A stretch of 64,000 nt of DNA, taken from NCBI RefSeq assembly GCF_900199215.1, contig NZ_FZQA01000005.1:124001-188000 (forward strand), read 5' to 3'. Below the pieces are notes generated by a model that was not told the DNA's origin, did no database searches, and worked only from the letters and a program-made list of their open reading frames with translations. The DNA is from Amphiplicatus metriothermophilus. GTDB taxonomy: Bacteria > Pseudomonadota > Alphaproteobacteria > Caulobacterales > Parvularculaceae. Shown here piece by piece: positions 1 through 64,000 of the stretch (positions are counted from its first letter, which is position 1; each line of letters opens with the position of its first letter). A program made the position numbers and the translations under genes.

Positions 1-411
1 CGCTGGTGCGACCTCTTCGGCGACGATGCCGCGCTCATCGCCAACGGCTTCAACGCGTGGGGCGGCGTCTTCTTCCTGAACGGCCGCTGGTACGGCATCG
101 GCGGTCTGCAGAAGCAGCGCCCTCATCTGCTGGCGATGGGCGAGCGCACTGTCTGTCTGGCGGCGGCGGACGACTGGCTCAACGAGCATGAGAGCGACGA
201 GAGCGCGCACAAGACGCGCCGCTGGTTGAACCAGCCGCCCACCGACCGGCAGCTCGCCTTCCTGCCGCCGGAGTACCGGCAGGACTTCGGGCTCACCCGC
301 TACCAGGCATCGGCGCTGCTGGCCTTCCGCTTCAACCGCGACGCCATCCGCTCCCTCGTCTTCGGGGCGGCCGATGCCGCGCCCGAAGCAGCCATAGGGA
401 GGGCGGCATGA
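1..411 (+). CDS. C-terminal part of a probable phage helicase (5' end outside window)
   Basis: The frame is open from the first base and ends in TGA at 409-411, giving the last 136 residues of a longer protein. The visible part has no helicase motif. It contains a segment reading TDRQLAFLPPEYRQDFGLTR and then a conserved-looking RYQASALLAFRFNRDAI stretch, which I associate with the C-terminal tail of DEAD/DEAH-type helicases in alphaproteobacterial prophages. It is followed after 3 bases by a DUF6511 gene in the same frame and by a Cas4-like nuclease, so it heads a replication/recombination module. The helicase assignment rests on context and memory of the family. The upstream sequence would decide it. 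Confidence 0.4.
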   Translation, partial: RWCDLFGDDAALIANGFNAWGGVFFLNGRWYGIGGLQKQRPHLLAMGERTVCLAAADDWLNEHESDESAHKTRRWLNQPPTDRQLAFLPPEYRQDFGLTRYQASALLAFRFNRDAIRSLVFGAADAAPEAAIGRAA

Positions 412-414
412 GCC

Positions 415-825
415 ATGGCATCTGTTTCCCCCACCACGGCCGAGGACCGGCGGCGGCTCTGGCATCCGCGTGGAACGCTCTGTGCTGTCTGCCGGCGACC
501 CTCCCGTGGCTTTGGCTGGTTCGACCCGGTGCGGTCGAAGCAACCGCGCCCCTCGGTCTGGTTCTGCTCGATGGCCTGCCAAGGCTTCTGGACGCGCTTG
601 GCGCGGGAGCGCTGGGCCATGGTTGATCTCACCGAACAGGAGAAGGCGGCGATCCGCGCCGCCATGAAGCCGGTCGCCGAGATCATGGAGGAAATCGGCT
701 GGCAGGCGCGCTTCTCCGACCTCACGGAGGCGCAGGTGCTCACGCTCATCGAGGTCGCCGTCGGCGGCTTCCAGGACGCCATGCACGCCATGGCAGCCGA
801 CGCCGACGCGGAGGTGCCGTTCTGA
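415..825 (+). CDS. DUF6511 family protein (zinc-finger-like phage protein)
   Basis: A 136-residue protein with an N-terminal treble-clef-like pattern CAVCRR...GFGWF...WFCSMACQGFW (cysteines near residues 23, 26, 51 and 55), followed by a helical acidic half. The cysteine spacing suggests a bound zinc ion, perhaps for nucleic-acid contact. The DUF6511 assignment is from recognition of this motif in alphaproteobacterial prophages; the function is unknown. The start at 415 lies just after the previous stop, and the stop overlaps the next start by one base (TGATG), so translation is coupled to the nuclease gene. An overlapping ORF at 408-626 in another frame is taken as spurious. Confidence 0.7.
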   Translation: MASVSPTTAEDRRRLWHPRGTLCAVCRRPSRGFGWFDPVRSKQPRPSVWFCSMACQGFWTRLARERWAMVDLTEQEKAAIRAAMKPVAEIMEEIGWQARFSDLTEAQVLTLIEVAVGGFQDAMHAMAADADAEVPF

Positions 826-1592
826 TGCTCGACTACAACCACCGCCCCACCTGCGCCGAACGCATCAATGCGGTGATCGACAAGGCGATCGCCGCTGAAC
901 GCGCGGCGGTTGCGCCCAGGACCTACCTCGGCGGCTCCCGCCTTGGACACGGCTGTGAGCGCGCTCTGCAATTCGAGTTCGCGGGTGCGCCGAAGGATGA
1001 GGGCCGGGAGTTCTCTGGCCAGACTCTGCGGATCTTCGAGATCGGACACGCGCTCGAAGATCTTGCCATCCGCTGGCTGCGCGGTGCCGGGTTCGATCTC
1101 TATACCCGCAAGGGCAACCGTCCAGATGGCGAGCAATTCGGCTTCTCGGTCGCTGGTGGCCGCATCCGCGGTCATGTCGATGGGATCATCGCCGCCGCAC
1201 CCCAGCTGCTGGGCATCGGCGTTCCCGCGCTCTGGGAATGCAAGACGATGAACGCCAGGAACTGGCGAAAGACCGTGGCCAAGGGCGTGGTTGTCGCGAA
1301 GCCCGTCTACGCGTCCCAGATCGCCCTCTACCAAGCCTATATGGAAGCGCAGGTCCCCGGCATCTCCGACAATCCCGCGCTCTTCACCGCCATCAACAAG
1401 GACACCGCCGAACTGCACCACGAACTCGTGCCGTTCGACGCGGGGCTCGCCCAACGCATGAGCGATCGCGCCGTGCGGATCCTTGAAGCGACGGATGCAG
1501 GGGATCTGCTGCCGCGCATCGCCACGACCCGTGACTTCCACGAGTGCCGAATGTGCCCGTGGGCGGAACGCTGCTGGGGGTTGCCGGCATGA
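825..1592 (+). CDS. PD-(D/E)XK nuclease, Cas4/RecB-like with probable Fe-S cluster
   Basis: A 255-residue phage nuclease. The RecB/Cas4 signature is visible in order: H76 in GHALEDLA, D119 in GHVDG, the E138-x-K140 pair in WECK, and Q165 in the QIALYQ motif. C44 together with C241, C244 and C250 (CRMCPWAERC) match the four-cysteine arrangement that binds a [4Fe-4S] cluster in Cas4/AddB-type nucleases. It probably processes DNA ends during phage recombination or replication. It overlaps DUF6511 by one base, and its stop overlaps the primase-helicase start (ATGA at 1589-1592). Nothing suggests a CRISPR adaptation role; no cas1, cas2 or array is present. Confidence 0.82.
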   Translation: MLDYNHRPTCAERINAVIDKAIAAERAAVAPRTYLGGSRLGHGCERALQFEFAGAPKDEGREFSGQTLRIFEIGHALEDLAIRWLRGAGFDLYTRKGNRPDGEQFGFSVAGGRIRGHVDGIIAAAPQLLGIGVPALWECKTMNARNWRKTVAKGVVVAKPVYASQIALYQAYMEAQVPGISDNPALFTAINKDTAELHHELVPFDAGLAQRMSDRAVRILEATDAGDLLPRIATTRDFHECRMCPWAERCWGLPA

Positions 1593-3877
1593 GCGGGAAC
1601 AAGGTCATCTCCCTCGATGCCTGGCGCGACTTCAACGACGCCGCGCCGCAGGCCGATCCGTTCGACATCGAGCCGGATCCAGAGCAGATCGCCGTCTTTC
1701 TCGACGTCGTCTTCGGTTACTGCGAGGGCTGGGTGCCCCTGCGCGGGTTTGTGGACAAGGGCCAAGGCATCGACGGCCGACCCCACAACGCCTGGATCGA
1801 GATCGACGACAGTTTGCTGGAGAAGGCGGTTTCCTTTGCCGGTTGGGCAGCACGCGAAGGGGCGGCCTTCTATGTGGTGCCGGGAACGGTCGCCGAGACC
1901 GGCAAGGCCAAGGCCGCCGATGTCCAGCAGATGCAGACGGTCCTGGTCGACCTCGACGCCGGAGACATCGTGGCCAAGCTTGACCACCTCGTCCGTCATC
2001 TCGGCGACCCGACACTGCTCGTCGAAAGTGGCGGCCGGACGCCGGACGGTCTCGACAAGCTGCATGTCTGGTGGCGCTTGAGCGAACCGGCCGAGGGCGA
2101 GGACATCGCGCTTCTCTGTCGGCTGCGCGGCGACATTGCGGTCAAGGTCGGCGGCGACACGCATTTCCGATCGGCCCACCAGCCGATCCGTCTGGCCGGC
2201 TCCGTCTATCACAAGGGCGGGTTCAAGCGGCTGGTCAACATCCGCCGCCACAGCCCCCGGACCGAGGTCCATCTGCGCGACTTCGCGGAAGCAGTCGCCG
2301 ACATGCCGCCGCTTGCCGGGGTCGGAACCGAGCCAGGCCCCTCGACCGACAAACCGTCGATCACCGATGTCCTGACGATGCCGGTCCGCGAAGGCGGATC
2401 GGACGATTGGACCCGCTTCCAGGGGGCGAGCGCCGCGATCGGCCACTACGTCCGCATGGCGCATGAGGGCCGCATGAGCCGCGACGACGCTTGGGAGGCG
2501 ATCTGCCAGTACAACGCCGCCCAGCTCCGTCCGAGCTGGCCGCTCGAACGTCTCGCCTCGGAAGCACAGCGCCTCTGGCGGCTTCATGAAGAGCGCCATG
2601 GGCCGGCCCTCGAAAGGATCGCCGTGCCGCCGATGTCCGCGCTTCCGGTTTTCACGCTCGGCGCACTGCTCGACGACGTGAGCCCGATGCCCGACGACAT
2701 CATCGCGCCGCGATTGCTGACGCCTGGCGGGATGCTGGTGCTCGGCGGCGCCCCCAAGGTCGGCAAGAGCGACTTCCTAATCAGTCTGCTTGTCCACATG
2801 GCGGCGGGGGTGCCCTTCCTCGGCTTTGCGCCAAGCCGGCCGCTTCGGATCTTCTATCTGCAGGCGGAGATCCAGTACCATTACCTCCGGGAGCGCCTTC
2901 AGGCCATCCGGATCGAGCCGGCGCTCCTGGCCGCGGCGCGCGATAATCTCGTCGCCACGCCGAAGGTCCGCATGCTGCTCGACGCCGGCGGCGTGGGCCT
3001 GACCATCGCCGCGGTTCGCGCCCACTACGGGCATGGCGCGCCCGACATCCTCTGCATCGACCCGATCCGCAATCTCTTCGATGGGGGTCCGGACGGCGGC
3101 GGGGAGAACGACAACACCGCGATGCTCTTCTTCCTGCAGGAGCGGGTCGAGGCCCTGCGGGACGCCGTAGCCCCGGATGCCGGCCTGATCCTCTGCCATC
3201 ACACCCGCAAGATCACGAAGAAGCAGCTCGTCGAGGACCCGTTCATGGCGCTCTCGGGCGCGGGCAGCCTCCGCAGCTTCTACACCTCCGGCGTGATCAT
3301 GCACCGGCCCGACGAGGACCGGCCGGAGCGGATGCTGCATTTCGAGCTTCGCAACGGTCCCGGCATCGAGCCGATGATCGTCGATAAGGCCGATGGCCGT
3401 TGGGTAGAAATCGACCGTTCCGGGGAGCGGATCGTGCGGCGCGAATTCGGCGAGAAGCTCGATGCCGAGCGCGTGCGCAAGCACGACGTCATCCTACAGC
3501 TACTCTTCGATGAGGCCGAAGCCGGCAGGCTCTACACGGCCCTGCAGTTCGCCGAGAGCTTCGAGAACCAGGCGGGGCTTGGCGGCAAGGATACGATCCG
3601 CGAGCGGATCAGCGTGCTGGCCACCAAGGGCTTCATCAAGTTCGTCCGGGACGGCGCACCGTTTGGCCTGCCGACCTCGCGCTCGAAGTTCGGCTATCTC
3701 TGCGTTGAGGGCATGACGTTCCCGACTGGAGAAGAGACGGCAGACCCCGACACCGGCGAGGTCGTGCCCGTCCGGGTCCAGGTCCTTCCCAGCACCTACA
3801 AATGCCCGCAGAGCGGCGCGGCGCTGCCGGTCGAGAACCCCCTGGTCTGGGTCTATCAGACGGAGGAGACCTCGTGA
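1589..3877 (+). CDS. Phage primase-helicase (RepB-like primase plus RepA/KaiC-like AAA ATPase)
   Basis: 762 residues from the ATG at 1589, chosen because it overlaps the preceding stop as ATGA; an upstream in-frame start at 1544 is less likely. The N-terminal third looks like the RepB/archaeo-eukaryotic primase fold: DLDAG at about 121-125, ESGGR at 146-150 and HVWWRL at 159-164. The middle carries a RepA-type hexameric helicase ATPase with Walker A GGAPKVGKS at 386-394 and Walker B-like ILCIDPIRN near 490. The C-terminal part may be a winged-helix-like region. The protein probably unwinds and primes phage DNA. The repeat region immediately downstream could be the origin it acts on, which is inference. 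Confidence 0.78.
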   Translation: MSGNKVISLDAWRDFNDAAPQADPFDIEPDPEQIAVFLDVVFGYCEGWVPLRGFVDKGQGIDGRPHNAWIEIDDSLLEKAVSFAGWAAREGAAFYVVPGTVAETGKAKAADVQQMQTVLVDLDAGDIVAKLDHLVRHLGDPTLLVESGGRTPDGLDKLHVWWRLSEPAEGEDIALLCRLRGDIAVKVGGDTHFRSAHQPIRLAGSVYHKGGFKRLVNIRRHSPRTEVHLRDFAEAVADMPPLAGVGTEPGPSTDKPSITDVLTMPVREGGSDDWTRFQGASAAIGHYVRMAHEGRMSRDDAWEAICQYNAAQLRPSWPLERLASEAQRLWRLHEERHGPALERIAVPPMSALPVFTLGALLDDVSPMPDDIIAPRLLTPGGMLVLGGAPKVGKSDFLISLLVHMAAGVPFLGFAPSRPLRIFYLQAEIQYHYLRERLQAIRIEPALLAAARDNLVATPKVRMLLDAGGVGLTIAAVRAHYGHGAPDILCIDPIRNLFDGGPDGGGENDNTAMLFFLQERVEALRDAVAPDAGLILCHHTRKITKKQLVEDPFMALSGAGSLRSFYTSGVIMHRPDEDRPERMLHFELRNGPGIEPMIVDKADGRWVEIDRSGERIVRREFGEKLDAERVRKHDVILQLLFDEAEAGRLYTALQFAESFENQAGLGGKDTIRERISVLATKGFIKFVRDGAPFGLPTSRSKFGYLCVEGMTFPTGEETADPDTGEVVPVRVQVLPSTYKCPQSGAALPVENPLVWVYQTEETS

Positions 3878-3916
3878 TGCGGCAGCTCATCCCGATTACG
3901 CGGGCTTACGCAGAAT

Positions 3917-4170
3917 CAAGTTGTGGCAAGTTGCGGCGAGCTGGGCGGCCAGCTTCCCAACTACTTTCGTCGCCTTTCGCGCCGCCGCGCTCCGCCCAGC
4001 CATCCCGCGCACATTCAAGTTGGGAAAGCTCGTCCCAACTACCTTGGCTCGCGCGCGCTCCGCTGCGCGGCCTTTCGCAGATTCAAGTTGGGAACGCGAC
4101 CCACGCCATGGGCCGTCCCAACTTCGATTTCTCCAAAAGATTCAACGCGTTGATGCGCTCTCGAAGTTGT
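3917..4170. repeat. Iteron-like repeats of an AAGTTGGGA core
   Basis: Visible copies: CAAGTTGTGG (3917-3926) directly followed by CAAGTTGCGG (3927-3936); CTTCCCAACTAC (3953-3964, inverted); ATTCAAGTTGGGAA (4013-4026); CGTCCCAACTAC (4031-4042, inverted); ATTCAAGTTGGGAA (4081-4094, exact 14-base copy, 68 bases after the first); CGTCCCAACTTCG (4114-4126, inverted); TCGAAGTTGTGG (4161-4172). Mixed direct and inverted copies recall an iteron origin or a multi-site operator. Confidence 0.6.
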
Positions 4171-4181
4171 GGGGGTGAAAG

Positions 4182-4240
4182 CCACCCCCTTCGGGGGTGG
4201 GGGAGAACCGCGCCGAGCGGGTTCTCCCACTCCCACCCCC
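4182..4240 (+). promoter_or_regulatory. Alternative G/C-rich hairpins upstream of the resolvase gene
   Basis: CCACCCCC (4182-4189) can pair with GGGGGTGG (4193-4200) across a TTC loop. The same GGGGGTGG can instead pair with CCACCCCC at 4233-4240, extending a second stem GGGAGAACC (4201-4209) / GGTTCTCCC (4220-4228) with a four-base bulge ACTC. The two folds exclude each other. No U-run follows, so a simple rho-independent terminator is unlikely. An attenuator, origin structure or small RNA are possibilities. Confidence 0.5.
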
Positions 4241-4311
4241 AGGGGCTTCGCGCGCGCGGTCGCCGTGCCGTCCAGCCCCTCACCGACATCAGACGAGAAG
4301 GACCCACCACC

Positions 4312-4845
4312 ATGAGCCAGTGCCCGTCACCCATCCCCAGGAGCGCGCCCCATCCGGCCCCGGTCATCGCGACATCCGCGGGCAGCGCCATTCTCGCCCT
4401 GGATCTCGGCACCACCACGGGCTGGGCGAGCCTGGCGGGCGGGATCGTGCACAGCGGAACCGCCAGCTTCCGCTCAGGCCGCTACGACGGCGGCGGCATG
4501 CGGTACCTGCGTTTCCAGCACTGGCTTGGCCAGTTGGCGAACGACTGTGGCGGCCTGGCCTCGGTCTACTTCGAGGAGGTCCGGCGACATGTCGGCACTG
4601 ATGCCGCACATCTCTACGGCGGTTTCCTGGCGACGTTGACCGCTTGGTGCGAGCGTCAGGGCGTCGCCTATCAGGGCGTTCCTGTCGGCACCATCAAACG
4701 CTTCGCCACGGGCAAGGGCAACGCCGGCAAGGATGCCGTGCTCGCCGCGATGCGCCAGCGCGGGTTCCAACCCGCCGACGACAACGAGGCCGACGCAATC
4801 GCGATCCTGCTCTGGGCGATGGAGACCCGAGGAGGTGTGCTGTGA
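4312..4845 (+). CDS. RuvC-like crossover junction endodeoxyribonuclease
   Basis: 177 residues from the ATG at 4312, which follows a purine-rich GAGAAGGA element about 10 bases upstream. RNase H-fold signature: D31 in ALDLGTTTGW, an acidic FEEVRRH strand in the middle, and a C-terminal KGNAGKDAVLAAM...DDNEADAIAI block with the last acidic residues. This matches phage RuvC-type Holliday junction or branched-DNA resolvases, which clear branched DNA before packaging. The gene is followed by a GTG start overlapping its stop (GTGA at 4842-4845). The much longer open frame starting at 3802 is rejected because its extra N-terminus overlaps the primase-helicase gene and the repeat region. Confidence 0.8.
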   Translation: MSQCPSPIPRSAPHPAPVIATSAGSAILALDLGTTTGWASLAGGIVHSGTASFRSGRYDGGGMRYLRFQHWLGQLANDCGGLASVYFEEVRRHVGTDAAHLYGGFLATLTAWCERQGVAYQGVPVGTIKRFATGKGNAGKDAVLAAMRQRGFQPADDNEADAIAILLWAMETRGGVL

Positions 4846-5039
4846 GGTGGACGCCACGCGGATATGGCGGCCAGCGCCGCACCCCCGATGAAGTCAAGCG
4901 CGATGGCTGGCGCGAGCAGCGTGTCCTCGCGGTCTCTCTCGATGACGACCGGCTGACCTGGCCCGAGCGTGAGCTCGTCCGGCAACTCGGCGAGAAGCTC
5001 TATGGCGGCCGCGATCAGGCGAAGGAGGCGCGTCGATGA
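4842..5039 (+). CDS. Small phage protein of unknown function
   Basis: A 65-residue product starting at GTG 4842, which overlaps the resolvase stop (GTGA) and has a good GAGGAGGT ribosome site at 4829-4836. Its end overlaps the next start as ATGA at 5036-5039. It is basic at the N-terminus (RWTPRGYGGQRRTPDEVKRDGW) and ends in a charged helix. No domain is recognised. The coupling on both sides supports a real gene translated with the resolvase and the DUF6362 gene. Confidence 0.6.
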   Translation: MRWTPRGYGGQRRTPDEVKRDGWREQRVLAVSLDDDRLTWPERELVRQLGEKLYGGRDQAKEARR

Positions 5040-5470
5040 CCCAGTGGACACCGAGCCTCGTCGAGGAACGTCTCGCGGAAGCGGCCTTCGTGCTCAAGCG
5101 CCTGCCCGAACCTCGGCGGCAGGGATATTTCAGCGTCTGGCCGGAGGTCATCCACAGCTTCGCCGACAAGGTCGGACAGGAGCCGAAGCCGATGCGCGTC
5201 ATCCCGTCACCCGCCGCGATCAGCCGGATGGAGGAGACGCTCAGCTGGACGGTGGGGCTCGATCCGATCGACGGCAAGATCGTCTGGCTGCGCGCCTATG
5301 GCGAGCGCTGGAAGGCCATCTGCTGGACCGTGGGATTGCAGCGGTCGGCGGCGCACGAGCACTGGCTCTACGCGCTCTGCATGATCGCGTTCCGCCTCAA
5401 CGGGCGGCGGCTGAACCGCACCTTGTCGAAGCGGAAAGTGATCGAGCTGGCTGGCGCGTCGCAGCGGTGA
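5036..5470 (+). CDS. DUF6362 family phage protein
   Basis: 144 residues. The pattern LDPIDGKIVWLRAYGERWKAICWTVG (nucleotides about 5260-5340), followed by a Trp/Leu-rich helix and LNGRRLNR near the end, is what I associate with DUF6362. The layout resembles a helix-turn-helix (a helix, W-K-x-I, then RSAAHEHW), so a transcription-regulator or sigma-like role is possible but unproven. It is coupled by an ATGA overlap to the small gene upstream. The next 370 bases have no convincing gene, so it probably closes this transcription unit. Confidence 0.68.
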   Translation: MTQWTPSLVEERLAEAAFVLKRLPEPRRQGYFSVWPEVIHSFADKVGQEPKPMRVIPSPAAISRMEETLSWTVGLDPIDGKIVWLRAYGERWKAICWTVGLQRSAAHEHWLYALCMIAFRLNGRRLNRTLSKRKVIELAGASQR

Positions 5471-5737
5471 GTGGTGGCGAGGAAGGTGTCCGCCGGACAG
5501 TTTTCGAACGGACAGAAACGGCGGATCGGGCTAGGTTTTTGGCTATCCTCGGGAGAGGCGCGCGCGTCGCGGCCTTGGTCCCGCTTCCAGACGCGTTCGC
5601 GGGTCCTTCCTGGCGGAAATCGTATGCTGGCGGGCGAGGCGCGATGGATCGCCAGCGACAGGGCCGGATTTTTGGGAAGCCACCCGGTATCCGGATCCAC
5701 GCCAATCCCGAGAAACCACCAACGAACACGCGCCTGA
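5471..5737 (+). CDS. Doubtful ORF between DUF6362 and the ParB-methyltransferase
   Basis: A GTG-started 88-codon frame directly after the DUF6362 stop. The product is basic and low-complexity, with no motif I recognise and no clear ribosome site. The DNA contains short dyads such as GTCCG-C-CGGAC (near 5489) and the palindrome TTCGAA, so the stretch may be regulatory instead. Kept only at low confidence. Confidence 0.15.
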   Translation: MVARKVSAGQFSNGQKRRIGLGFWLSSGEARASRPWSRFQTRSRVLPGGNRMLAGEARWIASDRAGFLGSHPVSGSTPIPRNHQRTRA

Positions 5738-5760
5738 TGGCCGGACGCCCGTCGCGCCCG

Positions 5761-5802
5761 CTGGACTCCGCACGGAGTCCAGCGCGGTCTCCGGAGTCCA
5801 GG
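5761..5802. promoter_or_regulatory. Operator-like palindrome with a third half-site upstream of the ParB-methyltransferase
   Basis: CTGGACTCCG (5761-5770) and CGGAGTCCAG (5773-5782) form a perfect inverted repeat with a 2-base centre. A further copy CCGGAGTCCAGG lies at 5791-5802. The array sits 40 bases before the methyltransferase start at 5843. A two-base centre is too tight for a good RNA hairpin, so a protein-binding site is favoured. The ParB-like domain of the downstream protein is one candidate ligand (inference). Confidence 0.5.
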
Positions 5803-5842
5803 ACCACAGGTGTCCACTTCGATCCACGGACCCATCCGACCC

Positions 5843-7168
5843 ATGACGCTGAGCTTCGCCCCCGAGCGGATCGAGACCTGGCCGCTTGCGCGCCTCCAGC
5901 CCTACGCCAAGAACGCGAAGGTGCACGGCGCGGACCAGGTCGCCAAGATTGCCGCCAGCATGGCCGAGTTCGGCTGGACCGTGCCCTGCCTCGTGGCCGA
6001 GGACGGGGAGCTGATCGCAGGCCATGGGCGCGTGCTTGCCGCGACGCAGCTGGGGCTGACGGAGGCACCGGTGATCGTGCTCGGTCATCTGACCGAGGCG
6101 CAGCGCCGGGCCTACCGCATCGCGGACAACAAGCTGACGGAACTCGGAAGCTGGGACGAGGCGTTGCTGTCCGCCGAGCTGCAGGGACTGCTGGCCGAGG
6201 ACTTCGATCTGTCGCTGGTCGGATTCTCCGACGGCGAACTCGACAAGCTCCTCGCGCTCGATCCGGACGCGGACGATGAAGACGGCGGGGTTGGCGGCTC
6301 GGTGCCGCCCGTGACCATCCCCGAGCCGCCGCGCAATCCGGCCTCGCGCACGGGCGATCTATGGATCCTCGGCGATCACCGGCTGCTCTGCGGCGACAGC
6401 ACCAGCCACGACGATGTGCGCCGCCTGATGAACGGCGAGCGGGCGATCCTGTTCGCGACCGACCCGCCGTATCTCGTCGACTACGACGGCTCGAACCACC
6501 CGACCCGCAACAAGGATTGGTCCGCGTCCTATGGCACGACTTGGGACGACAGCAGCCAAGGGGCGGAACTCTACGACGGCTTCATCGCCGCCGCCGTCGC
6601 CGAGGCCATTACCGACGATGCCGCCTGGTACTGCTGGCACGCCTCGCGCCGACAGGCGATGCTCGAGGCCTGCTGGGAAAAGGCCGGGGCCTTCGTCCAC
6701 CAGCAGATCATCTGGGTGAAGGACCGCGGCGTCCTGACCCGCTCCCATTACCTCTGGAAGCACGAGCCCTGCTTCATGGGCTGGCGCCGCCCCAACCGCC
6801 CGCCGAAGGTGGCCGAGCAGACGCTGCCCTCGACCTGGGAAATGCCCAGCTTCGCCAAGGACGAGCGGCCCGACCATCCGACCCCGAAACCGCTCGACGC
6901 CTTCGGCATCCCGATGCGCCAGCATGTGGCGCGCGGCGGGCTGTGCTACGAGCCGTTCTCGGGCTCCGGCTCGCAGATCATGGCGGGCGAGGCCAATGGC
7001 CGCCGCGTCTTCGCGATGGAGATCAGCCCGGCCTATGTCGATGTCGCCGTCGAACGCTGGCAGGCAGACACGGGGCGCGAGGCGATCCTCGATGGCGATG
7101 GCCGGAGCTTCGCAGCCGTAAGGGCCGAGCGGCTGGGCGAGGACACAAACACCGACGCTGCCGCCTGA
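5843..7168 (+). CDS. ParB-like domain fused to DNA (N6-adenine or N4-cytosine) methyltransferase
   Basis: 441 residues from the ATG at 5843; a GTG at 5810 would add 11 residues. The N-terminal ParB/Srx-type domain has GELIAGHGRVLAA at about 55-67 and a following ADNKLTELG helix. The C-terminal methyltransferase has motif IV DPPY at 207-210 before motif I FSGSG near 375, the beta-class order. It modifies DNA bases by transfer from S-adenosylmethionine. Such fusions are common in alphaproteobacterial prophages as orphan enzymes without a partner nuclease, probably shielding phage DNA. Its stop overlaps the cytosine methyltransferase start (TGATG at 7166-7170), so both are translated together. 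Confidence 0.88.
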   Translation: MTLSFAPERIETWPLARLQPYAKNAKVHGADQVAKIAASMAEFGWTVPCLVAEDGELIAGHGRVLAATQLGLTEAPVIVLGHLTEAQRRAYRIADNKLTELGSWDEALLSAELQGLLAEDFDLSLVGFSDGELDKLLALDPDADDEDGGVGGSVPPVTIPEPPRNPASRTGDLWILGDHRLLCGDSTSHDDVRRLMNGERAILFATDPPYLVDYDGSNHPTRNKDWSASYGTTWDDSSQGAELYDGFIAAAVAEAITDDAAWYCWHASRRQAMLEACWEKAGAFVHQQIIWVKDRGVLTRSHYLWKHEPCFMGWRRPNRPPKVAEQTLPSTWEMPSFAKDERPDHPTPKPLDAFGIPMRQHVARGGLCYEPFSGSGSQIMAGEANGRRVFAMEISPAYVDVAVERWQADTGREAILDGDGRSFAAVRAERLGEDTNTDAAA

Positions 7169-8187
7169 TGGCCGTCTATTACAACGATTCCGACCCCGCC
7201 GCCTGCGCCTGGCTGCGGGACCTCATCGCCGCCGGCCACCTTCCGGCTGGCGAGGTGGACGAACGATCCATTCTCGACGTGGAGCCGTCCGACCTGCGGG
7301 GTTTTACGCAATGCCATTTCTTCGCCGGGATCGGCGGCTGGCCCCATGCGCTGCGCCTTGCCGGCGTGGCCGAGGACCGGCCGGTCTGGACCGGATCGCC
7401 GCCCTGCCAGCCGTTCAGCCAGGCCGGGCAGCGCAAGGGACAGAACGATGACCGCCACCTCGCACCCGCATTCCTGCGCCTTGTTGCCGCCTGCCGTCCG
7501 GACCTCGTCTTCGGCGAGCAGGTCGCCAGCGCGGCGGTGCTCGGCCCATCTGGCCGAACGGCTGGAACAGCGTCTGAGGGCACGGCTGACTGGGCGTGGT
7601 TCGACGCTCTGGCGACTGACCTGGAAGCGGCATCTTACGCCGTCGCGGCGGCCGATCTGCCGGCTGCGTGCATCGGCGCCCCGCATATCCGCCAGCGGCT
7701 GTTCTTCGGCGCCGTCGCAATGGAACCCAGCGATGGCTGGCTGGGCCACGGCCTCGGCGCGGGACCACAAGGACGGATCGGAATGTCCGGCGGTGCCGAT
7801 CAACGCGCTGCTGGGGAGGCAGGTCTGGCTGGCAGGCTGGCCGACACCGATGGCAGGGACACCGGCCACGGAGCGCTACAACGCGGCCGGCAACACCGAT
7901 GCCAGCCGCAGGACGGTGAAGTTGTTGACCTGGACGGACCCCTCGTCAATCCCGCCGGGGCCGGCGCGACGGACGGCGTCTGGCGAGACCCTGACTGGCT
8001 CCGCTGCCGGGACGGACGCTGGCGACCGGTTGAGCCCGGAACATTCCCGCTGGCTGATGGGATACCCGGCCGCATGGGGCTGCTCAGGGGCTACGGCAAT
8101 GCGATCGTGCCGCCGCTCGCGGCGGAGTTCGTGACGGCCTTTCTGGAATGCCTGTCGGAGGGATTGCGATGCAGCAGAGCCGCCTGA
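7168..8187 (+). CDS. Prophage DNA C5-cytosine methyltransferase
   Basis: 339 residues from the ATG at 7168, overlapping the previous stop; the same frame is open further upstream but that part is a shadow of the adenine methyltransferase. C5-methyltransferase motifs appear in order: I FAGIGGW (52-58), IV GSPPCQPFS with catalytic C80, VI as GEQV (E117) in place of the usual ENV, VIII IRQRLFF (about 174-180), and X GYGNAIVPP near the C-terminus. The target-recognition region between VIII and X is poor in secondary-structure-like sequence, and another frame through it also looks protein-like (see the overprinted frame at 7346-8134). It is an orphan enzyme coupled to the ParB-methyltransferase, probably protecting phage DNA from restriction. 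Confidence 0.8.
   Translation: MAVYYNDSDPAACAWLRDLIAAGHLPAGEVDERSILDVEPSDLRGFTQCHFFAGIGGWPHALRLAGVAEDRPVWTGSPPCQPFSQAGQRKGQNDDRHLAPAFLRLVAACRPDLVFGEQVASAAVLGPSGRTAGTASEGTADWAWFDALATDLEAASYAVAAADLPAACIGAPHIRQRLFFGAVAMEPSDGWLGHGLGAGPQGRIGMSGGADQRAAGEAGLAGRLADTDGRDTGHGALQRGRQHRCQPQDGEVVDLDGPLVNPAGAGATDGVWRDPDWLRCRDGRWRPVEPGTFPLADGIPGRMGLLRGYGNAIVPPLAAEFVTAFLECLSEGLRCSRAA
7346..8134 (+). other. Second protein-like frame overprinted on the cytosine methyltransferase
   Basis: The +1-offset frame is open for 262 codons inside the methyltransferase gene. It contains segments that look like parts of annotated phage DNA methylases: GSTLWRLTWKRHLTPS, ARDHKDG...VPINALLGRQVW, AGWPTPMAGTPA..YNAAGNT and HSRWLMGYPAAWGCSGATAM. 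In-frame ATG codons exist (for example 7448). Whether it is translated alone, joined by frameshifting, or is a by-product of codon bias is open. Confidence 0.35.
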
Positions 8188-8393
8188 TGTCCTTGGCCGA
8201 ATCCGTGACGAATGTCGTGATCGGCTATGTGCTGGCCATCGCCACGCAGATCGTCGTGTTCCCGTGGTTCGGGATCGAGACCGGCCTCGGTGAGCATCTG
8301 ACCATCGGCCTTGCGTTCGTCGGCATCTCTCTGGCACGTGGGTTCCTGCTGCGGCGTCTGTTCGAGGCGATCCGGATGCGGAGCGCCAGATGA
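8169..8393 (+). CDS. DUF7220 family small membrane protein
   Basis: A 74-residue product from the ATG at 8169, preceded by GGAGGGATT at 8159-8167; an earlier in-frame ATG at 8148 is less well placed. The sequence QSRLMSLAESVTNVVIGY, then a hydrophobic helix, FPWFGI, a second hydrophobic helix and RGFLLRRLFE, matches the DUF7220 pattern I know from phages. Two membrane segments are evident. Function is unknown; it is not obviously a holin because it lies in the early region. It overlaps the methyltransferase 3' end by 19 bases. Confidence 0.65.
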   Translation: MQQSRLMSLAESVTNVVIGYVLAIATQIVVFPWFGIETGLGEHLTIGLAFVGISLARGFLLRRLFEAIRMRSAR

Positions 8394-8396
8394 GCA

Positions 8397-8421
8397 ACCG
8401 CCGACCCCGAGGGACGGCGGT
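8397..8421. terminator. Hairpin between convergent genes
   Basis: ACCGCCG (8397-8403) and CGGCGGT (8415-8421) form a 7-base-pair stem with an 11-base loop, lying between the rightward DUF7220 gene and the leftward DUF3489 gene. The following TCGTTCTCTC is only moderately T-rich, so this is a plausible but weak bidirectional terminator. Confidence 0.4.
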
Positions 8422-8446
8422 CGTTCTCTCGTCGGGTCCGCGTGCG

Positions 8447-9019
8447 TCAAGCGGCGGGCAACTTGTAGACCCGTCCGCGCCCCTCGACCTTCTCGGAGGT
8501 GACTTCGAGCCCCAGCTTTTTCTTCAGCGCCCCGGCCATCGCGCCCCTCGTCGTGTGAGGCCTCCACTGCAGGGCGGCGGAAATCTCGTCGATGGTCGCA
8601 CCCTCCGGCGCGCGCAGCATGGCGATGAGCTGAGCTTGCTTGGTGCCTTCGCGCGGCCTGCGCGCCTTGGGCGCGACCTTGGTTTCGGTCGGGGTGTCCA
8701 GCGCAGGTTCCTCGGTCTGCGCGTCCGTCGCGCCCGCAGGTGCGGTGTCCGCGTCTTCGGGCTCGATGCCGATGGCGGCAAGACCTGCGTCGGTGGCGAC
8801 CAGCGTGGTGCCGCGGCCGTCGCCGGTCTCACGCCAGACGGGCTCGCCGTTGCGCATGTTCGCATCGACTTCTTCGAGGAAGCCCTTGGCGAGCATCGCG
8901 CCGACCACCTTGGTGGCGGCACCGCCGCGCAGGCTCTCGGGCAGCGGCAGGGCGATGTGTTCGGACCGCTGGGCGGCGGCGCTCAGGATCAGGGCTTGGG
9001 TGTCGGAAAGCTTGGTCAT
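8447..9019 (-). CDS. DUF3489 domain protein (winged-helix-like)
   Basis: 190 residues. The N-terminal half (MTKLSDTQALILSAAAQR...AATKVVGAMLAKGFLEEV) resembles a winged-helix DNA-binding domain. An acidic, Pro/Thr-rich linker of about 45 residues follows, and the C-terminal half (REGTKQAQLIAMLRAPEGATIDEISAALQWRPHTTRGAMAGAL) is the DUF3489 signature with a second helix-turn-helix-like unit. It is probably a phage-borne regulator or DNA-binding accessory. It runs opposite to the flanking modules, with the 74-residue gene upstream at 9110-9334 and a likely shared promoter near 9335-9446. Confidence 0.75.
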   Translation of the reverse strand: MTKLSDTQALILSAAAQRSEHIALPLPESLRGGAATKVVGAMLAKGFLEEVDANMRNGEPVWRETGDGRGTTLVATDAGLAAIGIEPEDADTAPAGATDAQTEEPALDTPTETKVAPKARRPREGTKQAQLIAMLRAPEGATIDEISAALQWRPHTTRGAMAGALKKKLGLEVTSEKVEGRGRVYKLPAA

Positions 9020-9109
9020 CGTCGTCTCCCGTATCGGGGCGCGCGAAATGCGGGCCCTTCTACGAGGTCGAGCCCGCCATTCGGCGAGCAGGACCGGGAG
9101 CGGGTCGTC

Positions 9110-9334
9110 TCACTCGGCGTGTTCGCCTTCGCTGAAGGCCATGTCGGTGATCTCGCGCAGCTTGGCGCGGTAGTGGTTCAGGGTGCCGACATGGCCCCAG
9201 TTGATCTCGTCGGGGTGGGTCTCGAAATGGTCCGCGCTGAGGGTGGCGAGCCGCTCCAGCATCGCGTCGATCTCGATCTTCGCGGCGATGAAGGCGTCGA
9301 GGGCTTTCGTGTTGTCGGTCGCGCGGCGGGTCAT
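9110..9334 (-). CDS. Small phage protein of unknown function
   Basis: A 74-residue product starting at the ATG whose first base is 9334, with an AAGGAGCC ribosome site upstream; the longer frame up to 9778 overlaps the terminase small subunit and is rejected. It is helical, with FIAAKIEIDAMLERLATLSADHF and then NWGHVGTLNHYRAKLREITDMAF. I recall similar small proteins beside DUF3489 genes in alphaproteobacterial prophages, but no function is known. It reads leftward ahead of DUF3489 and is divergent from the terminase genes. Confidence 0.6.
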   Translation of the reverse strand: MTRRATDNTKALDAFIAAKIEIDAMLERLATLSADHFETHPDEINWGHVGTLNHYRAKLREITDMAFSEGEHAE

Positions 9335-9397
9335 CGGGGTGGCTCCTTGATGAGTTGCATCGTCCTTCTCAACGACACGTTCCCTCTGTCCGCGACG

Positions 9398-9414
9398 CTT
9401 ATCAACTCGATAAG
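9398..9414. promoter_or_regulatory. Palindromic site in the divergent promoter region before the terminase
   Basis: CTTATC (9398-9403) and GATAAG (9409-9414) form a perfect inverted repeat with the 5-base centre AACTC. It lies between the leftward small genes and the rightward late genes, 33 bases before the terminase small-subunit start. It is a candidate operator for late-gene control. No ligand can be named. Confidence 0.45.
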
Positions 9415-9446
9415 CACATGATCTTGAATGATAATCGGAGCCGTAG

Positions 9447-10007
9447 ATGCAAGGCATGAGCGAGCGCCAGTACGCCTCCCATGTCGGACTGTCGCGCGGC
9501 GCAATCCAAAAGGCGAAGACTGCCGAGCGGCTGGTCCTCCATGAGGATGGCAGCATCGACGCAGAGGCGAGCGATGCACGCCGGGCGGCAATGACGGACC
9601 CGTCCAAGACCCGGAAACCGCCCGCGCCGAAGCTGAAGCCTGTCCCCGACGCGGCCGTGTCCGCCGTTGGTGACACTCTACGGGAACAAGGGCTTGCCGC
9701 GCCACCCGTCGGCAGCGGCACGACCTTCCTGCAGGCCAAAACCGCGAATGAGGTGCTGAAGGCCCAGGAGCGGCGCATCCGGCTTCAGAAGCTCAAGGGA
9801 GAACTCGTCGACCGCGCCCGGGCGGTTGCGGTCGTGTTCCGGCTGGCACGCGAGGAGCGTGATGCCTGGGTGAACTGGCCGGCGCGCGCGGCGGCGCTGA
9901 TGGCGGCCGAACTCGGCGTGGAGGCGGCCGCCATGCAGAAGGCCTTGGAGAAACATGTACGCGCCCACCTCGACGAACTCGCCGAGGTCCGGCCCGAATT
10001 CCGATGA
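9447..10007 (+). CDS. Phage terminase small subunit-like protein
   Basis: 186 residues. The N-terminus MSERQYASHVGLSRGAIQKAK is a helix-turn-helix resembling the DNA-binding part of Nu1-type small terminases. The middle is a Pro/Lys-rich linker, and the C-terminal half is a long charged helix (LKAQERRIRLQKLKGELVDRARAVAVVF) with LAREERDAWVNWPAR. It would recognise the phage packaging site and recruit the large subunit. It is directly followed, with a 53-base overlap, by the large terminase. The assignment rests on the N-terminal motif and position. Start choice between M1 and M4 is uncertain. Confidence 0.75.
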   Translation: MQGMSERQYASHVGLSRGAIQKAKTAERLVLHEDGSIDAEASDARRAAMTDPSKTRKPPAPKLKPVPDAAVSAVGDTLREQGLAAPPVGSGTTFLQAKTANEVLKAQERRIRLQKLKGELVDRARAVAVVFRLAREERDAWVNWPARAAALMAAELGVEAAAMQKALEKHVRAHLDELAEVRPEFR

Positions 10008-11958
10008 TAAAGATGGCCTGAGGGATTTCGAAGGCGCGGCTGAGATCCTGCGCGCCTGGGGCAACGGGATCCGACCGGATCCCGACCTCACTGTCTCGGA
10101 ATGGGCGGACCGGCACCGGATGTTGGCGTCCCGCGCTTCGGCCGAACCGGGGCGCTACCGCACAATGCGAACGCCCTACATGCGGGAGATCATGGACCGG
10201 CTGTCGCCCGGCGACGCGGCGCAACGGATCGTGTTCATGAAGGCCGCGCAGGTCGGGGCGACGGAAGCCGGCAACAACTGGATCGGCTTCGCCATCCACC
10301 AGGCGCCGGGCCCCATGCTCGCGGTCCAGCCGACCGTGGAACTGGCCAAGCGCAACTCGCGCCAGCGGATCGACCCGCTTATAGACGAGAGCCCCGAGCT
10401 GCGCGAGCGGGTGAAGCCCGCGCGGTCGCGCGATGCCGGCAACACGATGCTGTCCAAGGAATTCGCGGGCGGCATACTGATCATGACCGGCGCGAACTCG
10501 GCGGTCGGGCTGCGCTCGACCCCGGCGCGCTACATCTTCCTCGATGAGGTCGATGCCTATCCGGCCTCGGCCGACGAGGAAGGCGACCCGGTGACCTTGG
10601 CTGAGGCACGGTCGCTGACCTTCGCCCACCGGCGCAAGGTATTCCTGGTCTCGACCCCGACGGTCCGTGGGCTCTCCCGGATCGAGCGGGAATTCGAGGC
10701 GTCCGACCAGCGGCGCTACTTCGTGCCGTGCCCGCATTGCGGGGCGATGCAGTGGATGAAGTTCGATCGGCTGCGCTGGCAGAAGGGCAAGCCGGAGACG
10801 GCGGAGTATCTCTGCGAGAGCTGCGATCAACCCATCGCGGAGCACCACAAGACGGCGATGCTGGGGCGCGGCGAATGGCGGGCGACCGCTGTCGCCGCTG
10901 ATCCCACGACGGTCGGCTACCACCTCTCGGCGCTCTATTCGCCTGTCGGCTGGCTCAGCTGGTCACGGATTGTGCGCAGCTGGGAGGCGGCGCAAGGCTC
11001 CGACGAGGCGATCAAGGCGTTCCGCAACACCATTCTCGGCGAGACATGGGTCGAAACCGGCGAGGCGCCGGACTGGCAGCGGCTCTACGATCGACGAGAG
11101 GCGTGGCGGCCAGGCACGGTGCCAGCGGGCGGGCTGTTCCTGACTGCGGGCGCGGATGTCCAGAAGGACCGGATCGAGGTCGATGTCTGGGCCTGGGGCC
11201 GAGGGCTTGAGAGCTGGCTCGTCGATCACGTCGTGCTCGAGGGCGGGCCGGATCGGCATGACGCTTGGGACCAGTTGACGGAACTCCTGGACCGGTCGTG
11301 GCCACATGAAAACGGCGCGCACCTTCGGATCGCGCGGCTCGCCATCGACACGGGCTACGAAGCCCCGGCCGTCTACGCCTGGTCGCGCAAAGTCGGCTTC
11401 GCGCAGGTCGCGCCGGTCAAGGGTCTCGAAGGCTTCAATCGCTCTAGTCCGGTCTCCGGCCCCACCTTCGTCGATGCGACCGAGGGCGGGAAACGCCTGC
11501 GCCGCGGCGCCCGGCTCTGGACGGTGGCGGTCTCGACCTTCAAGGCCGAAACCTACCGCTTCCTGCGGCTGGAGCGCCCGACGGCCGAGGAACGTGACGA
11601 GGGCGCGGCGTTCCCGCCCGGCACGATCCACCTGCCGACATGGGTCGAGAGCGAGTGGCTGAAGCAGGTCGTGGCTGAGCAGCTTGTGACGGTGCGCACG
11701 AAGCGTGGCTTCGCGAAGCTCGAATGGCAGAAGCTGCGCGAGCGCAACGAGGCGCTCGATTGCCGGGTCTACGCCCGCGCGGCCGCCTGGATCGCGGGCG
11801 CCGACCGCTGGCCCGAAGAGAAATGGCGCGACCTCGAGGACCAGCTCGGGGCGACGCCCACCGACAGCGATCCCGCCGGGCAGATCCACAGGCCGGGACA
11901 GATAACCCAAGGCAAGCGCCGTTCTGACTGGATCGGGCGGCGGGAAGGATGGTTCTGA
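9955..11958 (+). CDS. Phage terminase large subunit (GpA family)
   Basis: 667 residues; ATPase plus nuclease that packages phage DNA into the prohead. The GpA-type deviant Walker A KAAQVGATE sits at 96-104, Walker B IFLDEVD at about 194-200, and a coupling segment VFLVSTPT at about 229-236. A four-cysteine zinc site CPHC (259-262) ... CESC (287-290) is typical of GpA. The nuclease half has AGADVQKDRIEVDVWAWGRG and LAIDTGYE. The start at 9955 overlaps the small subunit by 53 bases; the first 20 residues are not conserved-looking, so the true start may be a little downstream. gpW follows after one base. Confidence 0.92.
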   Translation: MYAPTSTNSPRSGPNSDDKDGLRDFEGAAEILRAWGNGIRPDPDLTVSEWADRHRMLASRASAEPGRYRTMRTPYMREIMDRLSPGDAAQRIVFMKAAQVGATEAGNNWIGFAIHQAPGPMLAVQPTVELAKRNSRQRIDPLIDESPELRERVKPARSRDAGNTMLSKEFAGGILIMTGANSAVGLRSTPARYIFLDEVDAYPASADEEGDPVTLAEARSLTFAHRRKVFLVSTPTVRGLSRIEREFEASDQRRYFVPCPHCGAMQWMKFDRLRWQKGKPETAEYLCESCDQPIAEHHKTAMLGRGEWRATAVAADPTTVGYHLSALYSPVGWLSWSRIVRSWEAAQGSDEAIKAFRNTILGETWVETGEAPDWQRLYDRREAWRPGTVPAGGLFLTAGADVQKDRIEVDVWAWGRGLESWLVDHVVLEGGPDRHDAWDQLTELLDRSWPHENGAHLRIARLAIDTGYEAPAVYAWSRKVGFAQVAPVKGLEGFNRSSPVSGPTFVDATEGGKRLRRGARLWTVAVSTFKAETYRFLRLERPTAEERDEGAAFPPGTIHLPTWVESEWLKQVVAEQLVTVRTKRGFAKLEWQKLRERNEALDCRVYARAAAWIAGADRWPEEKWRDLEDQLGATPTDSDPAGQIHRPGQITQGKRRSDWIGRREGWF

Positions 11959-11959
11959 G

Positions 11960-12169
11960 ATGACCGACTGGACCGAAGCCGAGCTCTCGGCACTGCGCCG
12001 GGCCTATGCCAGTGGCACGACCCGCGTCAGCTATGACGGCAAGTCCGTGGACTACGGCTCGGCGGAGGATCTGCTCGCCCGCATCCGCACCATCGAGCGC
12101 GCGATTGCCAGTGTGGGGCGGCCGCTTCCGGTCGCCGGGCTCGCGGGCTTCTCGCGCGGGGATCGTTGA
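11960..12169 (+). CDS. gpW-like head-tail joining protein
   Basis: A 69-residue protein; ALRRAYASGTTRVSYDGKSVDYGSAEDLLARIRTIE fits the lambda gpW pattern of two helices around a small beta hairpin. gpW sits at the portal vertex and is needed to join heads to tails. It lies between the terminase and the portal gene, the canonical place, and its stop overlaps the portal start (TGATG at 12167-12171). Confidence 0.85.
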   Translation: MTDWTEAELSALRRAYASGTTRVSYDGKSVDYGSAEDLLARIRTIERAIASVGRPLPVAGLAGFSRGDR

Positions 12170-13689
12170 TGGCGGCGAACTGGTTCGACCGCGCCATCGC
12201 TTCGGTCGCCCCTCGGGTTGCCGCGCGGCGTGTCATGGCGCGACAGGCGTTCGAGACGCTCGCGCGCGGCTACGAGGGCGCCGCGCGAGGACGCCGCACG
12301 GAGGGCTGGCGTGCCCCGGGATCCTCGGCCGACACCGAGATCGGCGTGGCCGGGGCGCTCTTGCGCGACCGCATGCGCGACCTCGTCCGCAACAACCCGC
12401 ATGCAGCCAAGGCGGTGGCGGTGCTGGTGAACAACATCATTGGCGCGGGCATCATGCCGCGTGCCGCCAGCGGGGACGAGGCGCTGGACCGTCGCGTCGA
12501 CGCGCTGTTCGAGCGCTGGACGGCGGAGTGCGACGCCGATGGCCAGCTCGACTTCTACGGGCTTCAGACGCTGATCTGCCGTGAGATGGTCGAGGCCGGC
12601 GAAGTGTTGGTGCGCCGTCGCCTGCGTCGTGAAGTGGACGGCCTTGCCGTCCCGCTGCAATTGCAGGTGCTGGAGGCCGATTTCCTCGACGCCACCAAAT
12701 CCGGCGCCCTCGGCGCCGGGCGGCTGGTGCAGGGGATCGAGTTCGACCCGGTCGGCAAGCGACGGGCCTACTGGCTCCATGCCGAGCACCCGGGCAACGC
12801 GTGGGGTGCGCTGAACGGTGGGCTCGGATCGCGCCCGGTTCCGGCGACCGATATCGCCCATGTCTACGAGAAGCAGCGCACGCAGGCGCGCGGCGTTCCA
12901 TGGGGCGCGCCGGTCATCCGGGCGCTGCGTGATCTCGACGATTACGAGGTGGCCGAGATCGTGCGCAAGAAGACCGAGGCCTGCGTCACCGCCATCGTCT
13001 TCGGGGATGACGAGGCGCAGCAGGGCATCGCGCCCGCCGTGGTCGACGCCGATGGCAACCGGGTTGAGCAGTTCGAACCGGGCCTCATCGCATACGCACG
13101 CGGCGGCAAGGACATCCGGTTCAACCAGCCCTCCGCCACAGGCGGCTACGGCGAATACAAGCGCGCGAGCCTGCACACCATCTCGGCCGGGTTCCGGGTG
13201 CCCTACGAGCTGCTGACCGGGGATCTGAGCCAGGTGAACTATTCCTCGATCCGGGCGGGGCTCGTCGAGTTCCGCCGGATGATCGACGCGGTGCAGTGGC
13301 AGCTCTTCATCCCGATGCTCTGCGCCCCGGTCTGGCGCTGGTTCATCGAGGCCGCTTGGGCGGCAGGCCAGATCCCGGTACCGGATGTGCCGGTCGAATG
13401 GTCGCCGCCGAAATTCGAGGCAGTCGATCCGCAGAAGGATGCGATGGCGAACCTGCTGGCGATCCGCTCGGGCACCATGACTCTGGCCGAGGTGATCGCA
13501 CAGCAGGGCCGCAATCCCGACGCCGTGCTGGCCGAGATCGCCGCGACCAACGCCAAGCTCGACGCGCTCGGGCTGGTGCTCGATAGCGATCCCCGCCGCG
13601 TCACCAAGACCGGCAGCGCGCAGGCGAGCGACCCGGCAACCAATCCGGAACCCGACCCGGGGCAGCCGGACTCCGCCCAACAGGACTGA
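12169..13689 (+). CDS. Phage portal protein (lambda family)
   Basis: 506 residues from the ATG at 12169 (a TTG three bases upstream is also in frame). Portal signature parts: RDLVRNNPHAAKAVAVLVNNIIGAG at about 67-91, GLQTLICREMVEAGEVLVRRR, LEADFLDATKSG, GIEFDPVGKRRAYWL and SVNYSSIRAGL-like VNYSSIRAGLVEFRRM. It forms the dodecameric ring through which DNA enters and the tail attaches. The length is normal for the lambda B family. It is followed after 4 bases by the protease/capsid fusion. Confidence 0.93.
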   Translation: MAANWFDRAIASVAPRVAARRVMARQAFETLARGYEGAARGRRTEGWRAPGSSADTEIGVAGALLRDRMRDLVRNNPHAAKAVAVLVNNIIGAGIMPRAASGDEALDRRVDALFERWTAECDADGQLDFYGLQTLICREMVEAGEVLVRRRLRREVDGLAVPLQLQVLEADFLDATKSGALGAGRLVQGIEFDPVGKRRAYWLHAEHPGNAWGALNGGLGSRPVPATDIAHVYEKQRTQARGVPWGAPVIRALRDLDDYEVAEIVRKKTEACVTAIVFGDDEAQQGIAPAVVDADGNRVEQFEPGLIAYARGGKDIRFNQPSATGGYGEYKRASLHTISAGFRVPYELLTGDLSQVNYSSIRAGLVEFRRMIDAVQWQLFIPMLCAPVWRWFIEAAWAAGQIPVPDVPVEWSPPKFEAVDPQKDAMANLLAIRSGTMTLAEVIAQQGRNPDAVLAEIAATNAKLDALGLVLDSDPRRVTKTGSAQASDPATNPEPDPGQPDSAQQD

Positions 13690-13693
13690 CTTC

Positions 13694-15733
13694 ATGGACA
13701 CGATGATCGAACTGCCGGCGCTTCGCCGGTCGGCGGAGCTTGCGCCGAACACTGTCGACAACGACGCACGCACGGTCGAGGTGATCTGGTCGGCGGGCGC
13801 GCGCGTGCGGCGGGCGAGCTTCTTCGGCGAGCCCTACGACGAGGAACTCAGCCTCGAGCCAGACCACGTGCGCCTCGACCGGCTGAACGCGGGCGCGCCG
13901 TTCCTGAAAGTCCATGAGATCGACACGCTCGACGCCGTCATCGGCTCGGTGGTGCCCGGCTCGGCGCGGATCGAGAACGGCCGCGGCATCGCGCAGGTCC
14001 GCATCAGCGAGCGCGCCGATGTCGAGCCGATCTGGCGCGACATCCAGGCCGGGCACATCCGCGCGGTCTCCATCGGCTACCAGGTCCATCGCTTCGACAT
14101 CTCCAAGCCCGACGGCGGGCGGGAGCTCTGGCGGGCGGTGGACTGGACCCCGTTCGAGATTTCAGCGGTCCCGGTCGGGGCCGACCCCGCCGCGGGCTTC
14201 CGCAGCCAGAGCCCTGTTGAAACCTGCGTCCTTCACCGCCGGGACGCGCCCCCCAACCCGCAAGGAGCATCCCCGATGACGGAGAAGACCAAGACCCCGG
14301 CCCCGACTGAAGAGGTCGAGACCGACCAGATGAGCGAAACGGCAGCGACCGAGGAGACCACCATGACCGACACGCCCCCGAGCGCGGCCGACACGCAGAC
14401 TCGCGCGCGTCCGAAGACCGCCAAGCCCGATACCCCGGATCCCGATGCCGCAGCGAACCGCGCCCGCGAAGCCGAACGTGAGCGTGTCTCGACCATCTAC
14501 GATCTGGCTGGTCGTCTGAACCTCGAGCGCGGCTTCGCCGAGGATCTGGTCAAGCGCGGCACCGGTCTCGACGAGGCGCGTCGCCTGATCCTCGATCAGG
14601 TCGCAGCGAAGTCGGAGGAGACGCGGACGTTCGGCCAAGTCTCCGTCCCGCTCGGTGGCCGGGATGAGCGCATCATCCGCCGCGATGCCGTGGCCAATGC
14701 GCTGCTGCACCGGTACAGCCCGACGCTGTTCCCGCTTGAGGACGCTGCCCGTCAGTATCGCGGCATGACGCTGCTGGAACTCGCCCGCGAAAGCCTCGGC
14801 AATGCCGGGGTGAACACGCGCGGCCTCTCGCGTGACGAGGTGGCGACGCGCGCGCTGCATTCGACCTCGGACTTCCCCGAAATCCTCGCGGCCGTCACCA
14901 ACAAGACCCTGCGCCAGGCCTACGAGGCCTATCCGCGGACCTTCGCACTCTTCTGCCGTCAGGTTCTGGCGACCGACTTCAAGGCGATGCACCGGGTGCA
15001 GCTCGGCGAGGCGCCGCAGCTCCTGGAAGTGGGCGAGAGCGGCGAGTTCAAGCGCGGAACGCTCGGCGAGAGCAAGGAAAGCTACCGCGTGAAGACCTAC
15101 GGCCGGGTCGTCGCCATCACCCGGCAGGTGCTGATCAACGACGATCTGGACGCCTTCACCCGGATCCCGGCGATGTACGGCAACTCCATCGCCCAGCTGG
15201 AGTCGGACGTGGTCTGGGGCATCATCACCTCGAACCCGGCCATGGCCGATGGCAATGCGCTATTCCACACGACTCACAAGAACCTCGCGGGCACTGGCGC
15301 GGCGCTCGATGTCACCAGCGTCGGTGCGGCTCGTGCGGCGATGGCCAAGCAGACCGGGCTCGACAAGAAGACGGTGCTCAACATCCGCCCCGCCTTCCTG
15401 ATCGTGCCGGCATCTCTGGAACTGAAGGCCGAGCAGCTGGTCGCGCAGAACCTTGTGCCTGCGTCGAGCGGCAACGTGGTGCCGCAGTCGATCCGCACGC
15501 TTAGCCCCATCGCCGAGCCCCGGCTCGATGCCGCCAGCGAAACCGCCTGGTATCTGGCCGCCAGCCCCAACCAGATAGACACGATCGAGTACGCCTATCT
15601 CGAAGGCCAACAGGGCGCCTACATCGAGACGCGCAATGGCTTCGATGTCGACGGGGTCGAGATCAAGTGCCGCCTCGACTTCGGTGCCAAGGCCATCGAC
15701 TGGCGCGGCCTCTACAAGAACCCGGGCGCGTAA
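13694..15733 (+). CDS. Prohead protease fused to major capsid protein
   Basis: 679 residues. The N-terminal ~180 residues are an HK97-type (S78-like) prohead protease: H74 in FLKVHEIDTLDAVIG and S126 in RAVSIGYQVHRF are the expected catalytic His and Ser. A charged Pro/Thr/Glu-rich linker (about 195-265) and a helical region resemble a scaffold. The C-terminal half (from about residue 395, TNKTLRQAYEAYPRTFALF onward) is a Mu gpT-like major capsid protein with LFHTTHKNLAG and YIETRNGFDVDGVEIKCRLDFGAKAIDWRG. Protease, scaffold and capsid as one polypeptide implies self-cleavage during assembly. Confidence 0.88.
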   Translation: MDTMIELPALRRSAELAPNTVDNDARTVEVIWSAGARVRRASFFGEPYDEELSLEPDHVRLDRLNAGAPFLKVHEIDTLDAVIGSVVPGSARIENGRGIAQVRISERADVEPIWRDIQAGHIRAVSIGYQVHRFDISKPDGGRELWRAVDWTPFEISAVPVGADPAAGFRSQSPVETCVLHRRDAPPNPQGASPMTEKTKTPAPTEEVETDQMSETAATEETTMTDTPPSAADTQTRARPKTAKPDTPDPDAAANRAREAERERVSTIYDLAGRLNLERGFAEDLVKRGTGLDEARRLILDQVAAKSEETRTFGQVSVPLGGRDERIIRRDAVANALLHRYSPTLFPLEDAARQYRGMTLLELARESLGNAGVNTRGLSRDEVATRALHSTSDFPEILAAVTNKTLRQAYEAYPRTFALFCRQVLATDFKAMHRVQLGEAPQLLEVGESGEFKRGTLGESKESYRVKTYGRVVAITRQVLINDDLDAFTRIPAMYGNSIAQLESDVVWGIITSNPAMADGNALFHTTHKNLAGTGAALDVTSVGAARAAMAKQTGLDKKTVLNIRPAFLIVPASLELKAEQLVAQNLVPASSGNVVPQSIRTLSPIAEPRLDAASETAWYLAASPNQIDTIEYAYLEGQQGAYIETRNGFDVDGVEIKCRLDFGAKAIDWRGLYKNPGA

Positions 15734-15807
15734 CGCACCCATCCTGAATCCTGACATGCGGGCGGTCCTGACGGGCCGCCCTTCGTCTTTCCAAGAGGAT
15801 CAAGCCC

Positions 15808-16143
15808 ATGAAGAACTACGTCCAGCCCGGCAACACCATCACCCTGACCGCGCCCTATGCGGTCGTTTCCGGCGACGGCCTGCTCGTCGGCTCCATCTTT
15901 GGCGTGGCGGCGGGCAGCGCTGCCCTCGGCGAGACCGTCGAGGCGTCGCTCGTAGGCGTCTTCGACCTGAAGAAGGTCGCCTCGCAGGCGTGGGTCGCGG
16001 GCGACAAGGTCTACTGGGACAACACCAACAAAGAGGCGACGAAGACCGCCACCGCCAACACGCTCATCGGCGTTGCGATTGAAGCCGTCGCCGGTGGCGC
16101 CGGTGACGTCATCGGGCGGGTTCGCCTGAATGGCAGCTTCTGA
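15808..16143 (+). CDS. DUF2190 family capsid decoration-like protein
   Basis: 111 residues beginning MKNYVQPGNTITLTAPYAVVSGDG and ending IGRVRLNGSF; this matches DUF2190, a beta-rich family next to phage capsid genes thought to decorate or stabilise heads, like lambda gpD. A good ribosome site AGAGGA (15793-15798) precedes the start. Its stop overlaps the next start by one base. Confidence 0.85.
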   Translation: MKNYVQPGNTITLTAPYAVVSGDGLLVGSIFGVAAGSAALGETVEASLVGVFDLKKVASQAWVAGDKVYWDNTNKEATKTATANTLIGVAIEAVAGGAGDVIGRVRLNGSF

Positions 16144-16454
16144 TGTCGGCCATCGCCGCTGCGTTCCAGTCACTGTTCGCCGACCCGAACATGGCGCGGG
16201 ACGCGACCTTCACGCCAAAGGGCGGCAGCGCCGTCTCCGTCCGGGTCGTCTTGCGCCGGCCCGACCGTGTCTTCGAATTCGGAGAGACACGGTTGCATGC
16301 CGCTACGACGCTGCTCGACATTCGCATCGCCGATGCTCCCAGCCTCGCCGAAGGCGACGGGTTCCAGTTCGACGGCGTTTCCTATGTCGTCCAGGGAGAG
16401 CCGAGCCGCGACGCGGAGCGACTGATCTGGACGGCGGAGCTGCGCGAGGCATGA
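16143..16454 (+). CDS. Head-tail attachment/connector protein
   Basis: 103 residues, beta-rich after an N-terminal helix (FQSLFADPNMARDATFTPKGG) and with LDIRIADAPSLAEGDGFQFDGVSYVV. This resembles lambda FII-like head-tail attachment proteins, and the position between the decoration protein and DUF6441 fits. It overlaps both neighbours (one base upstream, ATGA downstream). The family name is from pattern and position. Confidence 0.65.
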   Translation: MSAIAAAFQSLFADPNMARDATFTPKGGSAVSVRVVLRRPDRVFEFGETRLHAATTLLDIRIADAPSLAEGDGFQFDGVSYVVQGEPSRDAERLIWTAELREA

Positions 16455-17110
16455 GGTTCTCGGTCAACACGATCGGCGATCTCGGCAAGCTGATGAGCGA
16501 CGAGATCAAGGCCGCCGAGAAGGCCGTCACGGCCGGGATCTCACAGGCCACCGAAGGCTTGAAGACCGAGCTCCGGACGCAGGTCACCTCGGCGGGGCTG
16601 GGTCCGAGACTGGCGCGCACCTGGCGCGGACAAGTCTACCCCAAGGGCGAAGACAGCATCCGGGCGGCGGGTCTCGTCTGGTCCAAGGCGCCGGGCATCA
16701 TCCGCATCTACGAGGACGGCGCGATCATTCGCTCGAAGAACGGCTTCTTCCTCGCGATCCCGACGGCGGCCGCTGGCCGGTACGGGGATGGCGGCCGGAA
16801 GATCACGCCGGGTGGATGGGAGCGACGGACCGGGCAACGGCTGCGCTTCGTCTACCGACGCCGCGGTCCCTCTCTCCTCGTGGCCGACGGGATGCGTGCC
16901 CGGACAGGTAAGCGTGGTGGCTTCTCTCGCGCGAGCGCTTCCGCACTCCGGACGGGCCGAGGACTGGTGACCGTGCCGATGTTCATCCTGGTTCCGCAGG
17001 TCACGGTCCGGAAGCGCCTCGAGGTGGCCGGCGCCGCCGAGCGCTGGGTGAGCCGGCTACCCAGCCTGGTCGTGCGCAACTGGATTTCTGATGAGGACGG
17101 GAGCCGCTGA
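16451..17110 (+). CDS. DUF6441 family phage protein (minor tail/completion-like)
   Basis: 219 residues from the ATG at 16451, which overlaps the preceding stop as ATGA; the same frame is open upstream but overlaps the connector gene. The sequence has a helical N-terminus (MRFSVNTIGDLGKLMSDEIKAAEKAV), then LARTWRGQVYPKGE, FLAIPTAAAG and GLVTVPMFILVPQVTVRKRL. I associate this with DUF6441, which takes the place of tail-completion gpZ-like proteins. Its stop overlaps the next start by one base. Confidence 0.65.
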   Translation: MRFSVNTIGDLGKLMSDEIKAAEKAVTAGISQATEGLKTELRTQVTSAGLGPRLARTWRGQVYPKGEDSIRAAGLVWSKAPGIIRIYEDGAIIRSKNGFFLAIPTAAAGRYGDGGRKITPGGWERRTGQRLRFVYRRRGPSLLVADGMRARTGKRGGFSRASASALRTGRGLVTVPMFILVPQVTVRKRLEVAGAAERWVSRLPSLVVRNWISDEDGSR

Positions 17111-17541
17111 TGTCTCGACGTGAACAGATTCTCGCCGCGCTTTCGGTTGTTCTCGCGGGGCAGTTGGCGGCGCCGGTGCGGCGCAACGAGGTGCTGCCCG
17201 AGAAGGTGCCCGCTGCCGGTCTCGTCATCCTGCGCGATGGCGAACCCGGCGAACCCGACATCACCCTCAATCCCCGCACCGAGTTCTACGCGCACCGGGT
17301 CGAGCTCGAAGTCTATGTGCCGCGAGATCCCAGCGGCGGCGGCGAAGCGGCGCTCGATCAGCTGCTGGGTGCGATCGGGGCGGCCCTGCGTGTCGATGAG
17401 ACGCTCGGCGGCCTCGCCGAGAACCTGACGCCGTCGGCCGCGGAGACGGGCGCGCTCGCTCTCGAAGGAGCGCCGCCGATGCTGACCGCGCGGATCATCG
17501 TCACGATCGAATACCTGGTGAGCGATCCGCTCACCGCCTGA
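17110..17541 (+). CDS. Tail terminator-like protein (gpU-like)
   Basis: 143 residues with SRREQILAALSVVLAG, AAGLVILRDGEPGEPDITLNP, YAHRVELEVYV and ARIIVTIEYLVSDPLTA, the pattern of small tail-terminator proteins that cap the tail tube. Homologues in databases are sometimes labelled acyl-CoA transferase, which this sequence does not support. It lies just before the tail-tube gene, as gpU does before gpV in lambda. Confidence 0.65.
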   Translation: MSRREQILAALSVVLAGQLAAPVRRNEVLPEKVPAAGLVILRDGEPGEPDITLNPRTEFYAHRVELEVYVPRDPSGGGEAALDQLLGAIGAALRVDETLGGLAENLTPSAAETGALALEGAPPMLTARIIVTIEYLVSDPLTA

Positions 17542-17581
17542 CCCAACCACGACCCAATCACGGACAAGACGGGAGTCATCC

Positions 17582-18853
17582 ATGCCCAAGGCGCGCGCAT
17601 ATGGCGCGGACGCCACCCTCAAGGCGTGCCGGGAGGCAAGCTACGGGGTCGCGCCGCTCACCGGCTATCAGAGCCTCGACTTCAAATCGACCGATCTCTC
17701 CTCGGCCCAGCCGCTCGGGGACGACCCGCTGCTCGGACGCGGGCGCAACGCGCAGGATCCCTATCGCGGCCTCATCACCGACGAGGGCCAGCTCGACATC
17801 CCGCTCGACCTGCGTGGAACGGGCTTTTGGCTGACGGGCCTTTTCGGAGACCCGGTGACCACGCCCACGAGCGCCAGCGGCTCGATCGTCTTCGCCGTCA
17901 ATCCCACGGCGGGCGACACGATCACCTTGAACGGTACGGTCTGGACGTTCGTCTCCGGTACGGCCGGCGCGCAGGAGACGCAGATCCAGGGAACGGCCAC
18001 ACAGACCGTCGATCAGCTGGTCAGCGACCTCAACGCATCGGCCGATCCCGAAATCGCCAAGTGCATGTATTCCCGGCCTACCAGCACGCAGACGCTGGTG
18101 ATCGCGTTCGACACGGCAGGCCCGTCCGGCAACGGCTTCACCATCGCTGCATCGGCGGCGAGTGTCTCTTCACCGACCCTGACCGGCGGCGGCTACTCGC
18201 ATGTCTGGGAGAGCGGCGCCGACGACATCCCGAGCTACACGATCGAGGTCGGCCATCCGAAGCTCACGACGCCGGTGTTCTTCCGTCACCTCGGCACGGT
18301 GATGGAGAGCCTGAACTTCGAGATGGGCCAGGAGGGACCGGCAAACGCCCGTCTCCAGCTCGTGGCCCAAGGCGAGGAACGCTTCTCGGCGACGGTCGAC
18401 GCCAATCCGACGGCCTACGCGCTCCGCCGCTTCAGCCAGGGGCGCGGCTTCATCCGACGCGGCGGTGCGGCGCTCGCGGGCGTCACGGGCGGCAGCCTGA
18501 CCTTCTCCAACAATCTCGAACGCGTCCGGGTCATCCGCGAGGACGGCAAGATCGAGGCGGCCGATCCCACTTTCGCCTCGGCGGAAGGATCGATGTCGGT
18601 ACGCTTCGATGGCGCGACGCTCGTGGCCGAGGCCGCCAATGGCGATCCTGTCGGACTCGAATACGGGTTCACCTTCCCGGAAGGCTACGCGCTCCGCTTC
18701 GAGCTGCCGCGGGTCTTTCTGCCCAAACCGAAATATGCCGTCTCCGGCCCCGGCGGAGTCGAGGCAAGCTTCGACTGGCGCGCCGCCTACGATGACAGCG
18801 AAGGAACGATGCTGCGCGCCCACCTCCTGAACGACGTCACAAGCTACACCTGA
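17582..18853 (+). CDS. Phage tail tube protein
   Basis: 423 residues. The N-terminus (MPKARAYGADATLKACREASYGV, then TDLSSAQPLGDDPLLGRGR and LDIPLDLRGTGFWLTGLFG) matches phage tail-tube proteins. The middle (about residues 95-205) is a Thr/Ser/Gly-rich insert, SIVFAVNPTAGDTITLNGTVW...GNGFTIAASAAS, resembling an immunoglobulin-like or surface domain. The C-terminal part resumes the tube fold (TPVFFRHLGTVMESLNFEMG, SMSVRFDG, RFELPRVFLPKPKYAVSGPGG). It is larger than a minimal tail-tube protein because of that insert. It forms the tube through which DNA exits. Confidence 0.82.
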   Translation: MPKARAYGADATLKACREASYGVAPLTGYQSLDFKSTDLSSAQPLGDDPLLGRGRNAQDPYRGLITDEGQLDIPLDLRGTGFWLTGLFGDPVTTPTSASGSIVFAVNPTAGDTITLNGTVWTFVSGTAGAQETQIQGTATQTVDQLVSDLNASADPEIAKCMYSRPTSTQTLVIAFDTAGPSGNGFTIAASAASVSSPTLTGGGYSHVWESGADDIPSYTIEVGHPKLTTPVFFRHLGTVMESLNFEMGQEGPANARLQLVAQGEERFSATVDANPTAYALRRFSQGRGFIRRGGAALAGVTGGSLTFSNNLERVRVIREDGKIEAADPTFASAEGSMSVRFDGATLVAEAANGDPVGLEYGFTFPEGYALRFELPRVFLPKPKYAVSGPGGVEASFDWRAAYDDSEGTMLRAHLLNDVTSYT

Positions 18854-18863
18854 GGCCATTCCC

Positions 18864-19301
18864 ATGATCCGCCTGAACCTGTCGCGCGAGCCGAACTGGC
18901 TCGACCTCGGACATGACGTGCGCGTGCGCGTCGCTCCCCTGACCACCTCGCTGATGGCGGCCGCCCGCAGTGATCCGGCGGTGGCTGCCTTGCCCGAAGG
19001 CGCGTCGAACGAGACCATCGCGGTCACCATGGCCAAAGCCCTGGCGCGGCTGGTCGTGCTGGAATGGGAGGGGGTGGGCGACGCAGAAGGCAATCCTGTG
19101 CCCGTCACGCCGGAAGGCATCGACGCGCTGCTGGACATCCTGCCGATCTTCGAGGCCTTCCAGCTCCGCTACGTGTCGAAGGGCCTGTTGCTGGAAGCGG
19201 AAAAAAACGGCTCCGCGCCCTCGCCGAATGGCACTTCAGCGGGGGCGACCAGTATTGCCGATCCTGCCGCAGCATTTGCGGCGAATGCCCCGCCGTCCTG
19301 A
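18864..19301 (+). CDS. Tail assembly chaperone, short form (gpG-like)
   Basis: 145 residues, starting 10 bases after the tail-tube stop. It begins MIRLNLSREPNWLDLGHDVRVRVAPLTT and continues as a helical protein; after about residue 115 it degenerates to a Ser/Ala/Pro-rich tail (NGSAPSPNGTSAGATS). The position between tail tube and tape measure is that of lambda gpG. The degenerate tail beyond the slippery site at 19202-19208 fits a gene whose important product is also the frameshifted form. Confidence 0.75.
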   Translation: MIRLNLSREPNWLDLGHDVRVRVAPLTTSLMAAARSDPAVAALPEGASNETIAVTMAKALARLVVLEWEGVGDAEGNPVPVTPEGIDALLDILPIFEAFQLRYVSKGLLLEAEKNGSAPSPNGTSAGATSIADPAAAFAANAPPS

Positions 19302-19531
19302 ACCGTCCGCAGACGGTCGAAGGCTGGCAGATCTGGGATCTCGCCAAAAAGCTCACGGGGCAGCTGCGCGCGGTTCCCGGCGCGATCCTCGGCCTCGACA
19401 TGACGGCCGCTCTCGCCTGCGCGCACGCGCTTGGAGTGGACACGCTCGTCTGCGCGGAACTGCTGCCCGAGGTGGAGGGCATGATGGTGCGCGGACTGAA
19501 CGCGCAAATCAGGACTGATCAAGATGGCTGA
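18864..19531 (+). CDS. Tail assembly chaperone fusion by programmed -1 frameshift (gpGT-like)
   Basis: Reading frame 0 from 18864 and slipping back one base on A AAA AAC (19202-19208) gives about 222 residues: 115 from the short form plus 107 from the -1 frame, ending at 19531. The -1 part is clearly protein-like: RLRALAEWHFSGGDQY, a C-x2-C-x3-C-x2-C cluster (CRSCRSICGEC), VEGWQIWDLAKKLTGQLR and ACAHALGVDTLVCAELLPEVEGMM. This matches the lambda G/GT principle, in which the fusion helps load the tail tube onto the tape measure. Its end overlaps the tape-measure start by 8 bases. Confidence 0.78.
19202..19208 (+). promoter_or_regulatory. Slippery heptamer A AAA AAC for -1 frameshifting
   Basis: In the chaperone frame the codons are GAA AAA AAC, giving the X XXY YYZ heptamer. 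It is the only such A-run in a very GC-rich gene, and the -1 frame directly after it is open to the tape-measure gene. The following GGCTCCGCGCCCTCGCC is G/C-rich and could hold a stimulatory structure. Confidence 0.8.
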
Positions 19532-22013
19532 GAAACGCGTCTCCGTTCGCCTTGCCGTGGTCGGAGGGCGTGAAGTCCGGGCCGAGCTCCAGGGCATCGG
19601 CCACGCGGGGGAGCAAGGCTTCCGTCGGCTATCGCGGGAGATGGACGCTGCGAACAGCCGTGTCGCGGCCTTTTATCGGCGCGTGCAGATCGCGGCCGCC
19701 GCCGCGGCGACTGCCTTCGCCGCGGGCGCTGCGGCCATGATCCGCTCCGGCCTTCAGGTCGTCGACGCACAGGCCAAGCTCGCCCAATCGCTCGGAACCA
19801 CCGTCGAGAGCATTCAGGTTCTGGAACGCGCCGGTGAACTGGCCGGCGTCTCGATGTCCGGCATCGAGCAGGCGACCAAGGACCTCACCCGCCGCCTCAG
19901 CCAGGCGGCCGCCGGGACCGGTCCTGCCGTCGCAGCGCTCGAACGGCTCGGGCTCTCGGCGTCGACCTTGCTCGCCCTGCCGCTGGATGAGCGTGTCGGT
20001 CGTATCAATCAGGCGATCGAAGACTTCGTGCCCGCGGCTGAGCGCGCGGCGGTGGCCGGTCAGCTGTTCGGCGAGGAAGGCAGCATCGCCATCTCCCGGA
20101 TCGACACGGCGACCCTCCGCCAGGCGACACAGGACGTTCGCGATTTCGGCGTGGTCGTGTCCGAACAGGACGCTGATCAGATCGAGCGGACGAACGATGC
20201 GATCTCCCGCCTCGGTCTGATCTGGCGCGGGCTGTCGAACCAACTCGCCGTTGCCGCCGCCCCGGCCCTCGAAGCCGTCGCCGACGCGCTGGCGGCGATC
20301 TCGCGCACCACCGGTCCGCTTGGTCAGGCGATCCGGCTCCTGTTCGACAACATCGGCCGTCTGGCATCGATCGCCGCGGCTTTCGCCGCCTTCATCGCCG
20401 GGCGCTGGGTCGCCGGGATGGTCGTCGCCGCGGCCTCGGTACGCGGCCTCGCCACCGCGCTGGTCTTTCTGCGCGGTGCGTTGATCCGAACCGGGATTGG
20501 CGCGCTCATCGTGGCTGTGGGTGAGCTGATCTACCAGTTCGGTCGCCTGGTGCAGGCGACCGGCGGCTTCGGCGCCGCGCTCGGCCTTCTTGGCGATGTG
20601 GCGGCCGAGGTCTGGGACAGGATCGGACTGCTGGCCGGCGTCCTGAAAGCGCGGATCGACGCCGCCTGGAGCGGCATTCAAGCGAGCATCGCCGACGCGC
20701 TACAGGCGTCGCTCGAGGCCGTCGTCGCCTTCGGCAATCGCACCATCGGTGCGTTTCAGGGCGCTTTCGATGCGATGGTCGTCATCTGGAGCAACCTGCC
20801 TCGGGCCATCGGCGATCTGACGATCCAGGCGGCGAACGCCTTGATCGCCGGGCTGGAGTCGATGCTGAACGGCGCGGTCGACGGCATCAACGGCCTCCTG
20901 GAAGGCGTCAATGCCGGTCTGTCGGCGATCGGCATCGAGCGGGCCATCGAGCTGGTGCCGGACGTCGATCTCGGCCGGATCGAGAACGAGTTTGCGGGCG
21001 CCGCGAGCCGGGCTGGCAACGCCGCGCGTGATGCCTTCGCCGCCGCGTTCGAAACGGACACCTTCGCGGCACCGGATTTCGGTCTGTCGGCCTTCGCCGA
21101 GGATGCGCGCGCCGCCGCTGACAGTGCGCGAGAAACGGCAGCGGCGCTGGGAGAGCTGGCAGGCGCGCCCCTCGCGTCCATCGCGGCGCTCCGGGAGGCT
21201 ATGGCGGGCGCGAACACCGAAATCGACAATGCGGCCGGGGCGACCGAGCGTCTCGATGAAGCCTTCGCAGCCATCGGCGGCGCTGGAGGCGATGCCGCAG
21301 GAGACGGCGAGGGCTCGGCCGGTTCCGCCGCACGCGCCGCGCAAGCAAGCCGGGCCGCCGGTGAGGCTGCGGCTACGGCGGCCACGCAGGCGGCGACAGG
21401 CTGGGCAGCGGTTCGCGAGGAGCTGTCCCGCTATGCCGGCGAGGCGATGGACTGGGGCAAGGGGCTGGGAAGCGCCCTCACCAGCGCCTTTCGCAGCGCC
21501 GAGGACGCCATCGCCAGCTTCGTGACCGGCGGCAAGTTCGACTTCAAGGCGCTCGCCGATAGCATTCTGGCTGACATCACCCGCATCGCGGTTCGTTCGG
21601 CGATCCTCGGGCCACTGGCCAATGTGCTCGGCGGAAGCGGCGGAGGACTGCTCGGCGGCTTGTTCGGTGGCGGAGGCGGACTGTTCGCCGGCATATTCCA
21701 CCAAGGCGGCGTCGCCGGTGGTCCCGCCCAACAGCGGCTCGTCCCGGCACTCGCCTTTACAGGTGCGCCGCGCTTCCACGACGGCGGTCTCGCGGGGCTT
21801 CGTGCCGACGAGGTACCCGCGATCCTGCAGCGCGGTGAGATGGTGCTGTCGCGGGCTCAGCTCGCCTCGATCGGCGCCGCACGCGAAACCCGTCCGCCGG
21901 TCAACGTGGTGATGAACATCTCCACCCCGGACGCGGGCAGCTTTCGCTACGCCCAAGGGCAGATCGCCGCCGACGCCGCCCGCGCCATGGAGCGGGCCCG
22001 CCGTAATCTCTGA
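19524..22013 (+). CDS. Phage tail tape measure protein
   Basis: 829 residues. It opens with VSVRLAVVGGREVRAELQGIGHAGEQGFRRLSREM, then Ala-rich helices, TTVESIQVLERAGELAGVS, several hydrophobic segments (about residues 270-340: IGRLASIAAAFAAFIAGRW and ALIRTGIGALIVAVGEL), and a Gly-rich C-terminus with GGLLGGLFGGGGGLFAG, FHQGGVAGG and GLRADEVPAILQRGEMVLSRAQ, the usual ending of lambda-like tape measures. It sets tail length and may help DNA cross the inner membrane. A minus-strand open frame through it (20,700-22,322) is a shadow. Confidence 0.9.
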   Translation: MAEKRVSVRLAVVGGREVRAELQGIGHAGEQGFRRLSREMDAANSRVAAFYRRVQIAAAAAATAFAAGAAAMIRSGLQVVDAQAKLAQSLGTTVESIQVLERAGELAGVSMSGIEQATKDLTRRLSQAAAGTGPAVAALERLGLSASTLLALPLDERVGRINQAIEDFVPAAERAAVAGQLFGEEGSIAISRIDTATLRQATQDVRDFGVVVSEQDADQIERTNDAISRLGLIWRGLSNQLAVAAAPALEAVADALAAISRTTGPLGQAIRLLFDNIGRLASIAAAFAAFIAGRWVAGMVVAAASVRGLATALVFLRGALIRTGIGALIVAVGELIYQFGRLVQATGGFGAALGLLGDVAAEVWDRIGLLAGVLKARIDAAWSGIQASIADALQASLEAVVAFGNRTIGAFQGAFDAMVVIWSNLPRAIGDLTIQAANALIAGLESMLNGAVDGINGLLEGVNAGLSAIGIERAIELVPDVDLGRIENEFAGAASRAGNAARDAFAAAFETDTFAAPDFGLSAFAEDARAAADSARETAAALGELAGAPLASIAALREAMAGANTEIDNAAGATERLDEAFAAIGGAGGDAAGDGEGSAGSAARAAQASRAAGEAAATAATQAATGWAAVREELSRYAGEAMDWGKGLGSALTSAFRSAEDAIASFVTGGKFDFKALADSILADITRIAVRSAILGPLANVLGGSGGGLLGGLFGGGGGLFAGIFHQGGVAGGPAQQRLVPALAFTGAPRFHDGGLAGLRADEVPAILQRGEMVLSRAQLASIGAARETRPPVNVVMNISTPDAGSFRYAQGQIAADAARAMERARRNL

Positions 22014-22040
22014 ATTGAGCAATCTCCGACGGATCGACAG

Positions 22041-22643
22041 ATGAGCGGTTTTCACGAAGTTCAGTTCCCGCCGGACATCTCCTACGGGGCGTCCGGCGGT
22101 CCCGGCTACTCGACCACGGTGGTGACGACGGTTTCGGGACACGAGCGGCGCAACGCCAACTGGGCAGCCGCGCGGGGCAAATGGAACGTGGCGCACGGCC
22201 TGAAGAAACGCGATCAGGTGGCCGCACTCATCGCCTTCTTTCGCGCGCGACGCGGGCGTGCCTACGGTTTCCGCTTCAAGGACTGGACCGACTATCAGGC
22301 GCTGGCCCAGCTGATCGGGCAAGGCGACGGCGTGACCAAGACGTTCCAGCTCGTGAAGACTTACGCGAGCGGCGGCGAGGTCGAGACACGGGTCATCACC
22401 AAGCCCGTTCCCGGAACGGTGAAGATCTACCGCGACGGCGTCGAGGCGGTCTCTGGCTGGAGCGTCAACACGGCGGCCGGGCTCGTGACCTTCACTGTTG
22501 CCCCCGCATCCGGCGTGCAGGTGATGGCGGACTTCGAGTTCGACGTGCCCGTCCGCTTCGACAGCGATCAGATGGACCTCACGATCGAAACCTATCAGCT
22601 CGGCAGTTGGGGCCAGATCCCGGTGCTGGAGATCAGACCATGA
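22041..22643 (+). CDS. DUF2460 distal tail/hub protein (GTA-like)
   Basis: 200 residues: GFHEVQFPPDISYGASGGPGYSTTVV, GHERRNANWAAARGKWNVAHGL, RRGRAYGFRFKDWTDY and a beta-rich C-terminus ending SWGQIPVLEIRP. This is DUF2460, the distal tail family also found in alphaproteobacterial gene transfer agents. Its stop overlaps the DUF2163 start as ATGA (22640-22643). Confidence 0.9.
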   Translation: MSGFHEVQFPPDISYGASGGPGYSTTVVTTVSGHERRNANWAAARGKWNVAHGLKKRDQVAALIAFFRARRGRAYGFRFKDWTDYQALAQLIGQGDGVTKTFQLVKTYASGGEVETRVITKPVPGTVKIYRDGVEAVSGWSVNTAAGLVTFTVAPASGVQVMADFEFDVPVRFDSDQMDLTIETYQLGSWGQIPVLEIRP

Positions 22644-24250
22644 AATCGACTTCGGCAGCCCTCGCGGCGCACCTCGCTGGACCGGTGACGACGCTCGCCA
22701 CCTGCTGGCGCATCTCGCGCATCGACGGCAAGGAGTTCTTCTTCACGGATCACGACCGGGATCTGTCGTTCGAGGGCAACGTCTACAAGGCGAGTTCCGG
22801 CTATTCGCGCACGGCCATCGCCAACGATGCGGGCCTGAGCGTCGACAATCTCGACGTCGAGGGCGTCTTCGACAGCGCGTCGATCACCGAGGAGGAGCTG
22901 CGCGCGGGTCTGTTCGATCAGGCCGAGGTGCGGATCTTCCTGGTCAACTGGGCGGACCCCGCCATGGGTGCTCTTCGGATGCGCCGCGGCTGGTTCGGCG
23001 AGGTCGTGCTGACCGAGCAGGGCATTTTCCGGACCGAGCTGCGCGGCATGACGCAAGCCCTGCAGCAACGCATCGGCGAGCTCTATAGCCCCGAATGCCG
23101 GGCCGATCTCGGAGATCACCGCTGCAAGGTGCCGGTCAATCCGCCAGAAATCGCCCGGTCGACGGCGTACCTCGTCGGTGACGTGGTGCGCGTGCGCACG
23201 ACCGGCACGCCGGTCAGTTTCGCGCTGCCGATCGTCAACAGCAGCTTCGATGCGGACGGCCTCGGCGACGGCTCCAGCTTCACGCCCACCGGATGGACGA
23301 AGGTGTCGGGCGACTGGGACGTGCATGACGCTGGCAACGGCGGTCTATCGCCTGCGGTTGGCAGCTTCTACTTGGAGGGCGGAAGCTCGGCATCGGGGGA
23401 GTTGGCCCAATCAATCGACCTCGTTGCTTCGGGGCTGGATCCACTGCAGATCGACGGAGACGCCTACCGGCTGGACGCATCGGTGAGCCGGGCGAATTCG
23501 TTCCCGGACGATCTGGGGCGGGTCGTCATCGAAGCTCTGGACGGCTCGTCGAACCTGCTCTCAACGCTGATCGACACGGGCTTCGAGGTGATCCTGCCCG
23601 AAGACAGCTGGGTTCAGCGAGGCGTTTCGCAGGCGCAGCTGCCGGTGGGAACCAGGTTTCTCCGCTTCCGGCTCCTGCACCAGCTCGCTGCCGGTAGCCA
23701 GTCGAACGCGGCCTTCGACGCCGTCGTGGCCACGATCACGGACACGACGGCATCGATACCGACTTCCGCAGATTTCGAGAACCGCGTCTATCGGTGCGTG
23801 ACCGCCGGAACGACCGCAGCTCAGCAGCCGAGTTTCGACACCACCGTCGGCGCGCAAACCGCCGACGGTGGCGCGGTTTTCGAGGCCGAGGAAGCTTGGA
23901 GCCGGTCGGGCATCGTGACGGCAGTCACCGACCGGGCCGTCTTCAATGCCACGCTCGATGAACCGCGCGCCACCGATGGCTGGTTTGCTGGCGGTGTGCT
24001 GACCTGGGAGACCGGCGCCAATGCCGGTCGCTCCATCGAGGTCAAGGGCTGGACCCAAGGCAGCGGGCGGATCGAGCTGTTCCTGCCGTTGGGATACGCG
24101 ATGGAGCCCGGCGACGCCTTCCGCGTTCACCCCGGTTGCGACAAGCGGCTCGACACCTGCATCGACCGCTTCGCCAACGTCCTGAACTTTCGAGGCGAAC
24201 CCTACGTGCCGGGCCAGGACGCCATGATGAGCTATCCCGATGCACGCTGA
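22640..24250 (+). CDS. DUF2163/BR0599-type tail hub protein with an inserted beta-rich domain
   Basis: 536 residues. Residues 1-190 are DUF2163 (KEFFFTDHDRDLSFEGNVYKASSGY; RRGWFGEVVLTEQGIF; YSPECRADLGDHRCKV). The C-terminal part is the BR0599-type end with a conserved cysteine site, HPGCDKRLDTCIDRFANVLNFRG. Between them, after DVVRVRTTG, about 160 residues (FALPIVNSSFDADGL...GWTKVSGDWDVHD...GSFYLEGGSSASGELAQSI...) look like a carbohydrate-binding jelly-roll module. GTA-type relatives are roughly 290-300 residues, so the extra length is mostly this insert. It probably forms the tail hub ring, with the insert exposed for host surface contact (inference). Confidence 0.85.
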   Translation: MKSTSAALAAHLAGPVTTLATCWRISRIDGKEFFFTDHDRDLSFEGNVYKASSGYSRTAIANDAGLSVDNLDVEGVFDSASITEEELRAGLFDQAEVRIFLVNWADPAMGALRMRRGWFGEVVLTEQGIFRTELRGMTQALQQRIGELYSPECRADLGDHRCKVPVNPPEIARSTAYLVGDVVRVRTTGTPVSFALPIVNSSFDADGLGDGSSFTPTGWTKVSGDWDVHDAGNGGLSPAVGSFYLEGGSSASGELAQSIDLVASGLDPLQIDGDAYRLDASVSRANSFPDDLGRVVIEALDGSSNLLSTLIDTGFEVILPEDSWVQRGVSQAQLPVGTRFLRFRLLHQLAAGSQSNAAFDAVVATITDTTASIPTSADFENRVYRCVTAGTTAAQQPSFDTTVGAQTADGGAVFEAEEAWSRSGIVTAVTDRAVFNATLDEPRATDGWFAGGVLTWETGANAGRSIEVKGWTQGSGRIELFLPLGYAMEPGDAFRVHPGCDKRLDTCIDRFANVLNFRGEPYVPGQDAMMSYPDAR

Positions 24251-24704
24251 CCGCCCACCATCAGCAACCGCCAGCGCGAGCGCGGATCTGGCCGATGCGA
24301 TCGTCGCCGAGGCGCGGACTTGGTTGGGTGTCCCCTGGCGGCACCAGGGGCGTAGCCGCGCCGGCGTCGATTGCGCGGGACTCGTGGTGCTGGTGGCGCG
24401 GGCGCTCGAACTCGCCGACCACGACAGCACGGCATATGGGCGGCGCGCGCAGGGACAGGGCTTCGTCGAACACTTTCGCGGCCATATGGACGGCATCGCC
24501 GTCACGCAAGCGCGGCCCGGCGACGTCCTGGTCTTCGCCGATCAGGCTTATCCCTGCCATTGCGGCTTTCTGACGGAGCGGCTCGGACGGCCGCATTTCC
24601 TGCACGCGCACGCCACGCGCAGGCAGGTGATCGAGGAACCCTATGCCGGCGAATGGCCGGCCAAGATCAAGTTCGCATTTCGCTTTCGCTCTCCCGGATC
24701 CTGA
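24240..24704 (+). CDS. NlpC/P60 family tail-associated peptidase
   Basis: 154 residues. The Cys-His core is visible: C45 in AGVDCAGLVVLV, H107 in PCHCGF and H122/H124 in FLHAHA. The N-terminus ADAIVAEARTWLGVPWRHQGR is typical of phage cell-wall peptidases of the GTA type. It should cut peptidoglycan cross-links during DNA entry from the tail tip. It overlaps the hub gene by 11 bases and precedes the gpJ-like gene by 6. Confidence 0.9.
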   Translation: MHADRPPSATASASADLADAIVAEARTWLGVPWRHQGRSRAGVDCAGLVVLVARALELADHDSTAYGRRAQGQGFVEHFRGHMDGIAVTQARPGDVLVFADQAYPCHCGFLTERLGRPHFLHAHATRRQVIEEPYAGEWPAKIKFAFRFRSPGS

Positions 24705-24710
24705 CCTCCC

Positions 24711-27700
24711 ATGGCCATTCTCGTCGCAGTGGGCGGAGCCGCGCTCGGCTCCGCAGTCGGCCTCGGCTGGCAAGCCGGCTGGCTCGTCGGCTCGGTGGTC
24801 GGCAGCCTCTTGTTTCCCGCCAAGGGGCAGAACGTCACCACCGAGGGTCCCCGCCTCGGAGACCTGACCGTTTCCTCGTCCGCCTATGGCGCATCGATCG
24901 CCATCGGCTACGGCACCTTGCGCATGGCCGGCAACATGATCTGGTCCTCCGGTATCCGCGAGCAGCAGAACGTCACCAGGACCCGGTCGGGCGGCAAGGG
25001 CGGCGGCGGCGCCACCCAGACCTCGGTCACGTATTCCTACTTCGCGTCCTTCGCGCTCAGCTTCGGCGAGGGGCCGGCCGAGGACGTGCTTCGGATCTGG
25101 GCGGACGGAAAACTCATCTACGACAAGACCGGCGCGAGCCCCGACGTCGCCAAACCCGATCTCAAGTTCCGTTTCCATTCGGGGACAGAGGATCAGCTGG
25201 CCGATCCGCTGATCGAAACGCACGTCGGCGCGGGCCGTGCGCCCGCCCATCGGGGTCTTGCCACCATCGTCTTCGAAGACCTGGCGCTTGCGGACTTTGG
25301 CAACCGCATCCCGAACATCACGGCCGAGATCACCTACCAGCGGGCGGCTCAGCAGCCCTACCAGCTGCTCGATTTTATCACGACGGGCGAAGGCGGTTAT
25401 TTCGGGACCTACCAGATCGACGACCTGGCCGTCGATTGGCGGCGCGGATACGGCTACTTCCTGGACAGCGACGTCAACGCCGCTGAGGCCGGGATCCGCC
25501 GCTTCAGCCTGCGGACCATGAAAGAAGACCGCCAGGCGCGGATGACGGACATCACGGGCGTCGCGCCGAACAACTTCCCGAGCACGCTGTTCTGCGGCGA
25601 GGATGGTCACCTCTATGTCGTGACCGGATCGAGCAACTCACGCCCGATCCTGCGCATCGAACCGAACGCTCTCAAGGAGGTCGGTCGCTTCGGCTCCACC
25701 AGCAACGGCCTGACCAATTCGACCCTGCGGTTCGTCGCCACGACGTGGATGGGGATGGTCTCCGCCTACGGCCCCTCTGGCCGCGTCGACTTCGTTCTCA
25801 CCGGATCGCTCTTCGACGACGTCGGACTCATCCGCGCCGACACCATGGGCTATGTCTGGGGCGCCGGGCAGAGCGTCACCGAGCCTCGCATTCGGGGCGT
25901 CGTTGGTGGTGCGGTTGGCGAAGGCTTCGGGGATGGCTGGATCCTCGGCAGCGGGACGAGCACGAACCATGGAAGCCTCGGCCTCTATCGCCTGCGGGTC
26001 TCCGCGCTGGCAGGGTACGACGGCCTCACCGGCCAATCCCTCGGCGTCACCTTCGAGAAGGTTGCCACCTTCGCAGCCTCGGATGTCGAGAGCGGCGCCA
26101 CCGGCTTCTACGGTAGCGCGGGCGGGCTCACCTACGACACGACCGACGACAGCGTTATCTTTCAGGCGCGCATCTCGAACGGGGGCTCGGCCGGGACGAT
26201 CTACACGATCAAGTGGCGCGCAGACGCCGGCATCGTATGGAAGACCGCTGTACCTATCCAGATCAACTACGAGGGACCCTACTACGGTCAGTGCCGCCTG
26301 CGCGGGCAGCGTTGGACGCTGATGCGGGGCACGCGCGTCATCCAGCTGGACACCGCCACAGGCGCTCTTGTTCTCGATGAGATCTGGCCGGGTGCGGTCA
26401 GCGAAGGCGGTGCTCAGGTTTACGATGCCGTCACCGACACGCATCTGGTCCGCGGCAGCCAAGGCTGGGTGAAGCTCTTCCTCAATCGCGGCGGCGGTGG
26501 TGGAGAGACGCTCTCCGGCATCGTCTCCGACCTTTGCGCCCGTGCCGGCCTTGGTCTGTCCGACATAGACGTCGCCGATCTCGGGGCGACGGTTCCCGGC
26601 TATGTCATCGGGCGGCAGACCACCGTGCGAGGCGCGATCGAGCCGCTGGCGCAGGCCTATTTCTTCGACGCTGCGGAAAGCGACGATGCCCTGCGGTTCC
26701 GGACGCGGGGACGACCGCCCGCCGCGACCATCGACGCGGATCTTCTGCTGCCGCTGGATGAGCGGACCGGCGAAAGCTGGCGTGAGCGTCGCACGCAAGA
26801 GGTCGAGCTGCCGGAACGCGTCAGCGTCGTCTACATGGATCGCGGCGCCGACTACCAGCAGGGCACGCAGAGCGAAAAGCGCACATCCCTGCCGCTGCCG
26901 ACCATGCATTCGCGCAACCAGTCCAGCGTAGAGCTAGCCCTTGCGCTGGACGCGACGACAGCCAAGCAGATCGCCGCCAAGACGCTCTACAGCGCCTGGA
27001 TCGAACGCAGCGCGTACGAAGCAGAACTACCGGCCGACTGGCTGCGCCTCGATCCGACCGATGTCGTGGACGTGGTCTTCGAGTCGGGCTCGACCTTCCG
27101 GACCCGCATCACCCGTCTCGATGTCGGGGCCGATTTCTCGCTCGCGGTGAAGGGAGTCTCTGAAGCTGCCGCCACCTACGTCTCCAACGTGGCTGCCGAT
27201 GGCGGCTCCGGCAAACCGGTACAGCTCGTCGGCAGTCAGGCCGCGACGCGGCTGATCCTGCCGGACCTTCCGCTGCTGCGCGATACCGATGACACCGGCG
27301 GGTCGGGGTCGCGGATCTACTACCTCATGGGCGGCTTTGGAGGCCCGGGCTGGCCCGGTGCCTCTCTCTACCGCAGCGTCGACGGCACGGCGTGGGCGCA
27401 GGTCGGTCGATCCCTGAGCGAGACGGCCTGGGGCGCCACGGCGAATGCCCTCGGCACGCCGACATCCCCGTTCGCGACCGATGAGACGAACAGCCTCACG
27501 GTGTTCATGACCACCGGCGGTGAACGGCTTGAGAGCGTCACACAGGACTCGATGCTCAGCGGCGCCAACGCGGCCCTCGTCCTCAAGGCCAACGGCGAGC
27601 CCGAGATCATTCAGTTCCGCGACGTGGCGCTGAACCCGGACGGCTCATACACCCTGTCCGGGCTTTTGCGTGGTCGACGTGGCACCGATGTCTTCGTGGA

Positions 27701-28214
27701 TGGGCACGAGGCCGGTGAGTTGTTTGTCCTCCTCGACCCCGACAATGTCGAGACGATGGTCACCTCGCTCGGCGATCTCGAGCTCCCCCGGTCCTGGAGG
27801 GCTGTTGGGTTCGGCACGATCTTCGAGGATGCGGAAACGTTGGTCGCCAGCCATACCGGCCGAGACCTCAAGCCCTACGCACCCTGGAACGTGCAGGCAA
27901 CTCTGACCGGCAATCCGGCCACCATCAGTCTCTCCTGGGTTCGGCGGACCCGGATCGGGGGCGAGTTGAAGGACGGCACCGGCCTCGTGCCGCTCGGCGA
28001 GACCTCCGAGGCCTACGAGATCGACATCCTTTCCGGCCCGGGCGGCGCGGTGAAGCGGACGCTCACCGCGACCAGCCCAAACGTCGTCTACGCCAATGCC
28101 GACATTCTCGCCGACTTCGGTGTGGTCCCATCGTCCCTGACCGTCACCGTCTTCCAGATCAGCGCCGTCGCGGGCCGCGGCTTCCCGCGCACCGTCACAT
28201 TGGAGATCAACTGA
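24711..28214 (+). CDS. gpJ-like tail tip/host specificity protein
   Basis: 1167 residues. The N-terminus has a Gly-rich hydrophobic stretch (AVGGAALGSAVGLGWQAGWLVGSVVGSLLF), then PRLGDLTVSSSAYGASIAIGYGTLRMAGNMIW and SYFASFALSFGEGPAEDVLRIWADGKLIYD, typical of phage tip proteins related to GTA fiber-hub proteins. A beta-propeller-like region with repeated G-x-W blocks occupies about residues 290-600. The DUF/phage-tail-3-like region (GIVSDLCARAGLGLSDIDVADL and RFRTRGRPPAATIDADLL) and a fibronectin-like C-terminus follow. It forms the tail tip and probably determines host binding. Confidence 0.85.
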   Translation: MAILVAVGGAALGSAVGLGWQAGWLVGSVVGSLLFPAKGQNVTTEGPRLGDLTVSSSAYGASIAIGYGTLRMAGNMIWSSGIREQQNVTRTRSGGKGGGGATQTSVTYSYFASFALSFGEGPAEDVLRIWADGKLIYDKTGASPDVAKPDLKFRFHSGTEDQLADPLIETHVGAGRAPAHRGLATIVFEDLALADFGNRIPNITAEITYQRAAQQPYQLLDFITTGEGGYFGTYQIDDLAVDWRRGYGYFLDSDVNAAEAGIRRFSLRTMKEDRQARMTDITGVAPNNFPSTLFCGEDGHLYVVTGSSNSRPILRIEPNALKEVGRFGSTSNGLTNSTLRFVATTWMGMVSAYGPSGRVDFVLTGSLFDDVGLIRADTMGYVWGAGQSVTEPRIRGVVGGAVGEGFGDGWILGSGTSTNHGSLGLYRLRVSALAGYDGLTGQSLGVTFEKVATFAASDVESGATGFYGSAGGLTYDTTDDSVIFQARISNGGSAGTIYTIKWRADAGIVWKTAVPIQINYEGPYYGQCRLRGQRWTLMRGTRVIQLDTATGALVLDEIWPGAVSEGGAQVYDAVTDTHLVRGSQGWVKLFLNRGGGGGETLSGIVSDLCARAGLGLSDIDVADLGATVPGYVIGRQTTVRGAIEPLAQAYFFDAAESDDALRFRTRGRPPAATIDADLLLPLDERTGESWRERRTQEVELPERVSVVYMDRGADYQQGTQSEKRTSLPLPTMHSRNQSSVELALALDATTAKQIAAKTLYSAWIERSAYEAELPADWLRLDPTDVVDVVFESGSTFRTRITRLDVGADFSLAVKGVSEAAATYVSNVAADGGSGKPVQLVGSQAATRLILPDLPLLRDTDDTGGSGSRIYYLMGGFGGPGWPGASLYRSVDGTAWAQVGRSLSETAWGATANALGTPTSPFATDETNSLTVFMTTGGERLESVTQDSMLSGANAALVLKANGEPEIIQFRDVALNPDGSYTLSGLLRGRRGTDVFVDGHEAGELFVLLDPDNVETMVTSLGDLELPRSWRAVGFGTIFEDAETLVASHTGRDLKPYAPWNVQATLTGNPATISLSWVRRTRIGGELKDGTGLVPLGETSEAYEIDILSGPGGAVKRTLTATSPNVVYANADILADFGVVPSSLTVTVFQISAVAGRGFPRTVTLEIN

Positions 28215-29494
28215 TGCCCAGCCCCAATCTGGCCGTGACCCATGTCGCGGCCGCCCAGAACCAGAAAGAGGTCACGATCAACGACGCAGTCGATGCCCTC
28301 GACAACGCCATGAATCAGGCACTGTCGGTGGCGATGGCCGACGCCAACCTGACGCTGACTGGCACCCAAGCCAACCGTAACGGTCTGATCATCCTCACCG
28401 GCACGCTGACGGCCTCCCGGATCCTGACGCTGCCCGCCAATCACCGGCGGCTCGCGATCCGAAACGCCACCAATGGCGGCCAGGACGTTCGCGCCAAATA
28501 TGCGGGCTCCGGCGCGGAGGTCATCATCGTTCCGGGTGCGACGGTGCTGGTTCAGGGCAATGGCGGCGATCTCTACGGGGTCGGCGGTGGCGCTGGCGCG
28601 CTGGGGGATCTCACCGACGTCTCCATCGCTGGCGCCGCCAATGGCGACGTCCTCCAGTTCGATGGAGCCGCGTGGGGTGCCACAGGCGTCGGCATCTTCA
28701 ACCGCGCTCTGCTGCCCTTCCGGGGTGCGCTGCTGCGACGCTCGACCAATTTCAGCGTCGCGACCACCGGCGTCTACGTCGCCGTGCCATGGCAAAGCGC
28801 CGATTATGATAGCGACGCATTCTGGGATGCCGGCCAGCCCTCCCGCCTGACCATTCCCGCCGGGGTGACGAAGGTCCGGATCGTCGGCAACATCGAGTGG
28901 CAGACCTCGCCGACCAGTCAGCTGGTCGAGGTGCGGAAGAACGGCAACAGCGTGCTGGGCGGCGGGTCCTTCATCGTGCGCGGCGACAGCGGCTACTCCA
29001 ACCAGATGCGCAACCTGTCGAGCGCCGTCCTGCCGGTATCGGCGGGCGACTGGTTCGAGCTGGCCGTCTATGTCGGCACGGCCGGGGAGCTGCGCGGCCT
29101 CGAGCGCACGTGGCTGGCAATCGAGGTCGTCGAGACCACGGATGCGGCCGATCCCCCGGCCGACATCAGCGGCTACAAGGCCGGGCAGCCGGCAGCGGAC
29201 GAGGTGATCGCGCGGGTGCCGGTGGCGCGACGCACCCGGCTGAAGATCGATCTTGCCGGAAGCCATGCCAGCGCCGAGGCTGCGGCAACCGCGAGTGCGG
29301 ATTTCGACATCCGGGTCGATGGCGTGAGCAGCGCCACCATGCGCTTCGCCGCCGCCGCCACGAGCGCCACCTTCATCGCCGCCAGCGAAACCGTGCTGGA
29401 GCCCGGCCAGGTGCTCAGCGTAGTCGCGCCATCGACGCCCGACGCCACGCTCGCAGGGATCGGGTTCACGCTGGCCGGCACGCTGGTCCTCTGA
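28214..29494 (+). CDS. Tail fibre/receptor-binding protein with DUF2793-like N-terminus
   Basis: 426 residues; the start overlaps the gpJ-like stop by one base. The N-terminus PSPNLAVTHVAAAQNQKEVTINDAVDALD is the DUF2793-like attachment segment. A beta-helix-like middle (LTLTGTQANRNGLIILTGTLTASRILTLP) and a C-terminal half rich in beta strands (NFSVATTGVYVAVPWQSADYDSDAFWD; IVGNIEWQTSPTSQLVEVRKNG) recall C1q-like trimeric heads of fibres. It probably binds the cell surface. Confidence 0.72.
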   Translation: MPSPNLAVTHVAAAQNQKEVTINDAVDALDNAMNQALSVAMADANLTLTGTQANRNGLIILTGTLTASRILTLPANHRRLAIRNATNGGQDVRAKYAGSGAEVIIVPGATVLVQGNGGDLYGVGGGAGALGDLTDVSIAGAANGDVLQFDGAAWGATGVGIFNRALLPFRGALLRRSTNFSVATTGVYVAVPWQSADYDSDAFWDAGQPSRLTIPAGVTKVRIVGNIEWQTSPTSQLVEVRKNGNSVLGGGSFIVRGDSGYSNQMRNLSSAVLPVSAGDWFELAVYVGTAGELRGLERTWLAIEVVETTDAADPPADISGYKAGQPAADEVIARVPVARRTRLKIDLAGSHASAEAAATASADFDIRVDGVSSATMRFAAAATSATFIAASETVLEPGQVLSVVAPSTPDATLAGIGFTLAGTLVL

Positions 29495-29512
29495 TCACTC
29501 CCGGATTGCGTC

Positions 29513-29803
29513 ATGGACAAGGAACCAGACAGCGGTGAGCTGATCGCGCTGCCAGCCGCTGAGTTTGAAGCCCTGCTGGAGCGCGCGGCCGAGACGGGTG
29601 CGCGGCGCGCCCTGCATGAGGTCGGCCTCGATGGCCAGGATGCCGCCGAGGACATCCGCGATCTTCGCTCGTTGCTCGCGGGTTTCCGCCTCGCGAAACA
29701 GACGGCCGTCCAGACCGCCGTGCGGCTGATCACCACCGGCGTCCTGCTCGCCCTGATGGCTGGCATCGCCATAAAGCTGAAGCTCTTCGGGCCGACGCCT
29801 TAA
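29513..29803 (+). CDS. DUF6127 family membrane protein (possible holin)
   Basis: 96 residues. It has an acidic N-terminus, ALPAAEFEALLERAAETGARRALHEVGL, then an amphipathic helix and one C-terminal membrane segment (AVRLITTGVLLALMAGIAIKLKLF). The pattern matches DUF6127 of alphaproteobacterial phages. Its place just ahead of the endolysin-like gene suggests a holin or holin accessory, but that is inference. A strong terminator follows at 29,831-29,860. Confidence 0.65.
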   Translation: MDKEPDSGELIALPAAEFEALLERAAETGARRALHEVGLDGQDAAEDIRDLRSLLAGFRLAKQTAVQTAVRLITTGVLLALMAGIAIKLKLFGPTP

Positions 29804-29830
29804 TCCGTCCGCCCGACTTGTCAAACCACC

Positions 29831-29860
29831 GCCCGCCCTCGCCGAGGAGCGGGCTTTTTT
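29831..29860 (+). terminator. Rho-independent terminator
   Basis: GCCCGC (29831-29836) pairs with GCGGGC (29849-29854), with an inner CCTCG/GAGG extension, and is followed by a run of six T (29855-29860). It separates the tail/fibre unit from the lysis genes. Lysis genes therefore need read-through, antitermination or a separate promoter. Confidence 0.8.
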
Positions 29861-29877
29861 GTGCCTGGAGACCTGCG

Positions 29878-30552
29878 ATGACGACCATGACTTACAAACA
29901 CTGGCGCGACGTGCCCGAGCGCTCATGGCGCTGGAAGAATTTCTCCCCCGCCGAGATCGCCTGCCGGGGCAGCGGCTCCCTGCGGATAAACGAGGAAGCG
30001 CTCGACAAGCTCCAGGCGCTGCGCGACCGACTTGGCAAGCCGCTTATCGTCCGTTCGGCCTACCGCAGTCCGGCGCACAACCGTGCCGTCGGCGGCGCGC
30101 CACGCTCGAAGCACATGGACGGCACGGCCTTTGACATCGCCATGGCGAACCACGATCCGGTGGCTTTCGAGGCCGCCGCCCGAGCCGTCGGCTTCCTCGG
30201 CTTCGGCTACTATCCGCGCTCGGGCTTCATGCACATCGATCTCGGCCCGGCTCGGCAATGGGGCGAGCGTTTCCCGGTGCGGGCGACGGCGTTCGCCGCG
30301 GAAACGGCGCCCGTGCGGGAGGTCCTGGCAGACAGCCGCACGATGAAGGGCAGCGGCGCAGCTGGCGTGGCCACGCTGGGCACAGCGGGTGTCGAGGTGG
30401 CGCAGAGCGTTCTGACGGAGACACAGATCGCGATCCTGCCGCTCGTCCCCTATCTCGACACCTTGCGCTGGGTGTTCATCGCCGTGGCGCTCGCGGGCGT
30501 TGCCGTGACGATCTACGCCCGCATCGACGATTGGAAGCGGGGGCGTCGATGA
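29878..30552 (+). CDS. Peptidase M15 family endolysin with C-terminal membrane anchor
   Basis: 224 residues from the ATG at 29878 (a second ATG lies at 29887); the longer frame from 29818 overlaps the terminator. The zinc-peptidase motifs are SKHMDGTAFDI (H79, D86) and GFMHIDLG (H119), as in M15_3 D-Ala-D-Ala or L-Ala-D-Glu peptidases used as phage endolysins. After a linker, residues 190-224 form one membrane helix (LRWVFIAVALAGVAVTIYA) and a basic end (RIDDWKRGRR). A soluble endolysin does not need this, so it may be a membrane-held lysin. Its stop overlaps the i-spanin start as ATGA. Confidence 0.82.
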   Translation: MTTMTYKHWRDVPERSWRWKNFSPAEIACRGSGSLRINEEALDKLQALRDRLGKPLIVRSAYRSPAHNRAVGGAPRSKHMDGTAFDIAMANHDPVAFEAAARAVGFLGFGYYPRSGFMHIDLGPARQWGERFPVRATAFAAETAPVREVLADSRTMKGSGAAGVATLGTAGVEVAQSVLTETQIAILPLVPYLDTLRWVFIAVALAGVAVTIYARIDDWKRGRR

Positions 30553-30806
30553 TCGCTGCTCTGTTCACCGGGATCGCCGCCGCCCCGTGGATGCGGGCGG
30601 CCCTACGCTACGGCGCCATCGCACTCGCGGTGTTCCTGTTCCTGCTCTCACTCCGGCGCTCCGGCGAGCGAGCGGGACGCCTCGCCGAACGCCTCGAAAC
30701 CTCGGAGAAGGTCAATGACGTCCAACGCCAGATGCTCAATGCGGCAGCTCGCCGTCCTCGTGATCGCAGCGATCTCGCTGACCGCCTGCGCAACGGCCAC
30801 TTCTGA
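30549..30806 (+). CDS. Rz-like inner-membrane spanin
   Basis: 85 residues with one N-terminal membrane segment (RAALRYGAIALAVFLFLLSLRR) and a charged coiled-coil tail (AGRLAERLETSEKVNDVQRQMLNAA). This is the i-spanin plan, and the next gene starts inside it in another frame with a lipobox. It overlaps the endolysin stop by 4 bases. The pair would fuse inner and outer membranes at the end of lysis. Confidence 0.75.
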   Translation: MIAALFTGIAAAPWMRAALRYGAIALAVFLFLLSLRRSGERAGRLAERLETSEKVNDVQRQMLNAAARRPRDRSDLADRLRNGHF

Positions 30807-30969
30807 ACCTCACATGGCCACCGTCTGCCCGCCGGTTGTTGAGTATAGCCGCGAGTTCCAGGCGCGCGCCGTCGACGAGCTCGATCTGCTGCCGGAGGGG
30901 TCGGCTATTGCCGAAATGCTGGCCAACTATAGCGTTATGCGGGACCAGGCGCGCAGTTGCCGAGTGTGA
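30715..30969 (+). CDS. Rz1-like outer-membrane lipoprotein spanin
   Basis: The frame runs from 30715 (84 residues); the signal sequence suggests the true start is the ATG at 30739 (MRQLAVLVIAAISLTAC). The lipobox LTAC puts the lipid-modified Cys at the end of the signal peptide. The mature part is short and ends with a Cys near the C-terminus (RSCRV). It is nested out of frame in the Rz-like gene, the classical Rz/Rz1 layout. Its stop lies 2 bases from the convergent end of the DISARM operon. Confidence 0.78.
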   Translation: MTSNARCSMRQLAVLVIAAISLTACATATSEPHMATVCPPVVEYSREFQARAVDELDLLPEGSAIAEMLANYSVMRDQARSCRV

Positions 30970-30971
30970 TT

Positions 30972-31733
30972 CTAGATTTTCCGAATGACCTTCGTCTCGA
31001 TTAGAGCATGAAGATGGGCACGCAGTCCTGCGGGGACGTGTCCACCGCTGATCACAACGCCGGCCTCCATATTCTTCTCCAACGCGTGCCCAGTCAGGTT
31101 AGCGCTGGTCAAGAACGCTGAATTGCCGTCGGCAACAGCCACTTTCGCGTGAACCCGTCCTTCGGCGAACGGTGCCGGCCGGTCGGTCCAGACATACAGC
31201 GCTGCCGAGGGAACACAGCGCCGCATCGTAGCAATAGGATCGACGGACAGGCTCCCGCCATGGCTCGTGGAGGTCTCCAACAGAATTCGGATGTCTATGC
31301 CGCGACTGCTTGCAGCATTCAATGCATCGACCACCGAGGAGACGTCGTATGCAACGAAGCTGACGAGAAAGAGGTCACTTTGTGCGTGACCGATGAGATC
31401 CAAGAGCACCTGCTCCGTTCGGCGGGTGGCGACGAATGGTGTCGTCGGGCCCGTCCAAACGAGCTCAAGACTGTTCTCGCGCTGCGCCTGTTGGCGGGCG
31501 AAGGCTGCGCCGACCAAGATCCCGGCCAGCACGTCGCCTGATATTTCCGTCTGTTTCCAGGCGGTGATCAAGCGATCAAGCGCTGCGCGAGCAGCCGGCG
31601 TGCTCACGAGTTGGTGCAGGCTTCCGTCTCGCTCGACCGGAATCGAGCCGCGGACACGAGCGGCGAGTGCTTCGACCCTCGACGGAGATAACATGGCCAC
31701 GAGGTCTGTGGCCGCGATCAGTATCGCTTCCAT
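30972..31733 (-). CDS. drmC: DISARM protein DrmC (phospholipase D-like)
   Basis: 253 residues. A single HKD motif (H195, K197, D202 in VHAKVAVAD) is followed by SANLTGHALEKNMEAGVVI, the usual second half of a phospholipase D/nuclease active site; an enzyme with one motif would act as a dimer. An N-terminal helical half precedes it. In DISARM, drmC encodes this PLD-like protein and can be dispensable for defence in at least one studied class 2 system. It is the last gene of the leftward operon, and its ATG overlaps the drmB stop by one base (TGATG). It converges with the prophage spanin gene. Confidence 0.92.
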   Translation of the reverse strand: MEAILIAATDLVAMLSPSRVEALAARVRGSIPVERDGSLHQLVSTPAARAALDRLITAWKQTEISGDVLAGILVGAAFARQQAQRENSLELVWTGPTTPFVATRRTEQVLLDLIGHAQSDLFLVSFVAYDVSSVVDALNAASSRGIDIRILLETSTSHGGSLSVDPIATMRRCVPSAALYVWTDRPAPFAEGRVHAKVAVADGNSAFLTSANLTGHALEKNMEAGVVISGGHVPAGLRAHLHALIETKVIRKI

Positions 31734-33574
31734 CAGACGGTCTCGAAGAATGCTGCATCGGGATTTTCGAGGGTGGGTACCACGAGGGAACGATCGAGAT
31801 GGCGGTTTCCCCGCTCACAGGATGTTTCCGAGACGAATGAACAGGCGTGACATGCTGCCCCGTGAAGTGACTGGTCCTTGCTCGGATCGTGTTCTGCGCA
31901 GAGTGGATCGGAGGCACATATGTGGGCGCGATCCAGCGCTTGGCGCAGAAGTCGGCCGAGATTTTCTGGCTTCCCGAGTTCCACGAGCCCGCCCAGAGTT
32001 CCATCGGAATCTGCTGCAGCCGTGTAGATGAGAAATCCGGCTTGATCCCTGCCGTCCTCGACGTCTGCATATATACGCTCACGAATACTCGCGGCGTTGT
32101 AGCCGCACTCCAGGGCCAGTTCCCGGATCAGCATGTGCGCAAGAGTGTGTAGCATGACATAACGGACGCCCGGGTAACCTTGGTTGGGGTCCAGGTTCCT
32201 CTTGTGACGCCATCCGCGGTGGCCTTGTCGTAGCCGCGAGTCGAGAGCCTTCACGGGATCTTTATCCGCCCAAGCCTTCAATGCATCTGCATCGAAGCGA
32301 ATGAAAATGCCTTCACCGTGAACCTGAGTGGCCGGCACCCAGTTCGGTGCTGCGCGTGCGAGCGGGGCCCGTGGGGCCGCATCATCTCCCGTGCCTTCGT
32401 CAGGAGACTCGACTCGTGTGAATCCGAGGAGGGCATTTACCTCACGAAGCCGTTCCAGCAGCAGAACACGTATGATTGACGAACCGAAGCCCGAGGGAAT
32501 ACCGACCTTTTTGCTCATGAAATGCGGATAGTCGGTGGGCGGGTTTTCGGCCGTAAGCACATCCCATTCCGGCCCTTTGAGGTCGCTCTGTTCGACGCCC
32601 GATCCGCCATTGCGATGGGTTTCGATTGCGGACCAAATCTGCTCGTCAGTGAACTGCTCGATGCCAGGCAGCTGAGCCGTCTTCTTCAAGGTCTTGACGA
32701 CGAACGCCACTTCCGCTGCCGAAGTGACATCTTCAAAGAATGTCCAGCCATCCGCGACCAGTTGCGCCAGAGGGCTTCCCACTTGTGGAATGGCGAGAAC
32801 CGAGAGTGTGACCGGGAACCAGCTATTGGTTGCGCCGAGGAGAATTGCGCGAGGTTCCTCGCTGCAATCGTCCTCGAAGCGATCCACGTGCGGATGTCGA
32901 CCTCGGCAGGCTGGAAGGTTGTCTCGACCTGCCTGACCAAAGGCCTGCGCCATGTTCTTTGACGCGCCGCAGCCATCGCATTTGACCCACAGGTTCTCGG
33001 TTTGAAGTGATGCGCCGCTCTCGAAGAACCTCAGCGTCGCACGACAGGTGCTAGGCCCACCGTGAACGAACCAGTGCCAGGCAAAGTCGTCCAGGTGGCC
33101 AGCCCGACACGCCATGAGAAAGCGTGCCGGGACGGCATCGGCATCCCTGGCCCTTTGATCATTATTCGATCCACGACAGCCCTCATGGACGAAACGCGTC
33201 AGCTCGGGGCGATATCTGTTTTCCTTCAGCTTGAACAAGCCGGCGTCATAGGGTGATAGAAGACCGCATTTGACGCAGCGCAGCCACCGCGGGAAGGGCT
33301 TAACGGGCACGCCGATCAGCGCGGCGGCCGAAAATGGGTCTGCGATTTCCCTCTCGCCCACGGGCGGCATTCGCAATGATTCGACTTGAGGTCCGAGCAC
33401 GCCCCGGACGTTGGCGAGCAACCGTGCCTCTTGTATCGGCTGACACCTGCCTTTTTCCCAGCGGTCGATCCCCATCGTGACCACCGACATGTTCGGGAGG
33501 TCGATCAAGGCGCCCGGGCCGTAGGTCCAAAGCAACTGGCTCGGTCGAATTTCTCCTACGGGTGTCCTGCTCAT
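31733..33574 (-). CDS. drmB: DISARM protein DrmB (DUF1998)
   Basis: 613 residues from the ATG whose first base is 33574, overlapping the drmA stop as ATGA; a longer frame to 33613 is less likely. It opens MSRTPVGEIRPSQLLWTYGPGALIDLPN, the conserved DrmB N-terminus. Cys pairs (CVKCGLLS; CDGCGASK) look zinc-binding. The C-terminal part is DUF1998: HTLAHMLIRELALECGYNAASIRERIYAD, LIYTAAADSDGTLGGLVELG and the CHACSFVSETSCERGNRHLDR cysteine block. DrmB partners with DrmA, together forming the DISARM core that loads on foreign DNA with 5' overhangs. Confidence 0.95.
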   Translation of the reverse strand: MSRTPVGEIRPSQLLWTYGPGALIDLPNMSVVTMGIDRWEKGRCQPIQEARLLANVRGVLGPQVESLRMPPVGEREIADPFSAAALIGVPVKPFPRWLRCVKCGLLSPYDAGLFKLKENRYRPELTRFVHEGCRGSNNDQRARDADAVPARFLMACRAGHLDDFAWHWFVHGGPSTCRATLRFFESGASLQTENLWVKCDGCGASKNMAQAFGQAGRDNLPACRGRHPHVDRFEDDCSEEPRAILLGATNSWFPVTLSVLAIPQVGSPLAQLVADGWTFFEDVTSAAEVAFVVKTLKKTAQLPGIEQFTDEQIWSAIETHRNGGSGVEQSDLKGPEWDVLTAENPPTDYPHFMSKKVGIPSGFGSSIIRVLLLERLREVNALLGFTRVESPDEGTGDDAAPRAPLARAAPNWVPATQVHGEGIFIRFDADALKAWADKDPVKALDSRLRQGHRGWRHKRNLDPNQGYPGVRYVMLHTLAHMLIRELALECGYNAASIRERIYADVEDGRDQAGFLIYTAAADSDGTLGGLVELGKPENLGRLLRQALDRAHICASDPLCAEHDPSKDQSLHGAACHACSFVSETSCERGNRHLDRSLVVPTLENPDAAFFETV

Positions 33575-36500
33575 TGCTGATCCTCCTGGGGCTGCGTCAC
33601 CCGTGGTCTCCAAGTCGGATCACTCGTCGAACGGTCGTCCTCCATCACGAGCCTGACACCAGGCTCGACTTCGCGCATGGACATCGGGACCGTCCAGTCG
33701 GTCCAAGGCTTGATGCCCGGCGCCGAAAGCAGCGGATAGGCGGTAGGTCCTGCGCCGTGCTTCTGGTAGACGAGCGTGCGGCCCCCTACGCCCGCTTCAT
33801 TGGCCCAATCGTCAGCGCGGCTCTTCATCTCGGCTTCGGTCTGGGTCTTCTTCCCCGAGTCTTCCGTGACTTCCCAGGTGCGAGCGGCGATGGCGCCTAT
33901 CGTATCCAACATCTCTTTGCGGCTCGGACTGTTCATAGCGCCAGCGCCGTCATTTGCCGCGAAGGGATCGTAGGAGTGACGCATGATGGAGAGCATCGCG
34001 CCGGTGAGCCCTCGGTCCAACGCCCGTGGCGAGAACGGAGTGACGGATTGAGCTTCGACGTGCTGATAGAAGGTCGCGTGGTAATGCTCGAAGGTCTCGT
34101 AATGCGACAAGTCCCGAGGCCGCGCCCAGGTCAGCACAGTGGCCACCAGTCCTGGCGGCGTTCGGCCCACACGGCTGGTCGCCTGGATGTACTCGGCCGT
34201 TCCCTTGGGTTGGCCGTTTACGACCATCACTCCGAGACGATTCACGTCGACACCGACCGACAGCATGTTCGTCGCGAGAACGGCATCGATCGGCCGGGCC
34301 TCCCCTGGCTTCCTGTTGGTCACCCATTTGCCTAGTGCCGGGTCGAAGGTGCCATCGAAAGGAACCTCGAGCTGATCGAGGTATCTCGGGATGTCCTGAC
34401 TGGAGACCCGCGATGTCAGTTCGCTGATTTCCTCGACCCGCCGCTGCGCGAGCCCCGGTCGGTCCACCAGGCTCATATCGACACGGAAGGAACGCGTTTG
34501 GACGTCGTCTTCGGCCAGACGCTTCATCCCTCCGAGTTCTCGCAGCGAGTTGAAGTAGCCGACGAGGGTCATATAGGGGTCGGCCACCGGGCCGAACCGA
34601 TCGAACAGTGCCTGGGCGGCGGTGAGGAACGCCGTATAGGTCCTGATCAGCACTGCAGGACGAGAGCTGCCGGGAGCGCAGATTCCCATGTACCGTCGGC
34701 CGGGTTTCTCGCGGATGGGTCTCTGGACCGAGAAGAAATTGTCTTCGACGTCCAGGCCGGAAGGCGGAAACACGGAAATGCGGCGCATGAAAACGTTGCG
34801 CACCTGGTCGTCGGCTCGCCGCACGGTCGCGGTGGAAGCCACGACCTTGGGACGAACCTTTTCGTCGCCCAGACCCCAGCTGCTCAGCTCGTCGACGGCC
34901 GTTTCGTAAAGACCCACCATGGTGCCCAACGGACCGCTGATGAGGTGGAACTCGTCCTGGATGATCAAGTCTGGTGGTCGAATTGCGCGAACCGGCTTCA
35001 CACTGGCGGCCGGATATGCCCCCCTCGCTCGGTGCCCCGTGCCGCAGTCGTGACTCGGCCAGAGCAAACCATGGCGTCCGCATTCCTGCTCGACGCGGCC
35101 GAAAAGGTTCCGAACCTCGGGACGCCACGCCATCATCGCGAACTTGTCGACGGTTGCGATCATCATCGTCGGCGGGCGGTGATAGATTTCCTCATCGACG
35201 ACTTTCACGGGAAGCCCCGGGTGAGGCTGCCCAGTGGATTTCGCCTTCGAGAAATCGCAGCCGCCCAGCTTGTCGCCGCAGTGGATCAGCGTTCGGCCGG
35301 CGATCCTGTCGACCTCGATGTCGCGGCCACCGGAGATCTCCGAACCGCACCAAGGGCAGCTGGTCAGCTGTGCAGGCGATGCAATGCCTGCCTTGTTGCG
35401 ATCGTTGTTTCGAATGGCCTCGACAGCCTGGTGAGACGCTTCGGTCGTGCCCGGTGTCACGCGATTGCCGACCCAGAGACCGAGCGTGAAAGGTTCCTTG
35501 CCCCAGGTCTTGTCGTCTGCACGACGGATGACCTCCATCGCGCAGAGCAGCGTCGTCGCCCTCTGGAACTGCTGAAGAGTAAGCAGTCGCAGCGTGTAGC
35601 GCATGATGACGGCGAGACCGCGTGATGCGTCGAGGCCGCCGAGATCATTCTTCAGTCGGCGCATGGCCATGGCGAAGGCCGCCACACCGAGATAGGCCTC
35701 GGTCTTGCCACCACCCGTCGGGAACCAGAGGAGATCGGCGAACGCCTCGACCGGCTTCGTCCGGTCCGGGTGTGTCGGATCGGCGAGCGACGGGATCGAC
35801 AGGAGCAGGAACGCAAGCTGGAACGGGCGCCACGATCTGTTCTTCGGCACGTCCAAAGTGGTCACGTCGACGGCTTCGTTCCGTCTGCGCTTCAGAGCGT
35901 AGATGCTTCGGACACGCTGCATCGCCATGGACCGGTTGGCAAAGCGGAACGCCTCCATCGCTTTCGGGTCGGCGAAGAGAGTGTCCATGCCCTCTCGGAG
36001 GCGGCGCAGGATCTCCTCGCAGCGCTGAATGACGTCCTTGCCCGGATCATCGAAGCCGGCGATCTCCGACCCCAGCCGGGTTTTCTGTTCGCCGATCCAA
36101 ACGGCGTAATCGTCGACGAGGCACGAGAGAGCGTCGCGCAGCGCGTCTGGCGCCATCTCCGCCAGCCGCGTCATGTCGAGCCAGCCCTCGTCGACCATGC
36201 GCCGCATGGCAGGGCGGTCCCTGGGATCGAGGCCGGGCGTTTCGGTGACGGCGACTTCGTAGCGCGGGATGATCTCGGTTCTGACGCGATGGGCCTTCGT
36301 AGGGTCCTTGGGCGTCGTATCGGCGTGAACGGACACCCCGTGTCCGACCGCGAACTCCAGCCTGTTGCGATAGATGAGCGCGAGACGGTCGCGTTCCGGG
36401 TCGTCGACGACCACTTCGTTGGAGGGGCGACGCAGAAAAACCGACCTGTCCCCGTGATCTTCGGGGGCCTCTACGGTGATCTCCGGCTGGAACAGCCAGG

Positions 36501-37560
36501 CGCGGTCCTTGTTGTCTTCGGGTTCCAACTGCCCGTTGACGAGGAACAAAGTGACCAGGCGCTCCCCTTTGTTGTTCGTCCGAACCGTCCCCTGCAGGCG
36601 GACGTCCGGTTGATCGGGGTCTGGAGTGGACGGCTTGATCGGCCCGTCGACGAGCGGAACCGTGACGACGCCACCACACGGGATGCGCTGCCAGACCCTG
36701 ACCTTCACCTCCTCCTGGTGACCGGTCTGGCGATTCTTTCGCGTCTTGACGATGTCGTGTTCATCGTTCGGGACCCGCTCGTAGCGTCCCCACCGTGCAT
36801 CGACGGCCAGCTTCCCGACATCGGGCGCCACGCAGAAGGTAAGGCCCATGCTGGAGGGAACCAGCGACTGGTTGTTCGTCGTGTCGATCTCGTCGAGCGC
36901 GTCGTCTTCGGGCTCCACTCGGCCCGATGCACTGGCGAACTCGGCGCCGGGCTCGTGGAGTGGCGCCGTCCGTTCGTCCTCGAGGTCGCCAGCCTCCTCG
37001 GCTGCGGAAGCTGGTTCGACCCCGGCCGCATGGTCGTCATCCGGCCGGCGCGGCGCCAGCTTGCCGACGAGGTAGCGATCGCGGACGCTCATGTCCTTGA
37101 TCAGCTCATGGGGGCCACCGGCGGGGCCGAGCAGATCGTCACGCACCGCGAGTTCCAGGAGATCGCGGGTGTAGACGACATCGTCGATCCGAGGCACTGC
37201 GGCGGGGTCAGGAACACCGAGCGGCGGCAGGATGCGGAGGAATTCGTCCCATGGTAGCCGCGCGGCTGGTCCAGTCGGCGCGGTTAGGCCGAGGGCCGCG
37301 AGCGGCACGGATGGATCCACGGCGTGCCAATGGTCAAAATGGATCGTGGCGCCGTCGAGGTCCGAGCGAATGCGAAGGATACGACCCACCTCAGCGACGT
37401 TGCCGTCGTCGTCCAAAACGACGACCCAGTGACCCTCTTCAATTGCGCCGTGGGTGGTCGACCCGACGGCGATACGCACGGAATAGCGTGGTGAGCTAGA
37501 CGGCCGCTTGACGATCCAGGCGCTGACGGATTGCTCGGTAGTCGCGGTCAGATCGGCCAT
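33571..37560 (-). CDS. drmA: DISARM helicase DrmA
   Basis: 1329 residues from the ATG at 37560, preceded by GGGGAGCG; a TTG at 37566 overlapping the drmMI stop is an alternative. Helicase motifs: Walker A FPTGGGKTEAYLG (GGGKT near 616-620), a DEFH box in LIIQDEFHLISGP (near 869-872), STATVRRADDQ, and LATNMLSVGVDVNRLGVMVVNGQPKG...QATSRVGR in the second RecA lobe. A zinc-like site (CPWC near 735 and C..C near 761-768) lies between lobes. The length and the SF2 type with a long N-terminus fit DrmA. It is the conserved core helicase of DISARM with DrmB. Confidence 0.96.
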   Translation of the reverse strand: MADLTATTEQSVSAWIVKRPSSSPRYSVRIAVGSTTHGAIEEGHWVVVLDDDGNVAEVGRILRIRSDLDGATIHFDHWHAVDPSVPLAALGLTAPTGPAARLPWDEFLRILPPLGVPDPAAVPRIDDVVYTRDLLELAVRDDLLGPAGGPHELIKDMSVRDRYLVGKLAPRRPDDDHAAGVEPASAAEEAGDLEDERTAPLHEPGAEFASASGRVEPEDDALDEIDTTNNQSLVPSSMGLTFCVAPDVGKLAVDARWGRYERVPNDEHDIVKTRKNRQTGHQEEVKVRVWQRIPCGGVVTVPLVDGPIKPSTPDPDQPDVRLQGTVRTNNKGERLVTLFLVNGQLEPEDNKDRAWLFQPEITVEAPEDHGDRSVFLRRPSNEVVVDDPERDRLALIYRNRLEFAVGHGVSVHADTTPKDPTKAHRVRTEIIPRYEVAVTETPGLDPRDRPAMRRMVDEGWLDMTRLAEMAPDALRDALSCLVDDYAVWIGEQKTRLGSEIAGFDDPGKDVIQRCEEILRRLREGMDTLFADPKAMEAFRFANRSMAMQRVRSIYALKRRRNEAVDVTTLDVPKNRSWRPFQLAFLLLSIPSLADPTHPDRTKPVEAFADLLWFPTGGGKTEAYLGVAAFAMAMRRLKNDLGGLDASRGLAVIMRYTLRLLTLQQFQRATTLLCAMEVIRRADDKTWGKEPFTLGLWVGNRVTPGTTEASHQAVEAIRNNDRNKAGIASPAQLTSCPWCGSEISGGRDIEVDRIAGRTLIHCGDKLGGCDFSKAKSTGQPHPGLPVKVVDEEIYHRPPTMMIATVDKFAMMAWRPEVRNLFGRVEQECGRHGLLWPSHDCGTGHRARGAYPAASVKPVRAIRPPDLIIQDEFHLISGPLGTMVGLYETAVDELSSWGLGDEKVRPKVVASTATVRRADDQVRNVFMRRISVFPPSGLDVEDNFFSVQRPIREKPGRRYMGICAPGSSRPAVLIRTYTAFLTAAQALFDRFGPVADPYMTLVGYFNSLRELGGMKRLAEDDVQTRSFRVDMSLVDRPGLAQRRVEEISELTSRVSSQDIPRYLDQLEVPFDGTFDPALGKWVTNRKPGEARPIDAVLATNMLSVGVDVNRLGVMVVNGQPKGTAEYIQATSRVGRTPPGLVATVLTWARPRDLSHYETFEHYHATFYQHVEAQSVTPFSPRALDRGLTGAMLSIMRHSYDPFAANDGAGAMNSPSRKEMLDTIGAIAARTWEVTEDSGKKTQTEAEMKSRADDWANEAGVGGRTLVYQKHGAGPTAYPLLSAPGIKPWTDWTVPMSMREVEPGVRLVMEDDRSTSDPTWRPRVTQPQEDQQ

Positions 37561-37562
37561 GG

Positions 37563-40500
37563 TCAATCGCTCCCCTCAAAGGTCGTCGGAAGAATGTCTT
37601 CGAGGTCGAGTGTCAATTCGGACCCAGAAGCAGCGCGCGATCTGCGCGCGCGCGCTTTACCTGAGCCAGCCGTCCCGCCATGTAGACCCTGATCGACCTC
37701 TTCCTGGTAACGCTGACGATTCAGCTCGGCTAAGCGACGTAGAACTTCTAGACGGGCAGGCTCTGAGATCGTGAATCGAGTTCGGTCATTCTCTGGAAGG
37801 TAGGGCACCTCATGGAAACCATGACCGAGATCCAGGTCGCCCCATCCATAAGCGGCCGCAAGTGCGTGGTCGATCTCTCGCTGTATCTCACGGAGCCGGT
37901 TGATCTCCTTGGATCTGTCGGCTTCTAAGTGAACCCGGCCATACAGCTTCGTGAGGCCAATACCATGGGCAGTCATGACCTCGCGACGAGCCTGATCAAG
38001 TTCGTTGCCTAGCGCTTCCAGGGAATTCGACAGAGAGGACGTCGGAAAGGCGAACGGCTCCAGCGCATCCGTAGGCGAGTATCGCAAATCATTCTTCAAT
38101 CTTGAGGCGTGTTGCCATGCGAAGACGGCGTGGATACTGCTTTGAAGAATCGCAAGTGTAGACCCTTGATCGCTCGCAAATACGACCGTTGCATCCGAGT
38201 AGATCCAGTCTGAACACACAAAAGTAAAGGCGAGGGTCTTGCTGACCCTCGTCACGATAATCACACGCCTCAAAGCCTCCTGGTCTGCGTGCCAACCGGG
38301 CGGATGATTTTCGAAGTGGTGTCCACGGCCGATGGCATGATAGAGGGCCGGTCGCTTGTCACCATGCTGCCACCATCTTTGCGGGAGAGGACGGCGCAGC
38401 GCGTAATCTCCATTTGCCTTTCGTCTTTGTCGTTCAGGCTTGACCCTTTCTTGAATCCATTCGAACGGGAGTTCGTATTCTCGGGCTCGTTCCTCTGGCC
38501 AGTCCCAAAAGTTAATCACGTATCGGGACGGACTCTGGGTGGGACTAGAGTTCAAGTCCTGGCCGTTGAGATATGGAAACAGAACGTCCTGATTAGAGGG
38601 GTCTTCTGCCATCATTCGCGCAGCTTCTTCCTCCGTGAGAACGAACCCCATACCGACAGTTAGGGTTCCAAGAAAAGCAAGTTCTTGATTTCTCTTGAGT
38701 GGCACTTGGCTCCATTGCTCACCAGAGGTCAGGAAGGGAGAAATCTCAGTGACGGTTTCCCCAGATAGCACACGATCTCCCGTCCATGTGCCTCGATGCA
38801 CATGGACGCGGCTTGTCACCACAGCAGCCTTCCCTGGCCACGCCTCGCTTGGGTATGCCGCATAAATGACCGCTCCGTCGCGTACCAACCATTCCAGCCC
38901 GCTTTGCCGGCTATCGCCCTCAGCAATAGAATTCGTCGCCAGGAAACCACTGCCACCCTGTAGCCGAAGCATGCTCCAGGCACGACGGAAGAAGTGCACA
39001 ACGAGGTCTGCGTTTCTCCCGCTCCCAGAGTGCACTTCGACAAGGTAGTCATTGTAAGAGGCGCCAGCTGTACTCCGTATTCGCCTCCCTCCGACAAAGG
39101 GAGGGTTGCCGATGAAGGCATCGAAACCTCCATTGTCGCGGAGAAATACTTCCGGGAATTCCAGCGGCCAGTGAAAGGGCCGTCGCGGCGCTCCGTCAGG
39201 AGCATCTTTAGCCAAGTCATCTAATGCATCCCGAAGGAGCCGACCTTTGGCTGATACATCGCCGCTCGCGGCGGCGTCAGCGAATGCGGCCAACGTCTCA
39301 ATCCGAGCAGCCCGCTCTCCCGAATTCTCTTCAGCAAGGAGAACCCCGAGGAACCCGCTGGCGATCCGTGTGGGCAGCTCCAGCTCCCCACGCGACCGCG
39401 CATCGAGCGCCGTCATCGCCTCAATATCACGTATGTCGCGAATGGGGATCTCCCGCAGACGCGCGCGCAGTTCAAGAGCCTCGTTGACCGCTGACCGGAT
39501 GGTTCGACCAAACAATCGCAGCTGAGCCTTCCCTTTCGGGTTCATGTCGAGCTCGACCAACTGATCAAGATCGTGGATGCCCAGAAGGCTGTCGCCGCTA
39601 CGCAGATTGTGGTCGAGAAAGCCGAAGGGCCGCCCCTTGGACATCGTCGTCAGCCAGAGCGAGAGCTTCGCCAACTCGACAGCGAGCGGGTTCCGGTCCA
39701 CTCCATAGAGGCATCTCTCGGCGATGAGACGCCGCGCCAGGATGGCACGCTCTTCAGCATCCTGCGACAAAGTCTCGAAGCCTTCGCCATTGCCCTCCCC
39801 AAGGATGCGACCTTCGCTATCGATCTTCTTTCCGGCCGCTTCGGTGGCCGACCAGGCCTCGACCAGCCGATCGGAGAGCCAACGGCACGCCTGAACGAGG
39901 AATGCTCCGGATCCCATGGCGGGGTCGCAGATCTTCAGATCCAGCAGTTCCTCGGCGCTCTTCAGTCCCCAGTCCTCGGGCGCCTTGCCCTCGGCCGGCC
40001 CACGATAGGCAACCGGCGTCAGCGTTTCCTCGACGATCTTCTCCGTCAAGCTCTTGGGCGTGTAGTGCGTACCGCTCTCGCGCCTGTCTGTGCCGAGCAC
40101 GACGACGAAGGCGCCCTTGTGGTGGACGAGCGGATAGCCCCACGGATCCGTCCGCAGAAGGGCTGCGTAGGGCAAGATGCGATCGCGCAGACCGATGTCG
40201 CCGCGGCAAACTGTGAGGAGGCGCGCGGCGAGACGATCGTCGGCCGCCCGCTCGAGGGCGTTGCGGATCGCGGACTCCGAACGCTCGCTGCGCTCCTTCA
40301 GCAGCTCGGCGACCCTTGCCGTGCCATCAAGGCGGGCCGACTCCATCTCGCCGAGGGTCACACGCGGGCTCTTGGCCCTCGCGCCGCTATCGAGTTCGAG
40401 CGTCACGTCGTCGACGCGCTTCACCGTGCGTTCGAGGAGACCCTCGTAGACGTGGCCGATCTGCTCCACGTCGAGTGCGCGATAGGACAGCGTGCGGCCT

Positions 40501-41699
40501 TCGAAGGTCTGGATCGCTTCCAGCAGAAGAAGAACGGTGCGGTCGTCGATCGGCAGCGGTTCGGCTGGATCGCTCCGCCAGCTCGTGCCCTTCTTTCGCC
40601 CTTCGAGGAACGGATATCGATCCGGGTCGAACAGCGAACCACCGAGCGCTGGAAGGCGCAGCGTCGGATGATCGATCCCGCCGTAGACGCCGCGAAACAG
40701 GGCGAGCAACCGCGACCAGGCAGAGCGGCGACGCTCGAGGATCTCCTCGGAATCCGCGCGCAGCTGCATTCGCAGGCTGGAGATGGCGTAGAAGGAGTCG
40801 TAACGGGGATCGCCGAGCAGCAGCAGGGCGCGTTCCTCGGCCGCCAACAGGAAGACGAGCCGCATCATGACCGTCAGACCGGCCTCGTAGAGCTCTCGCG
40901 GATCGACGTCGCGCAGGAGTTCGCGATTACGATCCTGATCGGCGCGGTCGAGGGCCTGAACGAGCACTTCGACGGCGCGCCGGACCTGTTCTCCGAGCGC
41001 CTCCGTCACGTCGTCCTGGTGCTTCAAGGACCGCTCATAGAGCGCCGGCAGCTTTGCTTCTTCGGGTCCGAAGAAGCGGCGGATGCCCAGAAGGCTGACG
41101 AAGGCGCGCAGCGTTTCGGGTTCCTGGCCCCAGAGCCGCGCATACCAGCTCGCGAAGCCTGCCACGGCGCCGAGGGGCGCGTGGACGAGCATCCAGCGCT
41201 CACCATTGGTGACGATGCCAGTGGAGCATCCCGTCGCCCGGAGCAGAGCGACCATCCGGTCGGCCGGGGTGATCGCGAGGCCATCGAAACGGCGCGTCGC
41301 GTCCAGATCGGTGTCCGGCTGATAGACGTGGATGAGCAGAAGCGGGTCGTCGGAGTTCGTCGGATTCACGACGGCCAGATCGGGCGCGACCGTGACCCCG
41401 TGTTCGGGCATCGAGACAGTGAGCTGCTCAGGCAGTGTCGCGCCCTTGCGCAGCACCGTCTCATCCATTTCCAGCGCGGTGACCAGCACGTCGTCGATCC
41501 AGGCCGCGTGCAGCGCTGGAAGGTCGAGGTCGTCCATGTCGACGGCATCGCGCCATTCCTCATAGGTCCTACGAAGCCGCTGAGGCCGCCCGGAAGGCAG
41601 AGCTTCAAGGCCTTGCGGGAAGACCTCCCGCAGCACGGGCACCGCCAGAAAGGGCCCAGAGACTTCGATGAGGTTCAGCCACTCGTGATCGTTGCTCAT
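37563..41699 (-). CDS. drmMI: DISARM adenine methyltransferase DrmMI
   Basis: 1378 residues; large Eco57I/PglX-like N6-adenine methyltransferase. Motif I CDPAMGSGAF is at 591-600, motif IV GNPPFVGG with NPPF at 865-868, and THYTPKSLTEKIVEETL just upstream of motif I is typical. The N-terminal 550 residues resemble the uncharacterised part of PglX-like enzymes. In class 1 DISARM this enzyme marks host DNA as self. The start overlaps the drmD stop as ATGA (41696-41699). A 765-codon open frame on the opposite strand (39,573-41,870) is a codon-bias shadow. Confidence 0.95.
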   Translation of the reverse strand: MSNDHEWLNLIEVSGPFLAVPVLREVFPQGLEALPSGRPQRLRRTYEEWRDAVDMDDLDLPALHAAWIDDVLVTALEMDETVLRKGATLPEQLTVSMPEHGVTVAPDLAVVNPTNSDDPLLLIHVYQPDTDLDATRRFDGLAITPADRMVALLRATGCSTGIVTNGERWMLVHAPLGAVAGFASWYARLWGQEPETLRAFVSLLGIRRFFGPEEAKLPALYERSLKHQDDVTEALGEQVRRAVEVLVQALDRADQDRNRELLRDVDPRELYEAGLTVMMRLVFLLAAEERALLLLGDPRYDSFYAISSLRMQLRADSEEILERRRSAWSRLLALFRGVYGGIDHPTLRLPALGGSLFDPDRYPFLEGRKKGTSWRSDPAEPLPIDDRTVLLLLEAIQTFEGRTLSYRALDVEQIGHVYEGLLERTVKRVDDVTLELDSGARAKSPRVTLGEMESARLDGTARVAELLKERSERSESAIRNALERAADDRLAARLLTVCRGDIGLRDRILPYAALLRTDPWGYPLVHHKGAFVVVLGTDRRESGTHYTPKSLTEKIVEETLTPVAYRGPAEGKAPEDWGLKSAEELLDLKICDPAMGSGAFLVQACRWLSDRLVEAWSATEAAGKKIDSEGRILGEGNGEGFETLSQDAEERAILARRLIAERCLYGVDRNPLAVELAKLSLWLTTMSKGRPFGFLDHNLRSGDSLLGIHDLDQLVELDMNPKGKAQLRLFGRTIRSAVNEALELRARLREIPIRDIRDIEAMTALDARSRGELELPTRIASGFLGVLLAEENSGERAARIETLAAFADAAASGDVSAKGRLLRDALDDLAKDAPDGAPRRPFHWPLEFPEVFLRDNGGFDAFIGNPPFVGGRRIRSTAGASYNDYLVEVHSGSGRNADLVVHFFRRAWSMLRLQGGSGFLATNSIAEGDSRQSGLEWLVRDGAVIYAAYPSEAWPGKAAVVTSRVHVHRGTWTGDRVLSGETVTEISPFLTSGEQWSQVPLKRNQELAFLGTLTVGMGFVLTEEEAARMMAEDPSNQDVLFPYLNGQDLNSSPTQSPSRYVINFWDWPEERAREYELPFEWIQERVKPERQRRKANGDYALRRPLPQRWWQHGDKRPALYHAIGRGHHFENHPPGWHADQEALRRVIIVTRVSKTLAFTFVCSDWIYSDATVVFASDQGSTLAILQSSIHAVFAWQHASRLKNDLRYSPTDALEPFAFPTSSLSNSLEALGNELDQARREVMTAHGIGLTKLYGRVHLEADRSKEINRLREIQREIDHALAAAYGWGDLDLGHGFHEVPYLPENDRTRFTISEPARLEVLRRLAELNRQRYQEEVDQGLHGGTAGSGKARARRSRAASGSELTLDLEDILPTTFEGSD

Positions 41700-44600
41700 C
41701 CGCGCTTCTCCGTCGCGAGGGAGTTCGGAACCAGCAGCACCACGGCCACGGGGAAGGTATGCTCGACGGCATTGGAGTGCCGTTCCTCGATCGCGCGTAG
41801 CTCTTGCTCGCGCTCCTTCGGGATCCGGGCCAGGCGTGCTTCGAGGGCCGCTCGGTCACGCTTGAGCTGAGTGCGTTCGTCCTCGGAGAAAAGAGAGAGC
41901 TGCACGGGTTGCTGTTCCGCCGCGATCTCGGTCTTCAGCGCTCGTTCGAGATCGTCCAGTACTTGGCGGATGTCCTCGGCCTCCTTGCGCTTCCGGGTCT
42001 CGATCGTGTTCACGAGGAAGCGTAGCCGGTCTTTCGAGCGTGCCTCGACGGCTGCCAGAACGGAATCACGCTGTTTGTCGAAGCGCGTCCTCAAGGCCTC
42101 AAACGTCGCATCCGGCAGGGCCGCGGGGTGCGACTCCTCCAGCCATCGTCGGACCTCCGTGACCCGTTCCTCCCGCCGGAAACCGGCATCGCGCAGATAG
42201 CCGCCAGCCTCCGTGAGCTCCTCGTGCAGACGATGATGGTTCCCGCCGGTCACGACGAGCCGCGACATCACCACCACGGCCGGTCCCTCGATCCGCCCAT
42301 CCGGAAGCGACCGGACGGTCACGCGGTGAAGCTTCTTTACGTCGTCACGGGCCCAGATCTCCGCGCGCAGGAGCCGCAGACTCATCTGGACAAGCCGGTG
42401 GTTCAGGTGGACGAGGACGACGTCGTCACGGCCCTTGGCGACCCCGTGGTCGAAGGTGATCGGGCGGACCTTCTGCGTGTAGGGGTGTTCTAGACCCTCA
42501 AGGCATCGGGACCAGGAACCCGAGAGCGGCGGCATTCGAAAAACCGTGCCGTCTGGTGCACCGGCCAGAGAAACGGGCTCCAAGTCGGGTTTGTCCGCAA
42601 GGCGCAACGCCGTGCGTACCGCCCGCTCGATGTGGTCGGGCACGAGGCTCTGTTCGTGCCGGGTCTCGTTCAGCCGCTCATGGAGTTTGGCCACACGTTC
42701 GCGAAGGTCGCGCTCCGCCTTCACGAAGCGGCGAGATTTCTCCATCCGGGCTTCGGCTTGTCTCGTGTCGAGATCGCGGCGGCGCCCCTCGAGGAGGTCT
42801 GGCAGTTGAGGCGCGATGACCGGGTTCACGCTCCCCATGTCGGCGCGCATCGCATCCAGTTTGCGAAGCGCGCGCAGGATATCGTCGCCGTGGCCACCCT
42901 CGGCATCCACCGGGTGCCAGATGACGACCTCGCTGGCGCGTTGCCCATGGCGGTCGATGCGGCCGTTCCGCTGCTCCATCACATTCGGGTTGTACGGAAT
43001 TTCGAGGTGGATCATCAGGTGGCAGTGGTTCTGGAGATCGATGCCCTCGGAGGCGGCATCGGTCGCCAGCAGTATCCTCACCGGGGATTCCGAGGGGTTG
43101 GCCTGGAACGCGGCTTTCACGCCCTCGCGTTCTTTCGGGTCCATGCCGCCATAGATGAGAGCCAATCGCTCGCCCCCGAAGCCGTGAGATGCGAGGATCT
43201 CCTGCATCCATTGCTGAGTGGCGCGATACTCGGTGAACAGGATCACCCGCTCGTTCGTCCACCTGTCACCGTCCTTCAGGTGACTGGCCAGCCAACCCAG
43301 CACGGCAGTGGCCTTGGCATCGGCCCGACGAGCCGCCTGTTGGGCCCAGGATCGCAATCGGTCTAGCATCCGGCGTTCTTCGTCGGTCGGTGGCCGGACA
43401 TGCTTGCCCGCTTCCTCGATCGCTTCAGCCTCGGCGGCATCCCGCTGTGCGTCGTCTGCGTAGTCTTCCTCGGTCTTCGCTATCGCCCGCCGAAGGATGC
43501 GGTCATCGAATTTCTTCTGGCTGCGATCGCTAGCCGCCCGACCTTCGATCGTCGCGATATGCCGCTCCAGTGTCGCTGCGAAGGCTGCAGGTGACGATGA
43601 CAGGCGCTTGCGCAGCAACTGGTGCACGAAGTGATCGACGGCTCGCCCTCCATCAGCACCGCCTTCGCGGCTCTTGATGTATGCCTCCAGCTCCCGCCTG
43701 GCGTCCCTCTCGTCCTCGCCATACTCCACCGGCAGCGCCTCGAGCCGCCGTTCGGGGTAAATGCGCTCGCCGTTCGCATCGACCAGATCGCTCTTCAGCC
43801 GACGGACCATCACTCGGGCGAGCTGAGGGTCGCTGGGGAGGACGTTTCTCGCAAACCGCTGATCATCGAGAAGTTCAAGGAGCGCGGTGAAGGACTCGGT
43901 GTAACCGTCGTGCGGCGTGGCTGTGAGAAACAGTTTGTGCTGGAAGTGTGGCGCGGCCAGACGAACCAGACGGGTCCTGAGGCTTTCGACAGCGTAGCGG
44001 CCGACGGTCGGCGCGACGTTGTGAGCCTCGTCGATGATCAGCAGGTCGAACTTCCTGGGATGGCTGACGTGCGGGGGCAATGCGTCACGCAGAAGACGCA
44101 AGCCTTCACCCTGCTTGGCCCAGTCCATCGACGTGATGAGACGAGGAAAAGACGTCCACGGATTGGCGTGGAGACCTCGCTCACGGCGCAGACGCTTGAC
44201 GTAGTCCGTATCGACGATCCGGAACTCGAGTCCGAACTTCTCCTGCATCTCGACGCGCCACTTTTCCTGCAACGAGGCAGGGCAGAGCACCAGGACCGTG
44301 CGGGCGCGGTGACGCAGGAGCATCTCTTGAACGACGAGCCCTGCCTCAATGGTTTTCCCGAGGCCGACGTCGTCGGCGATCAGAAGATTTGTGCGCGCCA
44401 TGTCGATCGCGCGCACGAGCGGATCCAGCTGATAGTCCTCGATGCTGACACCGCTGCGGAATGGCGCCTGCAGATAGCCGCGATCCGCGTTCGTCGCAGC
44501 CCCCCAAACCACCGCATCCAAGAAGGCTTGAAGCGTGGAGGGGTCATCCAGCCCGGTCATGCGCGGTAGTCCGGCTCGCTCGATCACATGCGCTCCGGGC

Positions 44601-44815
44601 TCCAGCTCCCAGAGTACTTCGATCTCTTCACCCAGCGCATCCTCATCGATCGAGGCCAGCCGAACGAGATGCCGCTTAGGAAGTCCAGGGGCAACCGAAC
44701 CGCCTTCGACCTCGGAGACGATCCATTGGCGGCGGCGAGCCTCGACTAGCTGGCCCGGCTCAGGAGCAGTGGCGTGGGCGACCTCGGCCACTAATTCATC
44801 TGCGATCATCGACAT
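41696..44815 (-). CDS. drmD: DISARM SNF2-like helicase DrmD
   Basis: 1039 residues from the ATG at 44815; a second ATG at 44809 overlaps the vsr stop as ATGA and is an equally good start. The frame continues upstream to 45040 but that part overlaps vsr. Motifs: DDVGLGKTIEAGL (GLGKT 151-155), LIIDEAHNVAPT (DEAH 262-265), FLTATPHDGY, and LLATDAASEGIDLQNHCHLM...NRIDRHGQ-type ending RNGRIDRHGQ. A long coiled-coil C-terminus follows. DrmD is the helicase that defines class 1 DISARM, next to drmMI. Confidence 0.94.
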   Translation of the reverse strand: MSMIADELVAEVAHATAPEPGQLVEARRRQWIVSEVEGGSVAPGLPKRHLVRLASIDEDALGEEIEVLWELEPGAHVIERAGLPRMTGLDDPSTLQAFLDAVVWGAATNADRGYLQAPFRSGVSIEDYQLDPLVRAIDMARTNLLIADDVGLGKTIEAGLVVQEMLLRHRARTVLVLCPASLQEKWRVEMQEKFGLEFRIVDTDYVKRLRRERGLHANPWTSFPRLITSMDWAKQGEGLRLLRDALPPHVSHPRKFDLLIIDEAHNVAPTVGRYAVESLRTRLVRLAAPHFQHKLFLTATPHDGYTESFTALLELLDDQRFARNVLPSDPQLARVMVRRLKSDLVDANGERIYPERRLEALPVEYGEDERDARRELEAYIKSREGGADGGRAVDHFVHQLLRKRLSSSPAAFAATLERHIATIEGRAASDRSQKKFDDRILRRAIAKTEEDYADDAQRDAAEAEAIEEAGKHVRPPTDEERRMLDRLRSWAQQAARRADAKATAVLGWLASHLKDGDRWTNERVILFTEYRATQQWMQEILASHGFGGERLALIYGGMDPKEREGVKAAFQANPSESPVRILLATDAASEGIDLQNHCHLMIHLEIPYNPNVMEQRNGRIDRHGQRASEVVIWHPVDAEGGHGDDILRALRKLDAMRADMGSVNPVIAPQLPDLLEGRRRDLDTRQAEARMEKSRRFVKAERDLRERVAKLHERLNETRHEQSLVPDHIERAVRTALRLADKPDLEPVSLAGAPDGTVFRMPPLSGSWSRCLEGLEHPYTQKVRPITFDHGVAKGRDDVVLVHLNHRLVQMSLRLLRAEIWARDDVKKLHRVTVRSLPDGRIEGPAVVVMSRLVVTGGNHHRLHEELTEAGGYLRDAGFRREERVTEVRRWLEESHPAALPDATFEALRTRFDKQRDSVLAAVEARSKDRLRFLVNTIETRKRKEAEDIRQVLDDLERALKTEIAAEQQPVQLSLFSEDERTQLKRDRAALEARLARIPKEREQELRAIEERHSNAVEHTFPVAVVLLVPNSLATEKRG

Positions 44816-45246
44816 AGATGGGCCCTGTTCTTTCTGCGCGCGTCGACGAGTCCGGCGATACGGTTCGCGGCTTGGGTGGCGTCTTCGTGTTCCCAGATCC
44901 GAACCGTCTCCCAACCGAGAGCAGTCAGCCGCCGATCGGTATCGGCATCCCTGGATCGATTGGTTTCGATCTTCTCCCGCCAGAAATCGGCGTTGCTCTT
45001 CGGCCAGGATGCGTGCTCGGGGCAGCCGTGCCAAAAGCATCCGTCGACGAACACGGCCAATCTCGCGCTGGGGAAAACGATATCGGCGACGCGCCTGGGC
45101 TTAGTCAGGAGCGGAACGTGGAGGCGATAACGCAGCCCCTTGGCATGCAGAGCCCTGCGGAGGTCGATCTCCGCACGCGTGCCCTTCTGTCGCACGCGAG
45201 CCATGCGACGACTGGCGTCATGCGACGAGGGACTTACGCGCGTCAT
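44806..45246 (-). CDS. vsr: Very short patch repair (Vsr) endonuclease
   Basis: 146 residues from the ATG at 45246; longer starts would overlap the methyltransferase further. The Vsr signature is complete: RRVADIVFPSARLAVFVDG (D55 catalytic), DGCFWHGCPEH with zinc-type Cys/His, and FWREKIETNRSRDADTDRRLTALGWETVRIWEHE. Vsr cuts at T:G mismatches left by deamination of 5-methylcytosine and starts repair. It overlaps the cytosine methyltransferase 3' end by 29 bases and reaches into the drmD start, so it is co-translated with both. Vsr is usually tied to a 5mC methyltransferase, here embedded in a DISARM operon. Confidence 0.93.
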   Translation of the reverse strand: MTRVSPSSHDASRRMARVRQKGTRAEIDLRRALHAKGLRYRLHVPLLTKPRRVADIVFPSARLAVFVDGCFWHGCPEHASWPKSNADFWREKIETNRSRDADTDRRLTALGWETVRIWEHEDATQAANRIAGLVDARRKNRAHLCR

Positions 45247-46315
45247 CCGCCACGGCTCCCTTCTTCTTTCTCTTCGCCTTCTGGACCTCGATCCCCAGAT
45301 GGGCAGCGATGCTCCGGCCAATCACCTCGCCCAGAGTGACCGGAACGGCGTTTCCAATCATCCGACCCAAGGCCTTGAAATGAACGGGGGCCCCGTCGGG
45401 TATGAAGGAATAGGACTTGGGGAAGCCTTGAAGAATTGCGCCTTCTCGCAGAGAGATGGCTCGGTCCTGCTCGGGGTGTCCAAACCGACCGTTCCCGAAT
45501 CCGTAGAACTGGGTGGTCAAGGTCGGAGCGGGTTCATCCCATACCATCCGGCCATAGACGCCCGGATAGGTACGCCCCGTCTCACGCCGGTGGCAGTCGG
45601 CAATGAGATGTTTTGGCCAGTCTCGCCATGTTCCACCCGGTCGAGAGGCGCGAATTCTTTGAAGATTTAGGTCTGAGAGCTTTGATGCGGCATGCAGCAC
45701 ATCCTTGGGATGGGCTTCTCCCTGAGCGATCGGCGCGAGGATGCCGATCGCCTCGCGCACGGTCTTCGGGCGACTGTGTGTCGGGGCGAACAGCTCAATT
45801 GGCCCGAGTCTAGAGGCCAATAGCACCATGCGCCGCCGGTTCTGCGGCAATCCGTAAAGGGAGCAATCGACTATCGCTTGGTGGACGTGGTACCCCGATT
45901 TCTGGAGAGTCTCGACGAAGTCATCGAACACAGTGTGTTTGGCCACCGAAGGCACATTCTCCATAGTGACCAGGTCGGGACGCGTAGCTTTGATCAGCCG
46001 CCCGAACTGATAGAGAAGACCCCATCGAGGGCTTCCAACGACATCGTAGCGCTGGGCGTAGGTGGAAAATGGCTGGCAGGGGGCGCACCCGGCCAGCACC
46101 CGGATTTCGGCGTCGCCGAACAACTCGTTGAGGCGCTTGGGAGCAAGGCGACCCACGTCCTCCTTGATGAAGCGCGCTGCGTTATTGGCTTCAAATGGGT
46201 GGCGGCAGGCTTCATCGACGTCAATGCCCGCGACGACCCGAACGCCCTCCGAGATCAGGCCATGCGTAAGCCCGCCGGCTCCACAGAACAAGTCGACGCA
46301 CGCGACATCAGCCAT
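45218..46315 (-). CDS. DNA C5-cytosine methyltransferase of the DISARM operon
   Basis: 365 residues from the ATG at 46315, preceded by GGGGAGAGAAAG; the frame extends a little upstream to 46336. All main motifs are present: I DLFCGAGG (8-15), IV APCQPFS with C80, VI MENVPS (E119), VIII PQNRRRM (157-163), and X GNAVPVTL near the end. The basic tail KAKRKKKGAVADDARKS is unusual. DISARM class 2 uses a C5 methyltransferase (DrmMII) while class 1 uses DrmMI; here both kinds are in one operon. It could be DrmMII-like or a separate Dcm-type enzyme acquired with Vsr. Its first 8 bases overlap the HTH gene. Confidence 0.93.
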   Translation of the reverse strand: MADVACVDLFCGAGGLTHGLISEGVRVVAGIDVDEACRHPFEANNAARFIKEDVGRLAPKRLNELFGDAEIRVLAGCAPCQPFSTYAQRYDVVGSPRWGLLYQFGRLIKATRPDLVTMENVPSVAKHTVFDDFVETLQKSGYHVHQAIVDCSLYGLPQNRRRMVLLASRLGPIELFAPTHSRPKTVREAIGILAPIAQGEAHPKDVLHAASKLSDLNLQRIRASRPGGTWRDWPKHLIADCHRRETGRTYPGVYGRMVWDEPAPTLTTQFYGFGNGRFGHPEQDRAISLREGAILQGFPKSYSFIPDGAPVHFKALGRMIGNAVPVTLGEVIGRSIAAHLGIEVQKAKRKKKGAVADDARKSLVA

Positions 46316-46559
46316 CAGCTTTCTCTCCCCCCGCATTTGCCCCCTTCTGTGAATCGGCCTCGGCCGCCTCGCCTTCCTTTTGATCGTCCGATGCTTTCCC
46401 GTGCCTCACCCAGTCATCAACTTCGTCGGTTTTGAACTTCCAAAGCCTCCCGACTTTGTGGGCCGGCATGTCCTTCTTCGCGATCCAGCCGTAGACCGTG
46501 TCTTTGCTGACACCGAGATATTCAGCGATCTCCTCCACGGAGACCCAGCGATCGGACAT
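46308..46559 (-). CDS. Helix-turn-helix (excisionase/MerR-like) regulator heading the DISARM operon
   Basis: 83 residues. WVSVEEIAEYLGVSKDTVYGWIAKKDMPAHKVGRLWKFKTDEVDDWVR is a typical HTH_17/excisionase-type winged helix, followed by an acidic low-complexity tail (DDQKEGEAAEADSQKGANAGGEKADG). It is the first gene of the operon and overlaps the methyltransferase start by 8 bases, so it is made with the defence genes and is the natural candidate for autoregulation. It could also be an element-encoded excisionase, but its coupling to the methyltransferase favours a control role. Confidence 0.85.
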   Translation of the reverse strand: MSDRWVSVEEIAEYLGVSKDTVYGWIAKKDMPAHKVGRLWKFKTDEVDDWVRHGKASDDQKEGEAAEADSQKGANAGGEKADG

Positions 46560-46691
46560 GGTGCGGCCCTTTCAGCCAGCATGATTCAAGCATCCAGTAT
46601 CTCACCGACACAAGCAGGAGTAAACCAAAAGAAGTCTGATTTGACCCGGTTTTCTTGTATTTGGTCGGATGGCTGATGGAGTGTTTCGGCT
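46560..46691 (-). promoter_or_regulatory. Probable promoter region of the DISARM operon
   Basis: This is the only untranslated stretch ahead of the leftward operon. On the minus strand it is noticeably more A/T-rich than its surroundings (for example CAAATACAAGAAAACC and TCTTTTGGTTTACTCC). GATACT near 46,600 could serve as a -10-like element, but no well-spaced -35 box can be named, so the exact promoter is not assigned. Confidence 0.35.
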
Positions 46692-46732
46692 GATGATGAC
46701 GGCCCCCAGGCGCAGGTGAGGCCGCCATCATC
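46692..46732 (-). terminator. Hairpin after the AlpA-like gene
   Basis: GATGATGACGGCC (46692-46704) and GGCCGCCATCATC (46720-46732) form a 13-base stem with one mismatch and a 15-base loop. It starts 9 bases after the AlpA-like stop on the minus strand. No T-run follows, so it may act as a processing or weak termination structure that separates this gene from the DISARM operon downstream. Confidence 0.45.
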
Positions 46733-46740
46733 CAGCTCGG

Positions 46741-46956
46741 TCAAGCGTCGGCTTGCTGAGCCTGGCCAGGGTCGGAGGTGCTGGAACGGATAATCGACTG
46801 CTCGTATTCCTCGACGTCGGACAGGCGATAGACCACCCGGCCGCCCACCTTGAGGAACTTCGGCCCCTCACCGGTCCAACGCCACCGCTCAAGTGTGCGA
46901 TGGCTGATCCTCCAGCGAACTGCCAGTTCAAGTTGGTTCAAATGAGTTTCCTTCAT
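46741..46956 (-). CDS. AlpA/excisionase-like helix-turn-helix protein
   Basis: 71 residues from the ATG at 46956, preceded by GGAAGCGG; the longer frame to 47070 has a poor N-terminus. LNQLELAVRWRISHRTLERWRWTGEGPKFLKVGGRVVYRLSDVEEYEQ is a HTH_17/AlpA-type small DNA-binding protein, common beside integrases in mobile elements. No integrase is in view. It is upstream of, and in the same direction as, the DISARM operon, and probably marks the right end of the mobile DNA. Confidence 0.72.
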   Translation of the reverse strand: MKETHLNQLELAVRWRISHRTLERWRWTGEGPKFLKVGGRVVYRLSDVEEYEQSIIRSSTSDPGQAQQADA

Positions 46957-47224
46957 TTCCGCTTCCTTTCGCTCAGGCCAGTTTGACTGCGACACGACGA
47001 AGGCGTGGGCGGAAAACACTATCAAGGTAATACTGTCCGGAGCGCCAAACACAGGGCGCTGCGCTGCCATTCTTGAACAGAGAATTTCTGCGGTGGCGAA
47101 GATTCACTTAAGAATACGAAGGCGTTCTGGCGCGCTGTGGGGCATACTTCGAGCGAGTTTGTCGAAGAGTCCTTTCCCTCCGCCAGCCGATTTCAACGAT
47201 TCGAAAGCCGCGCCAGCCGCGCGA
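46957..47224. other. Gene-free gap, likely edge of the mobile element
   Basis: No gene is seen. The stretch holds the upstream region of the AlpA-like gene, with TTGGCG and TGATAG elements on the minus strand that are only weakly promoter-like, and then changes to the very GC-rich style of the host genes near 47.2 kb. No tRNA gene or obvious attachment repeat could be identified, since the left end of the element is outside the window. Confidence 0.4.
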
Positions 47225-47884
47225 TCAATAGCGCGGCAGGACGTGCAGCGCCGACCAGCGGCGCGCGTCGAGGCGAACGGCGGCGCCCGCGCGGTGCTGG
47301 CGCCCTTCGAGCCGGATGGGGCCGGCGGCCAGAAGCGCGGCGAGAATCACCGTTTCCGGTCCTGCCCCGCGACGCTTTTCGATGAACAGAACGTCGTCGC
47401 CGGGCCTGGCCGGCCGGGCCGGATCCACCCAAACGATCTCGCCGGCCATGAAGCGCGGCGCCATCGCGTCGTCGGGCGCGTAAAAGCCGAACACCCTGGC
47501 GGCGTTGGCGAAATGCGGCGCGCGCGGGCGCCAGTCCACCGGGGCTTCGTGCCGGGCGAGCGACCAGCGCCCTTCCGACAGCGCCGTCGCGGCGTAGATC
47601 GGCGCGGCCTCGTCGGCGGACGCGACGCGGTCAGCTTCACTCCCGGCGCCCTCGGCGGCGAAATCGCGGCCCCTGTCGGCGAGCGCGCCCGGCGGATTGA
47701 ACGGCGGTGCGACCCCGAGATAGGCGGCGATCTTCTCCGCCTCATGGAACTTGAGCTGACGTTCGCCGCTCAGCAGCCGCGTCACCGCGGACTTGTCCAC
47801 GCCCAGAACTGCGGCGATGCCGGCGCGCGTTTTCGTCGGATCGCGGCGCAAGGCGGCCCTGATCCACTCGATATCGGATGACAT
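47225..47884 (-). CDS. XRE/S24-type repressor-like regulator
   Basis: 219 residues from the ATG at 47884; the frame is open to 47935. The N-terminal HTH is TRAGIAAVLGVDKSAVTRLLSGERQLKFHEAEKIAAYLGV. The C-terminal half resembles the LexA/CI peptidase S24 fold (FGFYAPDDAMAPRFMAGEIVWVDPARPARPGDDVLFI), with a Met/Ala stretch where the usual Ser (as in S-M-x-P) would be. The expected catalytic Ser is therefore not obvious, and self-cleavage may be lost. It is divergent from an 82-residue coiled-coil gene, and two 17-base dyads lie in the shared promoter region. It could be host or a remnant phage regulator; codon style matches the host side. Confidence 0.72.
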   Translation of the reverse strand: MSSDIEWIRAALRRDPTKTRAGIAAVLGVDKSAVTRLLSGERQLKFHEAEKIAAYLGVAPPFNPPGALADRGRDFAAEGAGSEADRVASADEAAPIYAATALSEGRWSLARHEAPVDWRPRAPHFANAARVFGFYAPDDAMAPRFMAGEIVWVDPARPARPGDDVLFIEKRRGAGPETVILAALLAAGPIRLEGRQHRAGAAVRLDARRWSALHVLPRY

Positions 47885-47919
47885 GCGGCCGAAAATGTCG
47901 GCGGGGCGGGAAAATGGCG

Positions 47920-47967
47920 ATTGACAATGTCGCAATTAAGAGGCGCTTTCGTTGTGAATTTCGCAAC
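47920..47967. promoter_or_regulatory. Two matching 17-base dyads in the divergent promoter region
   Basis: Dyad 1 (47920-47936) is ATTGACAATGTCGCAAT and dyad 2 (47951-47967) is GTTGTGAATTTCGCAAC. They share TTG-N2-AAT-N-TCGCAA and each has matching outer arms (ATTG/CAAT and GTTG/CAAC). Their starts are 31 bases apart, close to three DNA turns, which suits cooperative binding. They lie between the S24-type regulator and the divergent small gene, so autorepression is likely (inference). Confidence 0.6.
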
Positions 47968-48022
47968 AAATGGCGGTTAGCGTCCTGCTAGATCGCCTGC
48001 GAGCGCCGCAAGGGAAACCGTC

Positions 48023-48271
48023 ATGAAGCCGCATGGGGACGACGCATTCGCGCTCGCCGCCCTCGTTCGGGCGCTTGAGCGCCATGAGAAGTCGCTGGCG
48101 ACGATCGAAAGCCGCGTGGCCCTGATGCACGAGGAGGTCCGCCGCATCGCGGAGACGGCGGCGCGCTTGCGGCTGGCGCTCGACAACGTCAAGCGGCTGT
48201 CGCTCGCGCAGGGCGAGGCGCTGACGCGGATCGAACGCCGGCTCGCCGGCGCCTGGCCGCCGCGCCGGTGA
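48023..48271 (+). CDS. Small coiled-coil protein of unknown function
   Basis: 82 residues, nearly all helical: LVRALERHEKSLATIESRVALMHEEVRRIAETAARLRLALDNVKRL has heptad-like spacing. GCAAGGGAAAC precedes the start. It is divergent from the repressor-like gene and could be under its control. No family is recognised. Confidence 0.6.
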   Translation: MKPHGDDAFALAALVRALERHEKSLATIESRVALMHEEVRRIAETAARLRLALDNVKRLSLAQGEALTRIERRLAGAWPPRR

Positions 48272-48400
48272 GCGCCGGCCTTGCGCGGCCGTTTCCCGTG
48301 CGACCTTTATCGACTGGAACCGCCGCTTAAATCCGACTAGACAGGCGCGAATTCCGACAGGCGGGCGCGCGCCGCGCGCCGCAATTCCAAGAGCGTTCCC

Positions 48401-50518
48401 ATGAGCGACACGCGCGTGATCAAGGTCAACGGCCGGGAGATCGAGGTTCCCGCAAGCCTCACATTGCTTCAGGCCTGCGAGCTCGCCGGCGAGGAGATCC
48501 CGCGCTTCTGCTATCACGAGCGGCTATCGGTCGCGGGCAATTGCCGCATGTGCCTGATCGAGGTGAAGGGTGGCCCGCCGAAGCCGGTCGCATCCTGCGC
48601 GCAGAACGTGCGCGACCTGCGCCCCGGTCCCGACGGCGCCCCGCCGGAGCTCTTCACCAACACGCCAATGGTGAAGAAGGCGCGCGAAGGGGTGATGGAG
48701 TTTCTGCTCATCAACCACCCGCTCGACTGCCCGATCTGCGACCAGGGCGGGGAGTGCGACCTGCAGGATCAGGCCATGGCCTACGGCCGGGACGGTTCGC
48801 GCTATTCGGAGAACAAGCGCGCCGTCGAGGAAAAATACATGGGTCCCCTGATCAAGACGATCATGACCCGCTGCATCCAGTGCACCCGCTGCGTGCGCTT
48901 CGCGACCGAGATCGCCGGCGTCGACGATCTGGGGCTCGTCAATCGCGGCGAGGACGCGGAAATCACAACCTATCTCGAAAAGGCGATCGAGTCGGAGCTG
49001 ACCGGAAACCTCATCGACATCTGCCCGGTGGGCGCGCTCACCTCGCGGCCTTACGCTTTCAACGCGCGGCCCTGGGAGCTGACCAAGACCGAAACGATCG
49101 ACGTCATGGACGCGGTCGGCTCCAACATCCGCGTCGACGTGCGCGGGCGCGAGGTCATGCGCATCCTGCCGCGCGTCCACGAGGACGTGAACGAGGAATG
49201 GATCTCCGACAAGACGCGCTTCATCTGGGACGGGCTGAAACGCCAGCGGCTCGATACGCCCTATATCCGCGAGAACGGCAAGCTAAGGCCCGCGCGCTGG
49301 GACGAGGCGCTGTCGCTGGTGGCGGAGAAGCTGAAAACAACGCCTGCGGACAAAATCGCCGCCGTGGTCGGCGATCTCGTCCCGACCGAGGCGGTCAAGG
49401 CCCTTAAGGATCTGATGACGGCGCTTGGGACGCCGCATATGGACTGCCGTCAGGACGGCGCGCCGCTCGGAATCGGCGTGAGCGGCGCCGAACGCGCGAG
49501 CTATCTCTTCAACACGGGCATTGCGGGGCTCGAGCGCGCCGACGCGATTGTGCTGGTCGGAACCAATCCGCGCATCGAGGCCGCGCTCGTCAACGCGCGC
49601 ATCCGCAAGGCGTGGCTCGCCAATATCAATCTGAAGATCGGCCTCGTCGGCGAGGCCGCGAACCTGACCTACGACTACGAGCATCTCGGCGACGGTCCGC
49701 AGACCCTCGCCGAGCTGGCGGCGGGGCGCGGCGCGTTTTTCGAAACGCTCAAGAACGCGGAGCGGCCTGTCGTCATCATCGGCATGGGCGCGATCGCGCG
49801 GCCCGACGGGCTGGCGGTTCTCGCCGAAGCGGCGAAGCTCGCCGAAGCCGTCGGCGCGACGCGCGAGGACTGGAACGGCTTCAATATTCTGCACACGGCC
49901 GCCGCGCGCGTCGGCGCGCTCGATCTGCGCTTCCTGCCGGGCGAGAGCGGCAAGGATTTCGCCGGCATCCTCAAGGCCGCACAGGATCGCGAGCTTGAAG
50001 TCGTCTACAATCTCGGCGCCGATGAGATCGACCCCGCCAAATGGGGCGGCGTCTTCATGATCTATCAGGGCCATCACGGCGACGCCGGCGCGCGCGCCGC
50101 CGACGTGATCCTGCCCGGCGCGGCCTACACCGAGCAGAACGGGATCTACGTCAACACCGAGGGGCGCGCCCAGATAGCGTTCCGCGCGCATTTCCCTTAT
50201 GGCGAAGCGCGCGAGGACTGGGCGATCGTCCGCGCCCTATCGGAGCGGGTCGGGAAGACCCTGCCTTACGACGACCTCTTCGCCTTGCGCCAGGCGATGA
50301 TCGCCGACGCGCCGTCGCTCGGGCGGATCGATCAGGGGCCGGAGGAAGGCGCCCCGATCGATCTGTCGAAGGTCGGCAAGGCCGGGGACCTGTCGCCAGC
50401 GCCCTTCCGCTCGCCGGTCCGCGACTTTTACTTCACGAATGCCATCGCGCGCGCGTCGAAAACCATGGCCGAATGTTCGGCCGTCATGATGCGGGCGCAC
50501 AGGATGGCGGCGGAGTAG
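48401..50518 (+). CDS. nuoG: NADH-quinone oxidoreductase subunit G
   Basis: 705 residues; peripheral-arm subunit of complex I carrying electron-transfer Fe-S clusters. Visible ligands: C37, C48, C51, C66 for the [2Fe-2S] cluster N1b; H106, C110, C113, C119 for N5; C158, C161, C164, C208 for N4. The molybdopterin-oxidoreductase-like domain follows (from about residue 285). The extra cluster N7 found in some bacteria is absent, as is usual in alphaproteobacteria and mitochondria. The other peripheral subunits nuoA-F are not in the window. The next gene is an unrelated membrane protein rather than nuoH. Confidence 0.97.
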
Positions 50519-50547
50519 GGCCGCGCGCCATCGCAAGGCGGTCGAGC

Positions 50548-51069
50548 TTGAACGAGAACGAGAACGAGAACGGAAACGGAAACGACGAAGTCTGGCGGCG
50601 CGTCCGCGCCCATGTCGCCTTCGAGCACATGATCGCGGCCGTCCTCATGGGCGCAGCCTTGAGCGGCGCGGCGCTCCTGGCGCTGAGTAATTTCTTCCTG
50701 CTCGCCAAGGGCGCGTGGAGCGTCGGCTCGTTTGGCGGGACAGTCTTCGGCGCGCTGCGGCTCGCCATGCTCGTCTTTCTCATCGGCTTCGGCGCGGCGG
50801 TGGCGGTCGGCGTTCCGCTGTTTCAGTTTCTGGAGCGGATCCGCATGCGGCGCGCCTGGCCTTATGCGCTCGCCGCGCTCGCCGTCCAGTACGGCGCTTT
50901 GTGGATCGTCACAGGCCGCCAGCCCTTGGGCGAGCCGCCGGCGACGTTCCTTTTCTTCGCGCCCGGCTTGTTGATCGCCTGGCTGTTCGCACGGCGCATC
51001 CGGCCGGTCTGGCGGGCGGCCGAGCGCGCCGAGTCGGCTGAATCCGGCGCGATCGTTCGGCTGCAATAA
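50548..51069 (+). CDS. Membrane protein of unknown function with Asn/Glu repeat N-terminus
   Basis: 173 residues from the TTG at 50548, with AAGGCGG upstream; an ATG start 27 codons in (first membrane segment) is an alternative. The N-terminus NENENENGNGN is encoded by tandem AACGAG/AACGGA hexamers. Four hydrophobic segments follow (AAVLMGAALSGAALLALSNFF, LRLAMLVFLIGFGAAVAVGV, ALAALAVQYGALWI, FLFFAPGLLIAWLF). No family is recognised. It lies between nuoG and a secreted GIN-domain gene. Confidence 0.55.
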   Translation: MNENENENGNGNDEVWRRVRAHVAFEHMIAAVLMGAALSGAALLALSNFFLLAKGAWSVGSFGGTVFGALRLAMLVFLIGFGAAVAVGVPLFQFLERIRMRRAWPYALAALAVQYGALWIVTGRQPLGEPPATFLFFAPGLLIAWLFARRIRPVWRAAERAESAESGAIVRLQ

Positions 51070-51174
51070 AAGCCTGTTTTTACGCCGGAACGTTGCTCCC
51101 CTGCGGCGGATCGGCTCGCGCTCGGCGGCGGCTTGGCCTAAACTGACGGCCTTGGCTTGGAGATCGCCCTTCGA

Positions 51175-51822
51175 ATGACCGCGTTGCGTTCAGTCCTCAC
51201 CGCCAGTCTCGGCTGCCTTGTCCTGGTCGGCGGCGCGGCCGCTCAGGATGTTGAAAAGTCATACGATTTCAGGAACTTCGACAAGATCAAGATCGCCGGC
51301 GTCTATGATCTCAAGGTGAGCGTGGGGCCGGATTACTCGGTGATGCTCGAAGGCCCGGCCGAGGCGATGGAGCGCGTCGAAACCAAGATCAGCGGGCGCG
51401 TGCTCGTTCTGGACCAGCGCGACCGGCGGTGGGGCGACAAAAAGCGCAAGTCCCGAAACGTGACGGCCTATGTCACGGCGCCGTCCCTCAGGGGGCTGCA
51501 TATGTCGGGCGTCGTAGACGGCGAGGTCGAAGGCCTCGACGAAGACGCCTTCGAAGTCTCGATCTCCGGCGTGGGCGAAATGAGCCTGACCGGCGCATGC
51601 CGCCGCCTTGACGCGGAAGTTTCCGGCGTCGGCGAGCTCGACGCCAGAGGGCTCATTTGCGAGGACGTCCGGGTCGTCGTCTCGGGCGTCGGCGAAGCCA
51701 GCGTTTACGCTCGCGAATCCGTCGACGCGGTCGTGAGCGGCATGGGCGACATACGCGTCTATGGCTCGCCGAAAAAGGTCAGGAAAAGCGGCGGCATGTT
51801 CGCAGACATTTCGATTCAATAA
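51175..51822 (+). CDS. Secreted/periplasmic GIN domain (DUF2807) protein
   Basis: 215 residues from the ATG at 51175. The signal peptide is MTALRSVLTASLGCLVLVGGAAAQ. The mature part begins DVEKSYDFRNFDKIKIAGVYDLKVSVGPDYSVMLEG, the DUF2807 start, and then repeats a beta-helix-like unit about every 19 residues: SGVVDGEVEGL, SGVGEMSLTGA, SGVGELDARGL, SGVGEASVYAR and SGMGDIRVYGS. These repeats form an extended right-handed coil in known GIN-domain proteins. Function is unknown; it is not part of complex I. A terminator-like hairpin follows. Confidence 0.85.
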   Translation: MTALRSVLTASLGCLVLVGGAAAQDVEKSYDFRNFDKIKIAGVYDLKVSVGPDYSVMLEGPAEAMERVETKISGRVLVLDQRDRRWGDKKRKSRNVTAYVTAPSLRGLHMSGVVDGEVEGLDEDAFEVSISGVGEMSLTGACRRLDAEVSGVGELDARGLICEDVRVVVSGVGEASVYARESVDAVVSGMGDIRVYGSPKKVRKSGGMFADISIQ

Positions 51823-51878
51823 GACGCGCCCTCCGCCGTCCTCCTGGGATCCGACAGCTGCGCTGAAGCGCGGGAAGA

Positions 51879-51911
51879 GGCCGACCCTGCGACGACAGGG
51901 CGGCCCCTTCC
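51879..51911 (+). terminator. Terminator-like hairpin after the GIN-domain gene
   Basis: GGCCG and CCCTG (51879-51889, one unpaired A between) can pair with CAGGG and CGGCC (51896-51905) around a CGACGA loop, followed by CCTTCCTTATT. This makes a reasonable rho-independent terminator with an imperfect T-tract, separating the GIN gene from the antiporter gene. Confidence 0.55.
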
Positions 51912-52019
51912 TTATTATAATGATAAAATGCGCGAACTGGATCGGGCAGAATTTGAGGAACGCCGCTTAAACGCCTAATTTCCGAGTGAAACCTTCTTTC
52001 TGTCGACAGGAGCCGCGCG

Positions 52020-53876
52020 ATGTCCGAACAAGCCCCGCTGACGACCACTATCGTCGTCGGTTTGGGGCTGGCGTTCATCCTGGGCGCGTTCGCCCATCGA
52101 CTGAAACTGCCGCCGCTTGTCGGCTATCTGCTCGCCGGCGTCGCGGTGGGACCCTACACGCCGGGCTTCGTCGCCGATCAGGCGATCGGCGCCCAGCTCG
52201 CCGAGCTCGGCGTCATTCTGCTGATGTTCGGCGTGGGGCTCAGCTTCTCGCCGCGGGACCTGATGAGCGTGCGCGCGCTCGCCGTTCCCGGCGCGATCGG
52301 GCAGATTCTCATCGCCACGCTCCTGGGCGCCGGTCTCGGCCTCGCCATGGGCTGGAGCCCGGCCGGAGCGTTTCTGTTCGGCTTCGCGCTCTCGATCGCA
52401 TCCACGGTGGTGCTGCTGAAAAGCCTGCAGGACCGCCGGCTGATCGAAACCGAGCGCGGCCGGCTCGCGGTCGGTTGGGCGATCGTCGAGGATCTCCTCA
52501 CCGTCTTCGCGCTGGTGCTGATTCCGCCCCTGGCGCGGCTCGCCGGGGCGGCGGCGGAGACGAGCCCGGGCCCGCTGGCGCTGCGCCTGTTCGGGCCGGA
52601 GGCCGGGGTTTCGGGCGCGCTGGCGCTGACCCTCCTCAAGGTCGTCGCCTTCGTCGGCGTGATGTTCGTGATCGGCAGACGGATCATTCCATGGGTGCTC
52701 CATGAGATGGCGCATACAGGCTCGCGTGAGCTGTTCCGGCTCGCCGTGCTCGCAACCGCGCTCGGCGTCGCGCTCGGCTCTTCGCTCCTGTTCGACGTCT
52801 CGCTGGCGCTCGGCGCCTTTTTCGCCGGGATGATCCTCGCAGAAAGCGAGTTGAGCCAGCGCGCCGCGCAGGAGACGCTGCCTCTGCGCGACGCTTTCGC
52901 AGTGCTGTTTTTCGTGTCGGTCGGGATGTTGTTCGATCCGGCGATCGTGCTGCGCGATCCGCTGGCGCTGCTGGCGGTCGTGTTCGTTATCGTCGTCGCG
53001 CGGGCCGCGATCACGCTCGTCATCGTCGGGCTGTTCCGTCACCCCCTTTCGACCGGTCTGGTCATCGCGGCGAGCCGGGCCCAGATAGGCGAGTTCTCCT
53101 TCATTCTGGCGAGCATCGGCGTGGGGCTCGGCGTCTTTCCCGAAAGAGGCCAGGATCTCATCATCGCGGGCGCGCTGATCTCCATCCTGCTCAACCCGCT
53201 GGCGTTCTGGGCGCTCCCTGCGCTTGAGCGTGGTCTCCAGGCGCCGCTGCAAAGGGTCGGCCTCGCGCCGCCGCCGCGCGAAACCGCCGCGCCGGCGCAA
53301 GAGCCGGCACCCGCGGCGGAGCCGGAAGCGCCGGCGCAGCAGACGAGCAAGACCGGCCATGCCATCGTCGTGGGCTATGGCCGGGTGGGCAAGGCCATTG
53401 CGGAAGAGCTTGGCGCGCGCGGGATTCCCTATGTGGTGATCGAAGACGCCGCCGCGCGCGTCGACGAGGCGCGGGCGGCCGGGGCTGAGGTGATCGTCGG
53501 CAACGGCGCCATGACCGAGACGCTCTCGCTCGCCAATGCGGGCGAGGCGCGCTGTCTGCTCGTCGCCATCCCGAACGTCTTCGAAGCCGGCAGCGCGACC
53601 GAGGAAGGCCGCCGGCTCAATCCCGGCATGCCGATCATCGTGCGCGCCCAGACCGACGACGAGGAGGCGCATCTGAAGCATCTCGGCGCCAGCATGGTGG
53701 TGCTGGGCGGGCGCGAGGTCGGGCTCGGCATGCTGAGCCAGCTGGACGCGGCCGTCCGCGCGCAGCAAAAAAACGCCGCGTCCGAGGCGGAGGAGGCGAG
53801 CGCGGCGTCGGCGCCCCCGGCGACGCCGGAGCCCGCCGTGGAGCCGGCGGCCGAGACGGAGCTTGACGAGCGCTAG
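52020..53876 (+). CDS. CPA2 family cation/proton antiporter with TrkA-N domain (KefB/YbaL-like)
   Basis: 618 residues; AGGAG at 52008-52012 precedes the ATG. About 12 hydrophobic segments span residues 10-395 (for example LPPLVGYLLAGVAVGPYTPGF, LGVILLMFGVGLSFSP and ASTVVLLKSLQDRRLIETERGRLAVGWAIVEDLLTVFALVL), the CPA2 signature. A Pro/Ala/Glu-rich linker precedes a cytoplasmic TrkA-N Rossmann domain with AIVVGYGRVGKAIAEEL near 450, then an Ala/Glu/Pro-rich tail. It exchanges K+ (or Na+) for protons in the inner membrane. Its place inside the complex I cluster, just before nuoH, is unusual. Confidence 0.88.
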   Translation: MSEQAPLTTTIVVGLGLAFILGAFAHRLKLPPLVGYLLAGVAVGPYTPGFVADQAIGAQLAELGVILLMFGVGLSFSPRDLMSVRALAVPGAIGQILIATLLGAGLGLAMGWSPAGAFLFGFALSIASTVVLLKSLQDRRLIETERGRLAVGWAIVEDLLTVFALVLIPPLARLAGAAAETSPGPLALRLFGPEAGVSGALALTLLKVVAFVGVMFVIGRRIIPWVLHEMAHTGSRELFRLAVLATALGVALGSSLLFDVSLALGAFFAGMILAESELSQRAAQETLPLRDAFAVLFFVSVGMLFDPAIVLRDPLALLAVVFVIVVARAAITLVIVGLFRHPLSTGLVIAASRAQIGEFSFILASIGVGLGVFPERGQDLIIAGALISILLNPLAFWALPALERGLQAPLQRVGLAPPPRETAAPAQEPAPAAEPEAPAQQTSKTGHAIVVGYGRVGKAIAEELGARGIPYVVIEDAAARVDEARAAGAEVIVGNGAMTETLSLANAGEARCLLVAIPNVFEAGSATEEGRRLNPGMPIIVRAQTDDEEAHLKHLGASMVVLGGREVGLGMLSQLDAAVRAQQKNAASEAEEASAASAPPATPEPAVEPAAETELDER

Positions 53877-53966
53877 GCGCGACGCAGGAACCGACGCGCG
53901 CCGCGACCGTTTTTTCCGCATCTGCCCCCGTGACGGCGCGCGCGTTCCGGACTATCAAGCAGCGCC

Positions 53967-55037
53967 ATGGAGACCGTGTGGAACTACCTGACCTCGCGCC
54001 CGACCGACGCCGGCTGGGCGAACTGGCTCGTCCCGACCGCGCTGCAGACGCTGGCGCTGATGGTCGTGCTTCTGGTGGCGCTCGCCTTCATCCTCCTGTT
54101 CGACCGCAAGGTCTGGGCGGCGGTGCAGATGCGCAAGGGGCCGAACGTGGTCGGCCCCTTCGGCCTGCTTCAGTCTTTCGCGGACTTCTTCAAATTCGTC
54201 TTCAAGGAGATCGTCATCCCGGCCGGGGCCGACCGGACGATCTTCATCGTCGCGCCGCTCATCACCTTCGTGCTGGCTTTCGCCGCCTGGGCGGTGGTGC
54301 CGGTGGGGCCGGGCCTCGTCGTCGCCGACATCAATGTCGGCATTCTTTATCTCTTCGCGATCTCCTCGCTCGGCGTCTACGGCATCATCATGGGAGGCTG
54401 GGCGTCGAACTCGAAATATCCGTTTCTGGGCAGTCTGCGCTCGGCCGCGCAGATGGTCTCCTACGAAGTCTCGATCGGCTTCGTCATCATCACGGTGCTG
54501 CTGCTCGTCGGTTCGCTCAACCTGACCGACATCGTCGAAAGCCAGAACCGCGGCATGGGATTCCTCAACTGGCATTTCATCCCGTTGTTTCCGATGTTCG
54601 TGGTGTTTTTCGTCTCGGCCCTCGCCGAGACCAACCGGCCGCCTTTCGACCTGCCGGAAGCCGAATCGGAGCTCGTCGCAGGCTATCAGGTGGAATACTC
54701 CTCGACGCCCTATCTCCTGTTCATGATCGGGGAGTATCTCAACATCGTGCTGATGTGCGCGATGCTGACGATCCTGTTCTTCGGCGGCTGGCATTCGCCG
54801 ATTCCATGGGCGCCGCTCGACTCGATTCCGTTGTTCTGGTTCGGCGCGAAGGTCGTCTTCTTCTTCTTCCTGTTCGCCATGGCGAAGGCGATCGTGCCGC
54901 GCTACCGCTACGACCAGCTGATGCGGCTGGGCTGGAAGGTCTTTCTGCCGCTGTCGCTGTTCTACGTGGTGGCGCTTGCCGGCCTTATGGTGATGTTTCC
55001 CGGCCTGGCGGAGCACTTTCAGAGCTGGAGGCAGTAA
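53967..55037 (+). CDS. nuoH: NADH-quinone oxidoreductase subunit H
   Basis: 356 residues with about eight membrane helices; complex I membrane-arm subunit at the quinone site. Signature parts: [64 protein letters not shown] and [29 protein letters not shown]. Its stop is directly followed by the nuoI start. Large minus-strand open frames over it are shadows. Confidence 0.98.
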
Positions 55038-55526
55038 ATGTCGCGCCTCGCGCAAGCCGTCCGCGGGCTGTTTCTGACCGATTTCCTCGGCGCCTTCTGG
55101 CTGGCGCTGAAATATTACGTGCGTCCGAAGGCGACCCTTAACTATCCTTTCGAGAAGGGGCCGCTGTCGCCCCGCTTCCGCGGCGAGCATGCGCTGCGGC
55201 GCTATCCCAACGGCGAGGAGCGGTGCATCGCCTGCAAGCTGTGCGAAGCGATCTGCCCGGCCCAGGCGATCACCATCGAAGCCGAGCCCCGCGCCGACGG
55301 CTCGCGGCGCACCACGCGCTACGACATCGACATGGTGAAGTGCATCTATTGCGGCTTCTGCGAGGAAGCCTGTCCGGTGGACGCCATCGTCGAAGGGCCG
55401 AATTTCGAGTTCGCCACCGAGACCCGCGAGGAGCTCTATTACGACAAGGAGCGCCTGCTGGCGAACGGCGACCGCTGGGAGCGCGAGATCGCCCGCAATC
55501 TCGAACTCGACGCGCCGTATCGGTAA
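55038..55526 (+). CDS. nuoI: NADH-quinone oxidoreductase subunit I
   Basis: 162 residues. Two [4Fe-4S] motifs are complete: C63, C66, C69, C73 ([13 protein letters not shown]) and C102, C105, C108, C112 ([13 protein letters not shown]), clusters N6a and N6b that pass electrons towards quinone. The N-terminal [25 protein letters not shown] is typical of alphaproteobacteria. The usual next gene nuoJ is about 0.8 kb away rather than adjacent. Confidence 0.98.
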
Positions 55527-55537
55527 GGAAGTCCGGT

Positions 55538-55738
55538 TTGCAGCGCGGCGCCCTTCGCCCAGGCGGCTTCGACCTGAACCTTGTCTATGCCGAGCGCATG
55601 GAGCGCCTTAAGGTCGGTCCGGGCGGATGCCTGGTCCACCTCTATCGCGGCGGCCGCGCCTTCGGCGTCGTAGTGAACGACGACGCCAGCCGAAATCTCC
55701 TGCGCATCCTTTTGGGGGCGGTCGGAAAATTCAACTAA
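55538..55738 (+). CDS. Possible small gene after nuoI
   Basis: A 66-residue frame with a TTG start at 55538 and AAGGA at 55526-55530. The product GGFDLNLVYAERMERLKVGPGGCLVHLYRGGRAFGVVVNDDASRNLLRILLGAVGKFN looks like a compact folded domain but I recognise no family. It ends 130 bases before a strong terminator (55,868-55,908), which fits a real last gene of the unit. The start codon and coding status are uncertain. Confidence 0.35.
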   Translation: MQRGALRPGGFDLNLVYAERMERLKVGPGGCLVHLYRGGRAFGVVVNDDASRNLLRILLGAVGKFN

Positions 55739-56300
55739 AGGAAGTCGCGATCCCGATGATACTGATCTTCACGGTTTGAACCTTCTATCGAAAAAAGCGT
55801 TGAAGAAGGTCTCTCCATCTTCCAGCAGCACAACTCGCAGATAGCGCCCTTCCGCTTCGCTGATGCGGCCCCAGCACGTATGCGTCCGTCCGGCTGGGGC
55901 TCCTTTTTATCCGGCGACCGGGCGCCCGCAAACACCGTTCCCGCCGGATTTCCGGTCGGCGCCGCAGGGCGCGCTCGAAATAAGGATGCGTCTTCATCGG
56001 CGCGCGCTGATCGAGAACCCGTCCCTATAACCCTGATCCGGCCGTGCGTCATGGCGCTTTCGCCGATTACGGCCCTGCGCGGGAGGGAGGCGATGAGGGA
56101 CGCCCGATCAAACGACCACCGCCCTTTGCAATCGGGGCTAACCCGGTCTACAAGCGCGCAGATTCGCCGCGCCTCGCGCCGTGCGCCTTAGGTCGCATTG
56201 CCGGACGCGGCGATCCCAGCCACGACAGCCCCGCTCGCGGGGATCGCCACGACGCCAGACCCGTTTCAGAACCTGCACCGCCGCGCCTGAAGACCTGTTC
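55739..56300. other. About 0.56 kb spacer inside the nuo cluster
   Basis: No convincing gene. Minus-strand (55,735-56,052) and plus-strand (56,044-56,361) open frames are basic, low-complexity and lack ribosome sites. The spacer holds a strong rho-independent terminator (55,868-55,908), so a separate promoter for nuoJ-N is expected before 56,301. The region from 56,000 to 56,300 has no clear -35/-10 pair I can name. Confidence 0.5.
55868..55908 (+). terminator. Rho-independent terminator between nuoI and nuoJ
   Basis: GCCCCAGC (55868-55875) pairs perfectly with GCTGGGGC (55893-55900), followed by TCC and a run of five T with a final A (55904-55909). It splits the nuo cluster into two transcription units. 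Confidence 0.8.
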
Positions 56301-56936
56301 ATGCCGATCGGAACCGCCGCATTCCTGCTCTTCTCCGCCGCCGCGATCCTGTCGGGGCTGATGGTCATCGCCTCGCGCAATCCCGTCCATTCGGTGCTGT
56401 TCCTGATCGCCGCCTTCATCTCGGCGGCCGGCCTTTTCGTGCTGATGGGCGCGGAGTATCTCGCGATGCTGCTGCTCGTGGTCTATGTCGGCGCGGTGGC
56501 GGTGCTGTTCCTGTTCGTGGTGATGATGCTCGACGTGGACTTCGTCGAGCTGAAGCAGGGCTTTCTTCAGTACATGCCCGTCGCCGCCACGGTGGCCGTG
56601 GTCGTCGTCGTCGAGCTCATCATGGCGGTCGCGGTGTGGACGGCTCCGTCCGACGCCGAGATCGCGCGGGCCCATCCCGCGCCGCGCGCGCCGGAGATCG
56701 TCGCCGATCCCGCGGGGCCGAACAATATCGAGGCGCTCGGGCTCATCCTCTATACGGACTACGCGCACTACTTCCAGATCGCGGGGATCGTGCTGCTGGT
56801 CGCCATGATCGGCGCGATCGTCATGACCTTCCGCGTGCGCGAGGGCGTGCGCCGGCAGGACGTCGCCCGCCAGGTCGGCCGCCGGCGCGAGGAGGCGGTC
56901 GAGCTCGTCAAGGTGAAAACAGGGCAGGGGATCTGA
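56301..56936 (+). CDS. nuoJ: NADH-quinone oxidoreductase subunit J
   Basis: 211 residues from the ATG at 56301; the frame is open further upstream but without signal. Five membrane helices are visible. ASRNPVHSVLFLIAAFISAAGLFVLMGAEYLAMLLLVVYVGAVAVLFLFVVMMLD is the conserved NuoJ core. The C-terminal tail is cytoplasmic and charged (RRQDVARQVGRRREEAVELVKVK). It is followed after 3 bases by nuoK. Confidence 0.97.
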   Translation: MPIGTAAFLLFSAAAILSGLMVIASRNPVHSVLFLIAAFISAAGLFVLMGAEYLAMLLLVVYVGAVAVLFLFVVMMLDVDFVELKQGFLQYMPVAATVAVVVVVELIMAVAVWTAPSDAEIARAHPAPRAPEIVADPAGPNNIEALGLILYTDYAHYFQIAGIVLLVAMIGAIVMTFRVREGVRRQDVARQVGRRREEAVELVKVKTGQGI

Positions 56937-56939
56937 CCG

Positions 56940-57251
56940 ATGGCCGAGATCGGGCTCGGACATTATCTCGTCGTCGCCGCGATCCTGTTCGCGATCGGCA
57001 TGGCGGGCATCTTTCTCAACCGCAAGAACGTCATCATCATCCTGATGTCGATCGAGCTGATGCTGCTCGCGGTGAACATCAATCTCGTCGCCTTCGCGCA
57101 GTTTCTCGGCGATCTCACGGGACAGGTCTTCGCCTTCATGGTGCTGACCGTGGCGGCGGCCGAAGCCGCGGTGGGCCTGGCGATTCTCGTCTCCTACTTC
57201 CGCAATCGCGGCGACATCTCGGTCGCCGACGCCAATCTCATGAAGAACTAG
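56940..57251 (+). CDS. nuoK: NADH-quinone oxidoreductase subunit K
   Basis: 103 residues with three membrane helices; conserved Glu residues lie in [18 protein letters not shown] and in [18 protein letters not shown]. It is the small antiporter-like (MrpC-like) subunit of the complex I membrane arm and takes part in proton transfer. nuoL starts 6 bases later. Confidence 0.98.
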
Positions 57252-57257
57252 AAATCC

Positions 57258-59390
57258 ATGACGCTGGAGCCGTTAGTCGTCTTCCTGCCGCTGTTCGGCG
57301 CGATCCTCGCGATGCCTCTGGGTCGCGCGGCGGGGCCGAAGGCCGCCGAGATCGCCTCGACCGTGCTCGTGGGGCTGGCGGCCGTTTACGCCTGGGTCCT
57401 GTTCTTCGACGTGGCGCTGGGCGAGCCCAATCCGCGCACGATCCGGCTCGCGACATGGTTCTCCTCGGGCGACTTCCAGGCCGACTGGGCGCTCAGGCTC
57501 GACACGCTCTCGGCGGTCATGCTGGTCGTCGTCAATTCGGTCTCCTTCCTCGTTCACTGGTACTCGATGGGCTACATGAAGGAGTACGGCGAGACGCCGC
57601 GTTTCTTCGCATATCTGTCGCTGTTCACCTTCGCGATGCTGACCCTGGTGACGGCGGACAACTTCATGCAGCTCTTTTTCGGCTGGGAAGGGGTCGGCCT
57701 CGCCTCCTATCTGCTGATCGGCTTCTGGTTCAAGAAAAAGTCCGCCAACGACGCGGCCATCAAGGCGTTCGTCGTCAATCGGGTCGGCGATTTCGGTTTC
57801 GCTCTCGGCATCCTGGGCGTCTACTACGTATTCGGTTCGGTCGAGTTCGACACGGTCTTCTCGGTGATCGCCGCCGACGGCGTCGCGATTCCCTACGGCA
57901 TGGACACCGGCGCGCCGGTCCGCGAGCTGACGGTCTCCTTCCTCGGCCATGACTGGCACGCGCTCACCGTGATCGGGGTCCTTCTGTTCATCGGCGCGAT
58001 GGGCAAGTCGGCGCAGCTGCTTCTGCACACCTGGCTGCCCGACGCGATGGAAGGCCCGACGCCGGTCTCCGCGCTCATTCACGCCGCCACCATGGTGACG
58101 GCGGGCGTGTTCCTCGTCTGCCGCTGCTCGGCGATCTACGAGAACGCGCCGGACGCGGCCGCGCTCGTCACCATCGTCGGCGCGCTGACCGCCTTCTTCG
58201 CGGCGAGCGTCGGGCTCCTGCAGGACGACATCAAGAAAGTCGTCGCCTATTCGACCTGCTCCCAGCTCGGCTACATGTTCTTCGCCGCCGGGGCGGGCGC
58301 CTACGGCGCGGCGATGTTCCACCTGTTCACGCACGCCTTCTTCAAGGCGCTGCTGTTCCTCGGCTCGGGCGCCGTCATCATCGCCATGCATCACGAGCAG
58401 GACATCAAGAAGATGGGCGGGGTGAAAGACCTCCTGCCGTTCACGCATATTCTCATGCTCATCGGCACGATTTCGATCACCGGCCTCGGGATTCCGGGGC
58501 TCTATCTCTTCGGCGCCCCTTTCGGGACGGCGGGCTTCGTGTCCAAGGACGTCATTCTCGAAAGCGCCTTCGCGGCGGGCGAGACGGGCCGCGCCTTCGC
58601 CGGCGCCGCCTTCACGCTGGGGCTGATGGCGGCCGTCATGACGGCGTTCTATTCCTGGCGGCTCATATTCCTCACCTTCTGGGGCCGATCGCGCGCGCCC
58701 GAGCATGTGCGCAAGCATCCCCACCATGTGCCCGATTCGATGATGATCCCGCTCGTGCCGCTCGCCGTCGGCGCGCTCGTCGCGGGCATGGCGTTCTACG
58801 GACATTTCGTCGATCCGGCGAAGTCGGAGAAGTTCTGGAACGGCGCGTTCTATTCGGCCGAAGCGCATGCGCCGGCGGATGATGAAGCGCATGCCGGCGA
58901 GAGCCATGCCCCCGCCGACGTTCACGCCGCGCCGGCGGAAAGCCATGACGGCGACGCCGGCGCACATCACGAGGAGAGCCATCACCACGTTCCCGGCTGG
59001 GTCCTGTGGGCGCCCTTCCTGGCGATGCTGGCGGGGGCGCTTCCCGCCGCCTTCCATTATCTGCGCGGCGATCCGTTGCGGCCGGGCCTGTTGCGGCCGG
59101 GCGGGCTCGTCCACGATTTCCTCAAGAACAAGTGGTATTTCGACGAGATCTACGACTTTCTGCTGGTCAGGCCCGCGCTCGCCATCGGCCGCTTCCTGTG
59201 GAAGGAAGGCGACGGGCGCACCATCGACGGCGTCGGGCCTGACGGACTCGCCGCGACGGTCGCGGCCGGCGCGCGGCGCATCGTCCGGATGCAGACGGGC
59301 TACATGTATCACTACGCCTTCGTCATGCTGGTCGGCATCGCGCTGTTCGTGACCTACGTCCTGTTGCGGCTGGCGGGAGGCGGACAATGA
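57258..59390 (+). CDS. nuoL: NADH-quinone oxidoreductase subunit L
   Basis: 710 residues; distal antiporter-like proton-pumping subunit. Landmarks: [56 protein letters not shown] (key Lys and His region) and [18 protein letters not shown]. Between the late helices, residues about 532-575 form a His/Asp/Glu/Ala-rich stretch ([19 protein letters not shown]...[12 protein letters not shown]) that is longer than the short His-containing loop usual in alphaproteobacterial NuoL. The stop overlaps nuoM as ATGA. Confidence 0.97.
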
Positions 59391-60967
59391 CCGAATCCTT
59401 CGCCCAGCAGCCCTGGCTCAGCCTCATCACCTTCCTGCCGCTCCTCGGGGCGGCGGCGATCATGGCCCGCCGCATGATGGCCCGGGTCGGGCCCGACGGG
59501 ACGGTCGAGCCGCGCGAGCGCGAGCAGATCGACAACGTGGCGCGCCGCGTCGCGCTGTTCTTCACCACCGGCGCGTTCCTGGTCTCCGTCTTCGTCTTTT
59601 TCGCCTATTACGATCCCGACCTCGCCGGCTACCAGCTGGTCGAGCAGGCGCCCTGGCTGGGTTCGGGCATCAGCTACAAGATGGGGGTGGACGGGATTTC
59701 GATCCTGTTCGTGCTGCTCACCACCTTCATCATGCCGATCTGCATTCTCGCCTCGTGGACCTCGATCACGAAGCGGGTCGCCGACTACATGATCGCGTTT
59801 CTGATGATGGAAACGCTGATGGTGGGCGTGTTCTGCGCCCTCGACCTTTTTCTGTTCTACTTCTTCTTCGAGGGCAGCCTCATCCCGATGTTCCTCATCA
59901 TCGGCGTGTGGGGCTCGTCGGGGACGAAGGAATTCGCCGGCTTCGCCATGCCGAGCCGGGTCTATGCGGCGGTCAAGTTCTTCCTGTTCACGCTGCTGGG
60001 TTCGGTGCTGCTCCTCGTCGCCATGGCGTGGATGTATTTCGCCGCCGGCACGACCGACATTCCGACCCTGCAGCAGTTCGACTTCCCCGCCGGGGCGCAG
60101 AAATGGCTGTGGCTCGCCTTCTTCGCCTCCTTCGCGGTGAAAATGCCGATGTGGCCGGTGCACACCTGGCTGCCGGACGCGCATGTTCAGGCGCCGACCG
60201 CCGGCTCGGTCATTCTCGCCGCGATCCTGCTGAAGATGGGCGGGTACGGATTCCTGCGGTTCTCGCTGCCCATGTTTCCGCTGGCGAGCGCCGATTTCGC
60301 GCCGCTCGTCTTCGCGCTGTCGATCGTGGCGATCATCTACACCTCGCTCGTGGCGCTGGCGCAGGAGGACATGAAGAAGCTCATCGCCTATTCCTCCGTC
60401 GCCCATATGGGCTTCGTCACCATGGGCATCTTCACCGGCACGGAGCAGGGGATCGAGGGCGGGCTCTTCCAGATGCTCTCCCACGGCTTCATCTCCGGCG
60501 CGCTCTTCCTGTGCGTGGGGGTCGTCTACGACCGCGCGCACACCCGCGAGATCGCGGCCTTCGGCGGGCTCGTGCACCGCATGCCGATTTACGCCTTCCT
60601 GTTTCTCTTCTTCACGCTCGGGAATGTCGGCCTGCCGGGCGTGTCCGGGTTCGTCGGCGAGTTTCTGACCATGGCGGGCGCGTTCAAGACGAACAGCTGG
60701 ATCGCCTTCTTCGCGGCCTTCGGCGTCATCCTGTCGGCGGCTTATGCGCTCAGGCTCTATCGCCAGGTCATGTATGGCGAGCTGTTAAAGCCCGCCCTCC
60801 AGTCGATCACGGACGTCGACCGGCGCGAGCTCGCGATGCTGGCGGCGCTGATGGCCTTCGCGCTGTATCTCGGCGTTTATCCGTTCCCGGCGCTTTCGGT
60901 GTTCTCGCCCGCCGCCGACCTCCTGATTGAGAACTATCGCGCCGCGCTGGCGGCGGGAGGCCTGTGA
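59387..60967 (+). CDS. nuoM: NADH-quinone oxidoreductase subunit M
   Basis: 526 residues with about 14 membrane helices. Landmarks: [79 protein letters not shown] and [22 protein letters not shown]. It is a proton-pumping antiporter-like subunit of complex I. Its stop overlaps the nuoN start (TGATG). Confidence 0.98.
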
Positions 60968-62409
60968 TGGGCGTTTTCGAGACGCTTTCCTTCTTCGTCC
61001 CCGAGCTTCTGCTCGCCGTCGGCGCGATGGCGCTTCTGATCGCCGGCGTCTATATGGGCGAGCGCAGCGCGCGGCCGATCGCGCTCGCCTCGGCGGCGCT
61101 GCTGCTGGCCGCCTGCGTCATCGTCCTGTTGACGCCGGTCGGCGGCGGGCAGACGCTTTTCGCCGGCGCGTTCCGGATCGACGCCTTCTCCAGCTTCGCC
61201 AAGGCGATCGTCTTCGCGGCGGCGGCCGTCGCGATTCTCATGTCGGACCGCTACCTCGCCGGCGAGCAGCTCGGCCGTTTCGAATATCCGGTGCTGATCG
61301 TGCTCGCCGCTTTCGGCATGGGCCTGATGGTTTCGGCGACCGATCTCATCGCGCTCTACATGGCGGTCGAGACCCAGAGCCTCGCGCTTTACATTCTCGC
61401 CGCCTTCAATCGCGACAGCCGCCGCTCGACCGAGGCGGGACTTAAATACTTCGTGCTCGGCGCGCTCTCTTCGGGCCTTCTGCTGTACGGCGCCTCGCTC
61501 ATCTACGGCTTCGCCGGCTCCACCCGCTTCGACGAGATCGCGCGAGTCGCGGCCATGGGCGGCGACAATCTCGGCCTCGCCGTCGGCCTCGTTTTCCTGA
61601 TCGCCGGCCTCGCCTTCAAGGTCTCCGCCGCGCCGTTCCATATGTGGACGCCGGACGTCTATGAAGGCGCGCCGACGCCGGTGACCGCCTTTTTCGCCGC
61701 CGCGCCGAAATTCGCCGCGATGGCGCTGTTCGCGCGGGCCATGTCGGCGCCTTTCCTCGAGCTGATCGACGACTGGCGCCCCATCATCGCGATCATCGCC
61801 GTCGCCTCGATGGCGGTGGGCGCCTTCTCCGCCATCGTCCAGACCAACATCAAGCGGCTGATGGCCTATTCCTCGATCGGCCATATGGGTTATGCGCTGA
61901 TCGGGCTCGCCGCCGGCACGGCCGAGGGCGTTTCGTCCGTGCTCATCTATATGGCGATCTACGTCGTCATGACGGTCGGGACCTTCGCCTGCATCCTGAT
62001 GATGCGCCGGCGCGGCGGCATGACCGAGGCGATCGCCGATCTGTCCGGCCTGTCGCAGACCAACGCGCCCTTCGCGCTCATTCTCACCGTTCTGCTGTTC
62101 TCGCTGGCGGGCGTTCCGCCGCTCGCCGGCTTTTTCGGCAAGTGGTTCGTGTTCTTCGCCGCCGTCAACGCCGATCTCGTCTGGCTGGCGGCGATCGGGG
62201 CGGTGATGAGCGTGATCTCGGCCTATTACTATCTGCGCGTCGTCTGGATCATGTGGTTCGACGAGCCCGCGCCGGCCTTCGAGCGCGAGAGCGGCCCCGT
62301 GCTCGGCGCGGCGAGTTCGATCTCGGCGCTTTTGATGTTTCCCGGCCTCGTCGTGTTCATCGGGGCGCTGGTCGCCGCGGCCGAGAAAGCCGCCGCGTCG
62401 CTGTTCTGA
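60967..62409 (+). CDS. nuoN: NADH-quinone oxidoreductase subunit N
   Basis: 480 residues from the ATG at 60967 (a GTG lies three bases upstream). Landmarks: AVETQSLALYILAAFNRDSRRSTEAGLKYFVLGALSSGLLLYG, KVSAAPFHMWTPDVYEGAPTPVTAFFAAAPK and NIKRLMAYSSIGHMGYALIGL. It is the third antiporter-like subunit of the membrane arm. birA begins 4 bases after its stop. Confidence 0.98.
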   Translation: MGVFETLSFFVPELLLAVGAMALLIAGVYMGERSARPIALASAALLLAACVIVLLTPVGGGQTLFAGAFRIDAFSSFAKAIVFAAAAVAILMSDRYLAGEQLGRFEYPVLIVLAAFGMGLMVSATDLIALYMAVETQSLALYILAAFNRDSRRSTEAGLKYFVLGALSSGLLLYGASLIYGFAGSTRFDEIARVAAMGGDNLGLAVGLVFLIAGLAFKVSAAPFHMWTPDVYEGAPTPVTAFFAAAPKFAAMALFARAMSAPFLELIDDWRPIIAIIAVASMAVGAFSAIVQTNIKRLMAYSSIGHMGYALIGLAAGTAEGVSSVLIYMAIYVVMTVGTFACILMMRRRGGMTEAIADLSGLSQTNAPFALILTVLLFSLAGVPPLAGFFGKWFVFFAAVNADLVWLAAIGAVMSVISAYYYLRVVWIMWFDEPAPAFERESGPVLGAASSISALLMFPGLVVFIGALVAAAEKAAASLF

Positions 62410-62412
62410 TCC

Positions 62413-63159
62413 GTGGCCGGACGACTCTCCTCAGGGGCGGCGCTCGAGGTCTTCGAAACGCTCGACTCGACGAATCGCGAGGCCCGTCGGCGCGCGGACG
62501 CGGGCGCGCGCGGACCCGTCTGGCTCGTCGCGCTCGAACAGACAGCCGGCTACGGCCGGCGCGGCGCGGCCTGGGTCCAGGCGCCGGGCGATTTCGCCGG
62601 CACGTTTCTGTTCGACGCCGGCGCGCCGGGCGAAAGGCTGGGCGAGCTGTCCTTCGTCGCGGGCCTCGCCGTTCTCGACGCCGTGGAAAGCTTCGCCCCG
62701 CGCGCCGCGCTCGCCCTCAAATGGCCGAACGACGTGCTGGCGGCGGGCGGCAAGCTCGCGGGCGTCCTGATCGAGCTGCTCGCGCCGCCCGCGCTGGTCG
62801 CCCTCGGCGTCGGCGCGAACATCGTGAGCCGGCCCGAAGCGGCGGCCTATCCCACCGCGCGCCTGCTCGATCTCATGGGCGAGGACGCGCCGCCGTCGCC
62901 GCAGGCGTTCGCCGCCGCGCTCGATGCGGCGCTGGACCGCCGGCGCGCGATTTGGCGCAAGGAGGGCTTCGCGCCCATTCGCGCGGCCTGGCTCGACCGC
63001 GCGGCCCGGCTCGGCGAACGCATCGTCGTGAACCTGCCGGACGGAAGCGTTTCCGGCGTGTTCAGGGACCTCGATAAAACCGGCGCGCTCATACTAGAAT
63101 GCGCGGACGGAACCAGAACCATCGCCGCCGGGACGATTCTCTCGGGGCGCGGAGAATAA
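62413..63159 (+). CDS. birA: Biotin--[acetyl-CoA-carboxylase] ligase
   Basis: 248 residues from the GTG at 62413. It is a class I (monofunctional) biotin protein ligase without the N-terminal repressor HTH of E. coli BirA. Motifs: [14 protein letters not shown], the biotinyl-AMP loop [32 protein letters not shown] and GVGANIVS. The C-terminal SH3-like domain has [26 protein letters not shown]. It attaches biotin to carboxylases. The nuoN-birA-coaX-rnj order is common in Hyphomicrobiales. Confidence 0.95.
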
Positions 63160-63164
63160 TCCCC

Positions 63165-63947
63165 ATGCTGCTCGCCATCGACGTCGGCAACACCAACTCG
63201 GTCATCGCGCTTTACGACGGCGACAGGCCGGCGGCGCAATGGCGCACCTCCACCTCGCCGACGCGCACCGCCGACGAATACGCCGTCTGGCTGTCGCAGC
63301 TCATGGGGCTCGCCGGCTACAGGCTGGCCGACGTCACCGATTGCGTGATCTCCAACGTGGTGCCGCAGTCGCTCTTTCATTTCCGCAATCTGTCGCGGCG
63401 CTATTTCAACCGCGAGCCTTACGTCGTCTCCGCCGAGAACATTCCCGGCGTCGAGGTGCGCATTCCGAAGCCGTCCGAAGCCGGCGCCGACCGGCTGGTC
63501 AACGCCGTCGGCGCCTATGCGGCCTATGGCGGGCCGCTGATCGTGGTCGATTCCGGCACGGCGACGAATTTCGACGTCGTCGGCGCGGACGGCGGCTTCG
63601 AGGGGGGCGTGATCGCGCCGGGCATCAATCTTTCCATGCAGGCGCTGCACGACGCGGCCGCGCAGCTTCCCCGCGTCGCCATCCAGCGCCCGCCGCAGGT
63701 GATCGGCCGGGACACCGTCGGCGCCATGCAGTCCGGCGTGTTCTGGGGCTATGTCGGACTCATCGAAAACCTCGTCAAACGCATCAGGGAAGAGTATCCG
63801 CAGCCGATGAAGGTGGTCGCCACCGGCGGCGTCGCCTCGCTGTTCGAAGGCGCGACGGACTGCATCGACGTGTTCGACGCCGACATAACGATCCGCGGAC
63901 TGATCGAAATATACAGACGTCTGAAAAAAGCGGAGGCGGCCGGCTGA
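63165..63947 (+). CDS. coaX: Type III pantothenate kinase
   Basis: 260 residues from the ATG at 63165. [19 protein letters not shown] holds the phosphate-loop Asp (D6); [33 protein letters not shown] and [25 protein letters not shown] are the remaining conserved blocks. It phosphorylates pantothenate in the first step of coenzyme A synthesis. Its stop overlaps the next start (TGATG). Confidence 0.97.
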
Positions 63948-64000
63948 TGGCGCGGGACGAGCTTGTCTTCCTGCCGCTCGGCGGCGCCGGCGAAATCGGC
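63947..64000 (+). CDS. rnj: Ribonuclease J, N-terminal fragment (runs off the window)
   Basis: Only the first 18 codons are visible: [18 protein letters not shown]. The LPLGGAGEIG segment is the start of the metallo-beta-lactamase domain of RNase J, and this gene follows coaX in many Hyphomicrobiales. The start overlaps the coaX stop by one base. Confidence 0.85.
   Translation, partial: MARDELVFLPLGGAGEIG

Follow-up and report, generated by a model that had tools for sequence, protein, structure and literature searches.

Which DNA element starts the replication of a prophage of Amphiplicatus metriothermophilus, and which protein would read that element, is the question raised by a repeat array that follows the gene of its primase-helicase, Rep. 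The window, that is, the whole stretch of 64,000 nucleotides that was analysed (contig NZ_FZQA01000005.1, positions 124,001 to 188,000), carries an exonuclease-like gene upstream of rep and terminase, portal, head and tail genes further on, which identify the locus as a tailed-phage prophage. A DNA methyltransferase with a ParB-like N-terminal part (phrog_498, phrog_620) is encoded at 5810-7168. From the sequence comparisons described below we put at about 0.8 the probability that the array is the iteron replication origin of the prophage, bound by the C-terminal winged-helix domain of the adjacent Rep.

Results

An array of inverted half-sites follows rep

Eight half-sites of the motif (A)AGTTGNG were counted at 3918-4172 in both orientations, in agreement with the first-pass annotation, which had reported at least eight near-copies of one motif. 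On the plus strand are found half-site 1 (AAGTTGTGG, 3918-3926), half-site 2 (AAGTTGCGG, 3928-3936), half-site 4 (AAGTTGGGA, 4017-4025), half-site 6 (AAGTTGGGA, 4085-4093, 68 bp from half-site 4) and half-site 8 (AAGTTGTGG, 4164-4172), the last of the array. The minus strand carries half-site 3 (TAGTTGGGA, 3955-3963), half-site 5 (TAGTTGGGA, 4033-4041, the inverted partner of half-site 4) and half-site 7 (AAGTTGGGA, 4116-4124, the inverted partner of half-site 6). The array contains two exact inverted pairs, a looser third pair and a terminal half-site. The exact 14-base pair 68 bases apart that had been pointed out earlier was recovered as ATTCAAGTTGGGAA at 4013-4026 and 4081-4094, and these are the two matches in 64 kb, against 0.00 expected. 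Five copies of the 8-mer AGTTGGGA, on either strand, were present in the 330 nt past the rep stop, a number reached by none of 300 dinucleotide shuffles. With at most one mismatch AAGTTGGGA had eight matches over the whole window, a count within chance (shuffle mean 5.68; 19 of 100 shuffles reach at least 8); five of the eight are inside 3955-4124. The combination AGTTGGGA-N4-30-TCCCAACT was found at two places in the 3.16-Mb assembly, both within the array. As in iteron-type origins, short repeats adjoin the initiator gene beyond chance. No match to 3700-4500 was obtained by blastn against phage records, and GC skew gave no clear switch or origin signal at the array.

The array is situated, as annotated, between the intact primase-helicase gene (1589-3877) and the gene of a RuvC-like resolvase (4312-4845, plus strand; phrog_159, 5.2e-27), which forms the downstream flank and does not track the class of the array. 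A distance of 434 nt separates rep from ruvC, the rep stop being about 40 nt from the first half-site in the window, and inspection of the ORF list by eye agreed that no other gene-free stretch of such size exists in the early region. The extent of about 250 bases first given to the element holds for the array, but the element is longer than that, because two GC-rich hairpins follow the array to about 4240. A pac site as the identity of the array was set aside by reasoning alone; the large terminase gene is at 9955-11958.

The layout is kept in relatives while the repeat changes

Relatives were taken from the best 80 of 597 confirmed matches in a viral scan and the best 80 of 321 in a genome scan. 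By the record titles of the genome scan, 79 of the 80 are presumably from Alphaproteobacteria and one from a Thermoanaerobaculia bin (L156). This first set of 161 sequences gave 153 usable intergenic stretches and 152 intact Rep proteins, with both in 150; L036, L062 and L111 were dropped as being without an intact Rep. In L036 and L111 (the latter from Rhodobacter sp. YIM 73028) the Rep match spans residues 64-703 only, the array is missing, and what follows Rep looks, by eye, like the DUF6362 gene that the window carries at a more downstream position; the end of the wing was apparently lost along with the array. Other close Rep proteins were absent from the host family, where three of 62 genomes matched at E <=0.001 (its own and two weak ones). 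By tblastn of Rep, partial and mostly helicase-level matches were obtained in 17 phage records, nine of them from Wolbachia phage (H1-H9, with 42-53% identity at their best places to about residues 352-610 of Rep, the helicase part only), and five plasmid records matched, one near-full (Shinella, 68%).

In the gap after rep the nearest relatives have identical half-sites at identical spacings. Repeat conservation in related prophages, proposed earlier as a check, was found for the layout but not for the repeat sequence. About 15 repeat classes could be recognised, mostly in alphaproteobacterial prophages, and their number depends on where lines are drawn, since G, I and J are mutually alike and A, B, D and E are alike in part. 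Relatives with the same gene order but without the repeats had been named as the finding that would count against an origin. Taken literally, such relatives exist, as AAGTTGGGA is missing from some whose Rep is 82-88% identical overall (L017-L035 in part), but another repeat occupies the same place, together with a matching change in the Rep C-terminus.

The 150 loci of the first set were divided into A (61), B (48), E (29), D (5), F (2), C1, C2, G and H (one each) and one unassigned, by regular expressions that were written after the first arrays had been inspected and then corrected by eye (L048 and L114 were removed from A, L140 was added to B, and arrays still without a class were placed in E, D, F, G, H or C2). 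The repeats are AGTTGGGA in class A, CAGATTGGG and CCGAAACT in B, ACTCAT/ATGAGT in E and GAGGAGTT in D. A later set from four more viral scans (282 loci, 251 with Rep and array) contained 105 arrays new by sequence and six further repeat types, I to N. Many of the new arrays are close relatives of the first set; 17 belong to classes absent there and were left unscored, and 19 of the 105 were labelled by eye, two of these among the 88 scored. Counting of 8-mers gave no excess in L017 (class B), where 263 of 300 shuffles did as well, or in L078 (class E), where 234 did, two loci with more variable half-sites; in L052 the excess was marginal (8 of 300).

In classes D and E (L078, L137, L069) the repeats extend into the 3' end of rep, so that some of the final residues of Rep are specified by a palindromic repeat, e.g. 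...LTHMSEA in class E. The ruvC frame (3876-4845 in the window) extends upstream without a stop codon across the array as far as the rep stop in 60 of the 93 class A/B loci in which RuvC was placed, and in 59 of those 60 a start codon overlaps the rep stop in frame. This open frame is present in the sole G locus and in none of the C, D, E, F and H loci that were inspected. The possibility that the array encodes a protein was rejected, although the frame is often open in A and B, since array substitutions are without codon-position bias; if translated, the frame would for this reason be a passive leader.

Four assemblies were noticed with two loci, L006/L070 (A/A), L093/L110 (A/A), L144/L160 (B/B) and L123/L159 (B/E), where L006 and L070 are assigned to one assembly by their shared IMG number. 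As same-class prophages occur together in three of these four, no strict incompatibility is seen.

Rep combines an AEP primase, a RecA-like helicase and a winged helix

Rep is a primase-helicase of 762 aa with an ATG start and without internal stop (1589-3877, plus strand), recognised from its ORF, its matches to AAA_25 (1.3e-18) and to phrog_13004 and phrog_239, and an AF2 model. In the AlphaFold model an AEP-like domain, a helical part, a RecA-like domain and a C-terminal winged helix with extra strands follow each other in this order; the placement of the domains is unreliable, given a mean pLDDT of 75 and a pTM of 0.39 for the full-length model. For the AEP primase domain (aa about 30-240; 1676-2308, plus strand) the best solved Foldseek matches were the S-2L PrimPol (6zp9, 1.1e-8) and RSF1010 RepB' (3h20, 3.6e-8). 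Pfam RepB_primase was weak on Rep members (three of 41, best 0.012). The primase is followed by the helical part (aa 258-337, predicted helices only). The RecA-like helicase domain (aa about 350-541; 2636-3211, plus strand) was defined by AAA_25, found in 41 of 41 members, and by Foldseek, where RSF1010 RepA (1olo, 2.8e-5) appeared among many RecA/Rad51 entries. D121, D123, H197 and G392-K393-S394, which we take to be the candidate catalytic residues, are invariant in 41 sequences.

The C-terminal winged-helix domain (aa about 618-706; 3440-3706, plus strand) was placed with the AF2 model, Foldseek and Pfam. Modelled alone, the C-terminus had a mean pLDDT of 85, and its Foldseek matches were by title mostly winged-helix proteins with middling scores, none at E <=0.001; the origin-binding domain of P4 alpha was absent among the matches listed. 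Weak Pfam matches were to LexA (8 of 40 members) and Penicillinase_R (3 of 40). By fold, the modelled Rep resembles RSF1010 RepB' and RepA in one chain, plus a winged helix.

The class of the array follows the Rep C-terminus

Across the sequences compared, the class of the array follows the C-terminal winged-helix segment of Rep, and neither the first 600 residues of Rep nor RuvC. Mutual information with A/B class was low along Rep 1-600 and rose over 601-762; averaged for 107 loci, it was 0.054 bit per residue for aa 1-600, 0.200 for aa 615-757 and 0.074 for RuvC. On trees of 133 nonredundant loci (for RuvC, the subset having RuvC), parsimony required 11 changes between A and B on the tree of Rep 1-600 and 13 on that of RuvC, against a single one on the tree of Rep 615-757; with all classes included these numbers were 24, 27 and 10, respectively. 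Among pairs with an N-terminal identity of at least 0.90, C-terminal identity was on average 0.95 (minimum 0.79) in the 1666 pairs of the same class, and 0.69 (maximum 0.81) in the 282 pairs of different class. In seven independent pairs on supported branches of the N-terminal tree, residue 747, a position chosen on the very data used for the test, was concordant in six, opposite in none and without difference in one (p 0.031); the N-terminal control residue 344 mostly showed no difference in those pairs. Classes further apart also differ at the beginning of the predicted recognition helix, which starts with KD in most A/B, KH in most D/E, NA in C1/C2, QS in F/G and SD in H.

The nearest neighbour in the first set gave the right class for 88 of the 88 new arrays when aa 686-757 were compared, although the 21 class G hits among them rest on one locus, the first set having one class G member. 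With aa 615-757 the score was 87 of 88 (the single miss being L367), with aa 615-685 it was 76 and with aa 1-600 it was 58. In the 83 new arrays with RuvC, the wing segment was right in 83, RuvC in 56 and the N-terminus in 54. The segment that tracks the array class best is the wing with the C-terminal extension (aa 686-762; 3644-3874, plus strand). Linkage adds to the co-variation, because the Rep C-terminus and the array are neighbours, and this is the main reservation on it.

Natural recombinants and the difference between classes A and B

L070 (class A) and L140 (class B) show no difference over 18 successive 30-nt windows, the last of which ends at about codon 683; beyond it wing, C-terminal extension and array all differ, as does the sequence downstream of the array; L070 retains class-B-like residues in helix 2. 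On the break in this one pair, the A/B difference maps to about residues 686-762. Three further A/B pairs (L030/L039, L067/L140 and L066/L072) are homologous on either side of the block in which the Rep C-terminus and the array have diverged, over 4.0-6.1 kb on its upstream side and 0.7 kb or more on its downstream side, at 80-89% identity. In these pairs the BLAST alignment breaks off 205-214 nt short of the rep stop and is taken up again 211-269 nt beyond it. None of the three has a sharp upstream edge, as the BLAST end coincides with the variable wing and the drop in identity, in 30-nt windows, starts already at about -450 to -360. In two of the six pairs, L095/L017 and L058/L022, the BLAST alignment comes within 22 nt of the rep stop and restarts at +287 and +269. 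A sharp break at the wing is found in the L070/L140 pair only.

An AT-richer core and two hairpins accompany the half-sites

Between half-sites 7 and 8 is an AT-richer core (4125-4163, assigned to no strand), a candidate unwinding region. In 43 loci the 10-nt bins at -70 to -41 before the hairpin-1 loop have an average AT content of 0.56-0.67 vs 0.33-0.50 in 12 of 13 upstream bins and 0.55 in one, an enrichment that is relative only. The core carries an IHF-like site, ATTCAACGCGTTG (4140-4152, plus strand), with one mismatch to WATCAANNNNTTR, which we took as the IHF consensus for site scoring. The exact consensus is present in the array in 25 of 27 class E and five of five class D relatives, some with two sites; with at most one mismatch it was found in 29 of 54 class A arrays vs 4.7 expected and in 8 of 41 class B arrays vs 3.0, all these counts including related loci. 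The consensus is weak in classes A and B. Four genes of the HU/IHF family are present in the host genome.

Beyond the last half-site follow hairpin P1 (CCACCCCC-TTC-GGGGGTGG, 4182-4200, plus strand) and hairpin P2 (GGGAGAACC...GGTTCTCCC, 4201-4228, plus strand), the latter with an imperfect arm extension to 4195 and 4234. At 4182-4240 the two share one arm that is able to pair either way, and this arrangement is kept while the letters differ between classes; the shared arm is possibly a switch or a primase start site. When the hairpin region was aligned with MAFFT, RNAalifold recovered P1 alone, and P2 was for this reason counted by a direct stem search. All 43 of the 43 nonredundant loci had a stem of at least 7 bp, of varying sequence, in the position of P2 vs 17.5 expected from a plain shuffle of the downstream letters; the loci had been chosen with P1 as criterion (121 of 133 picked, 43 of those nonredundant), and as any such stem was accepted, another one may have been counted in a few loci, e.g. 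L045, L071 and L114. Folding gave a z of -4.27 for RNA over 3900-4260 and of -4.80 for DNA over the hairpin part. In 3501-4600 every Rfam family stayed below its gathering score, the best being P2 sRNA with 22.1 bits against a gathering score of 80, which is chance level. P1 and P2 may be RNA elements.

Discussion

The reading of the array as an iteron origin, put forward in the first-pass annotation, has strong though indirect support in the sequences, from the layout conserved beside rep, the IHF-type sites of some classes, the AT-richer core and the close co-variation of the repeats with the winged-helix end of Rep. Three other explanations were weighed against it. The array could be an operator bound by the Rep C-terminus, through which Rep represses or times its own operon or ruvC while replication starts elsewhere. 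The winged-helix fold is similar to that of transcription repressors, the array sits between genes on the same strand, and iteron initiators often autoregulate. We nevertheless consider an operator unlikely, given that the array is downstream of rep and away from its promoter, that an AT-richer core with an IHF-type site is an origin-like layout and that the presumed binder belongs to a primase-helicase. Very unlikely, in our judgement, is a co-variation by hitch-hiking, in which a variable block is exchanged by homologous recombination in its conserved flanks, the array being read by another protein. The block is indeed physically continuous and its upstream edge is blurred in most pairs, but the two-sided flank homology of L030/L039, L067/L140 and L066/L072 leaves the Rep C-terminus as its obvious coding part, and the wing residues give the class of all 88 new arrays, in comparisons confined to Rep and RuvC.

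That the array, instead of being a set of protein sites, acts in the rep-ruvC transcript as a structured RNA, or as hairpins of single-stranded DNA, is scarcely credible, despite the strong folding of both RNA and DNA and the excess of stems at the P2 place. Half-sites switch together between classes, even direct copies without an inverted partner, as expected for one trans-acting reader; the arms of the third pair are 31 bp apart, and the Rfam search brought no family at gathering score.

If the array is the iteron origin, several Rep C-termini would bind the inverted half-sites, as the co-variation suggests. The AT-richer core would then be opened through the flanking half-sites and an IHF/HU-family bending protein on the core site, which is clear in some classes and weak in the class of this array. 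The RecA-like domain, by its resemblance to RSF1010 RepA, would assemble as the helicase, and the AEP domain would prime, perhaps at the two hairpins by the array, as RepB' does at ssi sites. One chain would in this way do the jobs of RepA, RepB' and RepC of IncQ plasmids. Recombination appears to exchange the Rep C-terminus and the array together, as the recombinant pairs suggest, and would generate many origin specificities.

By analogy, the best reading is that the Rep/array replicon works like that of phage P4 alpha or an IncQ replicon. The helicase of P4 alpha is SF3, and its origin-binding winged-helix domain is C-terminal. Rep is not of the SF3 type and has AAA_25 with a RSF1010 RepA/RecA-like fold instead. 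P4 alpha is described in portions of PMC4234260 as uniting in a single polypeptide a primase, a helicase and a winged-helix domain for binding origin repeats; the modelled Rep is likewise a single chain with these three parts, but its primase has an AEP fold whereas that of P4 is of the TOPRIM type (same portions). RSF1010 is alike in its folds, those of the RepB'-type primase (3h20, 3.6e-8) and the RepA-type helicase (1olo, 2.8e-5) both being found in Rep. It also has iterons and primes at the stem-loops ssiA and ssiB, as stated in portions of PMC4234260 and PMC4434180, and the two hairpins adjoining the present array would have a putative ssi role. In contrast, RepA, RepB' and RepC are separate in RSF1010, whereas here one fused chain of 762 aa is found, with inverted half-sites of about 9 bp.

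The domain order of Rep is also that of PrimPol-PV1 PrimQH, which is described in portions of Kazlauskas 2018 (PMC5862659) as having a primase, a PriCT-type helical part, a P-loop ATPase (of RepA type in some) and a C-terminal winged helix; in Rep the helical part is judged from predicted helices only. The authors suggest there that the winged helix may recognise the origin, but the word 'iterons' has a count of zero in that text. In PrimPol-PV1 InversePrim, PriCT-1 precedes the primase, whereas the predicted helical part of Rep (aa 258-337) comes after it. In PLE satellites the DNA-binding domain of the initiator RepA co-varies with the origin, the domain and origin are swapped as a module, cognate pairing was demonstrated experimentally and enemies aiming at the origin have been shown, but that initiator belongs to the unrelated RepA_N family of a satellite with two allele groups (portions of PMC8263062). 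Four Pri-Rep variants are described for the pri-rep-ori of E. coli PICI, which are satellites, and co-variation of a winged helix with iterons is absent from the text portions of PMC6092414. In Gordonia phage initiators recombination likewise exchanges a winged-helix part, but the exchanged part is N-terminal and no origin sequence is linked to it in portions of PMC10684548.

According to these text portions, experimental co-variation in PLE satellites and a proposed origin recognition by the PrimPol-PV1 winged helix are already known. New are the family of replicons itself, how many specificities it has and the natural pairs indicating the segment behind them; a literature search with most subscription journals outside its coverage found no paper on this replicon. 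A wider picture, offered tentatively and in our estimate rather doubtful, is that of a one-protein IncQ-like replicon of alphaproteobacterial temperate phages that is split into about 15 or more specificities kept apart like immunity types. The wing and C-terminus would be handed on with the iterons as a single cassette, and primase, helicase and the two priming hairpins would be left in place. Interference between co-infecting phages, or enemies that target the origin, could be the driver.

For a large group of prophages a probable origin and its probable reader are supplied. The relatives form a natural series of matched winged-helix/iteron pairs, among them two near-identical proteins whose differences begin only at the wing, and a recognition code could be deduced from this series. 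Origins with their initiators, differing in specificity from pair to pair, might be tried as vectors in Alphaproteobacteria.
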